Shown: positions 1 to 64,000 of the stretch, piece by piece
Position numbering within the stretch: position 1 is the first letter of the stretch
Layout of the letters: each line of letters opens with the position of its first letter
From: Pseudomonas sp. RSB 5.4
GTDB taxonomy: Bacteria > Pseudomonadota > Gammaproteobacteria > Pseudomonadales > Pseudomonadaceae
DNA: 64,000 bases
Reading direction: 5' to 3'
NCBI RefSeq assembly: GCF_037126175.1
Contig: NZ_CP146986.1
Coordinates: forward strand, 2,260,501 to 2,324,500
Notes under the pieces: model-generated
The model's database searches: none
Told to the model about the DNA's origin: nothing
The model's input: only the letters and a program-made list of their open reading frames with translations
Made by a program: the position numbers and the translations under genes

Positions 1-515
1 CGCTTGCCGGAGACCGGCGAACGTGGCGACTGCGGACGGCCGTTCACGTTGTCCTGGTCGATCAGGTAGAACTCCAGTTCGAACGCGGCGCAGATGGTCA
101 GGCCCAGTTCATCGAACTTGCGCACGACGTTGGCCAGCACTTCACGCGGATCGGCGAAGAACGGCTCGCCTTCGATCTCGTGCATGGTCATCAGCAGTTG
201 TGCGGTTGGACGCTTCTGCCACGGCTCGATGCTCAGGGTGCCCGGGATCGGGTAGCAGATGCGGTCGGCGTCGCCGATGTCCAGACCCAGGCCGGTGCTT
301 TCCACCGTGGAGCCATTGATATCCAGAGCAAAAAGAGAGGCCGGCAGGTTGATGCCTTTCTCGTAAACCTTGTGGAGGCTGGTGCGTTCGATGCGCTTGC
401 CGCGCACCACACCGTTCATATCCGCAATCAGAAGGTCGACGTACAAAACCTCAGGATATTTCTTAAGGAATGCGTTTGCTTCGTTGAGTTGAACGGTACG
501 CAGAGGGACCGACAT
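1..515 (-). CDS. Glutamine-synthetase-like gamma-glutamylpolyamine synthetase (partial, 3' end outside window)
   Basis: Reading the minus strand from an ATG at 515 gives an open frame to the window edge (171 codons), beginning MSVPLRTVQLNEANAFLKKY. It carries the glutamine-synthetase beta-grasp sequence LYVDLLIADMNGVVRGKRI, a conserved DGD-like stretch (LDIGDADRICYPIPGTL) and the start of the catalytic half with an ExE metal pair (FELEF). The family ligates glutamate to putrescine or other polyamines with ATP, the first step of the PuuA/SpuI-type pathway. It is divergent from the PuuD-type hydrolase at 798, which performs the later hydrolysis, so polyamine rather than ammonia is the likely substrate. 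The C-terminal part lies outside the window. Ordinary GlnA is unlikely because of the context and the N-terminal sequence. Confidence 0.88.
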   Translation of the reverse strand, partial: MSVPLRTVQLNEANAFLKKYPEVLYVDLLIADMNGVVRGKRIERTSLHKVYEKGINLPASLFALDINGSTVESTGLGLDIGDADRICYPIPGTLSIEPWQKRPTAQLLMTMHEIEGEPFFADPREVLANVVRKFDELGLTICAAFELEFYLIDQDNVNGRPQSPRSPVSGK

Positions 516-797
516 GATGCACCTATTTAGCTGTTAATTATTATGTTCACTGCTGTTTCGCCGAGCCAGTCAATCCGAAAGGCAAAGTGAAGTCAATAGC
601 GAACACCTGGCCGTTCAGCGTTTATTTTTCGGGCTTTTTTTAACACTCATGTGCCAATGCAGGCGCCACAAGGCCGGGAATCATGAAGATTTGATGAACG
701 GCGTTTAGAATTTTTTACATGGCAGTTGTTAATTAAAATCAACGAGGCTAAGCTCCGGAAAAGCTCGTTCAAGTGTCAAACTTCGAGGTGAATAAAA
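516..797. promoter_or_regulatory. Divergent promoter region between the two polyamine genes
   Basis: This 282-base spacer separates the divergent GS-like gene and puuD. It is AT-richer than the flanking genes. The 9-mer TGTTAATTA occurs twice, at 532-540 and 727-735, the second inside an imperfect inverted repeat (GTTG...CAAC, 725-742). These are candidate regulator sites; which protein binds is not visible here. No coding sequence was found. Confidence 0.45.
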
Positions 798-1559
798 ATG
801 GCATTCAAGCCATTGATCGGCGTTACTGCGTGCGTCAAACAGATTGGCCTGCACCCCTATCACATCAGCGGCGACAAATACGTTCGCGCTGTCAGCGTTG
901 CGGCGCTGGGGTTGCCGGTGGTCATTCCTTCCCTTGGCAAACTGACTGAAATCGAAGACCTGCTCGGTCAACTCGACGGTCTGTTGCTGACCGGCTCGCC
1001 CTCGAACGTGGAACCCTTCCACTATCAAGGCCCGGCCAGCGAACCCGGCACGGATCACGATCCGGCGCGGGACGCCACCACCCTTCCTCTATTGCGTGCA
1101 GCCATTGCGGCGGGCGTTCCGGTACTCGGCATCTGCCGTGGCTTCCAGGAAATGAACGTGGCCTTCGGCGGCAGCCTGCACCAGAAAGTGCATGAGCTGC
1201 CGGGCATGCTCGATCACCGCGAAGCCGACAGCCCGGACGTGGCCGTGCAATACGCACCGGCGCATGCCGTGAGCGTGCTCGCTGGCGGTGTGTTCGAAGC
1301 GCTGGAGTTGCCGCGCGAGTTCCAGGTCAACTCGATTCACAGTCAGGGCATCGACCGCCTCGCGCCCGGCCTGCGTGCCGAAGCGGTGGCGCCGGATGGC
1401 CTGATCGAGGCGATCTCGGTCGAGCACAGCCCGACCTTCGCCCTCGGCGTGCAGTGGCACCCGGAATGGCAGGTGCTGGACAACCCGAACTACCTGCGGA
1501 TTTTCCAGGCGTTCGGCGAGGCTTGCCGGCAACGGGCGGCGCGACGCAACCAGCGCTGA
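798..1559 (+). CDS. puuD: Gamma-glutamyl-gamma-aminobutyrate hydrolase, PuuD/SpuA type (class I glutamine amidotransferase-like)
   Basis: The 253-residue protein hydrolyses gamma-glutamyl-GABA to glutamate and GABA in the gamma-glutamylated putrescine route. The class I amidotransferase triad is visible: nucleophile C113 in GICRGFQ, and H221/E223 in GVQWHPEW. The oxyanion strand LLLTGSPSNV is also present. The length fits peptidase family C26. AGGTG lies about 10 bases before the ATG at 798. The gene diverges from a GS-like polyamine ligase and precedes a polyamine ABC transporter, the arrangement of the Pseudomonas spu locus. No spuC-type aminotransferase lies between it and the transporter, so intermediate oxidation steps must be encoded elsewhere. 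Confidence 0.93.
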   Translation: MAFKPLIGVTACVKQIGLHPYHISGDKYVRAVSVAALGLPVVIPSLGKLTEIEDLLGQLDGLLLTGSPSNVEPFHYQGPASEPGTDHDPARDATTLPLLRAAIAAGVPVLGICRGFQEMNVAFGGSLHQKVHELPGMLDHREADSPDVAVQYAPAHAVSVLAGGVFEALELPREFQVNSIHSQGIDRLAPGLRAEAVAPDGLIEAISVEHSPTFALGVQWHPEWQVLDNPNYLRIFQAFGEACRQRAARRNQR

Positions 1560-1740
1560 CTCAACCCAGGATTTCAAAACTGTTTACTGCCCCCACGGGG
1601 TGGGCGGTTGCGCGTGTGCGCATCCGTCATCCGTGAAAACAACAAACCGTAATAACAACAAGTACGACCCAGGCAGCCAGGACGGCGGCGCCGACCAAGC
1701 CGGATCGTAGGAGCAGTGCCCGTCAGGACAACGCAAAACC

Positions 1741-1832
1741 CTGTGGGAGCGGGCTTGCTCGCGAAAGCGCTGTGTCAAGCAACAACGATGTCGACTGACA
1801 CGACGCCTTCGCGAGCAAGCCCGCTCCCACAG
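1741..1832. repeat. REP pair (family A)
   Basis: Two inverted copies of GTGGGAGCGGGCTTGCTCGC (1743-1762, and reverse complement ending near 1832) flank about 35 bases of unrelated sequence. The pair occupies the puuD-potG gap (1560-1928). Apart from this element the gap shows no convincing gene. Confidence 0.9.
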
Positions 1833-1928
1833 GGGAATGTGATCCGACAGGAAATGCGCTTACAGGCTTGCAATCCACTTAAGCCCGGCCACGTTGGCCG
1901 AGCGAACGAAACCTGTTGGGAGTTTCAC

Positions 1929-3071
1929 ATGGCAAACGCCTCCAGCACTTACCGGAAGGCACTTGAAGGCCACCAGCAACCGAAAAAGGTTCTGGTGAAA
2001 GTCGATCGTGTCACCAAGAAGTTCGACGAAACCACGGCAGTGGACGATGTGTCCCTGGAGATCCACCAGGGCGAAATCTTTGCCCTGCTCGGTGGCTCCG
2101 GTTCGGGCAAATCGACCCTGCTGCGCATGCTCGCCGGTTTCGAGCGCCCAACCGAAGGGCGGATTCTGCTCGACGGTGTGGACATCACCGACATGCCGCC
2201 GTACGAGCGGCCGATCAACATGATGTTCCAGTCCTACGCGCTGTTCCCGCACATGACCGTGGCGCAGAACATTGCCTTCGGCCTCAAGCAGGACCGTTTG
2301 CCCGCCAGCGAAATCGACGCCCGCGTCGAAGAGATGCTGCGCCTGGTGCACATGACCCAATACGCCAAACGCAAACCCCATCAGTTGTCCGGCGGCCAGC
2401 GCCAGCGCGTCGCCCTCGCCCGCTCGTTGGCCAAGCGTCCGAAGCTGTTGCTGCTCGACGAGCCGATGGGTGCACTGGATAAAAAACTGCGCTCACAGAT
2501 GCAACTGGAGCTGGTGCAAATCATCGAGCGCGTCGGCGTGACCTGCGTGATGGTGACCCACGACCAGGAAGAGGCCATGACCATGGCCGAGCGCATCGCG
2601 ATCATGCACCTGGGCTGGATCGCCCAGATCGGCAGCCCGGTGGACATCTATGAAGCGCCGGTCAGCAGAATGGTCTGCGAATTCATCGGCAACGTGAACG
2701 CCTTCGACGGCACCGTGGTGGAAGACCTTGAAGGTCACGCGATCATCCACAGCCCGGACCTGCAACAGAAGATCTACGTCGGCCACGGCGTCAGCACGTC
2801 GGTGCAGGACAAGTCGATCACCTACGCGATCCGTCCGGAAAAAATGCTCGTCAGCACCATCAAACCCGAAGTCCGCTACAACTGGTCCGAAGGCAAAGTG
2901 CATGACATCGCCTACCTCGGCGGCCACTCGGTGTTCTACGTCGAGCTGCCGGGCGGCAAGATCGTCCAGTCGTTCATGGCCAACGCCGAACGCCGTGGCG
3001 CGCGTCCGACCTGGGACGACAAGGTCTACGTGTGGTGGGAAGACGACAGCGGCGTGGTACTGCGCTCATGA
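1929..3071 (+). CDS. potG: Polyamine ABC transporter ATP-binding protein (PotG/SpuF)
   Basis: A 380-residue ATPase that powers putrescine/spermidine import. The ATG at 1929 is chosen because GGGAG precedes it by 7 bases; the frame is open further upstream, but that stretch runs through the REP element. Walker A GGSGSGKST has K61, the signature LSGGQRQR is near 153-160, and Walker B LLLLDEP near 173-179. A C-terminal TOBE-like regulatory domain (about 250-380) contains TYAIRPEKM. The length matches PotG (377). Its stop overlaps the start of the next permease (ATGA), so the transporter genes are translationally coupled. Confidence 0.95.
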   Translation: MANASSTYRKALEGHQQPKKVLVKVDRVTKKFDETTAVDDVSLEIHQGEIFALLGGSGSGKSTLLRMLAGFERPTEGRILLDGVDITDMPPYERPINMMFQSYALFPHMTVAQNIAFGLKQDRLPASEIDARVEEMLRLVHMTQYAKRKPHQLSGGQRQRVALARSLAKRPKLLLLDEPMGALDKKLRSQMQLELVQIIERVGVTCVMVTHDQEEAMTMAERIAIMHLGWIAQIGSPVDIYEAPVSRMVCEFIGNVNAFDGTVVEDLEGHAIIHSPDLQQKIYVGHGVSTSVQDKSITYAIRPEKMLVSTIKPEVRYNWSEGKVHDIAYLGGHSVFYVELPGGKIVQSFMANAERRGARPTWDDKVYVWWEDDSGVVLRS

Positions 3072-3982
3072 GAACCTTCAATCAGCAATTCCTGCGCCTG
3101 GTGCCCAGCGGGCGAAAGTTCGTCATCGGCATCCCGTTCATCTGGCTGTTCCTGTTCTTCATGTTGCCGTTTTTCCTGGTGATGAAGATCAGCTTCTCGG
3201 AAGCCGCGCTGTCGATCCCGCCGTACTCGGAGATCTACACCTACGCCGAACAGAAATTCCAGCTGATGCTGAACATCGGCAACTACACCATGCTCGGCGA
3301 AGACGAGCTGTACCTGTCGGCCTACCTCGGTTCGCTGAAAGTCGCGGCGCTGAGCACGATGATGTGCCTGGTGATCGGTTTCCCGATGGCCTATGCGATC
3401 ACCAAGGCGAGCAAGGAAGCGCAAAACGTCCTGCTGCTGTTGATCATGATGCCGACCTGGACCGCGATCCTGATCCGCGTTTACGCGTGGATGGGCATCC
3501 TCAGCAACAACGGTCTGCTCAACGCGTTTCTGATGTGGACCGGGCTCACCGATCACCCGATCGAGATCCTCAACACCAACACCGCCGTGTATATCGGCGT
3601 GGTGTATGCGTACCTGCCATTCATGGTGCTGCCGCTGTACGCCAACCTGGTGAAGCACGACGGCAGCCTGCTGGAAGCAGCGTCGGATCTGGGTTCGAGC
3701 AACTTCAACAACTTCTGGAAAATCACCGTGCCGCTGGCCAAGAACGGGATTATTGCCGGCTGCATGCTGGTGTTCATTCCGGTGGTCGGTGAGTTCGTGA
3801 TCCCGGAACTGCTGGGTGGCCCGGAGACGCTGATGATCGGTCGCGTGCTGTGGCAAGAGTTCTTCAATAACCGCGACTGGCCGGTGGCGTCTGCGCTGGC
3901 GGTGGTGATGCTGTTGATCCTGATTGTGCCGATTCTGCTGTTCAACCGCAGCCAGGCCAAAGAGATGGAGGCACGGGGATGA
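3068..3982 (+). CDS. potH: Polyamine ABC transporter permease (PotH/SpuG)
   Basis: A 304-residue inner-membrane permease with about six hydrophobic segments, the first at residues 18-40 (IPFIWLFLFFMLPFFLVMKI). The EAA loop that contacts the ATPase is visible as EAASDLGSSNFNNFWKITVP. The start at 3068 overlaps the potG stop by four bases; an in-frame upstream ATG lies inside potG and was rejected. The gene overlaps potI by four bases. Together with PotI it forms the translocation pore. Confidence 0.95.
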   Translation: MRTFNQQFLRLVPSGRKFVIGIPFIWLFLFFMLPFFLVMKISFSEAALSIPPYSEIYTYAEQKFQLMLNIGNYTMLGEDELYLSAYLGSLKVAALSTMMCLVIGFPMAYAITKASKEAQNVLLLLIMMPTWTAILIRVYAWMGILSNNGLLNAFLMWTGLTDHPIEILNTNTAVYIGVVYAYLPFMVLPLYANLVKHDGSLLEAASDLGSSNFNNFWKITVPLAKNGIIAGCMLVFIPVVGEFVIPELLGGPETLMIGRVLWQEFFNNRDWPVASALAVVMLLILIVPILLFNRSQAKEMEARG

Positions 3983-4854
3983 AACGCTTCGGTTTTTCCA
4001 AGTTCATGTTGATCTTCGGCCTGATGTTCATTTATCTGCCGATGCTGATTCTGGTGATCTACTCGTTCAACGCCTCGAAACTGGTGACGGTGTGGGGCGG
4101 CTGGTCGGTGAAGTGGTACGTCGGCCTGCTCGACAACACGCAACTGATGGGCTCGGTGGTGCGCTCGCTGGAAATCGCCTGCTACACCGCCATTGCTGCA
4201 GTGGCGTTGGGCACCCTCGCCGCCTTCGTTCTTACACGGGTGACGCGCTTCAAGGGGCGCACGCTGTTTGGCGGTCTGGTCACCGCGCCACTGGTGATGC
4301 CTGAGGTGATCACCGGTCTGTCGCTGTTGCTGCTGTTCGTGGCCATGGCGCAGTTGATCGGCTGGCCGCAGGAGCGTGGCATCGTCACGATCTGGATCGC
4401 TCACACCACGTTTTGTGCCGCCTATGTGGCGGTGGTAGTCTCCGCCCGCCTGCGTGAACTGGATCTGTCGATCGAAGAAGCCGCGATGGATCTGGGGGCC
4501 AAGCCGTTCAAGGTGTTTTTCCTGATCACCATTCCGATGATCGCGCCGTCGCTGGCAGCGGGCGGGATGATGTCGTTCGCCCTGTCGCTGGACGATCTGG
4601 TACTCGCGAGCTTCGTCTCCGGCCCGGGCTCGACCACGCTGCCGATGGAAGTGTTCTCGGCGGTGCGTCTGGGCGTGAAGCCTGAGATCAACGCGGTGGC
4701 TAGCCTGATTCTGCTGGCGGTGTCGCTGGTGACCTTCCTGGTCTGGTACTTCGGCCGCAAGGCAGAAGCCAACCGCAAGAAGGCGATTCAGGAAGCGATG
4801 GATCAGACAGCGAATGAGTCGTGGCAGCAGCCGCAACGCGCCGCCACTGCTTAA
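3979..4854 (+). CDS. potI: Polyamine ABC transporter permease (PotI/SpuH)
   Basis: The second permease subunit, 291 residues, starts with an ATG overlapping the potH stop. The N-terminal membrane segment FMLIFGLMFIYLPMLILVIY and the EAA loop EEAAMDLGAKPFKVFFLITI are typical of PotC/PotI. The C-terminus is a charged, Lys/Gln-rich cytoplasmic tail. The substrate-binding protein gene follows after 180 bases that hold a REP pair, so the binding protein may be expressed at a different level from the membrane complex. Confidence 0.95.
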   Translation: MKRFGFSKFMLIFGLMFIYLPMLILVIYSFNASKLVTVWGGWSVKWYVGLLDNTQLMGSVVRSLEIACYTAIAAVALGTLAAFVLTRVTRFKGRTLFGGLVTAPLVMPEVITGLSLLLLFVAMAQLIGWPQERGIVTIWIAHTTFCAAYVAVVVSARLRELDLSIEEAAMDLGAKPFKVFFLITIPMIAPSLAAGGMMSFALSLDDLVLASFVSGPGSTTLPMEVFSAVRLGVKPEINAVASLILLAVSLVTFLVWYFGRKAEANRKKAIQEAMDQTANESWQQPQRAATA

Positions 4855-4884
4855 GCAACACCGATGAACAACTGTGATGAACAA

Positions 4885-4982
4885 CTGTGGCGAGGGAGCT
4901 TGCTCCCGCTTGAGTGCGCAGCGCTCACAAGATTTTTGGGGCTGCTTCGCAGCCCAGCGGGAGCAAGCTCCCTCGCCACAGG
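4885..4982. repeat. REP pair (family B) inside the pot operon
   Basis: Inverted copies of GTGGCGAGGGAGCTTGCTCC (near 4887 and ending at 4982) lie between potI and potF. This core differs from the GTGGGAGCGGGC type used at most other loci in the window. The same family recurs at 45319-45411. Confidence 0.9.
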
Positions 4983-5034
4983 TTTTACGTACACCCGGTT
5001 TGTGTTTTTGAATAAAAAGAATGGAGTTGTACCG

Positions 5035-6132
5035 ATGAAAATGTTTGGCAGGACTCTGCTGACACTGTCCTTAATGGGCGCAATCGCCACGGGCGTCCAG
5101 GCCAACGACAAGGTGCTGCGTGTTTATAACTGGTCCGATTACATCGCGCCGGACACCGTCAAGAAGTTCGAAGACGAGACCGGTATCCAGGTGACCTACG
5201 ACGTGTTCGACAGCAACGAGACCCTCGAGGCGCGTTTGCTGGCGGGCAAATCCGGCTACGACATCGTCGTGCCGTCCAACAGTTTCCTGGCCAAGCAGAT
5301 CAAGGCCGGGGTCTATCAGCCGCTCGACAAAACCAAGTTGTCGAACTGGAAAAATCTCAACCCGGTGCTGCTGAAAAACGCTGCCGCCAGTGATCCGGAC
5401 AACGCCCATGCGTTCCCGTACATGTGGGGCTCGATCGGCATCGGTTTCAACCCGGCCAAGGTCAAGGAAGTGCTCGGCGCCAATGCCCCGACCAACTCTT
5501 GGGACTTGCTGTTCAAACCGGAAAATGCAGAGAAACTGAAGGCCTGCGGCATCAGCTTCCTCGACTCGCCGACCGAGATGATCCCGGCCGCCCTGCACTA
5601 CCTGGGCTACCCGGTGAACGACAAGGACAAGGCGCACATCCTCGAAGCCGAAGCACTGTTCATGAAGATCCGCCCGTACGTGGCGTATTTCCATTCTTCG
5701 AAGTACATCTCGGACCTGGCCAACGGCAATATCTGCGTGGCGGTCGGTTACTCCGGTGACGTGCTGCAGGCCAAGGCCCGCGCGGTGGAGGCCGGTAACA
5801 AGGTGCAGATCGACTACAGCATTCCGAAGGAAGGCGCCGGCAGTTTCTACGACATGGTCGCCATCCCGCGCGATGCGGCGAACGTCGACAATGCGTACCT
5901 GTTCATGAACTTCCTGATGCGTCCGGACATCATCGCCGAGATCACCAACAGCAACGGCTACAGCAACGCCAACTCGGCCGCCACGCCGCTGGTGGATGAA
6001 GCGATCCGCAACGACCCGGGTTCGTATCCGTCGCAGGCGGTGATGGCGACGTTGTATGCGGTGCCGGATCAGCCGATTGCCACCCAGCGAATCATGACTC
6101 GCGGCTGGACCCGGGTGAAGCTCGGTAAATAG
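5035..6132 (+). CDS. potF: Putrescine/polyamine periplasmic binding protein (PotF/SpuD)
   Basis: A 365-residue solute-binding protein. The first 22 or so residues form a Sec signal ([20 protein letters not shown], then VQA cut before NDKV). The mature part opens with [15 protein letters not shown], the hallmark of PotD/PotF proteins, and [20 protein letters not shown] follows. The ATG at 5035 has GGAG 9 bases upstream; the frame stays open upstream through the REP pair, but that extension would bury the signal peptide. SpuD (putrescine) and SpuE (spermidine) paralogues cannot be told apart by eye, so specificity is uncertain. A strong terminator lies at 6351. Confidence 0.94.
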
Positions 6133-6150
6133 GCCAAGCGCAGATCCAAA

Positions 6151-6242
6151 TGTGGGAGCGAGCTTGCTCGCGAAAGCGGTGGATCAAGCCATACAGATGT
6201 TGAATGAGCCGACGCCTTCGCGAGCAAGCTCGCTCCCACAGG
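6151..6242. repeat. REP pair (family A)
   Basis: Inverted copies of TGTGGGAGCGAGCTTGCTCG sit just downstream of potF and upstream of its terminator. Confidence 0.88.
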
Positions 6243-6350
6243 GTCGGTGTTCACTCGCAGAATCATTGATTTCCCGTTCCCGCAGCGCCTTACCACCGCT
6301 GCACTCGCATGAACGGCCTCACCTGGCTCCCTCGGCTCAGGTGAATTTCA

Positions 6351-6373
6351 GGCGCCCTCGGGCGCCTTTTTTT
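6351..6373 (+). terminator. Rho-independent terminator of the pot operon
   Basis: GGCGCCCTCGGGCGCC forms a tight GC stem, followed directly by seven T on the plus strand. It lies between potF and the convergent thpR. Confidence 0.85.
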
Positions 6374-6378
6374 GTGGC

Positions 6379-6918
6379 TCAGATCAGCGGCCAATCCTGC
6401 AGAATCCGGTAGCGGCCCTTGTGCGATTCGAACAGGGCAAATCGCTCGGCACGCAGGAAAAATTCCGGCGGCGTTGGGGATTCCGGCGCCGGCGCGCGAA
6501 AATCCCGAGCCAATGTCAGGTGGGGCCTATACTCGCGATTCGCCTCTTCAAAGCCGAACGGCAACATGGCCTGCTCCAGCGCATAGACCAACCGCAACAA
6601 CGCTTGCGGAGCCTGCTCAGGCGCCAGCGACAAGACCCCCGCCTTGTGCCAGACCTGCAGCCGATCCAGCGCAATCCGCAGCGCTTCGCCGGGAGTGCGC
6701 ACTTTGTCTGCGGCCTCACACACCTCACCTATCTGCGCCAACGGCACCGCCCCGAGAAACAGCAGTGTCAGGTGGAAGTTGTCCGCAGGCACCGCTTTGC
6801 CGGTGCGCAACCCCAGATCGGCGCGCCACTGAGCGATGGCCTTACGTTGTGGCAGCGGGCAGTCGAGGGCGAAAAACAGTCGCTTGAACGGTTCATCCCT
6901 GCGCGCATCATCGGTCAT
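6379..6918 (-). CDS. thpR: RNA 2',3'-cyclic phosphodiesterase (2'-5' RNA ligase family)
   Basis: The 179-residue protein belongs to the 2H phosphoesterase superfamily. The two catalytic HxTx motifs are both HLTL, near residues 49-52 and 132-135, the expected spacing. The N-terminus has RLFFALDCP, typical of ThpR. Members open 2',3'-cyclic RNA ends and can reversibly ligate tRNA halves in vitro. AAGGAG lies 9 bases before the ATG at 6918. The gene stands alone and converges with the pot operon. Confidence 0.9.
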   Translation of the reverse strand: MTDDARRDEPFKRLFFALDCPLPQRKAIAQWRADLGLRTGKAVPADNFHLTLLFLGAVPLAQIGEVCEAADKVRTPGEALRIALDRLQVWHKAGVLSLAPEQAPQALLRLVYALEQAMLPFGFEEANREYRPHLTLARDFRAPAPESPTPPEFFLRAERFALFESHKGRYRILQDWPLI

Positions 6919-7023
6919 GGCCCTGCTCCTTCGCTCGTTGATCGGCCGATTCTACACAGCCTTCTCTGACGACTGGCGACACCCGGCTATAGTTCAAGGA
7001 TTGCCATCGAACCGGAGGTCGCC

Positions 7024-7218
7024 ATGCGCGAGATCCTCAGCAAAGAACCGTGGTGGGCCAGGCCACCCTCCCCCGGGCAGGATGAAAGCGAGCTGGAATG
7101 GGGCTGGCTGGTGCATTACAGCGAAGGTGAGCCGCGCTTCGAATTCGTCCACGAGCGGCCAACGGAAGAGCAAATCCGCAACCGCAAAAGCTGCCGGATA
7201 ACCCCCTCCCCAGAGTGA
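7024..7218 (+). CDS. Small conserved-looking hypothetical protein (64 aa)
   Basis: A short acidic, tryptophan-rich protein (PWWARPP, ELEWGWLVHY) with no signal or membrane segment. A strong ribosome site (CGGAGG, 6 bases before the ATG) and divergence from thpR support translation. I do not recognise the family and assign no function. Confidence 0.6.
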   Translation: MREILSKEPWWARPPSPGQDESELEWGWLVHYSEGEPRFEFVHERPTEEQIRNRKSCRITPSPE

Positions 7219-7228
7219 TCACCCTCCC

Positions 7229-7390
7229 ATGTGGGAGCAAGCCCGCTCCCACACTGGATTTGTGGCGTGCCCATGATCGTCGCCATCCGCAAAACCCTGT
7301 GGGAGCGTGGCTTGCCCGCGAAGAGGCCGGCACATTTTGCAAACCCGCTGACTGACACACCGCCATCGCGAGCAGGCTAACTCCTGCACG
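7229..7390. repeat. Degenerate REP cluster
   Basis: Three imperfect REP-like units: a self-complementary GTGGGAGCAAGCCCGCTCCC at 7231-7252, one around 7298-7325, and a decayed copy at 7361-7388. The cluster fills the gap between the 64-aa gene and the DUF1428 gene. Confidence 0.75.
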
Positions 7391-7404
7391 GAATCTGGTG
7401 AGTT

Positions 7405-7758
7405 TCAGGCTTCAAGAATGTTCTTGAAGCCACCAAAGATCATGCGCTGACCATCAAACCCCATCGGATTGACGTCCGGTTGCATACGCGGGTCTTCCAT
7501 CATCTTTGCCATGCCGGCATCGCGGGTGGCCTTGTCTGCCCAGATCAGCCAGCCTGACGCCACGGTTTCACCTTCCTTGAGTTTTACCGCCATCGGGAAT
7601 GACGTGACCTTGCCCTCCGGCACGTCATCGCCCCAGCACTGAACCACCTCCTTCGCTCCGTATTCCTTGAACAGTTTCGCGGCGATCTCACAGTGTTTTT
7701 TGTACTGTTCGCGATTAGCAGTCGGCACGGGTGCTACAAAAATATCGATGTAAGCCAT
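7405..7758 (-). CDS. DUF1428 (YbaA-like) family protein
   Basis: A 117-residue protein with the DUF1428 pattern: MAYIDIFVAPVP at the start, then AKLFKEYGAKEVVQCWGDDV and a C-terminal FDGQRMIFGGFK. The fold is a ferredoxin-like alpha/beta dimer; the biochemical role is unknown. The ATG at 7758 has AGGAG 7 bases upstream and lies two bases after the stop of the upstream lipoprotein gene, so the two are almost certainly co-transcribed. Confidence 0.85.
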   Translation of the reverse strand: MAYIDIFVAPVPTANREQYKKHCEIAAKLFKEYGAKEVVQCWGDDVPEGKVTSFPMAVKLKEGETVASGWLIWADKATRDAGMAKMMEDPRMQPDVNPMGFDGQRMIFGGFKNILEA

Positions 7759-7760
7759 GA

Positions 7761-8840
7761 TCACTCTCCTTGCACGTTGGGTTCGATCTGCCGGGTAGTC
7801 GATTCCGGCGGCCGCCATTCGACACGGTTGACGCCCAGTCCGACCGACGGTTGCTCTGCCCCGCCGAGGCTGCCTTCGACCTGCCCGGCGATATGCAGCG
7901 TACCGGCCATGACCCCGGTGGTCGGGTTCTGCAGCAGTTTCAGCCAGGCCTTGTCGAACGTGCTGCCCAGGCTGCTGCGAATCAGCGCTTCGCTGTCGGG
8001 CCGGTCACTGGCCTGGATGATCGCGCGGATGCCCGCCACACCGATCGAGATCACCCCGCCGACCAACTTGCCCGCCGCAGCCGCCACGGCACTGGCCGCC
8101 CCGCGCGGGGCCATCTCCGCTTCCATCCGCTGGCTGGCACGCTTGGCGACCGGCGCCATGCCGGCGTCGGTTCCAGCGATGCCCTTGCTGCCGCCCTCGG
8201 TGTGAATCTTGTCGATCAGTGCGGCATACGCCGGCAGCGTGTTCAGCGGTTCGGTGCTGACGATCTGATACAGCGAAGCATCCCGTGCGGGCGGCGGCCC
8301 CAGGGCAATGGCCGGGACTTTCTGCAGGTGCCCGTAGAGCTGGGCCACCGGCACACCGTAACGCTGGGCGATGAGTGGCATTTGCTTGGCCATCAACTGC
8401 GCATAAAACGCCGTAGCCTGACCGAGGATCGCGTCCGGATCGATCTCTACCGCCACCGGCGCCAGCACTCTTTTCTGATATTGCTCAAGCAGATAGGTCG
8501 CCAGGCGCTTGGTCGACGCATCCTGTTCGCCGCTGGCGCTGATGGTGTACCAACTGACTTTCATCGACAGCCATTCCTGGGTCCAGTAGCTGCTGAACCA
8601 CGGAATGAAATTTTCTTCAGTTTGCTCATAGACGCGAATACGCCAATGTTCCATCGAACCTTGGGCAAACACCCTGACCTGCTCGGTGGACTGCTGCGAG
8701 GCGCTGACGATGTCGCGGTCGATTTGCTGCCAGGTCGCGGGTGAAACCACCACGGCCGGCGGCGTCACCGGGGCCCGCGCCGAGGAGGCGCAGCCTGCCA
8801 GCAGCAACAGTGCGGCGACGCTCAGCGCACGCAGGTTCAC
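7761..8840 (-). CDS. Putative lipoprotein of unknown function
   Basis: A 359-residue protein from a GTG at 8840; AAGGA lies about 11 bases upstream. The start gives a lipoprotein signal with lipobox LAGC (mature Cys near residue 18), followed by an Ala/Pro-rich linker and a globular region. A hydrophobic alanine/glycine stretch (about residues 250-285) includes AAGKLVGGVISIGVAG and may be membrane-associated. Longer upstream starts run into REP sequence and would hide the lipobox. The anchor suggests the outer or inner membrane, facing the periplasm. No family recognised. It sits two bases upstream of the DUF1428 gene. Confidence 0.7.
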   Translation of the reverse strand: MNLRALSVAALLLLAGCASSARAPVTPPAVVVSPATWQQIDRDIVSASQQSTEQVRVFAQGSMEHWRIRVYEQTEENFIPWFSSYWTQEWLSMKVSWYTISASGEQDASTKRLATYLLEQYQKRVLAPVAVEIDPDAILGQATAFYAQLMAKQMPLIAQRYGVPVAQLYGHLQKVPAIALGPPPARDASLYQIVSTEPLNTLPAYAALIDKIHTEGGSKGIAGTDAGMAPVAKRASQRMEAEMAPRGAASAVAAAAGKLVGGVISIGVAGIRAIIQASDRPDSEALIRSSLGSTFDKAWLKLLQNPTTGVMAGTLHIAGQVEGSLGGAEQPSVGLGVNRVEWRPPESTTRQIEPNVQGE

Positions 8841-8926
8841 GGTGGTGGAGTCCTTGAATGGAGAAAACAGATTTGAGTATAGGTGCGGGTATTGGGCCAT
8901 TTGTCGGTTGTGGCCAGGCTGGCCCC

Positions 8927-8992
8927 AGCGAGCAGGCTCGCTCCCACTTTGAAATGCGCTCCCATGTGGGAGCGAGCCTGCTCGCGATGAGG
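8927..8992. repeat. REP pair (family A variant)
   Basis: Opposed copies of AGCGAGCAGGCTCGCTCCCA and its partner (8965-8992), upstream of the lipoprotein gene. Confidence 0.8.
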
Positions 8993-9118
8993 CCATCAGT
9001 CCCGCTGAGAACCTGACCATCAACGCCGTCGATATTCACCATCGCCACGATTACCTTCCGCCCGCCAGCCGGCAGAGGCACGATTCACCCATCCGAGACG
9101 CAACGAGGAGTACCCATC

Positions 9119-9391
9119 ATGATTCGCACCATCACCCTCTCCGTGAGCTTCCCGGTGTTCGGCAGCAACTACTACGACCAGCAGGTCGTCTCGCGCAAGA
9201 CCCAGGCGCTGCTGTTCAACGAAGACTTCGACGATGTGCTGATGCCCGCCGCGAGCAATCACTTCAGCAATGAAGTGGTCGGCATCAACGATCAGTTCCG
9301 CTTTCTGAGCGACATACTCGCCACCCATTTGCTGGATCTCGAGGCCACCGCGCCTGCGCATTCCAGCGTCCGGGCGAGCGCTCATTTTTAA
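9119..9391 (+). CDS. Hypothetical protein (90 aa)
   Basis: A soluble protein without signal peptide, starting MIRTITLSVSFPVFGSNYYD. The ATG at 9119 has GAGGAG 7 bases upstream, and a clear terminator follows at 9400, so it looks like a monocistronic real gene. I do not recognise the family. Confidence 0.6.
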   Translation: MIRTITLSVSFPVFGSNYYDQQVVSRKTQALLFNEDFDDVLMPAASNHFSNEVVGINDQFRFLSDILATHLLDLEATAPAHSSVRASAHF

Positions 9392-9399
9392 TTGCCCTT

Positions 9400-9442
9400 C
9401 CCCTGCAGAAAATGCCGAAGGCTGCTTCTGCAGGGGCTTTTA
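9400..9442 (+). terminator. Rho-independent terminator
   Basis: CCCCTGCAGAA (9400-9410) pairs with TTCTGCAGGGG (9426-9436) and is followed by a short T run. It ends the 90-aa gene before paoA. Confidence 0.8.
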
Positions 9443-9594
9443 ATTCATGAGCCCTTCGCATAACTCTATAGCGAAAATCCGCAAAAACCTTTTCCTCTGA
9501 TCATGGGTCAGTCTTGAAATGAGACTGGCAAACATGCCGGCGCGCCCGTTTGGGTCATTCAATACCCTGCCGCCTGATAGAGAGGAATTGAAGC

Positions 9595-10218
9595 ATGACG
9601 CTTTCCAGACGCAAATTTCTGATCCTGGGCGCCGTAACGGCCGTGGCGTTTGCCATGCCGCCCTTCATCAGCCTCAAGGCCTATGCGGCCAATCTGGAGC
9701 AATCGGCCATGAGTAAAGTGACGATTCAAGTCAACGGTAAACCGCAATCCCTGGAAGTCGACAACCGCACCACCCTGCTCGACGCCCTGCGCGAGCACCT
9801 GCATTTGACCGGCAGCAAAAAAGGCTGCGATCACGGCCAGTGTGGCGCCTGCACGGTGATCGCCGACGGCCGCCGAATCAATGCCTGCCTGACCCTGGCG
9901 GTGATGCAAGACGGCAGCGAGATCACCACCATCGAAGGCCTCGGCATGCCCGACGCACTGCATCCGATGCAGGCCGCGTTCATCAAGCACGACGGTTACC
10001 AGTGCGGCTATTGCACGCCGGGGCAGATCTGTTCGGCGGTGGCAGTGCTCAAGGAAATTCGCGATGGCATTCCCAGCCACGTCAGCCCGAGCCTGACCGA
10101 AGCTCCACAACTGATCGCCAGCGAATTCCAGGAGCGCATGAGCGGCAACATCTGCCGTTGCGGCGCCTACTCGAACATCATCGAAGCGATCACTGAAGTC
10201 GCGGAGGTGCCGGCATGA
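9595..10218 (+). CDS. paoA: Periplasmic aldehyde oxidoreductase, [2Fe-2S] subunit
   Basis: A 207-residue iron-sulfur subunit of a xanthine-oxidase-family enzyme. It begins with a twin-arginine signal ([14 protein letters not shown]), so the assembled enzyme is exported folded. The plant-ferredoxin cluster is bound by C78, C83, C86 and C98 ([12 protein letters not shown]), and the second cluster by C137, C140, C187 and C189 (YQCGYC, ICRCG). AGAGGAA lies 8 bases before the ATG. Four-base overlaps lead into paoB and then paoC. PaoABC in E. coli oxidises aromatic aldehydes. Confidence 0.94.
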
Positions 10219-11171
10219 GAGCGTTCAATTACAGCCGCGCCGACTCCGCAGCCGCAGCCGCTGCACTGGCGGCACAGGTCGAAGGTGCGAAGTTCATTGC
10301 CGGCGGCACCAACCTGCTGGACCTGATGAAACTCGACATCGAAACTCCGCCGCACCTGATCGACATCAACCACTTGGGCCTCGACCAGATCGAAGCCACC
10401 GCCGAGGGCGGCTTGCGCATTGGCGCGCTGGTGCGCAACACCGATCTGGCCGCCGACGGCCGCGTACGCAAGGACTACGCCCTGCTCTCCCGCGCCTTGC
10501 TCGCCGGGGCCTCTGGCCAGTTGCGCAACATGGCGAGCACCGCCGGCAACCTGCTGCAACGCACCCGTTGCCCGTACTTTTATGACGTCAATCAGGCCTG
10601 CAACAAACGCCAGCCCGGCAGTGGCTGCGCAGCGATTGGCGGGGTCAGTCGGCAACTGGGGCTGATCGGCGTCAGCGACGCCTGCATCGCCACCCACCCG
10701 AGCGACATGGCGATTGCCATGCGCGCTCTCGATGCGCAGGTTGAAACGGTGAAGCCGGACGGCAGCACGCGAAGCATCGCCATCGCCGATTTCCATCAAC
10801 TGCCGGGCAACACGCCGAACATCGAAACCAGCCTCACGCCCGGCGAGTTCATCACTTCGGTAACCCTGCCCGCCCCGGTTGGCGGCACACACATTTATCA
10901 CAAGGTGCGTGATCGCTCGTCCTATGCCTTCGCGCTGGTGTCGGTCGGTCTGATCCTGCACAAGGACGGCAGCGGCCGCGTGGCGGTGGGTGGCATCGCG
11001 CCGAAACCGTGGCGGGTTGAAGCCGCCGAAGCATTGCTGCCTAAAGGCGCAAAAGCCGTCAGCGAACGCCTTCTCGACGGCGCCACGCCGACCCACGACA
11101 ACCAATTCAAACTGACCCTGGTCGAGCGCACGCTCGGCTCGGTGTTGGCGCAAGCGAGGGACGAGGCATGA
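10215..11171 (+). CDS. paoB: Periplasmic aldehyde oxidoreductase, FAD-binding subunit
   Basis: A 318-residue FAD subunit. The FAD pyrophosphate loop [14 protein letters not shown] is near residues 26-39 and [16 protein letters not shown] near 104-119. The Cys residues C119, C129 and C138 lie in the insertion ([18 protein letters not shown]) that carries a [4Fe-4S] cluster in PaoB-type proteins. The start overlaps the paoA stop by four bases. It has no signal of its own, in line with export piggy-backed on PaoA. Confidence 0.93.
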
Positions 11172-13363
11172 AATTCAACACGCCCGCCACCACCAATCCG
11201 ATCGACCAGTTGAAGGTGATCGGCAAACCCACCGACCGCGTTGAAGGCCCGCTGAAAACCAGCGGTCAGGCACCTTATGCCTATGAGCAGCACGAGGCCG
11301 TGGCGAATCAGGCTTACGGTTTCATGGTCGGCTCGGCCATCGCCAAGGGCCACATCAGCCATATCGACCTCGACGCTGCCGAAGCCGCGCCCGGCGTGCT
11401 GGCTATCGTCACCGCCGCGAATGCCGGCAAGCTCGGCAAAGGCAAATACAACTCGGCGCCGCTGCTCGCCGATTCCGAGGTGCAGCACTATCACCAGGCT
11501 GTGGCACTGGTGGTCGCCGAGACCTTCGAACAGGCCCGCGCCGCGGCGCAACTGGTCAAGGTCGACTATGTCACGGCCAAAGGCGAATTCGAGCTGGCCA
11601 ACGTGCGCGACCAAGGTGTCGAAGACGACGAGTTGCCCGACGTCACCCACGGCGATTTCGACTCGGCTTTCGCCGCCGCGCCGGTGCAGTTCGACCAGAC
11701 CTACACCACACCCGACCAGTCCCACGCGATGATGGAGCCGCATGCGACACTGGCCTCGTGGAAAGGTGATCAACTGACCTTGTGGACGTCGAACCAGATG
11801 ATCGCCTGGAGCGTCGGCGACGTCGCCACCACCCTCGGCCTGCCCAAGGAAAACGTGCGCCTGATCTCGCCGTACATTGGCGGTGGCTTCGGCGGCAAAC
11901 TGTTCATTCGTGCGGACGCGATTCTCGCCGCCCTCGGTGCACGCCTGGCCAATCGCCCGGTGAAAGTTGCCCTCGCCCGCCCGCAAATGGCCAACAACAC
12001 CACCCACCGCCCGGCCACGATCCAGCGCATTCGCCTGGGCGCGACGGCAGACGGCAAGCTCAGCGCGATTGCCCACGAAGGCTGGTCGGGCAACCTCAAG
12101 GACGGCAAGGTCGAAGTCGCCGCGCAGCCGAGCCAGTTGCTGTACGCCGCCGAGAACCGCCGAGTGACCATGCGCCGGGCGCCACTGGATTTGCCCGAGG
12201 GCAACTCCATGCGCGCGCCGGGTGAAGCACCGGGGCTGATGGCGCTGGAAATCGCCATGGACGAGATGGCCGAGCAGCTCAAGCTCGACCCGATCCAGTT
12301 CCGCATCCTCAACGACACGCAGGTCGATCCAGTGAAAACCGAGCGCCCGTTCTCCCAGCGGCGACTGATCGAATGCCTGCAGACCGGCGCGGAAAAATTC
12401 GCCTGGAACCAGCGCAACGCGACACCCGGCAGCCGTCGCGAAGGTCGCTGGCTGATCGGCATGGGCGTCGCGGCAGCGATCCGCAATAACCTGTTGCTCA
12501 AGTCCGGCGCGCGGGTGCGGCTGGAGCACGATGGCAAGGTCTCGGTGGAAACCGACATGACCGATATCGGCACCGGCAGCTACACCATCATCGCCCAGAC
12601 GGCCGCCGAGATGATGGGCGTGCCTCTGGCGGATGTGACCGTGCGTCTGGGCGATTCAACCTTCCCGGTGTCGTCCGGCTCTGGCGGCCAGTTCGGCGCC
12701 AATTGCTCGACCGCCGGGGTCTACGCCGCGTGCATGAAACTGCGCGAAGCAGTGGCGACGAAGCTGGGCATGACCGGGGGTGACGTCGAGTTCGCCGACG
12801 GTCAGGTACGCGCCGCCGGCAAGACCCTGCCGCTGCGTGACGCCGCAAAAAATGGTGCCGTCGAGGCTGAGGACAGCATCGAGTTCGCCGACCTTGCCAA
12901 GCAGTATCAACAGTCGACTTTCGGTGCGCATTTCGTCGAAGTGGCGGTGGATGCTGCTACCGGTGAAGTCCGCGTGCGACGCATGCTTGCGGTGTGCGCG
13001 GCGGGACGGATTCTCAACCCGAAAGCCGCGCGCAGCCAGGTGATCGGCGCGATGACCATGGGCGTTGGCGCAGCGTTGATGGAGGAGCTGGCGGTGGACA
13101 AGCGCTTGGGCTTTTTCGTCAATCACGATCTGGCCGGATACGAGGTGCCGGTGCATGCCGACATCCCGCATCAGGAGGTTATTTTCCTCGACGAGACCGA
13201 CCCGATTTCTTCACCGATGAAAGCCAAGGGCGTGGGGGAACTGGGGATTTGTGGTGTGAGCGCGGCGGTGGCGAATGCGATCTACAACGCCACCGGGGCG
13301 CGGGTGCGCGAGTATCCGATTACGCTGGACAAGATCCTCTCTTCGTTGCCGCCGATGATCTGA
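11168..13363 (+). CDS. paoC: Periplasmic aldehyde oxidoreductase, molybdenum-binding subunit
   Basis: A 731-residue molybdopterin-cytosine-dinucleotide subunit. Visible are the GGGFGGK cofactor loop (near 238-244), RAPGEAPG, the SSGSGGQFG cofactor-binding segment and the C-terminal [10 protein letters not shown] with the expected catalytic Glu near 691. The length matches E. coli PaoC (732). It overlaps paoB by four bases. The cognate maturation chaperone paoD/xdhC does not follow; after a short hairpin the next gene is a convergent TonB receptor, so maturation would rely on a distant gene. Confidence 0.94.
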
Positions 13364-13379
13364 AGCAGCTGCACAGAAT

Positions 13380-13405
13380 CGCCCCTCCCTGCGCAGAGAG
13401 GGGCG
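13380..13405. terminator. Hairpin between convergent paoC and TonB receptor genes
   Basis: CGCCCCTC and GAGGGGCG form an 8-bp stem around a 10-base loop, eight nucleotides or so from each stop. The T run is weak on either strand, so efficiency is uncertain. Confidence 0.6.
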
Positions 13406-13412
13406 TTCTCCA

Positions 13413-15827
13413 TCACCAGCGATACGTCGCCGATGCCACGGCGGTGCGCGGATTGCCATACAGGCAACGGGTCGCGTCGTAGCAACCGGAGATGTAGTCG
13501 TCGTTGGTCAGGTTGGTGACGTTCAGCGCCAGTTTCCACGGCCCGGTCACATAGTGCGCCGAGGCATCGAACACGGTGTACGACGGGATGTTCAGCGAGT
13601 TGTCCGCCGCTCCCGGATTGCGTCCGACATAACGTACCCCAGCGCCCAGACCGAAGTTCTTCAACCAGCCGTCATGGAAGGTGTAATCGCCCCACAGCGA
13701 CGCCATGTTGCGCGGGATCGGGATGAACGTCGGGGTCTTGCCTTCGCTGACGTCATTGGCCTTGGTGATCTTCACGTCCTGATAGGTGTAACTGGCGATC
13801 ACGTCCAGCTCACGGCTCAGGCTAACCGTGCCTTCCAGCTCGAAACCACGGGAGCGGATTTCACCGGTCTGCACCGAGTAATTCGGGTTGACCGGGCCGG
13901 GCGTCAGCACGTTGGTCTGGGTGATCTGGAACACTGCGGCGGTCACCGAAGCGTTGGTGTCCTTGGGCGCGAACTTGATCCCGGCTTCGTACTGCTTGGC
14001 CTCGGTGGGGTCGAACGGTTTGCCGTTGGCATCCAGACCGGCGTTCGGGGTGAACGCGGTGGAGTAACTGACGTACGGCGCCAGGCCGTTGTCCGCCAGA
14101 TACACCAGACCGGCACGGCCGCTGAAGGCTTCATCTTTCTGGTTGGTCGTGGTGTGTGCCAGATGATCCTGGGTTTCGCTGGTGGCCCAGTCATAGCGAC
14201 CGCTGAGGGTCAGGCGCCAGTGGTCGTCGAATTTCAACTGATCCTGCAGGTACAGACCGGTCTGATTCAAAGTCGAATCGATGTTGCTCGGGTAACTTTT
14301 GTCCGGGTCGTTGAACACCGAACGGTCGAACGGCACGAATACCGGGTTATACGCATTGACCGGTGCCGCGAGGGCATAGACCTCTTTGTCGGTGGCATCC
14401 TGATGCTGGTAATCCAGACCCAGCAGCACCGTGTGATCGATGCCGCCAACGCTGAAATCGGCCTGCGCCTGATTGTCCACGGCCCAGCGTTTGTAGGTGA
14501 AGTCGGCGATGCCGGCCCAACGGTCGATGGTCGTCAGCGAGCCTTCCTGGAAGCCGCCGCCGTAGATCATGTTGTCGTTCAGATCGAGGTGTGAATAACG
14601 CAGATTCTGCCGCACTTGCCAGGTGTCGCTCAGGCGTTTGGAGAATTCATAACCGAATGAGTACTGGCGCTTTTCGTACTTCTGGAAGTCTTTGTCGGCC
14701 TCAAAGATGTTGCGCTTGATGTGGCCGTTGGGGTTGTAGTCGATGGTGCCAGCCGACGGATAGAAACCGTCTCCGGAGTTGCTGTCGTCGTACAGATAAC
14801 TGGCCAGCAAGGTGAAGCGGGTGTCGTCGTCCGGCGCGAAGGTAATCGACGGCGCCAGCGCCTGGCGTTTGTCCTGCCACGGGGTGTCCTTGATGTCCTG
14901 ATCGCGCAGCACGCCGACCATGCGGTACGACCACACGCCCTGATCGTCGAGCGGGCCGGTGCTGTCGAAGTTGATCTGCTTGCGCGCATCGGTGCCGTAC
15001 TGCACGCCGACTTCGTTGGCTGCCACCGCGCTCGGACGCTTGGACACCTGGTTGATCACGCCACCAGGATCACCTTGCCCGTAGAGCACGCCGGCCGGGC
15101 CACGCAGCACTTCAACGCGTTCGAGCATGTACGGATCGACCATCCAGCTCGCCAGGTTGATGGTGGTCGGCAGTTGCAGGCTGTCGAGGTAAGTGGTCGG
15201 CGAGAAACCGCGAATCACTGTGTACCAGTCCGAACGATTGTTGGCGCCATAGCTCGACACGCCCGGGGTGTAACGCAACGCTTCGTTCACCGACTGCACG
15301 CCTTGCGCTTCCATTCGCTCGCGGGTGATGACCGAAATCGATTGCGGGGTTTCGTGGATCGGTGTGCCGGTCTTGGTCGCGCTGATGCTGTTCTGCGCGA
15401 CGTAGCCGTCAACCGGCCCGAACGGTCCATCGACCACTTCCGGCGCACTGATCGACAGACTGTCGAGTTGCACCTGGCCGGCCCCCGACGGCAATGCCTG
15501 CAAGCGGTAAGTCGAACCGACCTGCACGGCTTCCAGACCGCTGCCACTGAGCAGCCGCGCCAGCGCCATTTCCAGGGTGTAGCGACCGTTCAGGCCCGGG
15601 GTCTGCTTGCCACGGGTCAGCGCCGGATCGAACGCCTGCGCCACCCCAGCCTGCTCGGCCAACGTACTCAGAGCCACGCTCAGGTCACCGGCCGGCACCG
15701 CGAAGGTTTGCACGCGGCTCTGGGCGACACTGGCGTCGTCAGCGACCGCCGGCAGCGCGGCACCGGCGAGAAAGATCGGAAACAGCGCGGCAGCGAGTGG
15801 ATGCAGCCGGACAACGGGGCGGGTCAT
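13413..15827 (-). CDS. TonB-dependent siderophore receptor with signalling (STN) domain
   Basis: An 804-residue outer-membrane transducer. The signal peptide spans about 1-29 (ends AVADD). An STN/secretin-like domain follows at about 38-112 (FAVPAGDLSVALSTLAEQAG), then the plug (ETPQSISVITRERM, VEVLRGPAGVLYGQGDPGGV) and the beta-barrel ending in a terminal Trp (TYRW). The plug sequence resembles the ferrichrome/hydroxamate receptor group (FhuA/FiuA), but the ligand cannot be fixed by eye. AGGA lies 9 bases before the ATG at 15827. The upstream FecI/FecR genes on the same strand are its signalling partners: ligand binding passes through the STN domain to FecR, releasing the sigma factor. Confidence 0.92.
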   Translation of the reverse strand: MTRPVVRLHPLAAALFPIFLAGAALPAVADDASVAQSRVQTFAVPAGDLSVALSTLAEQAGVAQAFDPALTRGKQTPGLNGRYTLEMALARLLSGSGLEAVQVGSTYRLQALPSGAGQVQLDSLSISAPEVVDGPFGPVDGYVAQNSISATKTGTPIHETPQSISVITRERMEAQGVQSVNEALRYTPGVSSYGANNRSDWYTVIRGFSPTTYLDSLQLPTTINLASWMVDPYMLERVEVLRGPAGVLYGQGDPGGVINQVSKRPSAVAANEVGVQYGTDARKQINFDSTGPLDDQGVWSYRMVGVLRDQDIKDTPWQDKRQALAPSITFAPDDDTRFTLLASYLYDDSNSGDGFYPSAGTIDYNPNGHIKRNIFEADKDFQKYEKRQYSFGYEFSKRLSDTWQVRQNLRYSHLDLNDNMIYGGGFQEGSLTTIDRWAGIADFTYKRWAVDNQAQADFSVGGIDHTVLLGLDYQHQDATDKEVYALAAPVNAYNPVFVPFDRSVFNDPDKSYPSNIDSTLNQTGLYLQDQLKFDDHWRLTLSGRYDWATSETQDHLAHTTTNQKDEAFSGRAGLVYLADNGLAPYVSYSTAFTPNAGLDANGKPFDPTEAKQYEAGIKFAPKDTNASVTAAVFQITQTNVLTPGPVNPNYSVQTGEIRSRGFELEGTVSLSRELDVIASYTYQDVKITKANDVSEGKTPTFIPIPRNMASLWGDYTFHDGWLKNFGLGAGVRYVGRNPGAADNSLNIPSYTVFDASAHYVTGPWKLALNVTNLTNDDYISGCYDATRCLYGNPRTAVASATYRW

Positions 15828-15928
15828 GGTGGATTCCTGAAAGTTGTTTTGGTTTCTCAGGCCATGACGGGTGAGTTCGGGAAAGGGACAGTGGACCGTT
15901 GATTTATTTTTTAGACCACCGAAATCCA

Positions 15929-16020
15929 CTGTAGGCGTGAGCCTGCTCGCGATGGCGGCGTGTCAGTGAAATTGATCTCGACTGACACGACGCCATCGCG
16001 AGCAGGCGCACGCCTGCAGG
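15929..16020. repeat. REP pair (family A, GTAGGCGTGAGCCTGCTCGC variant)
   Basis: Inverted copies between the FecR gene and the receptor gene. The receptor may therefore have its own sigma-dependent promoter in the remaining spacer. Confidence 0.85.
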
Positions 16021-16033
16021 TTTTGTATCGGGT

Positions 16034-16999
16034 TCAGGATTCGGGTTTGATCAACACCAGCCAATCGGTAAAACGCTGCACGCGGATCGGCAGGTTGGTC
16101 TGCAAGGCCGCCAGCGCCGCGTTGCTGTCGCCGAGCGGAAACGAACCCGACACTCGCAGTCCGGCCAGCGCCTGCCGATCAAAATGCATGACGCCCGAGC
16201 GATATCGCGCCAGCTCATCAAGCACTTCCACCAACGGACGGTCGTCAACCTTGAGCACGCCGCGTGTCCAGCTCGCCGGGTCGCTATGGCCCAGTGACGT
16301 CGGGCTGTCGACATGGTCGGCAAACACCGTGGCCTGCTGACCGGCCGCGACACGCACAGCGTTCTCCGGATGCTCGACCGGGCGTGCGGCAATCGCCGAT
16401 TCCAGTACGGTAACCCGGGTCTGCCCGGCTTCGCGACGCACCAGAAACTGCGTGCCAAGTGCTGTCACGGTGCCGTGCTCGGTGCGCACCACGAATGGCC
16501 GCTGCGGGTCCTTCGCCACCTCGACCCACAGTTCGCCGCGCTTGAGATCGATCAGCCGTTGCTGGCCGTCGAAATGCAGGTCCACCGCCGAGTCGCTGTT
16601 GAGCTTCAAATGACTGTGATCGGCCAGCATCAAATCGCGCCGCTCGCCCACGGCAGTACGTTGGTCCGCCAGCCACACCGGCCCCTGCTGCACGCCTTGC
16701 CACGCCACGCTTGCGGCGATCAGCACAGCCAGGCACGTGCCGGTGCGGCGCAGGGTGCTGCCGCGTTTCGATGTCAGCACCCGGTCAAGGGTCTTGCGCG
16801 CGCGGCCCTTGGGCAAGCCGTCAAAACGCCCCCATAGCAACGCCAGACGTGATGCCGCCAGCGCATGACTCGGGTCGGCCTCGCGCCATTGGGCGAACGC
16901 CTGACGCTGCTGCTCACTGGCCTCGCCGGAATGCAGCAGCGACAGCCATTGCGCCGCTGCGACCACCGTTTCATGACTCGGCTCCGACCCGCTGATCAC
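16034..16999 (-). CDS. FecR-type anti-sigma / sigma regulator
   Basis: A 321-residue inner-membrane regulator. A GTG at 16999 overlaps the sigma-factor stop (GTGA), which supports it over the upstream in-frame start. The cytoplasmic N-terminal domain contains AAQWLSLLHSGEASEQQRQA (DUF4880-like). A single membrane helix lies near 87-103 (GTCLAVLIAASVAWQG). The periplasmic FecR domain includes LNSDSAVDLHF, LKRGELWVEVAKDPQRPFVV and TALGTQFLVR. The C-terminal region (about 245-321) is STN-like and contacts the receptor. It holds the sigma factor inactive until the siderophore-loaded receptor signals. Confidence 0.93.
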   Translation of the reverse strand: MISGSEPSHETVVAAAQWLSLLHSGEASEQQRQAFAQWREADPSHALAASRLALLWGRFDGLPKGRARKTLDRVLTSKRGSTLRRTGTCLAVLIAASVAWQGVQQGPVWLADQRTAVGERRDLMLADHSHLKLNSDSAVDLHFDGQQRLIDLKRGELWVEVAKDPQRPFVVRTEHGTVTALGTQFLVRREAGQTRVTVLESAIAARPVEHPENAVRVAAGQQATVFADHVDSPTSLGHSDPASWTRGVLKVDDRPLVEVLDELARYRSGVMHFDRQALAGLRVSGSFPLGDSNAALAALQTNLPIRVQRFTDWLVLIKPES

Positions 17000-17529
17000 G
17001 GCGCACCGCCATACAACGCGACATAGCAATGCACCATGACCTGAGCGATGTACTGCTTGATCATGCTTTTTGATACGCCGAGATGTTCGGCAATTTCGGC
17101 GTGGCTCCAGCCATCCAGACGATTGAGCAGAAACGCCCGGCGCGGTTTCTCCGCCAGACCTTCGAGCAGACGCGCGATGGATTCGAGCAATTCGATGATC
17201 TGATGGAAATCTTCCGGGCTGATCGCCGCCGCGTCTTCGCTTTCATGCGCGAGCACCGCCAGATACGCCCGCTCCAGCTTGCGCCGGCGCTCGCCATCGA
17301 TCAGCAGACGAATTGCCGTGGTCGTCAGGAAGGCCCGTGGCTCCTGCAAACGCTCGGGCTCGGCGAGAGTCAGCACGCGGATAAAGGTGTCCTGCGCCAG
17401 ATCCGCCGCCCGTTGCGAACAACCAAGCTTTTTGCGCAACCAGTTCTGCAACCAGCCGTGATGGTCGCTGTAAAGCAACGACAGCAATTGATTGCGCGGG
17501 GATTGGGCGGAAGGAAAATCAGCGGGCAC
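16996..17529 (-). CDS. ECF sigma factor, FecI family
   Basis: A 177-residue ECF sigma factor with region 2 (LAQDTFIRVLTLAEPERLQE) near 44-63 and a region 4 HTH (WSHAEIAEHLGVSKSMIKQY) near 140-159. The start is taken as GTG at 17529 with CAGGA 9-10 bases upstream; the nearby ATG at 17537 is out of frame. It overlaps the anti-sigma gene. Iron control is likely through the Fur-like site at 17563-17577. Its target should be the receptor promoter downstream. Confidence 0.92.
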   Translation of the reverse strand: MPADFPSAQSPRNQLLSLLYSDHHGWLQNWLRKKLGCSQRAADLAQDTFIRVLTLAEPERLQEPRAFLTTTAIRLLIDGERRRKLERAYLAVLAHESEDAAAISPEDFHQIIELLESIARLLEGLAEKPRRAFLLNRLDGWSHAEIAEHLGVSKSMIKQYIAQVMVHCYVALYGGAP

Positions 17530-17562
17530 AGCGGCATCCTGGAGGGGGGCAACCTACATGAA

Positions 17563-17577
17563 TGCGAATATATTTCA
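17563..17577 (-). promoter_or_regulatory. Candidate Fur box upstream of the fecI-type gene
   Basis: TGCGAATATATTTCA matches the 7-1-7 Fur consensus TGATAATnATTATCA at 9 of 14 fixed positions and lies 34 bases before the sigma-factor start. FecI-type genes are usually Fur-repressed, which fits. Assignment by eye only. Confidence 0.5.
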
Positions 17578-17646
17578 TTTGGTAACCAGTGTCACTACGC
17601 ACGAAAAACGCTAGCGCACTTGCATGGGGTACGAGGGGTCAGGGCG

Positions 17647-18081
17647 TCATTCCGCTTTCTGATACTGCGCATCAGTGACCTGTTCCATCCAGTCCACCAC
17701 CTTGCCATCGAGCACTTCGGCGATCGCTATATGGGTCATCGCGGTATGCGCCGCAGCGCCGTGCCAATGCTTGGCGCCGGGAGCGATCCACACGGTATCG
17801 CCAGGGCGAATCTGCCGAACCGGCTGACCCCACTCCTGCACAAAACCGGCGCCGGCGGTGACGATCAACGTCTGCCCCAACGGATGGGTGTGCCACGCCG
17901 TGCGCGCGCCCGGCTCGAAGGTCACCGTGGCGCCGCTGACGCGGGCGGCATCGCTGCCCTTGAATGGCGCGTCGACACGCACCGTACCGGTGAACCAGTC
18001 TGCCGGGCCCTTGGCCGAGGGCTGAGAACCGTTGGCGGTGACGATTACACGTGGGACCTGCGCAGTTGCAATTGAATTCAT
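17647..18081 (-). CDS. Cupin-domain protein
   Basis: A 144-residue single-domain cupin. Motif 1 appears as [20 protein letters not shown], with the two metal-type histidines of WHTHP. Motif 2 is [17 protein letters not shown], with its conserved His. It resembles the (R)-mandelonitrile-lyase/carboxymuconolactone-type small cupins often annotated as quercetin-like, but the substrate is unknown. The ATG at 18081 directly follows a GTG; GGAG lies 10 bases upstream. It is divergent from a LysR regulator, which probably controls it. Confidence 0.85.
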
Positions 18082-18196
18082 CACAAGACTCCAAAGTTGT
18101 ACGAGAGCTCCTACAGGGAACTTGCGTCACTTTACCGAGCCAGACTCTTCAGATAATCGACTAGAATTCGAAAAAACTTATGCAGGACACTCATCA

Positions 18197-19090
18197 ATGC
18201 TTCGAGAAAACGCCAGTGACCTGCTCGCCTTCCTCGCCGTGGCCCGCGAGCGCAGTTTCACCAAAGCCGCGGCCAGACTCGGCGTCTCGCAATCGGCGCT
18301 CAGCCATACCATCCGCGCCCTCGAAGCGCGCCTGGGCCTGCGCCTGCTGACCCGCACCACGCGCAGCGTCTCCCCGACCGAGGCCGGCGAACATCTGCTG
18401 CAGACCATCGGTCCGCGCTTCGAAGAGATCGAACTGGAACTGGCCGCCCTGAGTAACCTGCGCGAAACCCCGGCAGGCCGGATCCGTATCAGCGCCACCG
18501 ACCATTCGCTGAACTGGTTGCTGCGTCCGGTGCTCAAGGAATTTCTGCCCAAGTACCCGGACATCTCCGTCGAGGTGTGCTGCGACTATGGCTTCGTCGA
18601 CATCGCCGGGCAAGGCTTTGACGCCGGTGTGCGCCTGGGCGAAGACGTGGCACAAGGCATGATCGCCACCCGCATCGGCCCCGACATGCGCATGGCGGTG
18701 GTCGGTTCGCCGACCTACTTCACCCAGCGTGAAAAGCCGCAAACACCGCGTGACCTCACCGCCCACGCCTGCAACAATCTGCGCCTGCCCACCAACGGCG
18801 GGCTGTACCCCTGGGAGTTCGAGAAGGACGGCGAAAGCCTCAAGGTGCGTGTCTCCGGGCAAGTCACCCTCAACGGCGTCTACCCGCTGCTCGACGCCGC
18901 ACTCGATGGCTTCGGTCTGAGCTACATCCCGGAAAACATTGTTGCGCCGTATCTGGCCGACGGCAGCCTGTTGCAAGTGCTGAAAGACTGGTGCCCGACC
19001 TTCGCCGGTCATCACCTGTACTACCCGAGCCGGCGTCAGGCGGCGCCGGCGTTTGCGTTATTGGTGGAAGCGTTGCGGTATCGCGGCTGA
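18197..19090 (+). CDS. LysR-family transcriptional regulator
   Basis: A 297-residue regulator. The N-terminal winged HTH is FLAVARERSFTKAAARLGVSQSALSHTI, and the effector-binding region carries FDAGVRLGEDVAQGMIA and the CrgA-type ending HHLYYPSRRQAAPA. ATG at 18197. It diverges from the cupin gene with 115 bases between, the usual LysR-target geometry. The effector is unknown. Confidence 0.92.
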   Translation: MLRENASDLLAFLAVARERSFTKAAARLGVSQSALSHTIRALEARLGLRLLTRTTRSVSPTEAGEHLLQTIGPRFEEIELELAALSNLRETPAGRIRISATDHSLNWLLRPVLKEFLPKYPDISVEVCCDYGFVDIAGQGFDAGVRLGEDVAQGMIATRIGPDMRMAVVGSPTYFTQREKPQTPRDLTAHACNNLRLPTNGGLYPWEFEKDGESLKVRVSGQVTLNGVYPLLDAALDGFGLSYIPENIVAPYLADGSLLQVLKDWCPTFAGHHLYYPSRRQAAPAFALLVEALRYRG

Positions 19091-19092
19091 GT

Positions 19093-20361
19093 TCACCACA
19101 GCGCTTTGGTGTAGGTGATGAGGATCCGTGTTTCATCGGCATCGCGGCTGAACGACGAGCGATAAGTCGCATTGCGCAAACGCAAGGCAACGTCCTTGAA
19201 CGTGCCGCTCTGGATCACGTACTTGACCTCGGTATTGCGTTCCCATTCCTGGCCGGTCTTGCCGGCCACTTGCGCATGATCGGCATCGATGTAGCGGCTC
19301 ATGAAAGTCAGACCGGGAATGCCCAAGCGCTCGAAATCGAAGTCATAACGCACTTGCCACGAGCGCTCCTTCGCTTCGGCGAAATCGCCGATCTGCGCAT
19401 AGTTGACCAGGTAAGCATCGCTGCCTTCGACATAGGGAAACGCGCTGTCGCCGAGCATCGCCTGATAGCCGACGCTGACCTTGTGCCCGCCCGCGGCGTA
19501 ACCGATCAGGCCGTTGAGCGACTGATTGCGGATCTTCCCGGCCTTGGCCGCGCCCTGGCTCTCGCTGGAGAAAAACCGCAGGTCGCTGCTCACCGTGCCG
19601 CCGGCCATGGGCCGCGTATCGGTGAAGCCGACGAAGTGTTGATCGTAGACATCGCTCAACGACGCGTAGTGATAACTGACCTTGAGGTTGTCGTTCACCT
19701 GCCGATCCACGCCGACCAGATTCAGGTGCGCGCCCTGGGCATTGGTGACGAAGCGGTTGTTCTTGTTGTTCAGCGCAATCGGCTCGTAGCTGGTGTCATT
19801 GCGCCCCTTGACCCGATCCAGTTGCCCCGCCGTCAGCACCACACCCGGCAGATCCTGCGAGATCACCATCGCCCCCCGAAACGACTGCGGCAGGATCATC
19901 CCGTCCTGCGGGCGCAGTGTCGGCAGGACCGGGATCAACGACCCGGCCTTCAGCTCGGTTTTGGCGATTTTGACCTTGGCCGTCACTCCCAATTTGCCGT
20001 ACTCACTGGCTGCGCGCCCATCACTGCGCACCGGCAACAAACCGCTGCCGGCGCGATCGGGACTGGAATCCAGACGCACACCAACCATGCCCAGCAGGTC
20101 GACCCCAAACCCCACCAACCCCGGCGTATACCCGGACTCGAACTTGAGCATCAGGCCCTGTGCCCACTCCTCGCGTTTTGATTGCAGGGTTGACGGCCCG
20201 TCGCGGAAATCCCGATTGAAGTAGACATTGCGGGTTTCGAACGACGCATGAGAGTCGGCGAAAAAATCCGCGTGAGCTCCGTTGCTGAAACTTGCCAGCA
20301 GCAATGCGCCGGCCAGGGTCGACAATCCATTGCGCATCCCCGAATGAATGAATGCAGTCAC
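19093..20361 (-). CDS. OprD-family outer-membrane porin
   Basis: A 422-residue porin from a GTG at 20361 (AGGTG 5 bases upstream); the ATG at 20337 is an alternative eight codons later with no ribosome site. The signal peptide contains LSTLAGALLLASFSNGAHA. The mature protein has OprD features: early EWAQGLMLKFESGYTPG, YGKLGVTAKVKIAKTELKAG, and a C-terminal beta-strand TRILITYTKALW ending in Trp. OprD/OpdX porins take up amino acids, small peptides or aromatic acids; the substrate is not deducible. The gene converges with the LysR gene and is separated from the next unit by a REP pair. Confidence 0.92.
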   Translation of the reverse strand: MTAFIHSGMRNGLSTLAGALLLASFSNGAHADFFADSHASFETRNVYFNRDFRDGPSTLQSKREEWAQGLMLKFESGYTPGLVGFGVDLLGMVGVRLDSSPDRAGSGLLPVRSDGRAASEYGKLGVTAKVKIAKTELKAGSLIPVLPTLRPQDGMILPQSFRGAMVISQDLPGVVLTAGQLDRVKGRNDTSYEPIALNNKNNRFVTNAQGAHLNLVGVDRQVNDNLKVSYHYASLSDVYDQHFVGFTDTRPMAGGTVSSDLRFFSSESQGAAKAGKIRNQSLNGLIGYAAGGHKVSVGYQAMLGDSAFPYVEGSDAYLVNYAQIGDFAEAKERSWQVRYDFDFERLGIPGLTFMSRYIDADHAQVAGKTGQEWERNTEVKYVIQSGTFKDVALRLRNATYRSSFSRDADETRILITYTKALW

Positions 20362-20411
20362 GGCGACACCTATGAAGTTGTTCGTAGAAGACTCAGGCAA
20401 ACCCGTATCCC

Positions 20412-20504
20412 CCTGTGGGAGCGGGCTTGCTCGCGAAAGCGCTGTATCAGGCAATGAAGGTGCTGGATGCGCTGACGCCTTCGCGAGCAAACCCGCTCCC
20501 ACAG
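20412..20504. repeat. REP pair (family A)
   Basis: Inverted GTGGGAGCGGGCTTGCTCGC copies between the porin gene and the DMT exporter gene. Confidence 0.9.
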
Positions 20505-20518
20505 GGCAGATTTGTGGG

Positions 20519-20998
20519 TCAGAAAGACCGGGCGAGCATCGCGATCAGCCGCTCACCAAACAGCGTCAGTGCCACGCCCAGCAGCACCACCACTGCGCCG
20601 GCGATCTTGATCGATGCCGCCGGACGCACCACTGCGCCCAGCCAGCCGAAGTGATCGATCGCCACCGACGACAGCAACTGCCCGGCGATGACCAGCACCA
20701 GCAGATTCGCCAGACCGATACGCGGCGCCAGCCACACGGTGCAGAAAATCGCCCCGGCACCGAGCACGCCACCGACCAGACGCCAGCCGGGTTGCGCCGG
20801 GATCACACTCAAGGCATCGCCAAGACCACCGCGCATCCATGCCAGTGCACCCAGCACCAGCATGCCGCTGAGAAACGAGTAGAACGCCGCCGCCAGCGTG
20901 TTGCCGGTCATGGCCCCGGCCAACTGACTGTTAACCGCCGCTTGCACGGCAATCGCCACACCGGCCAGCAAGGCCAGAGCAAAGGAAATCAGGATCAT
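20519..20998 (-). CDS. DMT-superfamily membrane protein (YdcZ/DUF606 family)
   Basis: A 159-residue hydrophobic protein with about five membrane helices, opening MILISFALALLAGVAIAVQA then AAVNSQLAGAMTGNTLAAAF, the DUF606 signature. These half-size members of the drug/metabolite transporter superfamily act as dimers; the substrate is unknown. The ATG at 20998 has GAGAGGTG 9 bases upstream. It lies 13 bases after the stop of the amidohydrolase gene, so it is probably co-transcribed and could move that enzyme's substrate or product. Confidence 0.86.
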   Translation of the reverse strand: MILISFALALLAGVAIAVQAAVNSQLAGAMTGNTLAAAFYSFLSGMLVLGALAWMRGGLGDALSVIPAQPGWRLVGGVLGAGAIFCTVWLAPRIGLANLLVLVIAGQLLSSVAIDHFGWLGAVVRPAASIKIAGAVVVLLGVALTLFGERLIAMLARSF

Positions 20999-21011
20999 GA
21001 CCGTGCACCTC

Positions 21012-22412
21012 TCAGTGGGCATGCAGCGGGGCGAAGTGCTCCGCGAAAGCATCAGGGCTGTAACCGGCGGCATTGAACAGGTAGCTGCGCGACTCTTCCG
21101 TGGCCCGGTTCAGTTGTTCGCGATCCACGCCCAGCACCACACCCGCCTGTTTGCGAATGCGCCCGGCGATGATCACGGTGTCGATATCGCCACGTTCGGC
21201 GGCATGCACCACCGTACCCAGCGCGTTGTTCGACGGGTAGACGCTGAGGTTGTCAGTGCGGATCAACACAATGTCGGCCTGCTTGCCCGGAGTGATGCTG
21301 CCAATGCGCGTCTCGAGTCCGGCACACGCCGCGCCATCAAGGGTGGCGGCTTTGAGCAGTTGCGCGGCGCTGACCAGTTCCGGCGCTGGTTGACCATGGA
21401 AACGCGCACTGTGCGCAGCCGCCCGTTGCAGGTAAAACGCCACACGCATTTCACCGAACATGTCGCCGCCGTAAGAGCTTTCGTTGTCGACGCTCAGGCC
21501 CGGGCGCAGGCCGTGATCGACAGCTTTCTGCCAGGCGAACACGCCGTCTTCGAGCCCGTAGTGCGCGTCGGAGCGCGGGCAGACGTTCACCTTGACCCCG
21601 GCGTGGCGCAGGATCGACCAACCGTGATCCGGCAGGCAGGTGCAGTGGTTGAAAATATTGTCCGGGCCCAGCAGGCCCTCTTCGTGCAGCGCATCCAGCT
21701 CCGCCGCCATACCGGCGCCGAAGAATTCGGTGACGATATTCAGGCCCAGTTCGCGGGCGACTGCCCATTGTTCGCGGTCGAGTTGCGCCATCATCGCCAG
21801 GGTCACCAGCGAGTCGGGCGAACCGGCGTACTTGTCTTTGATACGGCGCAGATCGCCCGGCCACTGCGTGGACTCCCACTCCCCGGACAACGGCGCGCCC
21901 GGGGCATGCACCGCGCGGATGCCAGCGTCGTGCAAGGCATCGATAGCCGCATCCGAATGCGCGCCGCTGCGGGCGTTGTGTGAGTTATCGATGATGGTGG
22001 TGATGCCGGCGTTGATCGCACCCAGCGCGGTCAGCAGGTTGCCGACGTACATGTCTTGCGGACGGTAGTATTTGGCAAAGGAAAAATGCGTGGCGTTGCA
22101 GTAGTCTTCAAGCGTCGGCGAGTTCGGGTTGATCCGGCGCAACTGACCTTCCCACGCGTGGCGATGGGTATCGACCATGCCGGGAATCACGATCATGCCT
22201 TTGGCATCGATGACTTCAGCGTCGGGAGCATTGAGGCCTACGCCGACCTCGACGATTTCCGTGCCACGAATCAGCACATCGCCTTCGATGAAATTGCCCA
22301 GGCGTTCGTCCTGGGTGACCAGGGTTCCGCCCTTGATCAGCAGCAAGCGGTGAGCATCGGGCAACGGTTTGAGCGCGGAAGTCAAAACATCGAAATGAGC
22401 ATTGAAAGACAT
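21012..22412 (-). CDS. Amidohydrolase family protein (TRZ/ATZ, cytosine-deaminase-like)
   Basis: A 466-residue metal-dependent hydrolase. The metal-binding HxH is DTHRHAWEG (H83, H85), the third ligand candidate is FNHCTCLPDHGW, and the late aspartate candidate is in LSVDNESSYGGDMFGE. A C-terminal composite beta domain follows (GSITPGKQADIVLIRTDNL). The family deaminates or dechlorinates purine, pyrimidine or triazine-like rings. The ATG at 22412 follows TGGAG by 8 bases. It is divergent from a LysR regulator and precedes a DMT transporter. The substrate is unknown. Confidence 0.88.
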   Translation of the reverse strand: MSFNAHFDVLTSALKPLPDAHRLLLIKGGTLVTQDERLGNFIEGDVLIRGTEIVEVGVGLNAPDAEVIDAKGMIVIPGMVDTHRHAWEGQLRRINPNSPTLEDYCNATHFSFAKYYRPQDMYVGNLLTALGAINAGITTIIDNSHNARSGAHSDAAIDALHDAGIRAVHAPGAPLSGEWESTQWPGDLRRIKDKYAGSPDSLVTLAMMAQLDREQWAVARELGLNIVTEFFGAGMAAELDALHEEGLLGPDNIFNHCTCLPDHGWSILRHAGVKVNVCPRSDAHYGLEDGVFAWQKAVDHGLRPGLSVDNESSYGGDMFGEMRVAFYLQRAAAHSARFHGQPAPELVSAAQLLKAATLDGAACAGLETRIGSITPGKQADIVLIRTDNLSVYPSNNALGTVVHAAERGDIDTVIIAGRIRKQAGVVLGVDREQLNRATEESRSYLFNAAGYSPDAFAEHFAPLHAH

Positions 22413-22525
22413 GGTGGGCTCCAGGGTGACGGTCGGCGCATTGGCCTGTAGTCGCATTGTCTGACCCGGAAGCTTTATTTAGAATGCCAAAACATCTACA
22501 AACATTGTGAAGCTGGGCATACATA

Positions 22526-23419
22526 ATGCGCGACCAAGAGTTTGGCCATCTCAGGGCATTTTTTGCCGTCGCCCGCGAGCGCAATTTCTCCCGCGCCGCC
22601 CAAGCGCTGGGGGTTTCAGCGTCGGCACTGAGCCAGACCATCAAGGGTCTGGAAGAGCGTCTGGGGGTACGCCTCCTCAATCGCACCACGCGCAGCGTGT
22701 CTACCACCGAGGCCGGGAGTAAATTGTTCGAACGCCTGGGCGAGATCTTTGCCGATCTGGACGCAGCGCTGGAACAACTCAACGACTACCGCGACACACC
22801 GGTCGGCACCCTGCGCATCTGCGCGCCGCAGGTAGCGATGCTGCACTTCATCCAACCGATCCTGCCGGCATTTCAAGCGACCTACCCGGACATCAAACTC
22901 GAACTGACCACCGACGACAGCACCGCCGACATCGTTGCCCAAGGCTACGACGCGGCGATTCGTCTGGGTGAGTTCATCGAACAAGACATGGTCGCGCTCA
23001 AACTCAGCGAACCGCTGACGCAGATCGCCATCGCCTCGCCCGACTACCTGCAAGGCAAACGTCGCCCGCACGAGCCGGCCGACTTGCTGGATCACCGCTG
23101 CGTAAACTGGCGGCGTTCCGGGGAATCCGGGCTGTACAAGTGGCGGTTTTTCCGCGATGGCATGCCGTTCGAATTGAGCGTGAAAGGTTCTCTGGTGGTC
23201 AGTGACTGCGCCGTTGCCATGCAATCGGCGCTGGATGGGCTGGGTATCACGGTGTGGATCCGTGAGTGGATCAAGGACGAACTCGACAGCGGTGCACTGG
23301 TGGCGCTGCTGGAAGAGTGGTCGACACCCTTCCCCGCGTTCTACCTGTATTACCCGAGCAATCGCCAGATGTCGTCAGCGTTGCAAGCCTTTATCGGCGC
23401 CCTGCGCAAGGCGCACTAG
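22526..23419 (+). CDS. LysR-family transcriptional regulator
   Basis: A 297-residue CrgA-subgroup LysR protein. The HTH is FFAVARERNFSRAAQALGVS, then ASALSQTIKGLEERLGVRLL; the C-terminus is FYLYYPSNRQMSSALQAF. It diverges from the amidohydrolase gene with 113 bases between and overlaps the convergent MFS gene by four bases. The amidohydrolase-DMT unit is its likeliest target. Confidence 0.92.
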   Translation: MRDQEFGHLRAFFAVARERNFSRAAQALGVSASALSQTIKGLEERLGVRLLNRTTRSVSTTEAGSKLFERLGEIFADLDAALEQLNDYRDTPVGTLRICAPQVAMLHFIQPILPAFQATYPDIKLELTTDDSTADIVAQGYDAAIRLGEFIEQDMVALKLSEPLTQIAIASPDYLQGKRRPHEPADLLDHRCVNWRRSGESGLYKWRFFRDGMPFELSVKGSLVVSDCAVAMQSALDGLGITVWIREWIKDELDSGALVALLEEWSTPFPAFYLYYPSNRQMSSALQAFIGALRKAH

Positions 23420-24612
23420 GCGACGCTTGCCCCGCTCAGGTTCGGGCGTTCTTCACGACCGCCATAGAACATGGCCTTGGCGCCAATCGTCAGCAACGAC
23501 AGCAGCGCAAACAGCAACCCGCACCAGATCGTGCCCGGCAGGCCCCAGGTGTCGATAAACACCCCACCGATCCACGAACCGAGGGCGATCCCGGCATTGG
23601 CCGCCGATACATACAGGCTGGTGGCGAACGAATGCGCCTCGGGCGCGGCGCTGGTCAGCCACATCTGGGTGATGATCATGCCGCTGGTGTGAATTGCGCC
23701 CCACAGCAGCACGATAAGCAGCATCGAGCTTAGCGACGCGCTGCCAAACAGCGCCAGAATCAGGTAGGCGATGCTCAACAGAATCGGAAACAGCAACGCA
23801 GTCGCCACCAGATGCGTGGCCAGTGCGCGCCCGGCCAACAGGTTGCCCAGCACCCCGCCGACACCGAAGATCACCAACAGGAAACTGATGGTTTCACCGT
23901 CCAGGCCGGTCTGGTTTTTCAGGTATTCGGCGGCGTAGCTGTACACCGCGAATTTGGTGGTGAACACCAGCACCGTGGCGATGATCGCCAGCCACACCGG
24001 CGGCTTTTTCAGGATCGACAGCTGACTTGCGAAGCTCTCCGGCGCAGCGGTCTGCCGAGGCAACTTGAGCAGCAATCCGAGCCCGGCGAGCAACGTCGCG
24101 ACGGCGCAGAACAGAATCGACGCCTCATACGAAAACCGCCCGGCGACCCATGCGGTAATCGGCACACCGAACACCAGTCCGAGGGTGGTACCGATGAAGG
24201 CGACCGTGGTCGCGTGGGTCGCACGCTCCCTGGGGTACAGCGAAATCGCCGCAGCAAACGCCGCCGAGAAAAACACTGGGTGCAACATCGCCGGGACAAT
24301 GCGCAGCGCCATCAACGTCGAATAGTTCGGCGCATAGGCCGACAGCACGCTGCTCACGGAAAAACACAGCAACGCACCGACCAGCACTTTCTTGCGGTCG
24401 AACCGCGAGAACACCAGCACCAGAAACGGCCCGGACAGCGCGACGATGAACGCGAACAGGCTCATCAGCAAACCGGCCTGGGCGACACTGACGCCGAAGC
24501 GCTCGACGATCAGCGGCAGTATGCCGACCACGCCGAGTTCCAGGGTGTACAGCCCGAACAGGCCCAGAATGATGAAGGGCATGACGGACATGGGATGGGG
24601 GGAACGGTTCAT
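23416..24612 (-). CDS. MFS transporter (AraJ/DHA1-like)
   Basis: A 398-residue protein with 12 predicted membrane helices. The motif A loop between TM2 and TM3 reads FLVLVFSRFDRKKVLVGALL, and TM5 contains VAFIGTTLGLVFGVPITAWV, typical of drug:H+ antiporter family 1. It probably exports a small molecule. The ATG at 24612 is used; a GTG two codons earlier is possible, and neither has a strong ribosome site. The gene converges on the LysR gene. Confidence 0.88.
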   Translation of the reverse strand: MNRSPHPMSVMPFIILGLFGLYTLELGVVGILPLIVERFGVSVAQAGLLMSLFAFIVALSGPFLVLVFSRFDRKKVLVGALLCFSVSSVLSAYAPNYSTLMALRIVPAMLHPVFFSAAFAAAISLYPRERATHATTVAFIGTTLGLVFGVPITAWVAGRFSYEASILFCAVATLLAGLGLLLKLPRQTAAPESFASQLSILKKPPVWLAIIATVLVFTTKFAVYSYAAEYLKNQTGLDGETISFLLVIFGVGGVLGNLLAGRALATHLVATALLFPILLSIAYLILALFGSASLSSMLLIVLLWGAIHTSGMIITQMWLTSAAPEAHSFATSLYVSAANAGIALGSWIGGVFIDTWGLPGTIWCGLLFALLSLLTIGAKAMFYGGREERPNLSGASVA

Positions 24613-24660
24613 AAACACTCATCACATCAGGAAAGAAAATCTACCGAACAACACAAAACC

Positions 24661-24751
24661 CTGTGGGAGCGGGCTTGCCCGCGAATGCGGTGGGTCAGCG
24701 ACAGTGTTGCCGACTGACCCTCCCTCTTCGCGGGCAAGCCCGCTCCCACAG
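24661..24751. repeat. REP pair (family A)
   Basis: Inverted GTGGGAGCGGGCTTGCCCGC copies between the MFS gene and the oxidoreductase gene. Confidence 0.9.
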
Positions 24752-24767
24752 TTGAGATGTGTCGCAC

Positions 24768-25793
24768 TCAGGCCTTATTGAAATCGACCACAACCTTGCC
24801 GAACGCCCCGCGATTGAGATGGGCGAACGCTTCGGTCACCTGATCGAAGGCATAGGTCGCATCGATCACCGGTTTGATCCCGTGGTGATCGATCATCCGC
24901 ACCATGTCCTCCAGCGCCCGACGCGGGCCGACGGCCACCGCAACGATTGAGGCGCGGCTGCCGAGCAGCGGCATGATCGGCGTGCGCAACTCGTCAGAAT
25001 CGAGCAGGCCGATGATCGACACCCGACCTCCAGGCACCACTGCCTGCAGAGAGCGCCCGAGGTTGTCGCCGCCGGCCATCTCCAGAATGTGATCGGCGCC
25101 GCGCCCGTCGGTCAGTTCCAGCACAGCGGTGTGCCAGTCCGGGGTGGTGCTGCGGTTGATGCCATGAGTGGCGCCCAGAGCGATGGCTTGGGCGATCTTG
25201 TCGTCGCTGCTGCTGGTGACGATGACGTTGGCGCCACTGGCCGCCGCCAGTTGCACGGCAAACAGCGAAACCCCGCCAGTGCCTTGCACCACCACGGTTT
25301 GCCCGGCGTGCAGATGCCCCAGTTCGATCAACGCCATCCACGCGGTCAGTGCGGCGATCGGCAGTGTGCTGGCCTCGACTGCACTGAGGTTTTTCGGCGC
25401 GCGCACGCACCAGTCGGCCGGCGTGGCAACGTACTGCGCCAACATGCCGGGAATCGGCCCACCCTGGGTCGGCATCTCGGCCCATGTTTTCGGATTGCCG
25501 TCGATCCAGTTGCTAATGTAGGTGGAGATGACTTTGTCGCCACTCTGAAAGCGCGTGACGCCCTCGCCGACCGCGACCACGGTACCGGCCATGTCCGAGG
25601 CTGGCGTGAAGGGGAATTTCAACGCTGCGGTCATGCCGTTTTCCGCGACTTGGGTATCACGGTAATTAAGCGAAACCGCATCGATCTTGACCAGGATTTC
25701 TCCGGCTTTCGGGGTTGGTCGCGGGGCCTGGACCTGGCTGAGGTTGGCGAGGCCAAACGCGGAAATTTCCCAGCGCTGCATAATGTCGGACAT
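24768..25793 (-). CDS. Medium-chain dehydrogenase/reductase, quinone-oxidoreductase-like
   Basis: A 341-residue NAD(P)-dependent MDR enzyme. The GroES-like domain holds VSLNYRDTQVAENGM, where zinc alcohol dehydrogenases have the catalytic Cys; its absence points to the zinc-free quinone oxidoreductase branch. The Rossmann loop is VVVQGTGGVSLFAVQLAAAS near 170-189. Substrate unknown. It diverges from the LysR gene at 25942, its probable regulator. Confidence 0.88.
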   Translation of the reverse strand: MSDIMQRWEISAFGLANLSQVQAPRPTPKAGEILVKIDAVSLNYRDTQVAENGMTAALKFPFTPASDMAGTVVAVGEGVTRFQSGDKVISTYISNWIDGNPKTWAEMPTQGGPIPGMLAQYVATPADWCVRAPKNLSAVEASTLPIAALTAWMALIELGHLHAGQTVVVQGTGGVSLFAVQLAAASGANVIVTSSSDDKIAQAIALGATHGINRSTTPDWHTAVLELTDGRGADHILEMAGGDNLGRSLQAVVPGGRVSIIGLLDSDELRTPIMPLLGSRASIVAVAVGPRRALEDMVRMIDHHGIKPVIDATYAFDQVTEAFAHLNRGAFGKVVVDFNKA

Positions 25794-25941
25794 GGCGATA
25801 ATCTCGGTAGAGGACTGTGGCGCCGATGATAGAAGCCATGCCCCTGGCTGATTAAGTGGGTCGCCACTCCGTTATATACGGACGTTTTGTTCCGCAATGA
25901 CTAAGGTAAATTGAACCCCACCGGTGAAATCGAGAATCGTG

Positions 25942-26838
25942 ATGGACAGCCTTAATGCGTTGAATGTGTTTGTGTCGGTGGCGGAAACTCGCAGCTTTGT
26001 CGCCAGTGGGCGCCTGCTTGGCGTGTCGGCTTCGGCAATTGGCAAAAGCATCGTGCGCCTGGAAGAACGCTTTGGCGTGCGCCTGTTCAATCGCAGCACG
26101 CGCAGCATCACGCTGACCGAGGACGGCACGCGGTTTCTCGAACGCAGTTTGCGCATCCTTGCCGAGATCGAAGCAGCGGAAATGGAGTTTTCCCAGACCA
26201 ACGCCGACCCGCGCGGGCGTCTGAAGATCAGTTTGCCGCTGGTGGGCGAGCCGTTTTTACCGGTGCTGGCACGGTTCAAGAAAACCTACCCGACGGTGGA
26301 TCTCGACCTGACGTTCGATGACCGCCGGGTCGATGTGATCGAGGAAGGCTACGACGCGGTGTTGCGGGCCGGAGATGTCCCGGATTCCAGCCTGACCTCG
26401 CGCCTGATCGGCAGCTACCGGATGATTCTGGTGGGGGCGCCGCCCTACTTTCAGGCCCATGGCGTACCGCAGCAAGCCACCGATCTGCTCAGTCATTCGT
26501 GTATTCAGTTTCGCTTTCCCAACACCGGCAAGCTGCAGGTCTGGCCGTTGCGCGAAGCCGGCCAGGAAGTCGATCTGCAGGTGCCGACCTCGATGGTCTG
26601 CAACAACCTCGAAGCGCGGATCTGCTTTGCCCTGCAAGGCCTGGGCATCGCCTATCTACCGGACTTCTGCGTCAGCGAGGCCTTGGCCGATGGGCGCTTG
26701 CAACGGATTTTGCCCGACTGCGCAGAGACCGGCGTCTACCGGATCATGTGGCCCTCGGGCAAGCATCCACAGCTGAAACTGCGGGTGTTCATCGACTTCC
26801 TCAAGGAGCATCTGTTTCCGCAGCAGACGCCGGCTTAG
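25942..26838 (+). CDS. LysR-family transcriptional regulator
   Basis: A 298-residue CrgA-type LysR. The HTH reads FVSVAETRSFVASGRLLGVS followed by ASAIGKSIVRLEERFGVRLF. A GTG six codons upstream is an alternative start. It diverges from the oxidoreductase gene (148 bases between) and overlaps the convergent aldo/keto reductase gene by four bases. The C-terminal domain includes YRIMWPSGKHPQLKLRVFID. Confidence 0.91.
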   Translation: MDSLNALNVFVSVAETRSFVASGRLLGVSASAIGKSIVRLEERFGVRLFNRSTRSITLTEDGTRFLERSLRILAEIEAAEMEFSQTNADPRGRLKISLPLVGEPFLPVLARFKKTYPTVDLDLTFDDRRVDVIEEGYDAVLRAGDVPDSSLTSRLIGSYRMILVGAPPYFQAHGVPQQATDLLSHSCIQFRFPNTGKLQVWPLREAGQEVDLQVPTSMVCNNLEARICFALQGLGIAYLPDFCVSEALADGRLQRILPDCAETGVYRIMWPSGKHPQLKLRVFIDFLKEHLFPQQTPA

Positions 26839-27794
26839 CCAATCAACGCTATCAACTGATACCGCTGCGCATCGGTCAACATCGGCCCGAACCCGGCGCC
26901 GGCGTTGTCGGCCATATAGCGCGGATTGCCGGTGCCGGGGATCACGCAAGTCACCGCCGGATGCGAAAGCAGATATTTCAGCGCCAGTTGCGGCCAACTG
27001 TTGACCTGCACATCCGATACCCAGCCCGGCAGCGGCTTGCCCTTGAGCCGTGTCAGCAAGCCGCCGCCACCGAACGGCCGATTACAGATCACCGCCACCC
27101 CGCGCTCGCGGCACAACGGCAGAATGCGTTTCTCCACACCACGGTCATCGAGGGCGTAGTTGATTTGCAGGAAATCCAGTTGTTCGGCGCCGAGCACTGC
27201 CTCGACTTCTTCATAGGCCGACGGCGTGTAATGGGTGATGCCGATGTAGCGAATGCGTCCCTGCGCTTTCCATTCGCGCAGGGTCGGCAGATGGCTTTGC
27301 CAGTCCAGCAGGTTGTGAATCTGCATCAGGTCGATGCGTTCGGTGCGCAACAGGCTGAAGGATTGCTCCATCTGCGCGATGCCCTCCTTGCGCCCGCGCG
27401 TCCACACCTTGGTCGCCAGAAATGCCGGCGAGCGTGGTTCGTGGATCGACAACAGCTCGCCAGTGGTTTGCTCGGCGCGGCCATACATCGGCGAGCTGTC
27501 GATCAGCGTGCCGCCCTTTTTGAACAGTTCATCGAGCACCGCCGGCAGTTGTTTATAGGCGGGGTCGCCGGGCGCAACATCGAAGCCGCGGTACGTGCCC
27601 AGGCCCACCATTGGCAACAGCTCGGAGCTTGAAGGGATGGCGCGGGTCTGCATGGTCTGGTCTCCTGCCGTGCTGGGCGAAGTGGCCGGCGGCGGCGTGG
27701 CGGTGTCCAACGCCCGGTCAAAGGTGAAGACCGCCGAAACCCCGGCAGCCAGTGTGAGCAACCGGCGACGGGAGCAACCCTCAGTGTGGCTCAT
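26835..27794 (-). CDS. Exported aldo/keto reductase
   Basis: A 319-residue AKR-family protein. The catalytic tetrad is visible: D99 and Y104 (LIDSSPMYGRAEQ), K129 (ATKVW) and H160 (LMQIHNLL). Unusually, a Tat-like leader precedes the barrel (CSRRRLLTLAAGVSAVFTF), so it may act in the periplasm. The ATG at 27794 has AGGGG 8 bases upstream; the open frame upstream has no such signal. Substrate unknown. Confidence 0.88.
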   Translation of the reverse strand: MSHTEGCSRRRLLTLAAGVSAVFTFDRALDTATPPPATSPSTAGDQTMQTRAIPSSSELLPMVGLGTYRGFDVAPGDPAYKQLPAVLDELFKKGGTLIDSSPMYGRAEQTTGELLSIHEPRSPAFLATKVWTRGRKEGIAQMEQSFSLLRTERIDLMQIHNLLDWQSHLPTLREWKAQGRIRYIGITHYTPSAYEEVEAVLGAEQLDFLQINYALDDRGVEKRILPLCRERGVAVICNRPFGGGGLLTRLKGKPLPGWVSDVQVNSWPQLALKYLLSHPAVTCVIPGTGNPRYMADNAGAGFGPMLTDAQRYQLIALIG

Positions 27795-27906
27795 GCTGGT
27801 TCCCCTGCTGCGTGAAGCTGTTGCACGTTGTGTGCGACGCCTGCCCGTCCACTGCGCTGGACTACACTGCGACAGCGAACACCCGCGCCCGGTTAAAGTT
27901 AGTCGA

Positions 27907-28680
27907 ATGTCCAGAAAACTGATGTCACTCGTCGCCTTGCTCATCGCCCTCTACCTGCTGCTGTGCGGGGCGCTGTTCGTATTTCAGCGCTCGCTGATCT
28001 ATTTCCCCCAGCCGGACAGTGCCGTGACTACGGCAGATTCGCGGTTGAAACTGACGATGCCGGATGCCGATGTGTGGGTAGCCACGCGCGCGCACGTCGG
28101 GCCGAAGGCACTGATCTACTTTGGCGGCAATGCCGAGGACGTGTCACGCAATCTGCCGTCGTTCAGCGAGGCCTTTCCCGACTACGCGCTGTTTTTGCTG
28201 AACTATCGGGGTTTCGGTGGCAGCAGCGGCTCGCCCTCGGAGGAAGCGATCGCCGAAGATGCGTTGGCACTGTTCGATCAGGTGTACGCCAGCCATCCGC
28301 AGATTGCCGTGATCGGCCGCAGCCTGGGTTCGGGGGTGGCGGTGCGCCTAGCGAGTCAGCGCCCGGCGAAACAACTGATTCTGGTGACGCCGTACAACAG
28401 CCTTGAAGACATCGCCGTCCGCCAATATCCATGGATGCCGGTGAAGTGGCTGCTGAAGGATCGCTTCGAGTCGGGCCGCTATGCCGCGCACATTCGCGTG
28501 CCGACGTTGCTGTTGGCGGCCAGTGATGACGAGGTGATACCACGGGACAGCACGCAGCGACTGCTACAGAGTTTCCCCAAAGGCGTGGCGACGCTGCGGG
28601 TGGTACCGGATGCGGGGCACAACTCGATTTCCGAGCGGACGCAGTATCTGCAGTGGATGAAGGATGTGCTTGATCGCTGA
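27907..28680 (+). CDS. Membrane-anchored alpha/beta hydrolase (BEM46-like)
   Basis: A 257-residue hydrolase with an N-terminal membrane anchor (LMSLVALLIALYLLLCGALF). The nucleophile elbow is GRSLGSG (S139), the acid D near 206 (AASDDEVIP) and the His near 237 (DAGHNSIS). The Ser/Asp/His triad is complete. Related proteins are ABHD12/13-type lipases or esterases; the substrate is not deducible. It is divergent from the exported aldo/keto reductase. The ATG at 27907 has a weak ribosome site, but the signal anchor starts there. Confidence 0.86.
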   Translation: MSRKLMSLVALLIALYLLLCGALFVFQRSLIYFPQPDSAVTTADSRLKLTMPDADVWVATRAHVGPKALIYFGGNAEDVSRNLPSFSEAFPDYALFLLNYRGFGGSSGSPSEEAIAEDALALFDQVYASHPQIAVIGRSLGSGVAVRLASQRPAKQLILVTPYNSLEDIAVRQYPWMPVKWLLKDRFESGRYAAHIRVPTLLLAASDDEVIPRDSTQRLLQSFPKGVATLRVVPDAGHNSISERTQYLQWMKDVLDR

Positions 28681-28707
28681 TAGCCGGTTATTGCGTTGTT
28701 TGGACAG

Positions 28708-28788
28708 GTCCTTCGCGAGCAAGTCCGCTCCTACAGTGGTTAAGCATCAACCGGACAAAATGTGGCAGCGGGCTTGCTCGCGAAGAGG
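28708..28788. repeat. REP pair (family A, diverged)
   Basis: Two opposed, partly decayed copies (TTCGCGAGCAAGTCCGCTCC and GGCAGCGGGCTTGCTCGCGA) downstream of the hydrolase gene. Confidence 0.75.
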
Positions 28789-28807
28789 CCAGTGGAGACG
28801 ACATCGA

Positions 28808-29440
28808 TTATTTGGGTCGGCGCACTGCCCGCACCCGCCCACTTCCGCCGCCACCGCAATAAAACCGCTCACCGCCATCCGCCTCCAGCCCCGACACGCC
28901 AATCCCGGCGGGCATTTTCAGGCTTTCCAGCACCTCGCCATTCTCTGGATCAACCCGGCGCAACTCACTTTCATCACCCTCCCACGTGCCATGCCACAAA
29001 GCCCCGTCAACCCAGGTCACCCCGGTGACAAAACGGTCTGATGTCAGGGTGCGCAGGATCTCGCCAGTGTCCGGGTCAACCTGATAGATCTTGCGCTCAC
29101 GGTATTGGCCGATCCACAGCGAGCCCTCGGCCCAGGCCATCCCCGAATCGCTACCCGCGCCCGGTGCGGGAATCGTGTTGAGAATGTGCCCGGTCGCAGG
29201 GTCGATTTTCTGGATGCGGCTGTCGGCGATCTGGAACAGATGCCTGCCGTCGAACGCGGTACCGGCGTCGGCGCCGATCTTGATCGTGCGCACGGTTTCG
29301 CCGCTGGCCGGATCCAGCGCATTGAGCTGGCCGTCGCTGGCGAACCACACTTGCTGGCCGTCGAAGGTCACGCCGTGGACACGTTCGACGCCGTCGAACG
29401 GGCCGTATTCACGAAGGATTTCTGCGTTTGCCTGTTTCAT
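28808..29440 (-). CDS. Beta-propeller protein (YncE / Vgb / glutamine-cyclotransferase-like)
   Basis: A 210-residue protein built of repeated blades of about 40 residues; each contains a version of a D-P-x-x-G turn (LNALDPASGETVRTI, IQKIDPATGHILNTI, IYQVDPDTGEILRTL, LRRVDPENGEVLESL). No signal peptide is visible. With only four to five blades it is shorter than a complete six- or seven-blade propeller, so it may oligomerise or have blades not recognised. GAGGAAGG precedes the ATG by 6 bases. It lies 31 bases downstream of the TPR/winged-helix regulator and is probably in the same transcript. Confidence 0.78.
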   Translation of the reverse strand: MKQANAEILREYGPFDGVERVHGVTFDGQQVWFASDGQLNALDPASGETVRTIKIGADAGTAFDGRHLFQIADSRIQKIDPATGHILNTIPAPGAGSDSGMAWAEGSLWIGQYRERKIYQVDPDTGEILRTLTSDRFVTGVTWVDGALWHGTWEGDESELRRVDPENGEVLESLKMPAGIGVSGLEADGGERFYCGGGGSGRVRAVRRPK

Positions 29441-29471
29441 GCTGCCTTCCTCGCTGGTGGATGAGTCCAGC

Positions 29472-30683
29472 CTAGCCATTGCCCAGCGACACAGGGAGTA
29501 ACAAGATCGTCGCGAAACCCGGCACCGGCGGCATCGTCCAGCGCCGTGCACGGCCAACGCCGAACGCCTGCACCCGATCCGTCTCAGCCAGACTTTCCAA
29601 CGCTCTCTGCACCTGCCGCTGGCTGCAACACAAAGCCAACGCCAGCGCCGAACTCGACCAGGCTTCACCATCGGCAAGCAAGGCCAGCAGCGCAGCGTGT
29701 TTGTCCTCGACGGGCAAGGTGAGCAACGCCACATCGGCGGCGACCAAAGCATAACCGCGCGCTGTCGCGACGATCCGCGCCAGTGGCTGCAAAGCCGAAC
29801 GCAAGCGACCGATCTCCACTCGCAGGCGTGCGCGATGGGATTCGTCGCTCAGCTTCAAGCGAAATGCCTGGGCGATCAGCGCCGCTCTCGACACGTCCGC
29901 CGGCCACGCCTGAGCCAGCATCCGCAGCAGACTGAACAGCACCGGCCGCGTCGCCAACGCAACCGTCATCCCCGCGCCGCGCACGCTGTAGCGACAGGCA
30001 TCGACCACCAGCGTCGGCGAGGCAAACAAAGCCTCAACCTGCGCAAGCGTCACGGCCTGCGACTGACCGCCCATGCTCAGTCGCGCGGCGGGTGCTTCAA
30101 GCATCTGCTCGGCGTGTTCGACTTCCGCCGTCAGTGCCGGAATCGCGGCCTGCTGCGCCGCCACAGCGGCTCGAGCCAACGCCGCACCTGCAGCGTGGGC
30201 CTGCACCTGACGCAACGCGATGCCCGCTGTCAGCAATTCATGAACAGCCCGCAGCGCTGGCGGCAACGGCGCGGGATCAAGCTCGGCGAGCAACCTCTGC
30301 GCCGCATCGAGCTGGCCGATCAGCAGCAGGCGGCGAATCTGCAAATACCGCGCGTGCGCCGCATTCAGCTGATCGCCATGATCGAGCAAAACCTGCCGCG
30401 CCACCTCAAGCGCGTTCTCCGGCCAGCTCAGATCGCGCGCCGCCAACGCCACTTCGGCCTCGGCCACTATGCAGCGCGCCCGGGACAACGGCTCGTTGGC
30501 GCCGAACGCCTTGACCGCCCGCTGCAGCAACACCTTGGCCCGGGACAAATCACCGAGTTGGGCCATGGCGATGCCGCGCAGTGCCAGCGCGGGCGGGTCT
30601 TCGCGCAGGGCGACGAACTTCAGTGCGGCCAGCGGATCACCCGCCACGAGCGCCCGGCCAGCGGCAGTGATCAACGAATCCAT
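29472..30683 (-). CDS. TPR-like / winged-helix transcriptional regulator
   Basis: A 403-residue protein. The N-terminal half (about 1-200) is a series of Ala/Leu-rich helical hairpins resembling TPRs (PPALALRGIAMAQLGDLSRA). Around 225-320 is an OmpR/SARP-like winged helix (VDACRYSVRGAGMTVALATR, RLRVEIGRLRSALQPLARIV), and a second small HTH follows near 345-375 (SALALALCCSQRQVQRALES). It is a likely DNA-binding regulator without a receiver domain. The signal is unknown; the co-oriented propeller gene is its immediate downstream partner. Confidence 0.75.
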   Translation of the reverse strand: MDSLITAAGRALVAGDPLAALKFVALREDPPALALRGIAMAQLGDLSRAKVLLQRAVKAFGANEPLSRARCIVAEAEVALAARDLSWPENALEVARQVLLDHGDQLNAAHARYLQIRRLLLIGQLDAAQRLLAELDPAPLPPALRAVHELLTAGIALRQVQAHAAGAALARAAVAAQQAAIPALTAEVEHAEQMLEAPAARLSMGGQSQAVTLAQVEALFASPTLVVDACRYSVRGAGMTVALATRPVLFSLLRMLAQAWPADVSRAALIAQAFRLKLSDESHRARLRVEIGRLRSALQPLARIVATARGYALVAADVALLTLPVEDKHAALLALLADGEAWSSSALALALCCSQRQVQRALESLAETDRVQAFGVGRARRWTMPPVPGFATILLLPVSLGNG

Positions 30684-30795
30684 GACAGATCAGGCACGGT
30701 GAGATTCCCGGAGTTGGATATCCCGGTTTAGTCCAGTTCGCGGGTAGGCACCAGTGCGGTGTGATGCGAGAGATTACAGCGCAGAGGAAACAAGC

Positions 30796-30819
30796 GCGCC
30801 CTTCGACAAGAAAGGGCGC
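30796..30819 (-). terminator. Hairpin terminator of the 27-aa gene
   Basis: GCGCCCTT and AAGGGCGC form an 8-bp stem with an 8-base loop, followed on the minus strand by GCTTGTTT. It lies 27 bases past the stop of the small gene. Confidence 0.65.
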
Positions 30820-30846
30820 TGGAGGCTGGTATGGAACGGCTGGGGG

Positions 30847-30930
30847 TCAGACCGGAGAAATCGTCGCAAGCATTCCGATCAGAATGGTCAAAGTCAGAAA
30901 CCCACCCAGGAAAATCGCCATCTTGTTCAT
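30847..30930 (-). CDS. Tiny single-span membrane protein (27 aa)
   Basis: On the minus strand an ATG at 30930 with GAGGAG 6 bases upstream opens 27 codons: MNKMAIFLGGFLTLTILIGM then LATISPV and TGA. Nearly the whole product is one hydrophobic helix with Lys at the inside end. A hairpin terminator follows, and a second terminator-like hairpin lies in the likely leader (31056-31088). Together these make a compact transcription unit. The gene is below usual annotation length limits. Function unknown; small membrane proteins of this type often regulate larger membrane partners. Confidence 0.7.
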   Translation of the reverse strand: MNKMAIFLGGFLTLTILIGMLATISPV

Positions 30931-31055
30931 GCTGCTCTCCTCAATACTGAGCTGGCGGTGCACCGGGCGCTTCGGGATGAAGGACTGCCGCGAGTGACCG
31001 AACTGCCGGGCTATTCTGAGCGCCTGACTGAACCGGTTACAGAGGCAGATCCAAC

Positions 31056-31088
31056 AGAAAAATACGGATCAGATACCCATCTGATCCG
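31056..31088 (-). promoter_or_regulatory. Terminator-like hairpin in the probable leader of the 27-aa gene
   Basis: CGGATCAGAT and ATCTGATCCG (31065-31088) form a perfect 10-bp stem around a 4-base loop. On the minus strand TATTTTT follows, as in an intrinsic terminator. No minus-strand gene lies upstream, so it may attenuate the transcript of the tiny gene starting 126 bases later, or end an unseen small RNA. Confidence 0.5.
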
Positions 31089-31196
31089 CTCCGGCCATGG
31101 TCTGGTATTCAGATCGACGCACAACGGTTCGTGATCCGCCGCTTTGAACTAGAGTGAGTGCCGTCGCGCGAAGAACAACAATCCCAGGAGTGGTCA

Positions 31197-31628
31197 ATGT
31201 CCGAACTGAACCTGCACCCCAACGCCGCCGAATCCCTGAAGCACTGGCACGAGATGATCCGCACCGGCAACCTCAAGGCCTTGCCCGAACTGCTCGATCC
31301 GGACGCGGTATTCCGCTCGCCGATGGCCCACTCGCCCTACCCCGGCGCGCCAGTGGTGACGATGATCCTCAACACTGTGTTCAACGTCTTTGAAGACTTC
31401 AAATACCACCGCGAACTGGCGACTGCCGATGGTTTGAATGTGGTGCTGGAGTTCAGCGCCAAAGTAGGGTCGAAAGAGCTCAAGGGCATCGACATGATTC
31501 GCTTTGATGAGAGCGGGAAGATTGTCGAGTTCGAGGTGATGGTGCGGCCGTTGAGCGGGTTGCAGGCGTTGGGGGAAGAGATGGGGCGGCGGCTTGGCGC
31601 GTATTTGGCAAACGCGAAATCTGTGTAG
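31197..31628 (+). CDS. SnoaL/NTF2-like fold protein
   Basis: A 143-residue cone-fold protein (SnoaL-like): KHWHEMIRTGNLKALPELLD, then DAVFRSPMAHSPYPG, VLEFSAKVGSKELKGIDMIR and FDESGKIVEFEVMVRPLSGL. The fold binds small ligands, either as an enzyme or as a carrier; no catalytic assignment is possible. AGGAG lies 7 bases before the ATG at 31197. It is convergent with mqo across a shared terminator. Confidence 0.86.
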   Translation: MSELNLHPNAAESLKHWHEMIRTGNLKALPELLDPDAVFRSPMAHSPYPGAPVVTMILNTVFNVFEDFKYHRELATADGLNVVLEFSAKVGSKELKGIDMIRFDESGKIVEFEVMVRPLSGLQALGEEMGRRLGAYLANAKSV

Positions 31629-31650
31629 GAGCTGCCGAAGGGGGTTTGTG
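31625..31650. repeat. Solitary partial REP (family C)
   Basis: GTAGGAGCTGCCGAAGG after the SnoaL gene matches the first half of the family C REP; the rest has decayed and no inverted partner is visible. Confidence 0.6.
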
Positions 31651-31655
31651 GCACA

Positions 31656-31694
31656 AAAAAGCCCACTGACCGTTATCGGCTCAGTGGGCTTTTG
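31656..31694. terminator. Bidirectional terminator between SnoaL gene and mqo
   Basis: AGCCCACTGA pairs with TCAGTGGGCT (31661-31690), with six A on the left and four T on the right, so it works on both strands and better for mqo. Confidence 0.88.
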
Positions 31695-31710
31695 CGTATC
31701 TGGCGTCTAG

Positions 31711-33357
31711 TTACAGAGCCATGTCACGTGCAGCATTTTCCTTCGGTGCGTCAGCTTTTTCAGCTGCAGGTGCAGCTGGAGCAGCCGCCTGACCGATTAC
31801 CGGAGGCGTTGGCAGTTCGAGGATCTTGGCGGTGTATGCCCACTCTTGTGCCACTTTGGCCGGATCGCTGTTCAGCTGGGTGCCGTAGCTTGGCACGATC
31901 TGGTGCAGCTTGGCTTGCCACTCAGGGGTGGCGACTTTGTCTTTGAAGACTTTCTGCAGCACGCTCAGCATGATCGGTGCAGCGGTCGACGCGCCTGGCG
32001 ATGCGCCCAGCAGGCCGGCGATGGAGCCGTCTTGTGCAGCAACGATTTCGGTGCCCAGTTTCAGCACGCCGCCAGCGGCTTCATCACGCTTGATGATTTG
32101 CACGCGTTGGCCGGCTTGCCACAGGCGCCAATCTTCGGCTTTGGCGTTCGGGAAGTATTCCTTCAGCGCGTTCATGCGGTCTTCATCCGACAGCATCAGT
32201 TGACCGGCCAGGTACTCGACCAGCGGGTATTCCTTGATGCCGACCTTGGTCATAGGCCAGATGTTGTGGGTGGTGGTGCTGGTCAGCAGGTCCAGGTACG
32301 AGCCTTCTTTGAGGAACTTGGTGCTGAAGGTCGCGAATGGGCCAAACAGGATGACGCGCTTGCCGTCCAGGACACGGGTGTCCAGGTGCGGAACCGACAT
32401 CGGCGGTGCGCCAACCGAAGCTTTACCGTAGGCCTTGGCCAGGTGCTGCTCGGCGATGGCCGGGTTGTCGGTTACCAGGAACGAACCACCCACCGGGAAG
32501 CCAGCGTATTCCTTGGCTTCAGGAATGCCCGACTTCTGCAGCAGGTGCAGAGCGCCGCCGCCAGCGCCGATGAACACGAACTTGGCGTCGGTTTCGGTCT
32601 TGGTGCCGTCTTTCAGGTTTTTGTAGCTGACGCGCCAGGTGCCGTCGGCGTTCTTGGTGATGTCTTCGACTTCACTGGACAGCTTCAGGTCGAAGTTAGG
32701 CTTGGTCTGCAGGTAACCGGCGAACTGGCGGGTGATTTCGCCGAAGTTCATGTCGGTACCCAGCGGGCTCCAGGTGGCCGCGATTTTCTGGTTCGGGTCA
32801 CGCCCTTCCATCATCAGCGGGACCCACTTCTTGATCACAGCCGGGTCTTCGGAGTACTGCATACCGGCGAACAGCGGGCTCGCTTGCAGGGCTTCGTAGC
32901 GCTTTTTCAGGAACTTGATGTTGTCATCGCCCCACACGAAGCTCATGTGCGGAGTGGTGTTGATGAACGAGCGAGGGTTCTTCAGAACGCCTTGCTGAAC
33001 CTGCCAGGCCCAGAACTGACGCGACACCTGGAACGCTTCGTTGATCTCGACGGCTTTCGGGATCGTAACGTTGCCCTTGTCGTCTTCCGGGGTGTAGTTC
33101 AGCTCAGCCAGGGCGGAGTGACCAGTACCGGCGTTGTTCCAGCCGTTGGAGCTTTCCAGGGCGACGCCGTCCAGGCGCTCGACCATTTCCATCGACCAGC
33201 TTGGCTCCAGCTCATTGATCCACACACCCAGGGTGGTGCTCATGATGCCGCCGCCGATCAGCAGTACATCTACTTTCTTCGCTTCTGCGGCATTGGCGGA
33301 AGACATCCCCATCGCCAAAGCCAGCCCCAGCAAGGCCGTGTTCACTTTCTTAAACAT
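31711..33357 (-). CDS. mqo: Malate:quinone oxidoreductase
   Basis: A 548-residue membrane-associated FAD enzyme that oxidises malate to oxaloacetate and passes electrons to quinone, replacing or adding to NAD-malate dehydrogenase. The FAD-binding motif is [20 protein letters not shown], followed by [20 protein letters not shown], characteristic of Mqo. An N-terminal segment ending [10 protein letters not shown] looks like a cleavable signal. The C-terminus carries an Ala/Pro-rich tail ([18 protein letters not shown]). The ATG at 33357 is preferred over a GTG three codons upstream because AGGTG sits 6 bases before it. Confidence 0.95.
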
Positions 33358-33919
33358 CTGTTGCACCTATGATAAAACGCCTTCCGCCCGCCGCTGTTGT
33401 ACGTGTGGGAGCCTTTTTCGCGACACTCAGGCCAGGGTCGCGAGCACCTTCACACTGCAATTTTGACGGGTGGGCACACAAGGCCGACGGACTGCATCGA
33501 CCTCAGTTAATGTCCCTTCTGAACTGACTTCTTATCATTATTGGCTTCAGCTACTTGAGCGACAGGGATTCCGTCAGCCCACCCCAAGGGCAGGCAGACT
33601 GAATTAGGTCAAACCAAGTTGGCGCGAAGAATATCACGTCAGGGCAAACCCGCGCGTCTGTTCCCGACTTGAGAGTCTTTTTCCGCTCTGGGCTTTATCG
33701 GCCGGCCTGGGCGGAACATGACCCTGCGGCCGCTCTGGCTGAAGTCTTTCAGCGATTCGCGCAGGGCTGGCAGGCAAATCGGGTCTACAGTTAATAGCAG
33801 GTGCCTTGCTCACCAGGCGCTCACTGAGTCCTGTGCTTCGATGGAACTCCCTCCTTTCGCACACCTCTCACGCTATGTAGTACTTCCCTTTTGCTTCGCG
33901 CTTGTGGAGGAACACCGTC
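33358..33919. other. Intergenic region with no gene seen
   Basis: About 560 bases between divergent mqo and the DUF2388 gene. It must hold both promoters. ATAATGATAA at 33532-33541 (minus-strand reading) looks like half of a Fur site, 175 bases from mqo. Short open frames here lack ribosome sites and plausible composition. Confidence 0.4.
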
Positions 33920-34234
33920 ATGCGCAAGTTATTGCTCGTTTCGTCGTTAATCTTATGCCTGCCATTCGGCTCGGCCATGGCCCGTGTGGATGCCAAGGAC
34001 GTCGCTACCTCGGCCGGGGTATCCGCTTCGCTTTATTCAACCTTCAAGGACCACAAGATGGTCATCCCCGCCCGTGACGACCTGACGGCATTTGTCGCCA
34101 GCGACGGAGCGATCCGAGGGGTCTATCTGGAGTCTGTATTGCAACAGGTGCGACAGGACAATCCCGGCATCAACGCCAGTGATGAAGAGCTGGCCAACGC
34201 GATACTGGCGCATTACGAAGGCCTGAATCAGTAA
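33920..34234 (+). CDS. DUF2388-family exported protein
   Basis: A 104-residue Pseudomonas-type small secreted protein. The signal peptide is about 1-22 (KLLLVSSLILCLPFGSAMAR). The mature region has DVATSAGVSASLYSTF, VIPARDDLTAFVASDGAIRG and a C-terminal helix SDEELANAILAHYE, the DUF2388 layout. GGAGG lies 8 bases before the ATG at 33920. Role unknown; probably periplasmic. Confidence 0.85.
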   Translation: MRKLLLVSSLILCLPFGSAMARVDAKDVATSAGVSASLYSTFKDHKMVIPARDDLTAFVASDGAIRGVYLESVLQQVRQDNPGINASDEELANAILAHYEGLNQ

Positions 34235-34302
34235 CAGGCCCGTATAGCACCGCCGATGGATGGGAACTGAGCGACCATGGGCAAACTGGCCGAACGGCCT
34301 CT

Positions 34303-34716
34303 ATGATGGAGGCCATGACGACTCCTTTGCCCATTCGCTCGCCCTGCCCACCCGGCGCCTGCATTTGCGGGCGCGATCCCTTGCTGGAAACGCCCGGCGC
34401 GGATATGCGCATCTTGCAGCTGACCCGGCAGGAAGAAAAGCGCCTGCTCGAACGTCTGGAAAACCTGCAGAGTCTGGCCGATCTCGAACGCCTGCAGCGC
34501 AAGATGTTCGAGCAGTTGGGCATTCGCGTGGACGTCGCACCGGGCTTCAATGAGGTGCGCACCATGCGCGGCATTGCAATCGTCATCGACGAACTGCCCG
34601 GCCTGTGCCGCAAAACCCGGCAAGCAATCCCGGCGGCGATCCGCCGAGGTCTGGAAAATCGACCGGAAATTGCTTTCGAACTACTCAACGCTCACGACCT
34701 GCTGCGCGACGCCTGA
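34303..34716 (+). CDS. Hypothetical protein with Cys-rich N-terminus
   Basis: A 137-residue protein. Near the start is CPPGACICGRDPLL, three cysteines that could bind a metal, followed by an amphipathic, possibly coiled-coil helix (LTRQEEKRLLERLENLQSLA) and a domain ending RPEIAFELLNAHDLLRDA. In-frame starts at 34303, 34306 and 34315 exist and none has an ideally spaced ribosome site. The stop is directly adjacent to the convergent ligD stop. Family not recognised. Confidence 0.68.
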   Translation: MMEAMTTPLPIRSPCPPGACICGRDPLLETPGADMRILQLTRQEEKRLLERLENLQSLADLERLQRKMFEQLGIRVDVAPGFNEVRTMRGIAIVIDELPGLCRKTRQAIPAAIRRGLENRPEIAFELLNAHDLLRDA

Positions 34717-37335
34717 TTACTTTTTCAGGCCCAGCCGTTTGCGCATGTCTGCGGTGATGCTCTGGCGGGTTTTCTTCAGGTCTGCCCACGGCTCGTCACC
34801 GACCTCCGCCAGGCGCTGGTGGACGTTGCTCACGTTCCACTGATCGGCCCCCTTCAGCTCGGCCACCTCTTCGCGATAAATCGGCACCGATACCGGCAAG
34901 CCTTCACGGGTGCGCGCGGCGTAAGCGCAGATCGTCGTCGCGCCAAGACCGTTACGCAGATAGTCGATGAAGATCCGTCCAACCCGATTCTTCGGCCCCG
35001 AAACCGCAGAAAACCGTTCCGGCAACAGCTTGGCCATATGGCTGACGATCGCGTGGCTGAAGTCCTTGACCTCATCCCACCCAAGTTTGCGCGTCAACGG
35101 CACCACTAGGTGAATGCCTTTGCCGCCGCTGGTCTTGAGGAACGCCTTGAGTCCCAGTTCATCGAGTACGGTCAGGGTCAGTGCCGTGGCTTCCACCATG
35201 CTTTTCCATGGCAATGCCGGGTCGGGGTCGAGATCGAGGACAAACCGGTCAGGCTTGTCCAGATCGACCGTGGTGGCGTTCCAGGTGTGCAACTCGACCG
35301 TGCTCATCTGCACCGCGCCGATCAACGCTTCGGCGTTGTTGATCAGCATCACCGGCTGACCAGTGACATCCTTGTCCAGCGTGGTGATGCCGGGAATCGC
35401 CAGATGCTCGGCGTTTTTCTGGAAGAACAGCTCGCCGGCGATGCCGTCCGGCGCCCGTACCAGCGCGACCGGGCGATCCTTGAGCTGCGGCATAATCCAC
35501 TCGGCGACGCTGGCGTAATACTCGGCCAGTTGCATCTTGGTGGTGCCACTGACCGCATCGATCACCCGATCCGGGTGAGTGATACGCACCTTGCCGCTGG
35601 CCAGCCCCAGCTGTGATGGCGCCGGTTCGGCTTTCCTTGACTCAGCCGTTTTGTTTGATTCGCTAGCTTTCTTTGACGCGGCAGCTTTTTTCGCAGGGGT
35701 GGCTTTCGCTGAAGTTTTCACGGATTTCGCTCGCTCCTCGGTAATTGCCTTGGCCGGTTTGTCATTGCGCAGACCATGGAACACGGCGTGGCGTACCGAG
35801 CCGTCCTTGGTCATTTCAGCGAACGCCACTTCTGCCAACAGATTCGGTTTGAGCCAATGCACGCCTTTGGCTTCGAAGCCGCTCGGCGGATTGACCACCG
35901 CCGCCTTCTTCACCTGCAACGGTTTGAGCTGGGCGAGGATGCTTTTCAGCGTGGTTTCGTTGAACCCGGTGCCGACCTTACCGGCATAGCGCAACTCGCC
36001 GCTGTCGCGATCATGCAGGCCCAGCAGCAACGCGCCGAACGCACTGCGCGAACCTTTCGGATCGGTATAGCCGACGACCACGAATTCCTGCCGATGCTTG
36101 CACTTGAGCTTGATCCAGTCACTGCTGCGCCGCGACACGTAAGGCGAGCCGAGGCGTTTGCCGATCAACCCTTCCATCTGCATCTGGCAGGCGCTGTTGA
36201 GCAGTGCGTCCGCCGTTTCGTCGAAGGCTTCGGAGAAGCGCAGCAACGGCTGCTCATGCCCGCCGAGCACCGTGGACAACGCCGCGCGGCGCTCCTCGAC
36301 CGGCACTTCGCGCAGGTCGACACCGTTGAGGTACGGCATGTCGAACAGGTAGTACATGATGCTGGCGCTGCGCCCGGCTTCGAAGGCGTTTTGCAGCGCC
36401 TGAAAGTCCGGTACACCGCGTTCGTTGGTGACCACCACTTCGCCGTCCAGCCATGCGGATTCAAGGCCCAGCTCAGCGAGGGCTTGCGCCTGTTGTGGCA
36501 GTTTGTGCGTCCAGTCGTGACCGTTGCGGGTGAACAGTTGCACCTGATCGTGATCGATGCGCGCCATGATCCGATAGCCATCGAACTTGATCTCGTAGCT
36601 CCACTGCCCTTCGGGTGCGCTGTCGACCAGGGTCGCCAGTTCCGGCTTGAGTTGCGCCGGCAGTTTGGCCTTGCGTGCTCCGGTGAGTGTTCCGGACGCC
36701 GCTTTGCGAGGTTTGGCCGCAGACTTTTTCACAGGTTTGGCTTGCTCGGCGGCGAGCCTCGGTTTGCTGATCAGGGTACGTTCGCTGAGCACACTGTCCG
36801 GCTCTGCACTGAGCACGTCATAGTCGTCTTGCGGGCGGGCGGCGCTGTCCTGATGTTTGATCAGAAACCAGTTTTCCTTCTTGCCCGGCATGTGCGTGCG
36901 CACCAGATTCCAGATGCCGGAGAGCTTTTCGCCTTGCAGCTCGAACTTGAGTTTGCCCTTGGCGTAAGCCTTGGTCGGATCCTCCAGCGGAATCCACACG
37001 CCGCGATCCCAGACGATCACATCGCCCGCGCCATAATGCCCTTCGGGAATGCTGCCCTCGAACGTCGCGTAATCCAGCGGATGGTCTTCGACGTGCACCG
37101 CCAGGCGCTTGACCTTTGGATCGAGCGACGGCCCCTTCGGCACCGCCCAGCTCTTCAGCGCGCCATCGAGCTCCAGGCGAAAGTCGTAATGCAGGTGCGA
37201 AGCGTCGTGCTTCTGAATGCAGAACTGCAGCGCATGGTCGCTGGCCTTGCTGCGGCCACGGCGTTTGACGGCGGCGGGCTCAGACGTCGCCGAAAAATCG
37301 CGCATGCGGTTGTAGTCGTCGAGGTTCCTGGTCAT
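34717..37335 (-). CDS. ligD: Multifunctional ATP-dependent DNA ligase D (non-homologous end joining)
   Basis: An 872-residue three-domain LigD. The N-terminal 3'-phosphoesterase (about 30-165) shows H43, H49, D51 (QKHDASHLHYDFRLE) and H85. The ligase core (about 225-420) has the adenylated lysine K250 in EIKFDGYR, then the OB fold (about 420-525). An Ala/Lys/Ser-rich linker (530-575) leads to the polymerase/primase domain (about 580-872) with the metal motif DLDPDP near 701. This PE-LIG-POL order is the Pseudomonas type. With Ku it repairs double-strand breaks, mainly in stationary phase. No ku gene is in the window. Confidence 0.96.
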   Translation of the reverse strand: MTRNLDDYNRMRDFSATSEPAAVKRRGRSKASDHALQFCIQKHDASHLHYDFRLELDGALKSWAVPKGPSLDPKVKRLAVHVEDHPLDYATFEGSIPEGHYGAGDVIVWDRGVWIPLEDPTKAYAKGKLKFELQGEKLSGIWNLVRTHMPGKKENWFLIKHQDSAARPQDDYDVLSAEPDSVLSERTLISKPRLAAEQAKPVKKSAAKPRKAASGTLTGARKAKLPAQLKPELATLVDSAPEGQWSYEIKFDGYRIMARIDHDQVQLFTRNGHDWTHKLPQQAQALAELGLESAWLDGEVVVTNERGVPDFQALQNAFEAGRSASIMYYLFDMPYLNGVDLREVPVEERRAALSTVLGGHEQPLLRFSEAFDETADALLNSACQMQMEGLIGKRLGSPYVSRRSSDWIKLKCKHRQEFVVVGYTDPKGSRSAFGALLLGLHDRDSGELRYAGKVGTGFNETTLKSILAQLKPLQVKKAAVVNPPSGFEAKGVHWLKPNLLAEVAFAEMTKDGSVRHAVFHGLRNDKPAKAITEERAKSVKTSAKATPAKKAAASKKASESNKTAESRKAEPAPSQLGLASGKVRITHPDRVIDAVSGTTKMQLAEYYASVAEWIMPQLKDRPVALVRAPDGIAGELFFQKNAEHLAIPGITTLDKDVTGQPVMLINNAEALIGAVQMSTVELHTWNATTVDLDKPDRFVLDLDPDPALPWKSMVEATALTLTVLDELGLKAFLKTSGGKGIHLVVPLTRKLGWDEVKDFSHAIVSHMAKLLPERFSAVSGPKNRVGRIFIDYLRNGLGATTICAYAARTREGLPVSVPIYREEVAELKGADQWNVSNVHQRLAEVGDEPWADLKKTRQSITADMRKRLGLKK

Positions 37336-37352
37336 GGCGCACCTGCCTTGTG

Positions 37353-38306
37353 TCAGCCAATGCGGGTCACAGTCAGCGCGACCACGGCGATCCGGTCCAC
37401 TCGCTGGTAACCGGGGTTCAACAACTCTTCACCGAACACGTCCGGGTCCAGTTCGCGATAGGTCCAGGCGAATCGCGTCGAATCCAGGCGCGGCACCACC
37501 GTATCGAAAAACGGATCGCGGCCATCGACCATGGCCACGCCGGTGTAGAGCAGCAACGAACCACCGGGGGCCAGCCGATTGAGCGCCTGCTCGACGATAC
37601 GCAGCGACAGTCCGGCGCCGAGCGAGCCACCGCCATGCCGATAGGCGCGCCCGGCCGGGTCGGCCATGTACGGCGGGTTGGCGACAATCAGGTCGAAGCT
37701 GCCTTCGGTGCCCTGCAACACATCGCTGGCCTGCACCTCGACATTGGCGACCTCGGCCAGTGCCGCGTTGATCGCGGTCAGGCGCAGCGCGGCGGGGTTG
37801 ATGTCCACCGCCAGCACTTGCGCTTCACGCCGGGCGCGGGCAATCAGAATCGCCCCGACACCGGCACCGCAGCCGATGTCCACGGCACGCTGGATCGGCG
37901 CGAAACTCTGCTGCAGATGCGCGTGAATCAGTTGCGCAAAACGGTAGGTGTCGGGACCGAAAAATACCGAGTCGGCGGCGTCGGTGGGAAATCCCGAATG
38001 CACGAACAGCAAGTCATCCAGACTCGACCAGCGCACCCGGCTCTTCAAGCGGCCGTCGTAGACGTCAATCACTTGTGCATCCTGCAATTGCCGTTGTTCG
38101 TCGGCAGACAACAGCCCCGGCTCGAACGGGCGCGACCAGCCGAAGACGTCGCGCAGGGTGTCGGCGACCTGCCCTTCGTCACGCTGGTTGACGCGCTGAT
38201 GAGTCAAGGGCGTCGGCGTGACGAAACGGTAGCCGTCAGCCTGCAAGCGCCGGCCGAGTTGCAGCAGTGTCAGGTCGTTGGCGGACAGTTGTTCTTCCTG
38301 ATTCAT
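37353..38306 (-). CDS. Class I SAM-dependent methyltransferase (NPPY type)
   Basis: A 317-residue methyltransferase. The SAM motif I is AVDIGCGAGVGAILIARARR, the acidic loop VLAVDINPAALR, and the catalytic NPPY motif is LIVANPPYMADP. NPPY is typical of enzymes acting on amide or exocyclic nitrogen (HemK/PrmC, RsmC-like). The N-terminal 100 residues form a separate domain (TLLQLGRRLQADGYRF). AAGGA lies 9 bases upstream of the ATG, 10 bases after the stop of the diiron-oxidase-like gene, so the two form one operon. The substrate is unknown. Confidence 0.88.
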   Translation of the reverse strand: MNQEEQLSANDLTLLQLGRRLQADGYRFVTPTPLTHQRVNQRDEGQVADTLRDVFGWSRPFEPGLLSADEQRQLQDAQVIDVYDGRLKSRVRWSSLDDLLFVHSGFPTDAADSVFFGPDTYRFAQLIHAHLQQSFAPIQRAVDIGCGAGVGAILIARARREAQVLAVDINPAALRLTAINAALAEVANVEVQASDVLQGTEGSFDLIVANPPYMADPAGRAYRHGGGSLGAGLSLRIVEQALNRLAPGGSLLLYTGVAMVDGRDPFFDTVVPRLDSTRFAWTYRELDPDVFGEELLNPGYQRVDRIAVVALTVTRIG

Positions 38307-38316
38307 GGAGATTTCC

Positions 38317-39696
38317 TTAGCGCAGACTGGATTTGAGTTCGATGAAGCGACGTGTCGCCAGCAGCCCCGCCGGGTGCGCGTGCCGGGCCGGTGACAACCA
38401 TGGGATCAGCGTCGCCATTTGCGCGTGTCCGCCCTGACCTTGCAGCGCGGCCGTCAGGCGCTGCACATCGGGATCGTGTTCGGGCACGGCGGCGTCCGGG
38501 GTGGCGACCTGACGAGTGCGTCTTGGCGCCTGGGCTTTCTCGGACGGCGTCCAGTCGCCGGCAATCCAGTCGTGCAGCAGCTGCTTTTCATAGGGGCTGA
38601 ACACGCCGAACATCGCCGCGCCGTCGCCATCGATCAACTGCCAGAAGCGGCTGGCCTGCGGATCTTGATTGCGCTTGATCCAGCCTTTGTCCTGCATCGC
38701 CTGAAGGAATCCGGGCAGTTGCTCGGGGGTGGCCAGCCACTGATTGACGGTTTTGCCTTCGAAGCGGCAGTAGTCGGAATGCATGTGCTGACCGAACGGA
38801 CGTTTGCGCTCGAGCATCGCCAGCACTTCCTGTTCAAGGTTGAAACCTTCGATGATCGCGCGGCTGCCCTGTCCCAGGTCATTGAGTCGATAGCCCAAAG
38901 ACACCCGGCGCAAGAATTCGCCACGATCAGCTTCCAGTGGCAGCAGGTCGAGCACCGACTGCACGGCTTTTTGCGCATGGCCGGTGCTGGCGTTGTCGAT
39001 GGTCACGTGGAGGGTGAAGTAGTACGGATCGATGCCCAGCTCGCTGAGTTCATAGGCACTGATCAGCAAGTGCAGCGGCAATTGTTCGTAGCCGAGGTTG
39101 TAGCCGATCACCTCCGGCAGAAAGCTGTCGCCACAGGCACCGAGTGCCAGTTGCAGCGCGCCTTGCAGATAGCGTTCATCGGCAATCGCGCCGGCGTCCT
39201 GCAAGCCGTGTTCAGCGAGCAGTTTGCGATAGATCACCACATGATTCTGCGCAGGATTGCCGTCGCCGAGTTCTTCCAGATAGGTACACAGCAACCTGTC
39301 GAAACGCGGGTCGCGCCACTGCGGCAACAAACCGTACAACCACGCGCCATCCACCAGTTTGGTCGGCGCCACGGCTTGCAGAAAATACAGCGCATGGGCC
39401 TTGTTGCTGAAGAACTGACGCGGCCCGCCAGCCTGGCGCTGTTGCAGGTAGTCGGCGTATTGCCGGGCAATGTCGGTGCAATGTCCGGCGACCCAGTCCT
39501 GCCAGGCAGACGGATCCTGCGGTAGCGCTTCGGGTAACAGCGCGGCACGTTGCAACTGCTCGGCGAGAAAATCCTGCGCAAGATTTTCAGGCTGATCCTC
39601 GAGCAGCAGTGCCTCATAAATACGCCGCAATTCACCGTTGGCAGTGATGGGCTGGTGCTGCGCACTCGGCGCATGCAGAGGGGTCAGGGCAGTCAT
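38317..39696 (-). CDS. Haem-oxygenase-like diiron oxidase superfamily protein (iron-containing redox enzyme family)
   Basis: A 459-residue helical protein. The central region contains candidate iron ligands arranged as in haem-oxygenase-like oxidases: E142 with H152 (EELGDGNPAQNH), and a late segment H230, D234, H240 (HVTIDNASTGHA) preceded by ELSELGIDPYYFTL. Known members (UndA, BesC, SznF central domain) carry out O2-dependent C-C cleavage or N-oxygenation. Residues 1-95 and 340-459 are extra regions. It is the first gene of a two-gene operon with a methyltransferase. The reaction is unknown; the family call rests on the motif pattern and fold type. Confidence 0.78.
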   Translation of the reverse strand: MTALTPLHAPSAQHQPITANGELRRIYEALLLEDQPENLAQDFLAEQLQRAALLPEALPQDPSAWQDWVAGHCTDIARQYADYLQQRQAGGPRQFFSNKAHALYFLQAVAPTKLVDGAWLYGLLPQWRDPRFDRLLCTYLEELGDGNPAQNHVVIYRKLLAEHGLQDAGAIADERYLQGALQLALGACGDSFLPEVIGYNLGYEQLPLHLLISAYELSELGIDPYYFTLHVTIDNASTGHAQKAVQSVLDLLPLEADRGEFLRRVSLGYRLNDLGQGSRAIIEGFNLEQEVLAMLERKRPFGQHMHSDYCRFEGKTVNQWLATPEQLPGFLQAMQDKGWIKRNQDPQASRFWQLIDGDGAAMFGVFSPYEKQLLHDWIAGDWTPSEKAQAPRRTRQVATPDAAVPEHDPDVQRLTAALQGQGGHAQMATLIPWLSPARHAHPAGLLATRRFIELKSSLR

Positions 39697-39842
39697 GTCA
39701 GTGTTCTCGCTCGGTTGGCCGGTCAGGGCGTTGTTTCACGCCTCTACAGCAGCAGAGCAACCGCTACGGAGAAAAATTCAATCGACATGAAAATCGCCCT
39801 GACGGACGGCCGGATCAGCGCCATTTCTCTTTCACTTGACCA

Positions 39843-39928
39843 CTGTAGGAGCTGCCGAAGGCTGCGATCTTTTGATTTTGTCTTTTACGATCAAGATCAA
39901 AAGATCGAAGCCTTCGGCAGCTCCTACA
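39843..39928. repeat. REP pair (family C), left of the RAYT gene
   Basis: CTGTAGGAGCTGCCGAAGGC at 39843 and its inverted copy ending at 39928, separated by an AT-rich loop. It lies 82 bases upstream of the transposase start. The 314-base gap between the oxidase gene and the RAYT otherwise holds nothing recognisable. Confidence 0.9.
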
Positions 39929-40010
39929 TTTACATCGTGTAATGGCTTGGCCGAGCGGGTTGTTTTTGGAGCGCTAGTGTTCAAGGACGATGTTTACGGA
40001 GGGCAATGGA

Positions 40011-40469
40011 ATGCCTGAAGCTGCAAAAGCCTGCGGTTTACGTAAGGGACGTTATTCGGAGGTTGGGCGGGTTTATATGCTGACGGCGGTGGTTGAGGAG
40101 CGTCGACCGGTTTTTTCGGATTGGAGAGCGGGACGACTATTGGTAGGACAGATGCGGGCTGCCGATCAAGCGGGAATGGTTCATTCGCTAGCCTGGGTTG
40201 TGATGCCGGACCACCTCCATTGGCTGGTCGAATTAAAACAAGGCTCTCTGGCGCAATTAATGTGCCGCGTCAAATCGCGCAGTAGTCGCTCGGTCAATCT
40301 GCTGCAAGGCAATTCGGAGCCGCTGTGGCAACGCGGATATCACGACCGGGCCTTGCGTCGCGATGAAGACCTTAAAGCGGCCGCCCGCTACATTGTCATG
40401 AATCCATTGCGGGCAGGTCTTGTGCAGCGTTTGGGTGATTACCCGTTGTGGGATGCTGTCTGGCTCTGA
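40011..40469 (+). CDS. REP-associated tyrosine transposase (RAYT, TnpA-REP, Y1-HUH)
   Basis: A 152-residue single-copy transposase of the IS200/IS605-related Y1 family. The HUH metal motif is MPDHLHWLVEL (H68, H70). The candidate catalytic Tyr is Y110 in WQRGYHDRALR, and the conserved tail is AARYIVMNPLRAGLV. GGAGGG precedes the ATG at 40011; the ATG at 40006 is out of frame. Inverted family C REPs border it on both sides within 100 bases, the typical REPtron layout. RAYTs are thought to spread REP/BIME sequences. The gene is full length with all key residues. Confidence 0.93.
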   Translation: MPEAAKACGLRKGRYSEVGRVYMLTAVVEERRPVFSDWRAGRLLVGQMRAADQAGMVHSLAWVVMPDHLHWLVELKQGSLAQLMCRVKSRSSRSVNLLQGNSEPLWQRGYHDRALRRDEDLKAAARYIVMNPLRAGLVQRLGDYPLWDAVWL

Positions 40470-40472
40470 AGG

Positions 40473-40550
40473 TCAAAAGATCGCAGCCTTCGGCAGCTCC
40501 TACATTGGAATTCGTCTCTGTAGGAGCTGCCGAAGGCTGCGATCTTTTGA
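40473..40550. repeat. REP pair (family C), right of the RAYT gene
   Basis: TCAAAAGATCGCAGCCTTCG at 40473 and the opposed copy ending at 40550. The orientation is tail-in, mirror to the left pair, leaving only 3 bases after the RAYT stop and 7 before the DUF533 stop. Confidence 0.9.
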
Positions 40551-40557
40551 TTCTGCT

Positions 40558-41322
40558 TTAAACCGTCCCCTTGGCCTGCTGTTCCAGGTGCACCTGCAAT
40601 TGCGGGTCGATCTGCAACGCGGCAGCCAGTTCATCCAGGTAGGTGCGTTCGGCGTCTTGCTGATCGTCCACCAGGATCACGCTGACCAGGTACATTTCGG
40701 CGGCCGTCGCTGGGTCGCCTTTGGCCGCCTGCGCGACTTCGTTCGCATCCAGCGGTTTGGCAACTTCAGCGTTAAACCATTGCTGCAATCCTGGATCATC
40801 GGTGTGTTTGCCAATCTCTTCATCGATCATTTGCCGTTCCCGTGCGTCGATCTCACCGTCAGCCTTGGCTGCCGCGATCAGCGCCCGCAGCACAGCATGC
40901 CCGTGTTCCTCGACTTCGGGCCCAGCCAGCAGATTTGCGGTTGGCGGAATCTGCTGTGGCGCCGCCGACGCCTGGCTGCGTTGCCAAGCCTGATACGCCT
41001 GGAACGCCATCATCCCCAGCGAGGCCAGTGCCGCATAATTGGTGCCGCCGGAACGACTTTGTGTACCGCCGCCACCGAGTGCCCCGCCCAGCGCGCCGCC
41101 CAATCCACCGCCACCGCCGCCAAGCAAGCCCCCCAGCAATCCACCCAAACCGCCCAGCCCACCGGACTGCGCGCCACTGGCGCCGGTACTCGCGCCGCCG
41201 CCCAACAGGCCTCCGAGCAAGCCGCCCAGTCCGCCCAGACCTGCGCCGGCCGAGGCGCCACTAGATTGTCCCGCCGAGGCCTGGCCTCGTAGCAGTTGTT
41301 CGAGCAAATCGCTGGTGTTCAT
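40558..41322 (-). CDS. DUF533 (YebE-like) protein with glycine-rich repeats
   Basis: A 254-residue protein. After an amphipathic start (MNTSDLLEQLLRGQASAG) comes a low-complexity block, about residues 28-90, of repeated GGLGGLLGGLLGGG units. A short hydrophobic helix follows (YAALASLGMMAFQAYQAW) and the C-terminal DUF533/TerB-like helical domain (HAVLRALIAAAKADGEIDAR). The architecture suggests membrane or envelope association; function unknown. The ATG at 41322 has GAGGA 7 bases upstream. The glycine repeats are prone to copy-number change. Confidence 0.85.
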   Translation of the reverse strand: MNTSDLLEQLLRGQASAGQSSGASAGAGLGGLGGLLGGLLGGGASTGASGAQSGGLGGLGGLLGGLLGGGGGGLGGALGGALGGGGTQSRSGGTNYAALASLGMMAFQAYQAWQRSQASAAPQQIPPTANLLAGPEVEEHGHAVLRALIAAAKADGEIDARERQMIDEEIGKHTDDPGLQQWFNAEVAKPLDANEVAQAAKGDPATAAEMYLVSVILVDDQQDAERTYLDELAAALQIDPQLQVHLEQQAKGTV

Positions 41323-41581
41323 GATCTCGTCCTCAGGCATTGGCAATAACTGCGTCAGGCAACGATAGACCGCCGACGCCGGCGCGCCAGCACCGTTTGG
41401 CTGACACCGGCTGCCGTCGGCGGATTTCGCCGAGGTATTTTTTGTGCGGCCAGCTAAGATTCAAAGGTGATGAACCTTATCCCGGCCTGACCGGTCGATA
41501 GCTGCAACCCGACCCGGTTTGCCGGCGCCCTTTGCCAAAGGGTGATAACCGGCTTGCTTCATTTATCTGGAGAACGCCCCT

Positions 41582-42304
41582 GTGATATCGACCGTACACA
41601 TCGCCAGGCTCAAAGCATGGGGCGCCCATGGTTTTACCGCGACCGGCGTGGTCACTGCATTTCTGGCGACCCTCGCCCTGCTGGAGAACCAGCCGACCCA
41701 TTGCCTGATGTGGCTGGGCGTGGCGTTGATCGTCGACGGCCTCGACGGGGCGCTCGCACGCAAGGTCAATGTGCAATCGGTGCTGCCGAGTTTCGATGGT
41801 TCGATCCTCGATTTGGTGATCGATTACCTGACCTACGTGTTCATCCCGGCGCTGTTTATCTACCGCTACATTCCCCTGCCCGACTACACCTTGCTGCTGA
41901 GCGTGTCGCTGATTCTGGTGTCGTCGCTGTTCTGTTTCTGCAACGTCAACATGAAGAGCAAGGACAACTATTTCGTCGGCTTCCCCGCCGCGTGGAACGT
42001 GGTTGCCCTGTGCCTGTACATCATCAATCCGGGGCCGTGGATCACCTTTTTGACCATCATCGGTCTGGCGCTGTTGACCGTCACCCGCATGAAATTCCTC
42101 CACCCCTTCCGCGTGCGACGGTTCATGCCGATCAACATCGCGGTCACGGCGATCTGGCTGCTGTGCAGCCTGTCGCTGGTGCTCAATCACCCGGTGATCA
42201 ATCCGCTGGTGATGGGTTTGTGGCTGCTGGCGTCGGCGTACTTTCTGGGGATCTGCATCTGGCGTACGGCGCTGGAGTGGGTTGATGGGGCGCATTTGAA
42301 ATAG
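41582..42304 (+). CDS. pcs: Phosphatidylcholine synthase
   Basis: A 240-residue inner-membrane CDP-alcohol phosphatidyltransferase that condenses CDP-diacylglycerol with choline to give phosphatidylcholine. The motif is present as D55-G-A-L-A-R60 followed by G73-x3-D77-x3-D81 (FDGSILDLVIDY); the spacing is longer than the standard motif, as in Pcs. About eight membrane helices. The GTG start at 41582 has GGAG about 11 bases upstream. PC synthesis by Pcs needs external choline. The gene stands alone. Confidence 0.9.
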   Translation: MISTVHIARLKAWGAHGFTATGVVTAFLATLALLENQPTHCLMWLGVALIVDGLDGALARKVNVQSVLPSFDGSILDLVIDYLTYVFIPALFIYRYIPLPDYTLLLSVSLILVSSLFCFCNVNMKSKDNYFVGFPAAWNVVALCLYIINPGPWITFLTIIGLALLTVTRMKFLHPFRVRRFMPINIAVTAIWLLCSLSLVLNHPVINPLVMGLWLLASAYFLGICIWRTALEWVDGAHLK

Positions 42305-42330
42305 CGCCATACCTGTCAAACACCATTCCC

Positions 42331-42420
42331 CTGTAGGAGTGAGCCTGCTCGCGATGGCGGTATGTCAGTCGGATATTTTTCTACTGACACAGCGCCATCG
42401 CGAGCAGGCTCACTCCTACA
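42331..42420. repeat. REP pair (family A, GTAGGAGTGAGCCTGCTCGC variant)
   Basis: Inverted copies between convergent pcs and the next methyltransferase gene. Confidence 0.9.
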
Positions 42421-42437
42421 AAGGTTTCATTGATCTT

Positions 42438-43250
42438 TCAGCGTTTGGTGATGACCACCTCAAGGTACTCGCTCGGCACCACCAGCGATCGCTCTCCCAC
42501 CCGGTTCGAGCGGTTGAGCAGGTCCGCCAGATCACTCTCCAGCGCCTGCCCGCTTTCCGGCGGCAGTGCCGCAAAGGCCTTGTGCACCGGCCCGTACCAG
42601 TGGCGGAAAATGTCGATGAAATGCGCCGCCGAGCGATAGCGGAAGTTGAACGTGCGCCGCGTGACCTGCAGCAGGAACTGGCGCTCATCGAAGTGGCTGT
42701 GCAACCACGCTTCGGTGCCCCAGTTCGACGGCGGCTGGGCCACGGCGGGCGGCGGCACGTGGCGGCCGAGGACTTTGAACATCTGGCCGACGAAGCCTTC
42801 CGGCGTCCAGTTCGCCAGGCCGATCCGCCCGCCCCGTCGGCAGACCCGCGCCAATTCCGCAGCCGCGGTGGCCTGATCCGGGGCGAACATCACGCCGAAC
42901 GTCGAGAGCACCGCGTCGTAACTCTCGTCGGCGAACGGCAATGCTTCGGCATCGGCGACCTGAAAAATCACATCAAGATGCTCGGCCCGCGCCCGATCCT
43001 GTCCACGCTCCAGCAACGCCGCGACATAGTCGGTCGAAGTCACCTGACAACCGCGCCGCGCCGCCGCCAGAGTCGCATTGCCATTGCCGGCGGCGACATC
43101 CAGCACCTCCTCATCGCAGCGCAAGTCACAGGCCTCGGCGAGGTTTTCGCCGACGATCTGCAAGGTGGTGCCGATCACCGCATAATCGCCGCTGGCCCAG
43201 GCGACTTTCTGGCGCTCTTTCAGGCCCGTCAGATCAATGGGGGTACTCAT
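42438..43250 (-). CDS. Class I SAM-dependent methyltransferase (UbiE/methyltransf_11-like)
   Basis: A 270-residue methyltransferase with motif I VLDVAAGNGNATLAAARRGC, motif post-I TSTDYVAALLERGQDRA, and motif II DAEALPFADESYDAVLSTFG. Such proteins methylate small molecules, including lipids and quinone precursors. The ATG at 43250 has GGAG 10 bases upstream. Proximity to pcs is suggestive of lipid chemistry but the gene is convergent, so this is weak. Confidence 0.86.
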   Translation of the reverse strand: MSTPIDLTGLKERQKVAWASGDYAVIGTTLQIVGENLAEACDLRCDEEVLDVAAGNGNATLAAARRGCQVTSTDYVAALLERGQDRARAEHLDVIFQVADAEALPFADESYDAVLSTFGVMFAPDQATAAAELARVCRRGGRIGLANWTPEGFVGQMFKVLGRHVPPPAVAQPPSNWGTEAWLHSHFDERQFLLQVTRRTFNFRYRSAAHFIDIFRHWYGPVHKAFAALPPESGQALESDLADLLNRSNRVGERSLVVPSEYLEVVITKR

Positions 43251-43469
43251 CAATCGTGCTCCGCTGCAGGTTGGGGGGACTGGCCCACTCACTCCACTAT
43301 CGCGCCGAGGGTCAACGGCGTCCCAGTCAATCGTCCGAAGAGCCGCTAAAACAGTGGCCGGGCCGATGAGTGGCGGGATTTTGTAAAGCCCTCGAAACAC
43401 TGGCGGGATTGCCACGGGCGGGGCAATCGGCTCTCATGCCTTCCCGTCTTCCGCGAATGGATTCCCACA

Positions 43470-43931
43470 ATGTCCCTGCGTCTCGTATGGCTCGTCGATC
43501 ATCTGCAGCACAGCGACACTTACGCCGAGTGGATTCACCGCCAATTTGCCTACGAATACGCCGAGCAACCCTTGGCCGAATGGCAACGCGAGTTCTCCGC
43601 CGGCCAGAGCAATGGCGACTGGCCGTGCCTGATTGCGCTGGACGGTGAGCGCCTGCTCGGCGGTGCGGCGCTGGCCCGAGCGGATCTGGCCCTGCGCCCG
43701 GATCTCGGCCCGTGGCTGGCCTGCGTGTTTGTCAGCCCTGAAGCCCGGGGCCAGGGTCTGGCAGAGCGTCTGATCGAAGGCATCAGCCAGGCGGCGAAAC
43801 AGCGTGGCTTCGCGCGTTTCTATCTGCATACGCAAAGCAAGCAGGACTACTACGCCAAACGTGGCTGGACCGTGCTGGAGCGCTTTCGGGCCTGGGACAA
43901 CGATCAATGGCTGATGGTGCGCGACCTGTGA
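43470..43931 (+). CDS. GNAT-family N-acetyltransferase
   Basis: A 153-residue acetyltransferase. Motif A reads LACVFVSPEARGQGLAERLI (acetyl-CoA pyrophosphate loop RGQGLA), and the following YLHTQSKQDYYAKRGWTVL is motif B. Acceptor unknown. It diverges from the methyltransferase at 42438. Confidence 0.88.
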   Translation: MSLRLVWLVDHLQHSDTYAEWIHRQFAYEYAEQPLAEWQREFSAGQSNGDWPCLIALDGERLLGGAALARADLALRPDLGPWLACVFVSPEARGQGLAERLIEGISQAAKQRGFARFYLHTQSKQDYYAKRGWTVLERFRAWDNDQWLMVRDL

Positions 43932-43979
43932 ACGGGCGGCGACTGGCACTAAACGACGGAATGGAGCATCACAAATCCA

Positions 43980-44070
43980 CGTGAGAGCGGGCTTGCTCGC
44001 GAAAGCGGTGTGTCAGCTAGCCGATTAGTTGACTGATACAACGCCTTCGCGAGCAAGCCCGCTCCCACAG
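43980..44070. repeat. REP pair (family A)
   Basis: Inverted GAGCGGGCTTGCTCGCGAAA copies in the 326-base gap upstream of the next methyltransferase. Nothing else recognisable in the gap. Confidence 0.88.
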
Positions 44071-44257
44071 GGGGATTGTGTGAGCCACAAACGCTGCATC
44101 TTGCTCCAGCCCGGCTAGACTGATTCATTACCCGGTCGAGGGGGAATGCAGGACGGAGTCAGCTGTGCCCTGCCCACTTCTGTGACCACTGCCCTGCGGC
44201 CCATGCCTCGACATCGTTTTGCCACCGGACGGTGATCCTGTATCAGGAGCACTCGTG

Positions 44258-45304
44258 ATGGACGAATCAAGGCTCAATGCATTCATGGGCAAACTGGTCA
44301 ACGACATGGGCGGCGCCGCAATGCTGGCGAACGTGATCGTTGGCGAAGAACTCGGGCTGTACCGGGCAATGGCCGACAGTCAGCCGATTACCCCGCAAGC
44401 CCTCGCCGAAAAAACCACCTGCAACCCGCGCCTGGTGCGCGAATGGCTCAGCGCCCACGCCGCGTCCGGCTATATGGAACACCACGATGGCCAGTTCCGT
44501 CTGCCGGAAGAGCAGGCGCTGGCCCTGGCTGTCGAAGACTCGCCGGTGTATGTCGCCGGCGGACTCGGTGTGGTGGCGTCGTTCTTCCACGACAAGGACA
44601 AACTGGTCAAAGCCATGCGCGGCAACGGCGCCCTGCCCTGGGGCGATCATCACCCCTGCATGTTCAGCGGCACCGAACGCTTCTTTCGCCCCGGCTACAA
44701 AGGTCACCTGATCGCGGAATGGCTGCCGGCGCTGGACGGCGTGGTCGCCAAACTCGAAAAAGGCGCCAAAGTCGCCGACATCGGCTGCGGCCACGGCGCC
44801 TCGACGGTGCTCATGGCGCAGGCGTTTCCCAACTCGCAATTCGTCGGCTTTGACTTCCACGCGCCGTCGATCACCGTCGCCACCCAGCGCGCCGAAGAAG
44901 GTGGCGTCAGCAGCCGGGCGAAATTCCTCCAGAGCACTGCCAAAAGTTACCCCGGCAGCGACTACGACCTGATCTGCTACTTCGACTGCCTGCACGACAT
45001 GGGCGACCCGGTCGGCGCTGCGCGGCATGCGTTTAAATCGTTGAAGGATGACGGCACGGTGCTGCTGGTCGAGCCGTTTGCCAACGATGCGCTGGACGAC
45101 AACATCAACCCGGTTGGGCGACTGTTTTACGCGGCCTCGACCTTTATCTGCACGCCGAATTCGCTGTCGCAGGAAGTCGGGCTGGGGCTGGGTGCGCAGG
45201 CCGGAGAAATGCGCTTGCGCAAGGTGTTTGCCGAGGCCGGTTTCAAGCATTTCCGCCGGGCGACGCAGACGCCGTTCAATCTGATTCTGGAGGCGCGCAA
45301 ATAG
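44258..45304 (+). CDS. SAM-dependent methyltransferase with N-terminal winged-helix-like domain
   Basis: A 348-residue protein. The N-terminal 90 residues form a winged-helix-like dimerisation domain (ITPQALAEKTTCNPRLVREW), as in O-methyltransferases. The SAM site is KVADIGCGHGASTVLMAQAF near 175-194, followed by FVGFDFHAPSI. The C-terminal part includes RLRKVFAEAGFKHFRRATQT. The ATG at 44258 has AGGAG 9 bases upstream. The substrate is unknown; the arrangement fits a small-molecule methyltransferase. Confidence 0.85.
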   Translation: MDESRLNAFMGKLVNDMGGAAMLANVIVGEELGLYRAMADSQPITPQALAEKTTCNPRLVREWLSAHAASGYMEHHDGQFRLPEEQALALAVEDSPVYVAGGLGVVASFFHDKDKLVKAMRGNGALPWGDHHPCMFSGTERFFRPGYKGHLIAEWLPALDGVVAKLEKGAKVADIGCGHGASTVLMAQAFPNSQFVGFDFHAPSITVATQRAEEGGVSSRAKFLQSTAKSYPGSDYDLICYFDCLHDMGDPVGAARHAFKSLKDDGTVLLVEPFANDALDDNINPVGRLFYAASTFICTPNSLSQEVGLGLGAQAGEMRLRKVFAEAGFKHFRRATQTPFNLILEARK

Positions 45305-45318
45305 ATCACCGCTATCAC

Positions 45319-45411
45319 CTGTGGCGAGGGAGCTTGCTCCCGTCGGGTTGCGAAGCGACCGCAACAACAGGCCTGCTGCGCAGTCCAGCGGGAGCAAGCT
45401 CCCTCGCCACA
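45319..45411. repeat. REP pair (family B)
   Basis: Inverted GTGGCGAGGGAGCTTGCTCC copies, the second occurrence of this family in the window (the first is inside the pot operon). Confidence 0.9.
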
Positions 45412-45457
45412 AGGTTAATGCTAACCTGCGGGCATCGTCCTCCCCGGAGCGCTGACC

Positions 45458-46300
45458 ATGCTCGACAGCCCGACCCGCGAACAACTCGACATCTTGCACC
45501 AGGCCATGGTCGATGGCGATTTCCTGGTGCTGACCGGCGCCGGTATCAGCACGCCGTCGGGCATCCCGGATTACCGCGACAGCGAAGGAGTGCGTCGTGG
45601 CCGGCAGCCGATGATGTATCAGGAATTTCTCGCCGCCCCGGAATCACGTCGTCGCTACTGGGCGCGGGCCATGCTTGGCTGGCCGCGGGTGCGTCAGGCG
45701 CGGCCCAATGCCGCGCATCAAGCACTGGCCGATTTGCAGCGCCGGGGACTGATCAGTGCCTTGATCACGCAGAACGTCGATACCCTGCACGATCAGGCCG
45801 GCAGTCAGGACGTGATCGAATTGCACGGCAGCCTGCACCGGGTGCTGTGCCTGGATTGCGGCCAGCGCAGCGCGCGTGACGACATTCAGCAGCGGATGGT
45901 CGAGCAGAATCCGTATCTGGCCGGGGTCGACGCGGTGCAGGCGCCGGACGGCGATACCCTGCTCGACCCGGCCTTCGAAGCACGCTTTCAGACTCCGCAG
46001 TGCCCGTATTGCGCCGGTGAACGGATGAAGCCGGACGTGGTGTTTTTCGGCGAGAACGTGGCGCAAGCGACAGCGGCGCGAGCCATGGCGGCGGCAGAGA
46101 ATGCTGCGGGATTGCTGGTGGTGGGTTCGTCGCTGATGGCGTATTCGGCGTTTCGTCTGTGCCGGGTGATTGCTGATCGGGGCAAGCCGTTGCTGGCGAT
46201 CAATCTGGGCAAGACCCGCGCCGATGATCTGCTGGATCTGAAGATCGAGGCGTCATGCGAGCAACTGCTGCCGCTGCTGGTGCAACGCTTGACTTCCTGA
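45458..46300 (+). CDS. Sirtuin-family NAD-dependent protein deacylase
   Basis: A 280-residue SIR2 protein. NAD-binding GAGIST lies at 28-33 (VLTGAGISTPSGIPDYR), TQNVDTLH at 104-111, and the catalytic H123 in ELHG. The zinc cysteines are C131, C134, C182 and C185, with a longer than usual insert between the pairs. The PDYRD loop and the GERMKPDVVFFGENV segment resemble SIRT4-like (class II) enzymes more than CobB. It stands alone between REP elements. Confidence 0.92.
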   Translation: MLDSPTREQLDILHQAMVDGDFLVLTGAGISTPSGIPDYRDSEGVRRGRQPMMYQEFLAAPESRRRYWARAMLGWPRVRQARPNAAHQALADLQRRGLISALITQNVDTLHDQAGSQDVIELHGSLHRVLCLDCGQRSARDDIQQRMVEQNPYLAGVDAVQAPDGDTLLDPAFEARFQTPQCPYCAGERMKPDVVFFGENVAQATAARAMAAAENAAGLLVVGSSLMAYSAFRLCRVIADRGKPLLAINLGKTRADDLLDLKIEASCEQLLPLLVQRLTS

Positions 46301-46312
46301 ACCGATGATTAC

Positions 46313-46405
46313 CCTGTGGGAGCGAGCCTGCTCGCGAAAGCGTCCTTTCAGCCAAGACTGTCCTCGACTGATACCCCGCCTTCGCGAGCAAGCCCGCTCC
46401 CACAG
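46313..46405. repeat. REP pair (family A)
   Basis: Inverted GTGGGAGCGAGCCTGCTCGC type copies between the sirtuin and the LysR gene, which converge. Confidence 0.9.
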
Positions 46406-46407
46406 GA

Positions 46408-47283
46408 TCAATGTTCGGCCTTGAGAATATCGAACAGTGCCTGCGCCGCCGCCGACAGTTCATTGCCCGGCTCAGTCAGCACGCCAATCGCCCGTTCTAC
46501 CGAGTCATTCAAGGTCAGGCAACACGCACCCAGTTCCTGCATCTGCTCGGCACACAACGCCGGTACCGCACTGACTCCCAGCCCGCTGGCAACCATGCGC
46601 CCAACCGTTGCCAGTTGATGGCTTTCGAATTCCACCGGCAGTTTCAGGCCCCGGGCCTGCAAGTGTTCTTCGAGCATCACCCGTACCGTCGACGGCCGTT
46701 GCAGGGTGATGAACGGTTCCTGCAGCAAGGTCTGCCAGTCGATTTCGCCAAGCCCGGCCAGCGCTGAATCCTGTGGCACCACGGCGACAAAGCGGTCCAT
46801 GTACAGCGGGGTAAACGTCAGCGAGGTGTTCTGCATCGGCTCGAATGCCACGCCCAACTCCACCTGCCGGTCGCGGACCATCTCCAGCACTTGCTCGTTG
46901 ATCACGTCGTTGACCGTGACATTGACGTTCGGATAGCGCGCGCGGAACGTCTTGAGGATCGGCGGCAGCAGGTTGCCGGCAAACGATGGCATCGCCGCCA
47001 GCGTCACCCGTCCGCGTTGCAGGCTGAAGCGCTGGCGCATTTCGTCTTCGGCGTTGTCCCAGTCGGCGATCAGGCGCCGGGCCAACGGCAGCAGCGATTC
47101 GCCTTCGGCAGTCAGCGCCACGTTGCGCGTGTTGCGGCTGAACAGCCGCCCACCCAGCCCCTCTTCCAGCGCCTTGATGGTCAGGCTCAGTGCCGATTGC
47201 GACAGGTGCAGGCGCTCACAGGCCACAGCGAAGCTCAGGCTCTGGGCCACGGCGAGAAAGGCGCGGATCTGTTTGACGGTCAT
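46408..47283 (-). CDS. LysR-family regulator next to CoA-transferase genes (DhcR-like)
   Basis: A 292-residue LysR protein. The HTH is FLAVAQSLSFAVACERLHLS followed by QSALSLTIKALEEGLGGRLF. It diverges from the CoA-transferase/thiolase operon with a REP pair in the spacer. In P. aeruginosa an equivalently placed LysR (DhcR) controls the dehydrocarnitine CoA-transferase genes; the same order here suggests an orthologue. The ATG at 47283 is chosen for the HTH start; an upstream in-frame extension is possible. Confidence 0.86.
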   Translation of the reverse strand: MTVKQIRAFLAVAQSLSFAVACERLHLSQSALSLTIKALEEGLGGRLFSRNTRNVALTAEGESLLPLARRLIADWDNAEDEMRQRFSLQRGRVTLAAMPSFAGNLLPPILKTFRARYPNVNVTVNDVINEQVLEMVRDRQVELGVAFEPMQNTSLTFTPLYMDRFVAVVPQDSALAGLGEIDWQTLLQEPFITLQRPSTVRVMLEEHLQARGLKLPVEFESHQLATVGRMVASGLGVSAVPALCAEQMQELGACCLTLNDSVERAIGVLTEPGNELSAAAQALFDILKAEH

Positions 47284-47330
47284 ACTGGATAGCGCCCTTG
47301 CGCGATATTGCCGGATAAACGCCATAACCA

Positions 47331-47416
47331 CTGTAGGAGCTGCCGCAGGCTGCGATCTTTTGATCTTGATCTTAAAAACAACATCAAAAGATCGCAGCCT
47401 GCGGCAGCTCCTACAG
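47331..47416. repeat. REP pair (family C)
   Basis: CTGTAGGAGCTGCCGCAGGC and its inverted copy lie in the LysR / CoA-transferase divergent spacer, about 130 bases upstream of the CoA-transferase start. Confidence 0.9.
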
Positions 47417-47545
47417 GGATAGCGTCAACTATTGAGCTTTATCAATCAATCAACCTTAAAAATCAACTTAACAAATATATCCCTCAGCGAGACACTCCAG
47501 TCATTCGGCTAGCCAGCCGCCCGACAAACAATAAAAGAGGTGCAT

Positions 47546-48244
47546 ATGGCAGGTTTTGACAAGCGCGTGAGTTCCTACGAGGAAGCTCTGGCGGGCCTGG
47601 AAGACGGCATGACCGTAATCGCCGGCGGCTTCGGCCTGTGCGGCATCCCGGAAAACCTGATCGCCGAGATCAAGCGCAAGGGCACCCGCGACCTCACCGT
47701 GGTTTCCAACAACTGCGGCGTCGATGGTTTCGGCCTCGGTGTGCTGCTGACCGACCGCCAGATCAGCAAGGTGATCGCCTCCTACGTCGGCGAAAACAAA
47801 CTGTTCGAAGAGCAACTGCTCAAGGGCGAGATCGAAGTCATCCTGACCCCGCAAGGCACCCTCGCCGAGAAAATGCGCGCAGGCGGCGCCGGCATCCCGG
47901 CCTTCTTCACCGCCACCGGCGTCGGCACCCCGGTCGCCGAAGGCAAGGAAGTGCGCGAGTTCAACGGGCGCAAATACCTGATGGAAGAGTCCATCACCGG
48001 CGACTTCGCCATCGTCAAAGGCTGGAAAGCCGACCATTTCGGTAACGTCATCTACCGCCACACTGCGCAGAACTTCAACCCGCTGGCCGCCACCGCCGGC
48101 AAGATCACTGTGGTCGAAGTCGAAGAAATCGTCGAGCCCGGCGAGCTGGATCCGTCGCAGATCCACACCCCCGGCATCTACGTCGACCGGGTCATTTGCG
48201 GCACGTTCGAAAAGCGCATCGAACAGCGCACTATCCGCAAATAA
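47546..48244 (+). CDS. 3-oxoacid CoA-transferase subunit A (DhcA / ScoA / AtoD type)
   Basis: A 232-residue alpha subunit of a class I CoA-transferase. The CoA-binding [13 protein letters not shown] is near residues 27-39, and [15 protein letters not shown] follows. AGAGG precedes the ATG at 47546. The subunit B gene starts 25 bases downstream and a thiolase follows. Family members move CoA from succinyl- or acetyl-CoA to acetoacetate; the LysR-A-B-thiolase order matches the dehydrocarnitine locus of P. aeruginosa, so dehydrocarnitine is an alternative substrate. Confidence 0.93.
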
Positions 48245-48268
48245 TTCAGGCTGACGGAGAATAAAAAC

Positions 48269-48934
48269 ATGGCACTTACCCGCGAACAAATGGCTCAGCG
48301 CGTCGCCCGCGAAATGCAGGACGGCTACTACGTCAACCTCGGCATCGGCATTCCGACCCTGGTCGCCAATTACATTCCCGAAGGCATGGAAGTCATGCTG
48401 CAATCGGAAAACGGCCTGCTCGGCATGGGGCCTTTTCCGACTGAAGACACCATCGATGCCGACATGATCAACGCCGGCAAACAGACCGTCACCGCGCGCA
48501 TCGGTGCATCGATTTTCAACTCCGCCGAATCCTTCGCGATGATCCGCGGTGGGCATGTCGACCTGACCGTACTCGGTGCGTTCGAAGTCGACGTCGAAGG
48601 CAACATCGCTTCGTGGATGATTCCCGGCAAACTGGTCAAGGGCATGGGCGGCGCGATGGATCTGGTGGCTGGCGCCGACAACATCATCGTGATCATGACC
48701 CACGCTTCCAAGGACGGTGAGTCCAAACTGTTGGCCAAGTGCAGCCTGCCGCTGACCGGCGCCGGCTGCATCAAGCGCGTACTGACCGACCTCGCCTATC
48801 TGGAAATTGAAAATGGCGCTTTTGTCCTCAAGGAACGCGCACCTGGCGTCAGCGTCGAGGAAATCGTCGCCAAAACCGCTGGTAAACTGATCGTCCCGGA
48901 TCACGTACCGGAAATGCAGTTCGCTGCCCAGTGA
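48269..48934 (+). CDS. 3-oxoacid CoA-transferase subunit B (DhcB / ScoB / AtoA type)
   Basis: A 221-residue beta subunit. The catalytic Glu that forms the CoA thioester is E47 in QSENGLLG, and the preceding [15 protein letters not shown] is typical. It ends 12 bases before the thiolase ATG, and its stop region supplies the thiolase ribosome site (TGAGGA). It pairs with the preceding alpha subunit. Confidence 0.94.
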
Positions 48935-48945
48935 GGAATTCGAAA

Positions 48946-50127
48946 ATGCAAGACGTCGTAATTGTTGCCGCCACCCGCACCGCGATCGGCAGTTTCCAGG
49001 GTTCTCTGGCCAGCGTGTCCGCGGTGGATCTGGGCGCTGCGGTGATTCGCCAGTTGCTCGAACAGACTGGTCTGGACGGTGCGCAGGTCGATGAAGTGAT
49101 CATGGGCCAAGTACTGACTGCCGGCGCCGGCCAGAACCCGGCGCGTCAGGCGGCGATCAAGGCCGGCCTGCCCCACGCCGTGCCGGCCATGACCTTGAAC
49201 AAGGTTTGCGGCTCGGGCCTGAAAGCCCTGCACCTGGGCGCGCAGGCGATCCGTTGCGGCGATGCCGAGGTGATCATCGCTGGCGGTCAGGAGAATATGA
49301 GCCTGTCCAACTACGTGATGCCGGGCGCACGCACCGGTCTGCGCATGGGGCATGCGCAAATCGTCGACACCATGATCAGCGATGGTCTGTGGGATGCGTT
49401 CAACGATTACCACATGGGCATCACTGCCGAAAATCTGGTCGATAAATATGAGATCAGCCGCGAGCAGCAGGACGCCTTCGCCGCCGCTTCGCAGCGCAAA
49501 GCGGCGGCTGCCATCGAGGCCGGGCGCTTTGTCGATGAGATCACGCCGATCCTGATCCCACAGCGCAAAGGTGACCCGGTAGCGTTCAAGGTCGACGAAC
49601 AACCACGCGGCGACACCACCGCCGAATCGCTGGCGAAACTGCGTCCGGCGTTCAAGAAGGACGGCAGTGTCACCGCCGGCAACGCTTCGTCGCTGAACGA
49701 CGGCGCCGCTGCGGTGATCCTGATGAGCGCCGAGAAAGCCAAGGCCCTGGGCCTGCCGGTGCTGGCAAAAATCGCCGCGTACGCCAACGCCGGCGTTGAC
49801 CCGGCGATCATGGGCATCGGCCCGGTCTCGGCCACTCGCCGCTGCCTGGACAAGGCGGGCTGGAACATCGGCCAACTCGACCTGATCGAAGCCAACGAAG
49901 CTTTCGCTGCGCAATCGCTGGCAGTGGCCAAGGATCTGCAATGGGATCTGGACAAGGTCAACGTCAACGGCGGCGCCATCGCCCTCGGTCACCCGATCGG
50001 TGCGTCGGGTTGCCGGGTGCTGGTGACGCTGCTGCACGAAATGATCAAGCGTGATGCGAAGAAAGGTCTGGCGACCCTGTGCATCGGCGGCGGTCAGGGT
50101 GTGGCGCTGGCGCTGGAACGCGCTTAA
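48946..50127 (+). CDS. atoB: Acetyl-CoA C-acetyltransferase (thiolase)
   Basis: A 393-residue thiolase that cleaves acetoacetyl-CoA into two acetyl-CoA, the step after the CoA-transferase. The acyl-accepting Cys is C88 in LNKVCGSG, and the base His and second Cys are in [10 protein letters not shown] and CIGGGQG. The ATG at 48946 has GAGGA 8 bases upstream; a GTG five codons earlier overlaps the subunit B stop. A strong terminator follows. The three genes convert a 3-oxoacid to acetyl-CoA. Confidence 0.94.
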
Positions 50128-50186
50128 TCCAAGAGTTCACAGCTCGCGGTGGATCCACGACATCCGCTGCTCGCTGGCAACAAAAA

Positions 50187-50221
50187 CCCGGTGCGACTTG
50201 CGTTGCACCGGGTGTTTTTTT
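50187..50221 (+). terminator. Rho-independent terminator of the thiolase operon
   Basis: CCCGGTGC and GCACCGGG (50187-50194, 50205-50212) enclose a 10-base loop, with a run of seven T just after. Confidence 0.88.
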
Positions 50222-50251
50222 GTCCTTTGAAATTTGCAGTGAATGTTCCTC

Positions 50252-50323
50252 CCTCTTCGCGAGCAAGCCCGCTCCCACAGGGGAATGCATTCCAGGGTGG
50301 GAGCGGGCTTGCTCGCGAAGGGG
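50252..50323. repeat. REP pair (family A, head-on)
   Basis: Opposed copies separated by about 12 bases; here the order of the two orientations is the reverse of that at most other loci. Confidence 0.88.
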
Positions 50324-50351
50324 CCAGCTCAGGCTACAGATAAACCAGGGC

Positions 50352-51671
50352 TCACACCGCCATCTGCAAAATCAACCAGGCATTCGCCCCACTGATCACC
50401 GCAAACAAGCCCCACGCCAGCACCCTGGTCGGCAGTCTATTCACAAACGGCCCCATCAGCTGTTTGTCGCTGGTCATGCGAATCAGCGGGTACAGCGCAA
50501 ATGGCAGTTGCAGGCTGAGCACCACCTGACTCAACACCAGCAACTTGCCCACCGCGTTATCCCCCATCAGCCACACGCCGATGAACGCCGGGATCAGTGC
50601 CAGTCCGCGAGTGATCAAACGCCGCTGCCAGCAGGGAATCCGCAGGTTCAGATAACCCTCCATGATCACCTGTCCGGCGATGGTCCCGGTGAACGTCGAG
50701 CTCTGTCCCGACGCCAGCAATGCGACGCCGAACAGCACACTGGCCAGCGCGCCACCGACCAGCGGGTCGAGCAGGTGGTAGGCGTCCTGAATGTCGACCA
50801 CGTCGGAATGCCCTGACTGGTGAAACGCAGCCGCCGCCAGAATCAGAATCGCCGCGTTGACCAGCAACGCCAGCGCCAGTGAACCGATGGTGTCGATGCG
50901 TGCCAGGTTCACCGCGTCCTGCTTGCTCGCCAGGTCCTGGCCGATCATCCGCGTCTGCACGATCGAGGTGTGCAGGTAGAGGTTGTGCGGCATCACCGTG
51001 GCGCCGAGGATGCCGATCGCCAGATACAGCGGCGCGGCATCGCTGATCGCCGAAAGCGACGGTTTGAAGCCAGCGAACACGTCTGGCCAGTAGGGTTTGA
51101 TCAGTACCAGTTCAACGAAGAAACACACGCCGATGGTCGCCACCAGCACCAGCATGATCGCCTCCAGCCGACGGAAGCCACGGTTCTGCAGGGCCAGTAC
51201 CAGCAGCGTGTCGAAGGCTGTCAGGGCGATGCCGAAGGTCAGCGAACAGCCGAGCAACAAGTGGAATGCCAGGGCGCAACCGAGCACTTCGGCCAGATCG
51301 GTGGCGATGATCGAGATTTCCGCCAGCACCCATTGCAGGCGTGCGGCCGGCGTGCTGTAGCGCTCGCGGGACAGTTGCGCGAGATCGCGCCCGGTGGCAA
51401 TCCCCAGGCGCGAACACAAGCACTGCACGACCATCCCCGCCAGACTCGCCAGCAGCACCACAAACAGCAAACTGTAACCAAAACGCGAACCGGCCTCGAT
51501 GGCCGTCGCCCAGTTGCCCGGGTCCATGTAGCCGATCGACACCAGCAATCCGGGACCGGCAAAACGCAGCGCACGTTTGAAAAACGAGGCGCGGGGATCG
51601 ACTTCCACACTGCCGGCCACTTCCGGCGGGCAGAACGGCGCAGTGGCAATTTTGGGTAAGCTGAATTTCAC
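50352..51671 (-). CDS. mntH: Nramp-family divalent metal transporter
   Basis: A 439-residue proton-coupled Mn2+/Fe2+ importer with about 11 membrane helices. The metal site residues are in TM1 (D50-P-G-N53, GYMDPGNWATA) and TM6 (MPHNLYLH). The transport signature ASGQSSTFTGTIAGQVIMEG is present. The start is taken as GTG at 51671, which gives VKFSLPKIAT; a GTG two codons earlier and the longer open frame through the REP are less likely. No MntR or Fur site was recognised in the short upstream region. Confidence 0.9.
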   Translation of the reverse strand: MKFSLPKIATAPFCPPEVAGSVEVDPRASFFKRALRFAGPGLLVSIGYMDPGNWATAIEAGSRFGYSLLFVVLLASLAGMVVQCLCSRLGIATGRDLAQLSRERYSTPAARLQWVLAEISIIATDLAEVLGCALAFHLLLGCSLTFGIALTAFDTLLVLALQNRGFRRLEAIMLVLVATIGVCFFVELVLIKPYWPDVFAGFKPSLSAISDAAPLYLAIGILGATVMPHNLYLHTSIVQTRMIGQDLASKQDAVNLARIDTIGSLALALLVNAAILILAAAAFHQSGHSDVVDIQDAYHLLDPLVGGALASVLFGVALLASGQSSTFTGTIAGQVIMEGYLNLRIPCWQRRLITRGLALIPAFIGVWLMGDNAVGKLLVLSQVVLSLQLPFALYPLIRMTSDKQLMGPFVNRLPTRVLAWGLFAVISGANAWLILQMAV

Positions 51672-51733
51672 GCACACATCCAGAAACAAGTCGGAAAGTC
51701 GCAGCTTAGACGTTTCAGTTGAACCCTTGAAGA

Positions 51734-51814
51734 GCAAAAGATCGCAGCCTTCGGCAGCTCCTGGAGTGCAACGCATTCCAATGTAGGAGCTGCCGAAGGC
51801 TGCGATCTTTTGAT
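51734..51814. repeat. REP pair (family C)
   Basis: AAAAGATCGCAGCCTTCGGC (51736) and the opposed copy ending at 51814, directly next to the stop of the chalcone-isomerase-like gene. Confidence 0.88.
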
Positions 51815-51815
51815 C

Positions 51816-52352
51816 TTAACGACTCACACCCAGTAACTGCTGACGCAACTCGGGGTTACGGGTACGCGGATCCAGCCAGATATCGAAAAACGCCCGGGCA
51901 AACTGCGGATCATCGATTTCATGCTGCAACTGCTGACCGACAAAAAACCGTGCGCCCTGCCCTGGCAGATACACGCCTGTAATCCGTGTGCCAGCCTGCA
52001 CATCGACGAACGATTGCTCCATTTGCCCTTGCCACGCGGCCAGTTGTGCCGGACTGACTCCCGAGCCGGCCAGCCGTTTGATTTCATCGACACTGGCCTG
52101 CACCAGATCGTCACGGGAGATCTTGCGCCGATAGATCAGCTCCAAGGCGAAGGGTTGTTCGGTCGACAACGGGCGTGCCGCGCTCCACAACCGAGCGTTG
52201 TAGACGTCGAAACCGAACACACTGAAATCCCCGGTGCCGATGATTTGCGCGCCGGGCACGGCGTCCTGCCAATTGGCCCAGGTCGGCGTGAGTAACAACG
52301 CCCACAAGCCGATGCCACAGCACCCACGCAGCAACTTCGATGGTTTGCTCAT
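51816..52352 (-). CDS. Chalcone-isomerase-like exported protein
   Basis: A 178-residue protein with a signal peptide (LLRGCCGIGLWALLLTPTWA). The mature part has the bacterial chalcone-isomerase-like pattern: FDVYNARLWSAARPL, ALELIYRRKISRDDLVQASV and a late YLPGQGARFFVGQQLQHEID. The proteins share the fold of plant chalcone isomerase but the bacterial role is unknown. Probably periplasmic. Confidence 0.85.
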   Translation of the reverse strand: MSKPSKLLRGCCGIGLWALLLTPTWANWQDAVPGAQIIGTGDFSVFGFDVYNARLWSAARPLSTEQPFALELIYRRKISRDDLVQASVDEIKRLAGSGVSPAQLAAWQGQMEQSFVDVQAGTRITGVYLPGQGARFFVGQQLQHEIDDPQFARAFFDIWLDPRTRNPELRQQLLGVSR

Positions 52353-52483
52353 CGCGGTATCGACTCCGGTAAACCCTGATCTTCAGAGCATAGCGGATAT
52401 CACCCGTAGGCTTTGTATACAAAAACTGTCGATCAATGCGCCAATCGGTTACCTTGGCCACTTCCTTCCCCGAGGCCTCCCGC

Positions 52484-53278
52484 GTGCTGATTCTCAAATT
52501 ACTGCTGATCCCCGGATTTCTGCTGCTGATTTCCCTCGCCGGCAAGCGCTGGGGGCCGAGCGTGGCCGGTTGGCTGTCGGGGTTGCCGGTGGTGGTCGGG
52601 CCGATTCTGTTTTTCCTCGCCATCGAACAGGGGCCGCAGTTTGCTGCGCAATCAGCGATCGCAGCGCTGTCAGCGATGTTTGCCATGATCGCGTTCTGCA
52701 TCACCTACGCGCAGGTGGCGCAGCGGGCGAACTGGCCGTGGGCGTTGACGGTTTCGCTGTCGGTGTGGGCGGGACTGGCGCTGGTGTTGTCGCTGATTCC
52801 GCCGTCGCTGCCGTTCTCGATCGCTGCGGCGGCGACTGCCCTGTTGGCGGCGCCGCACCTGTTTCCCGACGTGCAACCAGTGTTGAATGGCCCGGCGCCG
52901 AAGTCGGACAAACTGATCTGGCGCATGATTGCCGGCGCGGCGCTGACGCTGCTGGTGACGATGCTCGCGAGTACCGTGGGTGAGCGCTGGAGCGGCCTGC
53001 TCGCGGTGTTCCCGGTGCTCGGCAGTGTGATGGCGGTGTTCTCGCAGCAGACCCGCGGCCCGGCGTTTACCGCGGCATTGCTGCGGGCGACGGCGATCGG
53101 CATGTACTCGTTTTCGGCGTTTTGCCTGGTGTCGGCGCTGACCCTGCCAAGCCTGGGTCTCAGCGGATTCATCGCCGGTATCGCGGTGTCGGTGGCCATG
53201 CTCGGCGTCACTCGCAAGTTGCTGGCTCGACAGGTCCCGGCAAAGGCCAACCACCCCAAGGCTGACGCAAACGCCTGA
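52484..53278 (+). CDS. Polytopic membrane protein of unknown function
   Basis: A 264-residue hydrophobic protein from GTG at 52484 (GAGG 8 bases upstream) with about eight membrane helices. Landmarks are LAGKRWGPSVAGWLSGLPVV near the start and GERWSGLLAVFPVLGSVMAV in the middle; the two W-SGL-PV stretches suggest an internal duplication. Such repeats occur in small transporters, but no substrate is evident. An ATG 16 codons upstream is possible but lacks a ribosome site. Confidence 0.75.
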   Translation: MLILKLLLIPGFLLLISLAGKRWGPSVAGWLSGLPVVVGPILFFLAIEQGPQFAAQSAIAALSAMFAMIAFCITYAQVAQRANWPWALTVSLSVWAGLALVLSLIPPSLPFSIAAAATALLAAPHLFPDVQPVLNGPAPKSDKLIWRMIAGAALTLLVTMLASTVGERWSGLLAVFPVLGSVMAVFSQQTRGPAFTAALLRATAIGMYSFSAFCLVSALTLPSLGLSGFIAGIAVSVAMLGVTRKLLARQVPAKANHPKADANA

Positions 53279-53353
53279 CAAACCGCGCTGGAATGCCAGG
53301 CATGCTCCGTGGGATCATCGCGGCCCTGGCGCGACCATCCCTCGGAGATTCAC

Positions 53354-53920
53354 ATGTCATTGCTCAGCAAGAAAGCCGTCGTCCTGTTGCTGGCGGCGGT
53401 CGCCGGTCTCGGCGCCCTCAACGCCCAGGCAGCCAAGCCCAAGGAAAAGGCCTCGACCAACAACGTGTCGATGCTCGACGGCAAGTTCACCTTCGTCCTG
53501 CCCAAAGGCTTCACCGCCGACCCGCTGCCGGCCGGGCCAACCGGTGCCAAGGGCACGATGTACACCAATCAGGCGACCAAGACTGTGGTCATCGCCGCCG
53601 AAAACCAGATCGCCGGTGGCGCCAGCGTCAAGGACAACGACAACGAATTTCTCGATGGCAGCCTGGCGAGTTTCATTGATGATCAACGCAAGGCTCTGCC
53701 GGATTTCAATAAGCTCAGTGAAAAAAGCCTGACCCAGAAAAGCAGCGGCCTCGGTGTGCGTCAGGTCGACAGCACCGCCACTCAGGGCGGCGGCCAGACA
53801 CTCAACACCACCCTGCTCGCCGCCTCCGGCAAGCGCATGGCGCTGGTCCAGGTGATTTCCCGGGCCAACGACAAGAGCGGTCACGATGCACTGGTGAAAA
53901 CCATCCTCAAGGACAAGTGA
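53354..53920 (+). CDS. Exported hypothetical protein (DcrB-like)
   Basis: A 188-residue protein with a signal peptide (AVVLLLAAVAGLGALNAQAA), then a beta-rich domain starting MLDGKFTFVLPKGFTADPLP. This opening and the C-terminal MALVQVISRANDKSGHDALV resemble DcrB-family periplasmic proteins. GGAG lies 7 bases before the ATG at 53354. Function unknown. Confidence 0.75.
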   Translation: MSLLSKKAVVLLLAAVAGLGALNAQAAKPKEKASTNNVSMLDGKFTFVLPKGFTADPLPAGPTGAKGTMYTNQATKTVVIAAENQIAGGASVKDNDNEFLDGSLASFIDDQRKALPDFNKLSEKSLTQKSSGLGVRQVDSTATQGGGQTLNTTLLAASGKRMALVQVISRANDKSGHDALVKTILKDK

Positions 53921-53923
53921 TCG

Positions 53924-54640
53924 TCACGGATTGAGCTGCTGCAGCCAGGCATTCAAGTCGCGCAGCTCGGCCGCACTAATGCTGTGGCCGACGCCGGGAT
54001 AGGCGTGAAACTCGGGTGTGTAGGCGAGTTTTTGCAGCAGCGCATTGGCCGCGGTGCCGTCGCGGTACGGCACCCGATCATCGGCGGTGCCGTGGCCGAT
54101 GAAAATCTTCAGCGGCAACGGTTGTTGCTGCGCCTTGAGCTCGGTTTTCAATACCGGCAACAGCCGTCCGCTCAACGCCGCGATGCCACCGACCGCCACG
54201 GGCGGACGCAAGCCCACTTCGTAGGTCATCATCGCGCCCTGGCTGAAACCGATCAGGTACACCTTGTCCGGGCTGGCGTGATATTTCTGCGCTGCCTGCG
54301 CGACAAAATCCCGCAACTTCTGGCCGCTGGCCTTCAGATCATCGGTCTCGCCGTTGTAGGCACCTTCGCCTTTCTTGCGAAACCACTGGAAACGCCCTTC
54401 GCCCAACGCCAACGGCGCCTGCACCGACAAGTAGTTGTACTGCGCCGGCAGCTGAAACTTCATACCGATCAGATCGGCTTCGTTACTGCCGTAGCCGTGC
54501 AGAAAAATAACCAGTGGCCGAGTGTCAGCGTCCGGGTGAACCTGTTCGATGTACTTCAGTGGCAAGTCGCTTTGCAGCGTGGTTTGCGCATGGACGGCGC
54601 TGGACGCCAGGAGGGTTAACAGGGCAAACGCCTTCAACAT
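53924..54640 (-). CDS. Exported carboxylesterase / phospholipase (alpha/beta hydrolase)
   Basis: A 238-residue esterase with signal peptide (MLKAFALLTLLASSAVHAQ). The oxyanion region is VIFLHGYGSNEADL, the nucleophile S133 is in GFSQGAMM, and the Asp and His are in GTADDRVPY and GVGHSIS. This is the YpfH/carboxylesterase 2 group. The ATG at 54640 has AAGGAAGG 4-11 bases upstream; an in-frame GTG five codons earlier would overlap that site. It converges on the DcrB-like gene. Confidence 0.88.
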   Translation of the reverse strand: MLKAFALLTLLASSAVHAQTTLQSDLPLKYIEQVHPDADTRPLVIFLHGYGSNEADLIGMKFQLPAQYNYLSVQAPLALGEGRFQWFRKKGEGAYNGETDDLKASGQKLRDFVAQAAQKYHASPDKVYLIGFSQGAMMTYEVGLRPPVAVGGIAALSGRLLPVLKTELKAQQQPLPLKIFIGHGTADDRVPYRDGTAANALLQKLAYTPEFHAYPGVGHSISAAELRDLNAWLQQLNP

Positions 54641-54713
54641 AAAGCCTTCCTTCACAGAGTGTCGGGTTCGTCGGTGAGCCTAACACTCTCTGAAGATTGT
54701 GGTGCTGGCGAGA

Positions 54714-54788
54714 CCGCTATCGCGAGCAGGCTCACTCCTACAGGGACAACGCATTCCAAATGCAGGAGTGAGCCTGCTCGCGATGAGG
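54714..54788. repeat. REP pair (family A, GAGTGAGCCTGCTCGCGATG variant)
   Basis: Opposed copies (54714-54745 and 54761-54788) between the esterase gene and the aspartoacylase-like gene. Confidence 0.85.
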
Positions 54789-54810
54789 CAAGAAAATCCA
54801 AGGAAATCTG

Positions 54811-55923
54811 TCAGTCGTTGATCAGCTTGCCCACCCGAATCGGCTCGCGCCCCGCCACCTTGGCCTGCCAGATCCCCGGCTGGGTGTAACGCCCGCGATC
54901 AATCGCAAACAGCACGCCGCTGGTGCCGGCGCGCACGGTGGTGAGCCGGTCATTCAACGGATCCACCACCTCGAACAGCGCATCGCCCTTCTCGACCCAT
55001 TCCCCGGCATTGCGCAGGAAGCTGACCACGCCATGGTGCGGCGCAAACAGGTATTCGGTGCCTTCGAACGGCATGCCTTCGCAGCATTCGCTCGGTGCCG
55101 CCGGCCATTCGCCGCTGATGAAGCCCTGCTCGGCGAGAAAGCCGAGAATCGCTTCGCAATTGGCCTGGGCCTGATCGACCCGCGTGTCGCCCATGCTGCC
55201 CAGTTCCAGGGTGGTGGCGAGGTTAGCCGGAGGAATCGCCGCGTTCGGGAACGCCCGCGCCAGGCGCAGCCACGGCGACGAGCATGATTCGTCGAACGAA
55301 CTGCCACCGGAGTCTTCACACAACAGCGCAACGCCAGCCTTCAGTCGCGCCGCCAGCGATTGCCAGCGCGGCCAGTGTTGGGGCAGCGCGTAGATGTGAA
55401 TCGCCGCTTCAAAATCGCAATGCAGATCAAGAGTGATGTCGGCGTCGCAGGCATGGCGCAGCAGCAAGCGGTGCAGTGCTTCCAGTTGCGAGGCCGGGGC
55501 TGGCAGCTCATCGAGCACCTGCCCCATGGTCTGGCGGATCAAGGCGATGTTGGCCTCGGCATCGCTGCCCAGTTGCTCGCCGATTCGCGCCGCCACCGGC
55601 GCACTGAGTTCAACAAACGAGCGGTTGAAATTCTTCCCGCTGCCCAGCTCGAAGCGGCCCATGTGGCTGCCCTGCAGGTGCTGGTCGAGGCCGATCGGAT
55701 TGGCCACCGGCACCAGCTCGATCACGCCTTGCAGACGACCCTGCTGTTCCAGCTCGTTGAGGCGTTGTTTGAGTTCCCATGCGGTGCGCATGCCCGGCAG
55801 TTCGTCGGCGTGCAGACTGGCCTGGATGTACACCTTGCGAGTGCCCGCGCCGTAACGGAAGACGCTGAGGGAACGTTCGCTGCCCAAATGGCTCCAGGGC
55901 AGAACATGGTCGATGCGTTGCAT
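54811..55923 (-). CDS. Succinylglutamate desuccinylase / aspartoacylase family protein (AotO-like)
   Basis: A 370-residue zinc hydrolase of the AstE/AspA family. Zinc ligands are H38 and E41 (ASLHADELPG) and H168 (DLHCDFE). A C-terminal beta-rich, biotinyl-like domain includes VVSFLRNAGEWVEKGDALFE. In P. aeruginosa a family member (AotO) is encoded within the arginine/ornithine transport operon; here the adjacent gene is a basic-amino-acid binding protein but the permease and ATPase genes are missing. The substrate is probably an N-acyl amino acid. Confidence 0.85.
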   Translation of the reverse strand: MQRIDHVLPWSHLGSERSLSVFRYGAGTRKVYIQASLHADELPGMRTAWELKQRLNELEQQGRLQGVIELVPVANPIGLDQHLQGSHMGRFELGSGKNFNRSFVELSAPVAARIGEQLGSDAEANIALIRQTMGQVLDELPAPASQLEALHRLLLRHACDADITLDLHCDFEAAIHIYALPQHWPRWQSLAARLKAGVALLCEDSGGSSFDESCSSPWLRLARAFPNAAIPPANLATTLELGSMGDTRVDQAQANCEAILGFLAEQGFISGEWPAAPSECCEGMPFEGTEYLFAPHHGVVSFLRNAGEWVEKGDALFEVVDPLNDRLTTVRAGTSGVLFAIDRGRYTQPGIWQAKVAGREPIRVGKLIND

Positions 55924-55958
55924 GGGTAACTCCTGAAAATTGAATCGGCGAAAATCCC

Positions 55959-56051
55959 CTGTGGGAGCGGGCTTGCCCGCGAAGGCGGTGTATCAATCAA
56001 TGATTATGTTGAATGTTATACCGCCTTCGCGAGCAAGCCCGCTCCCACAGG
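55959..56051. repeat. REP pair (family A)
   Basis: Inverted GTGGGAGCGGGCTTGCCCGC copies between the hydrolase and the binding-protein gene, just past the latter's terminator. Confidence 0.9.
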
Positions 56052-56077
56052 GGGTCTTTGTCTTCAGGGAAAGAGCA

Positions 56078-56117
56078 CAAAAAAAGTGGCCACCGCATTC
56101 ACGGGGCCACTTTTTTC
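56078..56117 (-). terminator. Terminator of the amino-acid binding protein gene
   Basis: AGTGGCC and GGCCACT pair around a 13-base loop, with seven T on the minus strand and six on the plus strand. It separates this gene from the aspartoacylase-like gene. Confidence 0.88.
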
Positions 56118-56126
56118 TACAGCGTA

Positions 56127-56906
56127 TTAATGACCGTACACATCAAAGTCGAAGTACTTGTCCTGGACTTTCTTGTACTCACCATTGGCGCGGATTTCGG
56201 TGATGGCCTTGTTGAATTTCTCGGCCAGTTCGGTATCGCCCTTGCGTACGGCAATCCCGGCACCGCCGCCGAAGTACTTGGCGTCTTCGTAGGTCGGGCC
56301 GACGAATTCGAAGCCTTTACCGGCGTCGGTCTTCAGGAAACCGTCGCTGAGGTTGACCGAGTCCGCCAGCATCGCGTCGAGACGGCCGGATTTCATGTCC
56401 AGGTTGGCTTCCTGTTGCGAGCCATAGCGCACCACTTCAAACCCGGCTTCCTTGGCCATGTCGGTGGCATAGCGGTCGTGGGTACTGGCGCGCAGCACGC
56501 CGACTTTCTTACCCTTGAGCTCGGTCAGCGGGTCTTTGACACCGGAGCCTTCCTTCATCACGAAGCGCGCCGGGGTGTGGTAGTACTTGATGGTGAAATC
56601 GACGTTTTTCTTGCGGTCGTCAGTGATGGTCATCGAGGACAGGATCGCGTCGATCTTCTTCACTTTGAGTGCCGGGATCAGGCCATCGAACTCCTGCTCG
56701 ACCCACACGCATTTGACGTCCATCTGTTTGCACAGGGCATCGCCGATATCGACGTCGAACCCGGTGAGTTTGCCATCAGCGGTTTTCATCGAGAATGGCG
56801 GGTAAGCGGCTTCGATCCCCAGACGAATCGGTTTGGCGTCTTCGGCCACAGCGGTCAGGGACAACATCGACAGTGCCAGGGCACCGAACATCACTAGCTT
56901 TTTCAT
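56127..56906 (-). CDS. Basic amino-acid ABC transporter periplasmic binding protein (ArgT/HisJ/AotJ type)
   Basis: A 259-residue solute-binding protein. The signal peptide is about 1-22 ([20 protein letters not shown]). The mature N-terminus [32 protein letters not shown] and [20 protein letters not shown] are typical of the lysine/arginine/ornithine group. The likely ligand is arginine or ornithine. No permease or ATPase genes follow; a strong terminator ends the transcript, so it may share membrane components encoded elsewhere. Confidence 0.9.
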
Positions 56907-57232
56907 TTATTACTCCTGTGTGCGGAGGCTTTTATTGGCAGCTTTCGATTGAACGTTCAGTCATGGCTTTTTGAAAGCAAAAACCGAAGTGGCCGGCAGT
57001 CTATGGCGACGCGCACAGGGCAAATTGTGTTTAAGCGACAAATACTTACAGAAAATCGGCGCCACCGTTGACCGGGATCAACGGTGCGCCGACATGGTGC
57101 AAAGGCTGTAGGACAAACCCTCGAAAAGGGTACCTATTACTCATGTAGGAGCTGCCGAAGGCTGCGATCTTTTGCTCTTGTTCTTAAAAAAAGTCAAAAG
57201 ATCGCAGCCTGCGGCAGCTCCTACAAAAGCAT
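56907..57232. other. Intergenic region with REP only
   Basis: The 326-base gap between the binding-protein gene and the rhodanese gene holds the binding protein's promoter and a family C REP pair (57143-57226). No gene was seen in it. Confidence 0.5.
57143..57226. repeat. REP pair (family C)
   Basis: ATGTAGGAGCTGCCGAAGGC and its inverted copy, with an AT-rich centre, just past the rhodanese stop. Confidence 0.9.
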
Positions 57233-57661
57233 TCAGCATTCGCAGGCGATGGGGGTTTTGGCGGGTTGTTCGACGCTCAGCGAAAAGCCTTCATCCAGCC
57301 ATCCGGTCACGCCGCCGATCATCTCCTTGACCGGGTAACCCAACGCCGCCAGTTTCACCGCTGCCTTATTGGCGCCGTTGCAGTGCGGGCCGGCGCAATA
57401 GACCACGAACAGCGTGTTCCTCGAATACTCCGCCAGACCTTCGCTCGTCAGCAAACGTGTCGGGATATTGATGGCGCCCGGCACATGACCGCGCTCGAAC
57501 GCCAGCGGCCCGCGCACATCGACCAGCACAAAATCGACTTCGCCGGCCTCCTGGCTGCTGAAGACGTCGGAACAATCGGTCTCGAAGGTCAGGCGGTTGC
57601 TGAAATGCATCAGGGCAATCGCTGACGGTGCGGCAGGAATTTCGCGAACCAGGCTGGTCAT
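57233..57661 (-). CDS. Rhodanese-like domain protein
   Basis: A 142-residue single-domain rhodanese. The active-site Cys is C89 in VVYCAGPHCNG, preceded by VLVDVRGPLAFERGHVPGAI (CH2A-type motif). It ends with a Cys-containing tail ACEC. Such proteins transfer sulfane sulfur. It is divergent from a GlxA/FtrA regulator with 102 bases between, a common pairing, and is probably its target. Confidence 0.9.
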   Translation of the reverse strand: MTSLVREIPAAPSAIALMHFSNRLTFETDCSDVFSSQEAGEVDFVLVDVRGPLAFERGHVPGAINIPTRLLTSEGLAEYSRNTLFVVYCAGPHCNGANKAAVKLAALGYPVKEMIGGVTGWLDEGFSLSVEQPAKTPIACEC

Positions 57662-57763
57662 GCTGTTAGCTCCTAAATCTGTTGGGGGTGTAAACAGACT
57701 TTATCGAGCCAGCGCCTGGCGCTACAGTGGCGGGCAAGACACTCACCGGGAATTTTCCGCCAA

Positions 57764-58738
57764 ATGCCAAATTCACCTGGATTGGTCGCGATTCTGGCCT
57801 ACGACGGCCTCTGTACATTCGAGTTTGGCATCGCCGTGGAGATTTTCGGCCTGGCCCGGCCTGAGTTCGATTTTGCGTGGTACGAGCATCGCATCGTCGC
57901 CGTCGACCAAGGGCCGATGCGCGCCATGGGCGGGATTCAGGTACTGGCCGACGGCGGCCTGGAACTACTGGCACAGGCGCGCACCATTATTATTCCCGGT
58001 TGGCGTGACCGTGATGCCGAGGTGCCGCCGGCCCTGATCGACGCCTTGCGACAGGCCCACACCCAAGGTGCGCGGCTGCTGTCGATCTGCTCCGGGGTTT
58101 TTGTGCTGGCCGCCAGTGGCTTGCTCGACGGCCGCGGCGCGACCACACACTGGCGCTACACCGATGAACTGGCGCGGCGCTTCCCGGCGATTGCGGTGGA
58201 TCCGGATGTGCTCTACGTCGACTCCGGCCAGTTGATTACCTCGGCGGGCAGCGCCGCCGGGATCGATGCGTGCCTGCATCTAGTGACACGGGATTTCGGT
58301 ACCCAGGTCGCCAACGCGGTGGCCCGGCGTCTGGTGATGTCGCCACAACGCACTGGCGGTCAGGCACAGTTCATCCCCACGCCGGTCAGCCCGACGCCAC
58401 GAAACGACTTGTCGCGGGTGATGCAGTGGGCCCGCGAGCGCCTGCACCAACCGCTGGAAGTGCGCGATCTGGCCAGCGAAGCGGCCATGAGCGAGCGCAC
58501 TTTTCTGCGGCGTTTCACCGAGGCCAGCGGGCAATCGCCCAAAGCGTGGCTGCAACACGAACGACTGGCCCGGGCGCGGGAGCTGCTGGAGAGCACCGTG
58601 CACAACACCGAACAGATCGCCCAGCGCTGTGGTTATCGTTCGGTGGAAAGTTTTCGCGTGGCGTTTCGCAGCGTGGTCGGAGTGCCGCCGTCGGTGTATC
58701 GGGAGCGGTTTGGGCGTGGGGTCACAGCCATTTCCTGA
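57764..58738 (+). CDS. GlxA/FtrA-family AraC-type regulator
   Basis: A 324-residue regulator. Residues 1-190 form a DJ-1/PfpI-like domain (VAILAYDGLCTFEFGIAVEI; LLSICSGVFVLAASGLLDG with the nucleophile-elbow Cys). Residues about 215-320 are a double-HTH AraC domain (DLASEAAMSERTFLRRFTEA; IAQRCGYRSVESFRVAFRSV). The protein matches FtrA. The signal is unknown; it is divergent from the rhodanese gene. Confidence 0.92.
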   Translation: MPNSPGLVAILAYDGLCTFEFGIAVEIFGLARPEFDFAWYEHRIVAVDQGPMRAMGGIQVLADGGLELLAQARTIIIPGWRDRDAEVPPALIDALRQAHTQGARLLSICSGVFVLAASGLLDGRGATTHWRYTDELARRFPAIAVDPDVLYVDSGQLITSAGSAAGIDACLHLVTRDFGTQVANAVARRLVMSPQRTGGQAQFIPTPVSPTPRNDLSRVMQWARERLHQPLEVRDLASEAAMSERTFLRRFTEASGQSPKAWLQHERLARARELLESTVHNTEQIAQRCGYRSVESFRVAFRSVVGVPPSVYRERFGRGVTAIS

Positions 58739-58750
58739 GGTGAATTTCCG

Positions 58751-58851
58751 GACGCCATCGCTGGCAATCCAGCTCCCACAGGTTTTGCGTCGTACACACC
58801 ACCTTATTTCAACTCAGAAACCTGTGGGAGCCGGGCTTGCCCGCGATGAGG
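58751..58851. repeat. Degenerate REP pair
   Basis: Decayed copies at about 58751-58782 and 58820-58851 between ftrA and cobF, which converge. Confidence 0.6.
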
Positions 58852-58872
58852 CCTGCACCGACAGCCTAAAAA

Positions 58873-59628
58873 TCAAGGCTTACGCAACAAATAGGTATCC
58901 ATGATCCACCCATGCTCGGCCCGCGCCGCTTTGCGCGTGCGCTCGATCTGCTTCGCCACATCCTTGAGCTTGCCACTGATCAGAATCTCATCCGGCGTGC
59001 CCAAGTACGCCCCCCAGTAAATCTCGGTCTGCTGATCCGCCACATAGTGGTAGGAATCTTCAGCGTCGAGCATCACCACCAGGCTGTCCGTGTCACTCAC
59101 CTGCCCCGCCGCCAGACGCCGGCCCGTGGTAATTTCGATTGATCGGCCAATGCTGTTCAGCGGCACCTTATGCTGCGCCGCCAACGCCTGAACGCTGGTA
59201 ATTCCAGGGATCACTTCAAACTCGAAAGCACAGCGGCCTGACGCCAGAATCGCCTGCAGAATACGAATCGTGCTGTCATACAGCGCCGGGTCGCCCCACA
59301 CGAGGAAACCGCCGCATTCGTTGTCAGCCAATTCTTCATTGATCAGCCGTTCGAAAGTTTCTTGCTTGGCGCGGTTCAGGTCATCGACCGCACGGGTGTA
59401 GTCCACTTCGCCGCGCTCGCGCTCGGGGCTGTGGGCTTCGACGAAGCGATAAGCAGGATCGGTGATGTAGCGCGCACAGATGTCGCGCCGCAGATCGATC
59501 AGTTTGTCCTTGCTCTGGCCTTTATCCATCAGAAAGAACACGTCCACCTGATTCAGCGCCTTCACCGCCTGCATCGTGATGTAGTCGGGATTGCCGGCGC
59601 CAATGCCGATGACCAGCAGTCGTTTCAT
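58873..59628 (-). CDS. cobF: Precorrin-6A synthase (deacetylating)
   Basis: A 251-residue methyltransferase of the aerobic cobalamin pathway that methylates C1 of precorrin-5 and releases acetate. The N-terminal SAM motif is LLVIGIGAGNPDYITMQAVK, the family motif GGFLVWGDPALYDSTIRIL and the later PGITSVQALAAQ. The ATG at 59628 overlaps the upstream stop (TGATG), so the two are coupled. Other cob genes are not in the window. Confidence 0.92.
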   Translation of the reverse strand: MKRLLVIGIGAGNPDYITMQAVKALNQVDVFFLMDKGQSKDKLIDLRRDICARYITDPAYRFVEAHSPERERGEVDYTRAVDDLNRAKQETFERLINEELADNECGGFLVWGDPALYDSTIRILQAILASGRCAFEFEVIPGITSVQALAAQHKVPLNSIGRSIEITTGRRLAAGQVSDTDSLVVMLDAEDSYHYVADQQTEIYWGAYLGTPDEILISGKLKDVAKQIERTRKAARAEHGWIMDTYLLRKP

Positions 59629-60218
59629 CAAAGTGCTCCCGCAAGATCGATACCCGGCAAGCGTAGCCGCCAGATGCCGTTGAAGCGCAGCTCAACCACT
59701 GACAGCGGTTCAACATCAACCGCGTTGAACGCGGCGCCCTGCATTACCTGCATCAAAGCAGCGCGCACCACGAACGGATGGGTGATGGCGACGATGTGCC
59801 CCGGCATTCCTTGCAGGCTGGTCAGCCACCGCGCCACACGTTCGCCCAATTGCATTACCGACTCACCACCATGAGGTGCCACCTGTGGATCACTGATCCA
59901 CGCCTGCAAGGCGTCAGCCTCGTGCACTTGCAGATCCTTGATCGCTTGCCCGTGCCAGCGCCCCCAATCGCAATCACGCAGCGCTTCGTCCACTTGCGGC
60001 GCCGCACCGAACCACTCGGCCGTCTGCCGGGTGCGCAACTCCGGCCCGCACAACAAAAGGCTGACATTAGTGAATTGTGTCGCCAGCGCACCGAGCTTCA
60101 AAGGCTGATTTTCAACAGGTTCGTTCGTAGGAAAACGCGCCAATTTCTGTGCGACGGTTCGAGCATGACAAATCAAAGTCAAACGGGTGGATAGCACAGC
60201 ACTGCACTCGATGAACAT
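59628..60218 (-). CDS. Histidine-phosphatase-family protein with an altered RHG motif
   Basis: A protein of up to 196 residues, coupled to cobF by a one-base overlap. Histidine phosphatase marks are PELRTRQTAEWFGAAP, LRDCDWGRWHG and THPFVVRAALMQVM. The catalytic RHG motif reads LTLICHARTVAQK: the His is kept but the Arg is Cys and the Gly is Ala. The start is uncertain (ATG at 60218 without a clear ribosome site; GTG seven codons later). Context suggests a CobC-like role in cobalamin synthesis, unproven. Confidence 0.75.
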   Translation of the reverse strand: MFIECSAVLSTRLTLICHARTVAQKLARFPTNEPVENQPLKLGALATQFTNVSLLLCGPELRTRQTAEWFGAAPQVDEALRDCDWGRWHGQAIKDLQVHEADALQAWISDPQVAPHGGESVMQLGERVARWLTSLQGMPGHIVAITHPFVVRAALMQVMQGAAFNAVDVEPLSVVELRFNGIWRLRLPGIDLAGAL

Positions 60219-60429
60219 CAGGTAAATCGGCGGCAAGCAGCCGGTCTTGCGGCAATTGTGCCGTAAACCGGGCCGTTCAGGGGGCCTTGCAAGCTTGCCG
60301 TCCAACACGCTGAAAGAGAAAAAACGGCAATGTCTGACACACCAATGGGCAATGGACTACAAGAGCCGTCGTCATCCGTGTAGGCCTTGTGGCACAGGGG
60401 TCTGACGTTATTTAAACGCTGAATCGCTA

Positions 60430-60484
60430 CCGTTAAAAATTCACTAGACATGTAACCTGAGTTACATAAATACTGTTTTAACGG
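60430..60484. promoter_or_regulatory. Nested inverted repeats upstream of the RpiR operon
   Basis: An outer pair CCGTTAAAA (60430-60438) and TTTTAACGG (60476-60484) encloses a perfect inner palindrome ATGTAAC-CTGA-GTTACAT (60450-60467). The two centres are within 1.5 bases. It ends 46 bases before the RpiR gene ATG, a good position for an operator of that regulator. Function inferred from symmetry and position. Confidence 0.6.
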
Positions 60485-60530
60485 ATTATGAAACGAATTC
60501 AACACCCCCCTTCATCCAGCAGGAGCCCGG

Positions 60531-61385
60531 ATGCCCCCTCTCAGAGACTTGATCACCGATCCCGGCCTGGAGCTGACGCCGTCTGAGCGCAAAGTGATTC
60601 GCGCCCTGCTCGACCAGTATCCACGCAACGGCCTGGGTCCGATGGCGCGTCTGGCCGAGCACGCCGGCGTCAGCGATCCGACCATCGTGCGGCTGGTGAA
60701 GAAGCTCGGATTCGGCGGTTACGCCGAGTTTCAGGACGCCCTGCTCAGCGACATGGATCACCGTCTGCGTTCGCCGCGCACCCTCTTGCAGCCGCGTTCG
60801 CACCTGAACAAGGACGATGCCTGGGGCCATTATCTGGCCGACAGCCAGCGTCTGCTGGTGGAAACCCAAGCCCTGACGCAACCCGAAGACGTGCGCATTC
60901 TGCTCGACTGGCTGCTCGACACCCGGCACCAGATCTACTGCTTCGGCGGGCGCTTCAGCAGCCTGATGGCCAACTATCTGCTCAACCACTTGCGGCTGCT
61001 TCGGCCCGGCTGTTTTGCCCTGGAAGACAACGCACAACTGCCCGACCGCCTGTTCGATCTGCAACGCCAGGACGTGGTGCTGCTGTTTGATTACCGGCGC
61101 TATCAGTCCCAGGCCCTGCGGGTGGCCTCGGCGGCGAAGAACAACAACGCGCGGGTGGTGCTGTTCACCGACATCTATGCCTCGCCGCTGCGTGAACTGG
61201 CTGACCTGATCATCAGCGCCCCGGTGGAATCGGCCTCACCGTTCGACACCATGGTGCCGGCGCTGGCCCAGGTCGAGGCGCTGATTGCCTGCCTGACCCT
61301 GCGCACCCCCGATCTGGCCGATCGCCTGGAAGGCATCGACGCCCTGCGCAACGACTTCAACACCCACCTGCTGGAGGATAAATAA
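60531..61385 (+). CDS. MurR/RpiR-family transcriptional regulator
   Basis: A 284-residue regulator. The N-terminal HTH_6 domain includes LTPSERKVIRALLDQYPRNG and MARLAEHAGVSDPTIVRLVK. The C-terminal SIS domain (about 125-265) contains QIYCFGGRFSSLMANYLLNH and VVLLFDYRRYQSQALRVASA. RpiR proteins usually sense phosphosugars, but here the gene leads an operon for amide/glutamyl metabolism: three more genes follow within 3 bases or overlapping. It is the likely autoregulator acting at the palindrome upstream. Confidence 0.92.
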   Translation: MPPLRDLITDPGLELTPSERKVIRALLDQYPRNGLGPMARLAEHAGVSDPTIVRLVKKLGFGGYAEFQDALLSDMDHRLRSPRTLLQPRSHLNKDDAWGHYLADSQRLLVETQALTQPEDVRILLDWLLDTRHQIYCFGGRFSSLMANYLLNHLRLLRPGCFALEDNAQLPDRLFDLQRQDVVLLFDYRRYQSQALRVASAAKNNNARVVLFTDIYASPLRELADLIISAPVESASPFDTMVPALAQVEALIACLTLRTPDLADRLEGIDALRNDFNTHLLEDK

Positions 61386-61387
61386 GG

Positions 61388-62032
61388 ATGTTCAGCCTTC
61401 CCCACCGCTCGCCGCGGGACTTGCCGTTTATCACCAACCACACCGCGTTGTTGCTGGTGGACATGCAGCGTGCCTGGCTCGAACCGCAGTACGACCCGCA
61501 CCTGAACGGCCCGGAAGCCGAATATTTCCTGACCCGCGCGCACATGCAGGTGGTGCCCAACCAGCGCCGGCTGCTCAGCGCCTTTCGCGAAGCGCGGCAG
61601 AACGTGCTGCACACGATTATCGAGAGCCTGACCGCCGACGGTCGCGACCGCTCGCTGGATCACAAGCTGTCAGACATGCACCTGCCCAAGGGCAGCACCC
61701 AGGCGCGGATCATCGACGACCTGACGCCAGTGGAAAACGAGATCGTGTTGCCGAAAACCTCCTCCGGGGTGTTCAACTCGACCAACATCGATTACGTCCT
61801 GCGCAACCTCGAAACCCGCCACCTGATCATCGCCGGCATCGTCACTGACCAGTGCGTCGACATGGCCGTGCGCGATGCCGCCGACCGTGGCTATCTGGTG
61901 ACGCTGGTCGAAGACGCCTGCGCCACCTACACCCCGGCGCGACATGACGCCTGCCTCAACGCGATCAAGGGTTACTGCTGGATCACCGACACACAAACCG
62001 TGCTCGGCCGCTTGCAGGAGATGCAGCCATGA
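61388..62032 (+). CDS. Isochorismatase-like cysteine hydrolase
   Basis: A 214-residue hydrolase of the isochorismatase/nicotinamidase superfamily. The catalytic triad is D25 (LLLVDMQRAW), K123 (VLPKTSSGVF) and C156 (GIVTDQCVDMA, including the cis-peptide region). Such enzymes cleave amides such as N-carbamoyl or ureido compounds. It starts 2 bases after the RpiR stop and overlaps the GS-like gene by four bases, so it is part of a coupled operon. The substrate is unknown. Confidence 0.9.
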   Translation: MFSLPHRSPRDLPFITNHTALLLVDMQRAWLEPQYDPHLNGPEAEYFLTRAHMQVVPNQRRLLSAFREARQNVLHTIIESLTADGRDRSLDHKLSDMHLPKGSTQARIIDDLTPVENEIVLPKTSSGVFNSTNIDYVLRNLETRHLIIAGIVTDQCVDMAVRDAADRGYLVTLVEDACATYTPARHDACLNAIKGYCWITDTQTVLGRLQEMQP

Positions 62033-63360
62033 GCGAGCGCCTGACACCGTTGCCGATGACCACCATCGTCACCACCGACCTGATCGGCATCACCCGTGGC
62101 CGCTCGTTTCCCACCGATCAACTGGAGCATTATCACGCCGCCGGTTGCGGCTGGGTGCCGGCCAACAGTGCACTGACGCCCCAGGACATCATCGCCTCGA
62201 CCAACCCATGGGGCGCCTATGGTGATTTGCGGTTGATCCCGGATCTGAACAGCCGCGTCACCGTCGGCAACGGCCCGGACGCCGCGGCACCAGCGCTGGA
62301 CTTCATCCACGGCGACATTCGCGAGACTGATGGTCGCCCGTGGAGCGCCTGTCCGCGCACGTTGTTGCGCGATGAAATCGAGCGCTATCGCGACAACCTC
62401 GGCTTGCAGGTCAACGCCGCGTTCGAACACGAATTCAACCTGCATGCCGGTTTTGCCGAGCATCTGGCGTTTTCCCTTGAAGCCCAGCGTCAGGGCGCCG
62501 AATTCGGCGGCTGGCTGCTCAGCGCCCTGCGCGCCGGCGGTGTCGAGCCAGAGATGTTCCTGCCCGAATACGGCAAGCACCAATACGAAATCACCTGCCG
62601 GCCGACGCTCGGTGTGGCGGCGGCGGATCGTGCGGTCAACGTGCGCGAGATCACTCGCGAAATCGCCCGGCAAATGGGCGTCGACGTCAGTTTCGCGCCG
62701 AAAACCAAGGCCGATGCGGTGTGCAACGGTGTGCACCTGCACGTCAGCCTGCTCGACCTGCAAGGTCTGCCGCTGCTTTACGACGCCGGCACCAGCAACG
62801 GTCTGTCGACCCTCGGCCAGCATTGGGCCGCGGGGATCCTGCATTACCTGCCAGCGCTGTGTGCGTTCACCGCGCCGACGCCGGTTTCGTATGAGCGCCT
62901 GCAGCCGCATCACTGGAGCGCGTCCTATGCGTGTCTGGGGCAGCAGAACCGTGAAGCGGCGTTGCGCATTTGTCCGACCGTGAGCCTGGGCTGCAAATCC
63001 GTGGCGGCGCAGTACAACCTGGAATTCCGCGCCATGGACGCTACCGCCTCGCCGCATCTGGCGATGGCCGCGCTGCTGATTGCCGGACGCCTGGGCATCG
63101 AACAGCGCCTGGCGCTGAACGCGATCACCGACGACATTCCCGATTCACTCAACGACGAGCAACGCAAGGCCCGGGGCATCGTTGCCCTGCCCGCCTCGCT
63201 GGCGCAGGCGCTGGATTGCCTGCGTGACAGTGCCGCCTTCAATCAATGGCTGCCCAAGCCGTTGCTCGACACTTACCACGCCCTTAAAACCGAGGAACTG
63301 GCGCTGACGGAACAGCTCTCGCCCGCTGACCTGTGTGAGCACTATGCACGCCTGTACTGA
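62029..63360 (+). CDS. Glutamine-synthetase-like gamma-glutamyl ligase
   Basis: A 443-residue GS-fold ligase, about the length of PuuA-type ligases. Metal and nucleotide residues are kept: E133 and E135 (AFEHEFNLH), E187 in KHQYEIT, H236/H238 in NGVHLHVSLLD, and the C-terminal YNLEFRAMDATASPHLAMAA. The family adenylates or phosphorylates glutamate and ligates it to an amine. It is neither GlnA nor the ligase at the left edge. The start overlaps the preceding hydrolase stop; the amidohydrolase start lies 17 bases inside its end. Substrate amine unknown. Confidence 0.88.
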   Translation: MSERLTPLPMTTIVTTDLIGITRGRSFPTDQLEHYHAAGCGWVPANSALTPQDIIASTNPWGAYGDLRLIPDLNSRVTVGNGPDAAAPALDFIHGDIRETDGRPWSACPRTLLRDEIERYRDNLGLQVNAAFEHEFNLHAGFAEHLAFSLEAQRQGAEFGGWLLSALRAGGVEPEMFLPEYGKHQYEITCRPTLGVAAADRAVNVREITREIARQMGVDVSFAPKTKADAVCNGVHLHVSLLDLQGLPLLYDAGTSNGLSTLGQHWAAGILHYLPALCAFTAPTPVSYERLQPHHWSASYACLGQQNREAALRICPTVSLGCKSVAAQYNLEFRAMDATASPHLAMAALLIAGRLGIEQRLALNAITDDIPDSLNDEQRKARGIVALPASLAQALDCLRDSAAFNQWLPKPLLDTYHALKTEELALTEQLSPADLCEHYARLY

Positions 63361-64000
63361 ATCCGCCGAGCAGGGGTTGTACACCCGCCCGGTCTACAAC
63401 CTGAGCCGCGAAGATTCATCGTATCCGTTGATCCTGGTGTGTGAGCACGCCAGCCGCTACATCCCCGAGGCCCTGAGCAATCTGGGCCTGGACGATGCAG
63501 CCGCGCGCGAGCACATCGCCTGGGACATCGGCGCACTGCAACTGGCTGAAAAGCTCTCGGAGAGACTCGGCGCGACGCTGTTGAGCGCCAACTATTCACG
63601 GCTGCTGATCGACCTCAATCGGCCCCGGCATGCCCCCGACAGCATTCCGGCGCAGAGCGAGATTTATCAGGTGCCCGGCAACCGCGACCTGGACGAAGCC
63701 ACTCGCGAGTACCGGCGCCAGAGCTTGTTCAAACCGTTTCACGCCCGGCTGCAGACCCTGATCGACCAACGCGTCGCACAAGGCCAAGCGGTACGGGTGG
63801 TAGGGATTCACAGTTTTACCCCGGTGTATTACGGCCAGCCGCGGCCGCTGGAAGTCGGCGTGCTGTTCGGTCAGGCCAAAACGTACGCCCAGCGGGTGAT
63901 CGATGGCCTCGGCCAGCACCCGCTGAAAGTCGCGGGCAACCAGCCGTACCGGATTGATCCGCTGGGTGACATGACCGTGCCGGTGCATGGCGATGCCCGA
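63344..64000 (+). CDS. N-formylglutamate amidohydrolase (partial, 3' end outside window)
   Basis: From an ATG at 63344 the frame runs 219 codons to the window edge. The family is FGase (HutG-like): LILVCEHASRYIPEALSNLG, then AWDIGALQLAEKLSERL, SRLLIDLNRPRHAPDSI and VVGIHSFTPVYYG. The canonical enzyme splits N-formylglutamate into glutamate and formate. It overlaps the GS-like gene by 17 bases, so expression is coupled. No hut genes are nearby, which argues for a substrate other than histidine-derived formylglutamate. Confidence 0.88.
   Translation, partial: MHACTESAEQGLYTRPVYNLSREDSSYPLILVCEHASRYIPEALSNLGLDDAAAREHIAWDIGALQLAEKLSERLGATLLSANYSRLLIDLNRPRHAPDSIPAQSEIYQVPGNRDLDEATREYRRQSLFKPFHARLQTLIDQRVAQGQAVRVVGIHSFTPVYYGQPRPLEVGVLFGQAKTYAQRVIDGLGQHPLKVAGNQPYRIDPLGDMTVPVHGDAR

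Follow-up and report, generated by a model that had tools for sequence, protein, structure and literature searches.

The closest described relative of the locus studied here is the published qapR operon of Pseudomonas aeruginosa (PA5506-PA5510), in which PA5506 is the RpiR-type protein QapR and PA5510 an APC transporter. According to paper titles, QapR represses an operon, and the system lowers the Pseudomonas quinolone signal. PA5508 (PauA7), named as PDB entry 4hpp in PMC6478659, is described there as an in vitro glutamate-to-amine ligase with a preference for bulky amines; the reported preference also covers aromatic amines. The same source reports for fungal FluG, a glutamine synthetase (GS) fold fused to a metal-dependent hydrolase, that PA5508 can stand in for the GS half and LSEI_0440, which is 2QPX, for the other (PMC6478659).

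We analyzed a window of 64,000 nucleotides from the genome of Pseudomonas sp. RSB 5.4. At its end lie genes for an RpiR-type regulator, an isochorismatase-fold cysteine hydrolase (ISO), a glutamine-synthetase-like ligase (GS) and an N-formylglutamate-amidohydrolase-family protein (FG). The GS protein is identical to PA5508 in 293 of 440 aligned residues (67%). L235, a genome encoding a GS of 96% identity to 4hpp, showed the unchanged order RpiR-ISO-GS-FG-APC, and its five proteins are 64-75% identical to their counterparts at the window locus (regulator 64%). Judged by sequence and gene order, the window operon is the orthologue of the qapR operon, in its soil Pseudomonas version. Regulator, hydrolase, ligase, FGase-family protein and APC permease follow each other identically; the window copy differs in protein sequence and in its position between cobC and an aruF/aruG-like pair. 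Since this counterpart is published, the operon was already known. The initial annotation had regarded the gene combination as undescribed and the SIS-domain sensor as unusual, and neither view held: the combination equals the qapR operon, for which an RpiR/SIS regulator is already known. The RpiR-headed unit, the amine ligase, the two hydrolases and the transporter of that interpretation stood. An ordinary polyamine ligase with a described operon had been named as a finding that would speak against it; a description of the operon does exist, yet it does not make it an ordinary pathway for polyamines. New here are the GS–ISO–FG core in other genera, the LTxDGRD signature of ISO, the palindrome before qapR and distant versions bearing an oxidase or aminotransferase.

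Gene organization and candidate operator

The following features were assigned:

60450..60467, no strand: operator-like palindrome ATGTAACCTGAGTTACAT (pattern search; putative role)
60531..61385, + strand: QapR orthologue, RpiR-family regulator (HTH_6 + SIS), 284 aa (open reading frame and Pfam)
61388..62032, + strand: ISO, PA5507 orthologue, isochorismatase-fold cysteine hydrolase (Pfam Isochorismatase, triad D25-K123-C156, signature SLTxDGRDRSLDxK)
62029..63360, + strand: GS, PA5508/PauA7 orthologue, glutamate-amine ligase of GS fold (Pfam Gln-synt_N_2 and Gln-synt_C, 4hpp alignment)
63335..64000, + strand, running past the window end: FG, PA5509 orthologue, N-formylglutamate amidohydrolase-family protein (PF05013; Pfam FGase)

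All four Pfam assignments exceeded their cut-offs, and the HTH_6 and SIS domains place the regulator in the RpiR/MurR family. The gaps between the genes are 2, -4 and -26 nt, which agrees with the tight four-gene unit that had been proposed. FG ends at L003:4096 in the genome, 96 bases beyond the window, and has an alternative ATG start at 63344. To the right of position 64000, where it had been proposed to look for a transporter or an oxidase, an APC permease gene is next in line, followed by the aruF/aruG-like pair; as far as this pair no oxidase was found. The unit is a five-gene cassette, RpiR–ISO–GS–FG–APC, with the order of a qapR operon on one strand.

The proposed comparison across Pseudomonas revealed the order RpiR-ISO-GS-FG in all 80 named loci (the best 80 of 101, ranked by GS similarity); consequently, the grouping is not due to chance. 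Among these best 80 of 101, one lacks APC (L074), one that stops at a contig end lacks the aruG-like gene (L082), and ISO starts 2 nt past the qapR stop codon in 79. Median dN/dS values relative to the window were 0.04-0.13 over seven genes, each gene contributing between 58 and 80 usable loci. P. fluorescens FW300-N2E3 (L076), a strain for which pools of barcoded transposon mutants exist, is among the carriers of the operon.

The palindrome (also cited as TGTAACCTGAGTTACA) lies between the divergent genes cobC and qapR, 81 to 64 nt ahead of the qapR start codon. In 74 of 80 loci the 160 nt upstream of the regulator contained a TGTAR...YTACA-type match, versus 29 of 16000 single-base shuffles, for a pattern composed after inspection of the sequences and for loci that are mutually related. 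The first match was positioned at -74 to -79 in 53 loci and at -148 to -151 in 21, and the 64 kb window contains a single match. We infer that the palindrome is a candidate QapR operator.

The ligase and the two hydrolases

The metal residues E133, E135, E180, E187, H236 and E332 of GS were invariant in 38 of 38 aligned proteins, window included, in line with the intact metal site noted in the initial annotation. The sixth residue, E332 in our alignment, is printed as E322 in a literature passage. The alignment also showed that the glutamate and ATP residues are kept, and that the ammonium-site residues E327, Y179 and D50 of GS are replaced by W296, A147 and G41, as in PauA7. This pattern characterizes the glutamyl-organic-amine synthetases (GoaS/PauA type), among them PA5508/PauA7, NpaA1, AtdA1, GlnA3 and GlnA4. 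GS shares the fold and these residue features with them; the window locus differs in that neither a ring dioxygenase nor a class-I amidotransferase was recognized beside the ligase and the partners are ISO and FG. These residues suggest that GS probably attaches glutamate to amines rather than to ammonium, as had been supposed. A plasmid-cost study read PA5506-PA5509 as 'glutamine synthesis' genes; the loss of the ammonium-site residues argues against this label.

Next to the ligase two unrelated amide hydrolases are encoded, as had been predicted, namely ISO (PF00857) and FG (PF05013). The ISO residues D25, K123 and C156 had been identified correctly and were found in all 32 aligned proteins, that of the window among them; R86 was conserved in 32, R88 in 29 and K93 in 31 of them. 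This cysteine triad is that of amidases, so isochorismatase was rejected as the activity of ISO on the basis of the alignment. The motif LTxDGRD occurred in 31 of the 32 proteins, the exception being ISO of L219, and in none of the host's eight other isochorismatase-fold proteins. In the PDB, ISO matched 6xix (79.8 bits) and 6xj4 (75.2 bits), which we take to be triuret hydrolase. ISO shares the D-K-C triad with the biuret-type hydrolases and RutB. It differs by its own signature SLTxDGRDRSLDxK and by scores below both family cut-offs (85 bits versus 370 for BiuH, 77.5 versus 378 for RutB).

FG, a distant member of the FGase family, scored 147.9 bits against PF05013 (FGase; gathering score 28.9) and 40.7 bits against the N-formylglutamate deformylase HutG (TIGR02017; cut-off 278.75). 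The earlier name N-formylglutamate amidohydrolase is therefore right for the family and not for HutG; the real hutG of the host lies elsewhere in the genome and reached 400.9 bits. H38, H159 and E230 of FG are common to host HutG, and the arginines R89, R96, R127, R170 and R232 were found in 28 of 28 proteins, window included. A predicted structure of the FG from locus L013 (mean pLDDT 74.9) matched 2odf with E 3e-25 and 2q7s with 3.2e-9 in Foldseek; the model mainly repeats the relationship with 2odf. Outside the trio, a sample of the window's class contained 24 other FG-family matches (36-47% identity, 23 genomes), and the stretches around them, about 1.5 kb on each side, held GS in one case, RpiR in three and ISO in none.

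The gene trio in other genera

Among 37 distant GS regions from 33 genomes, tblastn detected ISO in 31, FG in 27 and RpiR in 19 (ISO was missing in 6 and FG in 10); the matches are partly given by construction, since the panel includes sequences of 7 of these regions (for RpiR, ISO and FG, of 4 among the 7), and several regions are close kin. Counts were taken from tblastn because our own codon-score gene caller failed on some genes, such as the GS of L198/L199, which tblastn recovers. Two of 21 matches in one list were left out as members of the own genus, and 6 of 24 in another as already in the set. The seven regions surrounding other GS genes of the host contained neither ISO nor FG nor RpiR.

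A LivMG match, indicating Liv-type amino-acid ABC importers, was present in 19 of the 37 regions; one such GS has its nearest named relatives in Mesorhizobium and Rhizobium. An FAD amine oxidase with at least 53% identity was confined to 5 regions (a sixth match had 30%), and oxidation is consequently not part of the core, although some distant versions carry this oxidase and/or a class-III aminotransferase. Beyond the panel, no neighbour family was common to more than three regions. In five regions GS has an amidohydrolase gene as its immediate neighbour, of the same kind in all five; for the one tested (L192), 2qpx was the only PDB match. These regions resemble FluG in the adjacency of GS and a FluG-type hydrolase; they differ in that the genes are separate and that GS is more often accompanied by FG and ISO. 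A substitution of this amidohydrolase for FG was considered and dropped, for three of the five regions hold FG and a fourth (L220) a 114-aa FG-like frame.

We tentatively propose that GS-ISO-FG may constitute a widespread module for amine processing in Proteobacteria that has gone undescribed, with the quinolone-linked qapR operon as only one local use of it. It would combine a glutamyl ligase with two glutamyl- or acyl-amide hydrolases acting around a common acidic intermediate, receive its substrate through APC permeases or ABC importers of the amino-acid type, and have its ligase (with a FluG-type hydrolase in 5 of 37 regions) in common with FluG modules. The qapR operon, so far noted chiefly for acting on the Pseudomonas quinolone signal, is now tied to a wider gene trio, so that harmless soil Pseudomonas and relatives resembling rhizobia can serve in the search for its true substrate.

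Proposed pathway and alternatives

The explanation that we favour, with a probability of roughly 60%, combines QapR-repressed import, gamma-glutamylation and amide hydrolysis. QapR, a repressor according to the paper title, would act on its own operon from the putative operator before its gene. Upon derepression the APC permease may import an amino-acid-like or aromatic amine. In a Biolog screen a PA5510 mutant appears in the strain table and PA5510 is named nowhere else in the screen's text; this entry lends the transporter role no phenotype support. The ligase would then join the amine to the gamma-carboxyl of glutamate with ATP, as others observed for PA5508 in vitro and as the conserved residues suggest here. 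ISO and the carboxypeptidase-fold protein FG may subsequently cut the amide bonds of a glutamylated or N-acylated intermediate, and their conserved Arg and Lys residues would suit an acidic, glutamate-bearing substrate. Glutamate plus an acid or ammonia would result, with activation presumably preceding dismantling. The FAD amine oxidase and/or class-III aminotransferase of some distant relatives would complete an activate-oxidise-release route; in Pseudomonas such a step would either be missing or have to come from outside the operon. That the quinolone signal drops in P. aeruginosa is probably incidental to the pathway, which would touch an aromatic precursor or the signal itself without this being its ancestral purpose.

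A dedicated inactivation of the quinolone signal, through consumption of the alkylquinolone or of aromatic-amine precursors (e.g. of the anthranilate type), is suggested by the titles of two QapR/PA5507 papers and by the reported amine preference of PA5508. It nevertheless appears unlikely given the Liv-type importers beside the core in other genera, the Mesorhizobium/Rhizobium relatives of one such GS and the APC permease joined to the core in Pseudomonas. We know of no alkylquinolone signalling in Mesorhizobium and Rhizobium. Still harder to accept is a variant of polyamine degradation, with GS as another PauA/SpuI/PuuA enzyme for putrescine-type polyamines. Gamma-glutamylputrescine synthetase (NF045547) is the best NCBIfam match of GS, but its 255 bits are far below the 650-bit cut-off, and the host has eight other GS-fold places. 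Among the operon proteins no Puu/Pau-type oxidase, aldehyde dehydrogenase, gamma-glutamyl hydrolase or PuuD-type amidotransferase was recognized beside the ligase. A review groups PauA7 with polyamine genes. In PMC11335346 spermidine and putrescine are named as examples of what PA5508 accepts, at odds with the reported preference for bulky amines; PMC6478659 lists PA5508 as the one paralogue that polyamines do not induce. Taken together, we regard this variant as very improbable.

Hardly more credible is a single pathway of seven genes reaching to the aruG-like gene, a route of citrulline or arginine type in which a diamino acid would be both N-succinylated and glutamylated. In all of the best 80 of 101 loci the cassette is succeeded by the aruF-like gene, and in 79 by the aruG-like gene; aruF-like lies within 5 kb in 43 of 47 cassette-bearing genomes of a genus sample (read from coordinates), and ISO is similar to ureido and biuret hydrolases. 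The cassette and the pair are, however, also found apart. Of 13 genomes with the pair and no such GS, 11 lack any cassette gene at the site, L157 retains FG alone and L152 begins just before the pair; conversely, G332, G321, G346 and G1214 carry the cassette with no pair beside it, and in G445 the two are far apart. CtlX, published as the putative citrullinase of relatives, belongs to another family. Because of this and the separable pair, the idea of ISO as a citrullinase feeding the aruFG-like pair was dropped. An ICL/PEP-mutase-like gene after the aruG-like gene was rejected as an operon member: it was not found in the sequenced stretch examined at some loci, two unrelated genes intervene at others, and it follows the aruF/aruG-like pair also where the cassette is missing.

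Gene layout and a putative operator at the end of the window

The window corresponds to bases 2260501–2324500 of a complete 6.24 Mb genome. Its right end carries the following features:

60450–60467: palindrome, 81 to 64 nt 5' of qapR
60531–61385: RpiR-type regulator gene (qapR)
61388–62032: isochorismatase-fold cysteine hydrolase (ISO)
62029–63360: glutamine-synthetase-like ligase (GS)
63335 to 96 bases beyond the window end: N-formylglutamate-amidohydrolase-family protein (FG)

The four-gene unit described in the initial annotation is real and operon-like, and its coordinates agree with ours. A comparison of gene order across Pseudomonas, which had been proposed there, revealed RpiR-ISO-GS-FG in all 80 named loci (the best 80 of 101 by GS similarity, every one from Pseudomonas). 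Among these best 80, ISO starts 2 nt past the RpiR stop codon in 79, and FG starts 26 nt within GS in all 80 when the start is read as in the window. The codon at this position is GTG in 77 loci and GCG in three. Given these codons, the ATG at 63344 may be the true FG start. ISO probably has its ribosome-binding stretch inside the final codons of qapR, in keeping with translational coupling of QapR to PA5507, as reportedly described in a study abstract.

The palindrome was captured by a TGTAR...YTACA-type pattern, which was composed after the sequences had been seen and was tested in the 160 nt 5' of the regulator gene. It matched in 74 of the same best 80 loci; the first match lay between −74 and −79 in 53 loci and between −148 and −151 in the other 21, some of which display both sites (e.g., L017 and L060). 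Single-base shuffles contained the pattern in 29 of 16000 cases, and it occurs once in the whole window. In more distant cassettes the palindrome is altered (locus L186) or its half sites are split (L235, L236). The palindrome is a putative QapR operator.

Correspondence to the qapR operon of P. aeruginosa

The closest named GS matches (98%; best 80 of 101) belong to Pseudomonas parakoreensis, P. koreensis and two further species. GS shares 293 of 440 residues with PDB entry 4hpp, identified as PA5508 in a passage of PMC6478659. A genome with a GS 96% identical to 4hpp contains RpiR, ISO, GS, FG and an APC permease in the order of the window, at 64–75% identity. PA5506 is called an RpiR-type protein (excerpt of PMC13101494) and PA5510 an APC transporter (excerpt of PMC2542419). 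The initial annotation had named an ordinary polyamine ligase with a described operon as a result that would speak against its reading. The operon is indeed already named in P. aeruginosa; on a polyamine role of PA5508 the published accounts conflict. According to passages of PMC6478659, PA5508 prefers bulky amines (catecholamines) over linear polyamines and is not induced by polyamines. In contrast, an excerpt of PMC11335346 names spermidine and putrescine as example substrates.

As previously noted, the metal residues of GS are intact; they are E133, E135, E180, E187, H236 and E332. Together with N233, G234, H238, R290, R313 and R334 they make up the full set of metal, glutamate and nucleotide residues that a passage of PMC6529630 gives for PauA7. 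That passage prints E322 where the alignment gives E332. True glutamine synthetase has E327, Y179 and D50 where this GS has W296, A147 and G41. W296 does not vary among the 38 aligned GS proteins, the window included, whereas at position 147 A occurs in 17 of them, S in 11, P in six and another residue in four.

Several published signals, each from part of its source, concern the operon. PA5506–PA5509 were up in PAO1 with every plasmid except pAMBL1 and were interpreted as glutamine-synthesis genes (PMC6246594). An anaerobic nrdR mutant showed log2 changes of 3.21 for PA5507 and 2.99 for PA5509 (PMC4409342). PA5508 and PA5510 are listed among post-transcriptional changes in a table of a Crc study (PMC6235884), and a pyocyanin screen yielded a PA5506 insertion (PMC13101494). 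By its title, one paper has the qapR operon (PA5506 = QapR) lowering the Pseudomonas quinolone signal; the title of Tipton 2015, cited in PMC6321483, refers to control of this signal's concentration via post-transcriptional regulation of PA5507. A PA5510 mutant appears in the strain table of a Biolog study and is unnamed in the rest of the text (PMC2542419).

Separation of the cassette from the aruFG-like pair

The initial annotation had proposed looking for a transporter or oxidase to the right of the window. FG is followed by an APC-family permease, then by AruF-like, AruG-like and ICL/PEP-mutase-like proteins. The AruF-like protein scored 420.9 bits, under the alpha subunit cut-off of 458.8, and the AruG-like protein 440.2 bits, over the AstA cut-off of 391. 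One of the best 80 of 101 named loci lacks APC (L074) and one, ending at a contig end, lacks the AruG-like gene (L082).

GS was detected at E <= 1e-100 in 47 of 199 sampled Pseudomonas genomes, and by our reading of the coordinates an AruF-like gene lies within 5 kb of it in 43 of the 47. Fourteen genomes of this sample possess an AruF-like gene (at least 70% identity) without such a GS. Thirteen of these were fetched, and 11 covered the site and had no cassette gene there; a further region, L152, starts just ahead of the pair. Conversely, the cassette lacks an adjoining pair in genomes G332, G321, G346 and the 4hpp-like G1214, and G445 carries cassette and pair on separate contigs. Pair and cassette are thus separable, and the unit is the five-gene cassette RpiR-ISO-GS-FG-APC.

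In the thirteenth fetched region, L157, FG is the sole cassette remnant, between cobC and the pair. The pair is retained at the cob locus both with and without the cassette. In the host it is a second arginine/ornithine N-succinyltransferase-like pair (AruF/AruG type) just beyond the window (65642–67754 in window numbering; 5642–7754 of the overrunning stretch L003), and its AruF-like protein is 59% identical to another one elsewhere in the genome. Two tandem genes at L003:9358–10808 (257 and 226 aa) gave no Pfam or NCBIfam match; both occur in 15 of the best 80 of 101 named loci, now ahead of the ICL-like gene and now behind it, as if mobile. At 54811–56906, a gene for a 370-aa protein weakly matching the N-acetyl-diaminobutanoate deacetylase DoeB sits behind one for a 259-aa lysine/arginine/ornithine-type binding protein; they recur jointly in 12 of 20 relatives' loci.

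The hydrolases and the GS-ISO-FG trio beyond Pseudomonas

The ISO residues D25, K123 and C156, pointed out earlier, are present in 32 of 32 aligned proteins, the window included. LTxDGRD is found in 31 of them (L219 being the exception) and the full SLTxDGRDRSLD(H/Y)K, by our count, in 25; the motif is absent from all eight other isochorismatase-fold proteins of the host. Among solved chains, the cysteine hydrolases 6xix and 6xj4 come closest, followed by RutB. FG is closest to 2odf (Atu2144) by sequence, and to 2odf and then 2q7s (N-formylglutamate amidohydrolase) by fold. It shares H38, S88-R89, D93, N95-R96, H159 and E230 with the host HutG, has W-D where HutG has W-H, and adds R127, R170 and R232, which are invariant in 28 of 28 proteins, the window included. 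ISO and FG are both predicted to bind acidic, glutamate-bearing amides.

Outside the genus, 37 regions from 33 genomes were compared, some closely related to one another and hence not 37 independent events. ISO was present in 31, FG in 27, RpiR and a Liv-type transporter match (LivMG) each in 19, an APC permease in three, a class-III aminotransferase match in ten, an FAD oxidase in six (five at >=53% identity, one at 30%) and a FluG-type amidohydrolase in five. The GS of region L190 has Mesorhizobium, Rhizobium and Phyllobacterium as its nearest named relatives, and many of these genomes are therefore taken for alphaproteobacteria. The host has eight other GS-fold places, and seven regions around its other GS genes contained no ISO, FG or RpiR.

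Regions L224, L230 and L214 hold, among the panel genes, little besides GS, FG and ISO, so this trio is taken as the core. Against this reading, 24 other FG-family matches from a sample of the window's class (36–47% identity) were accompanied by ISO in none, GS in one and RpiR in three, within short stretches of about 1.5 kb on each side; the FG family is thus not confined to the trio. The openly licensed literature searched yielded no paper linking RpiR with isochorismatase, N-formylglutamate and glutamine synthetase, and no account of the trio in organisms other than P. aeruginosa. It is this wider trio that merits further study.

In regions L193 and L213 the GS gene run includes a 1014-aa fusion of kinase, M23 and class III aminotransferase (PRK06148 type); matches to it occur in six of the 37 distant regions. 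In L192, L202, L215, L218 and L220 an amidohydrolase, whose L192 copy matches 2qpx, adjoins the PA5508-type ligase, which places the two halves of fungal FluG side by side as separate bacterial neighbours.
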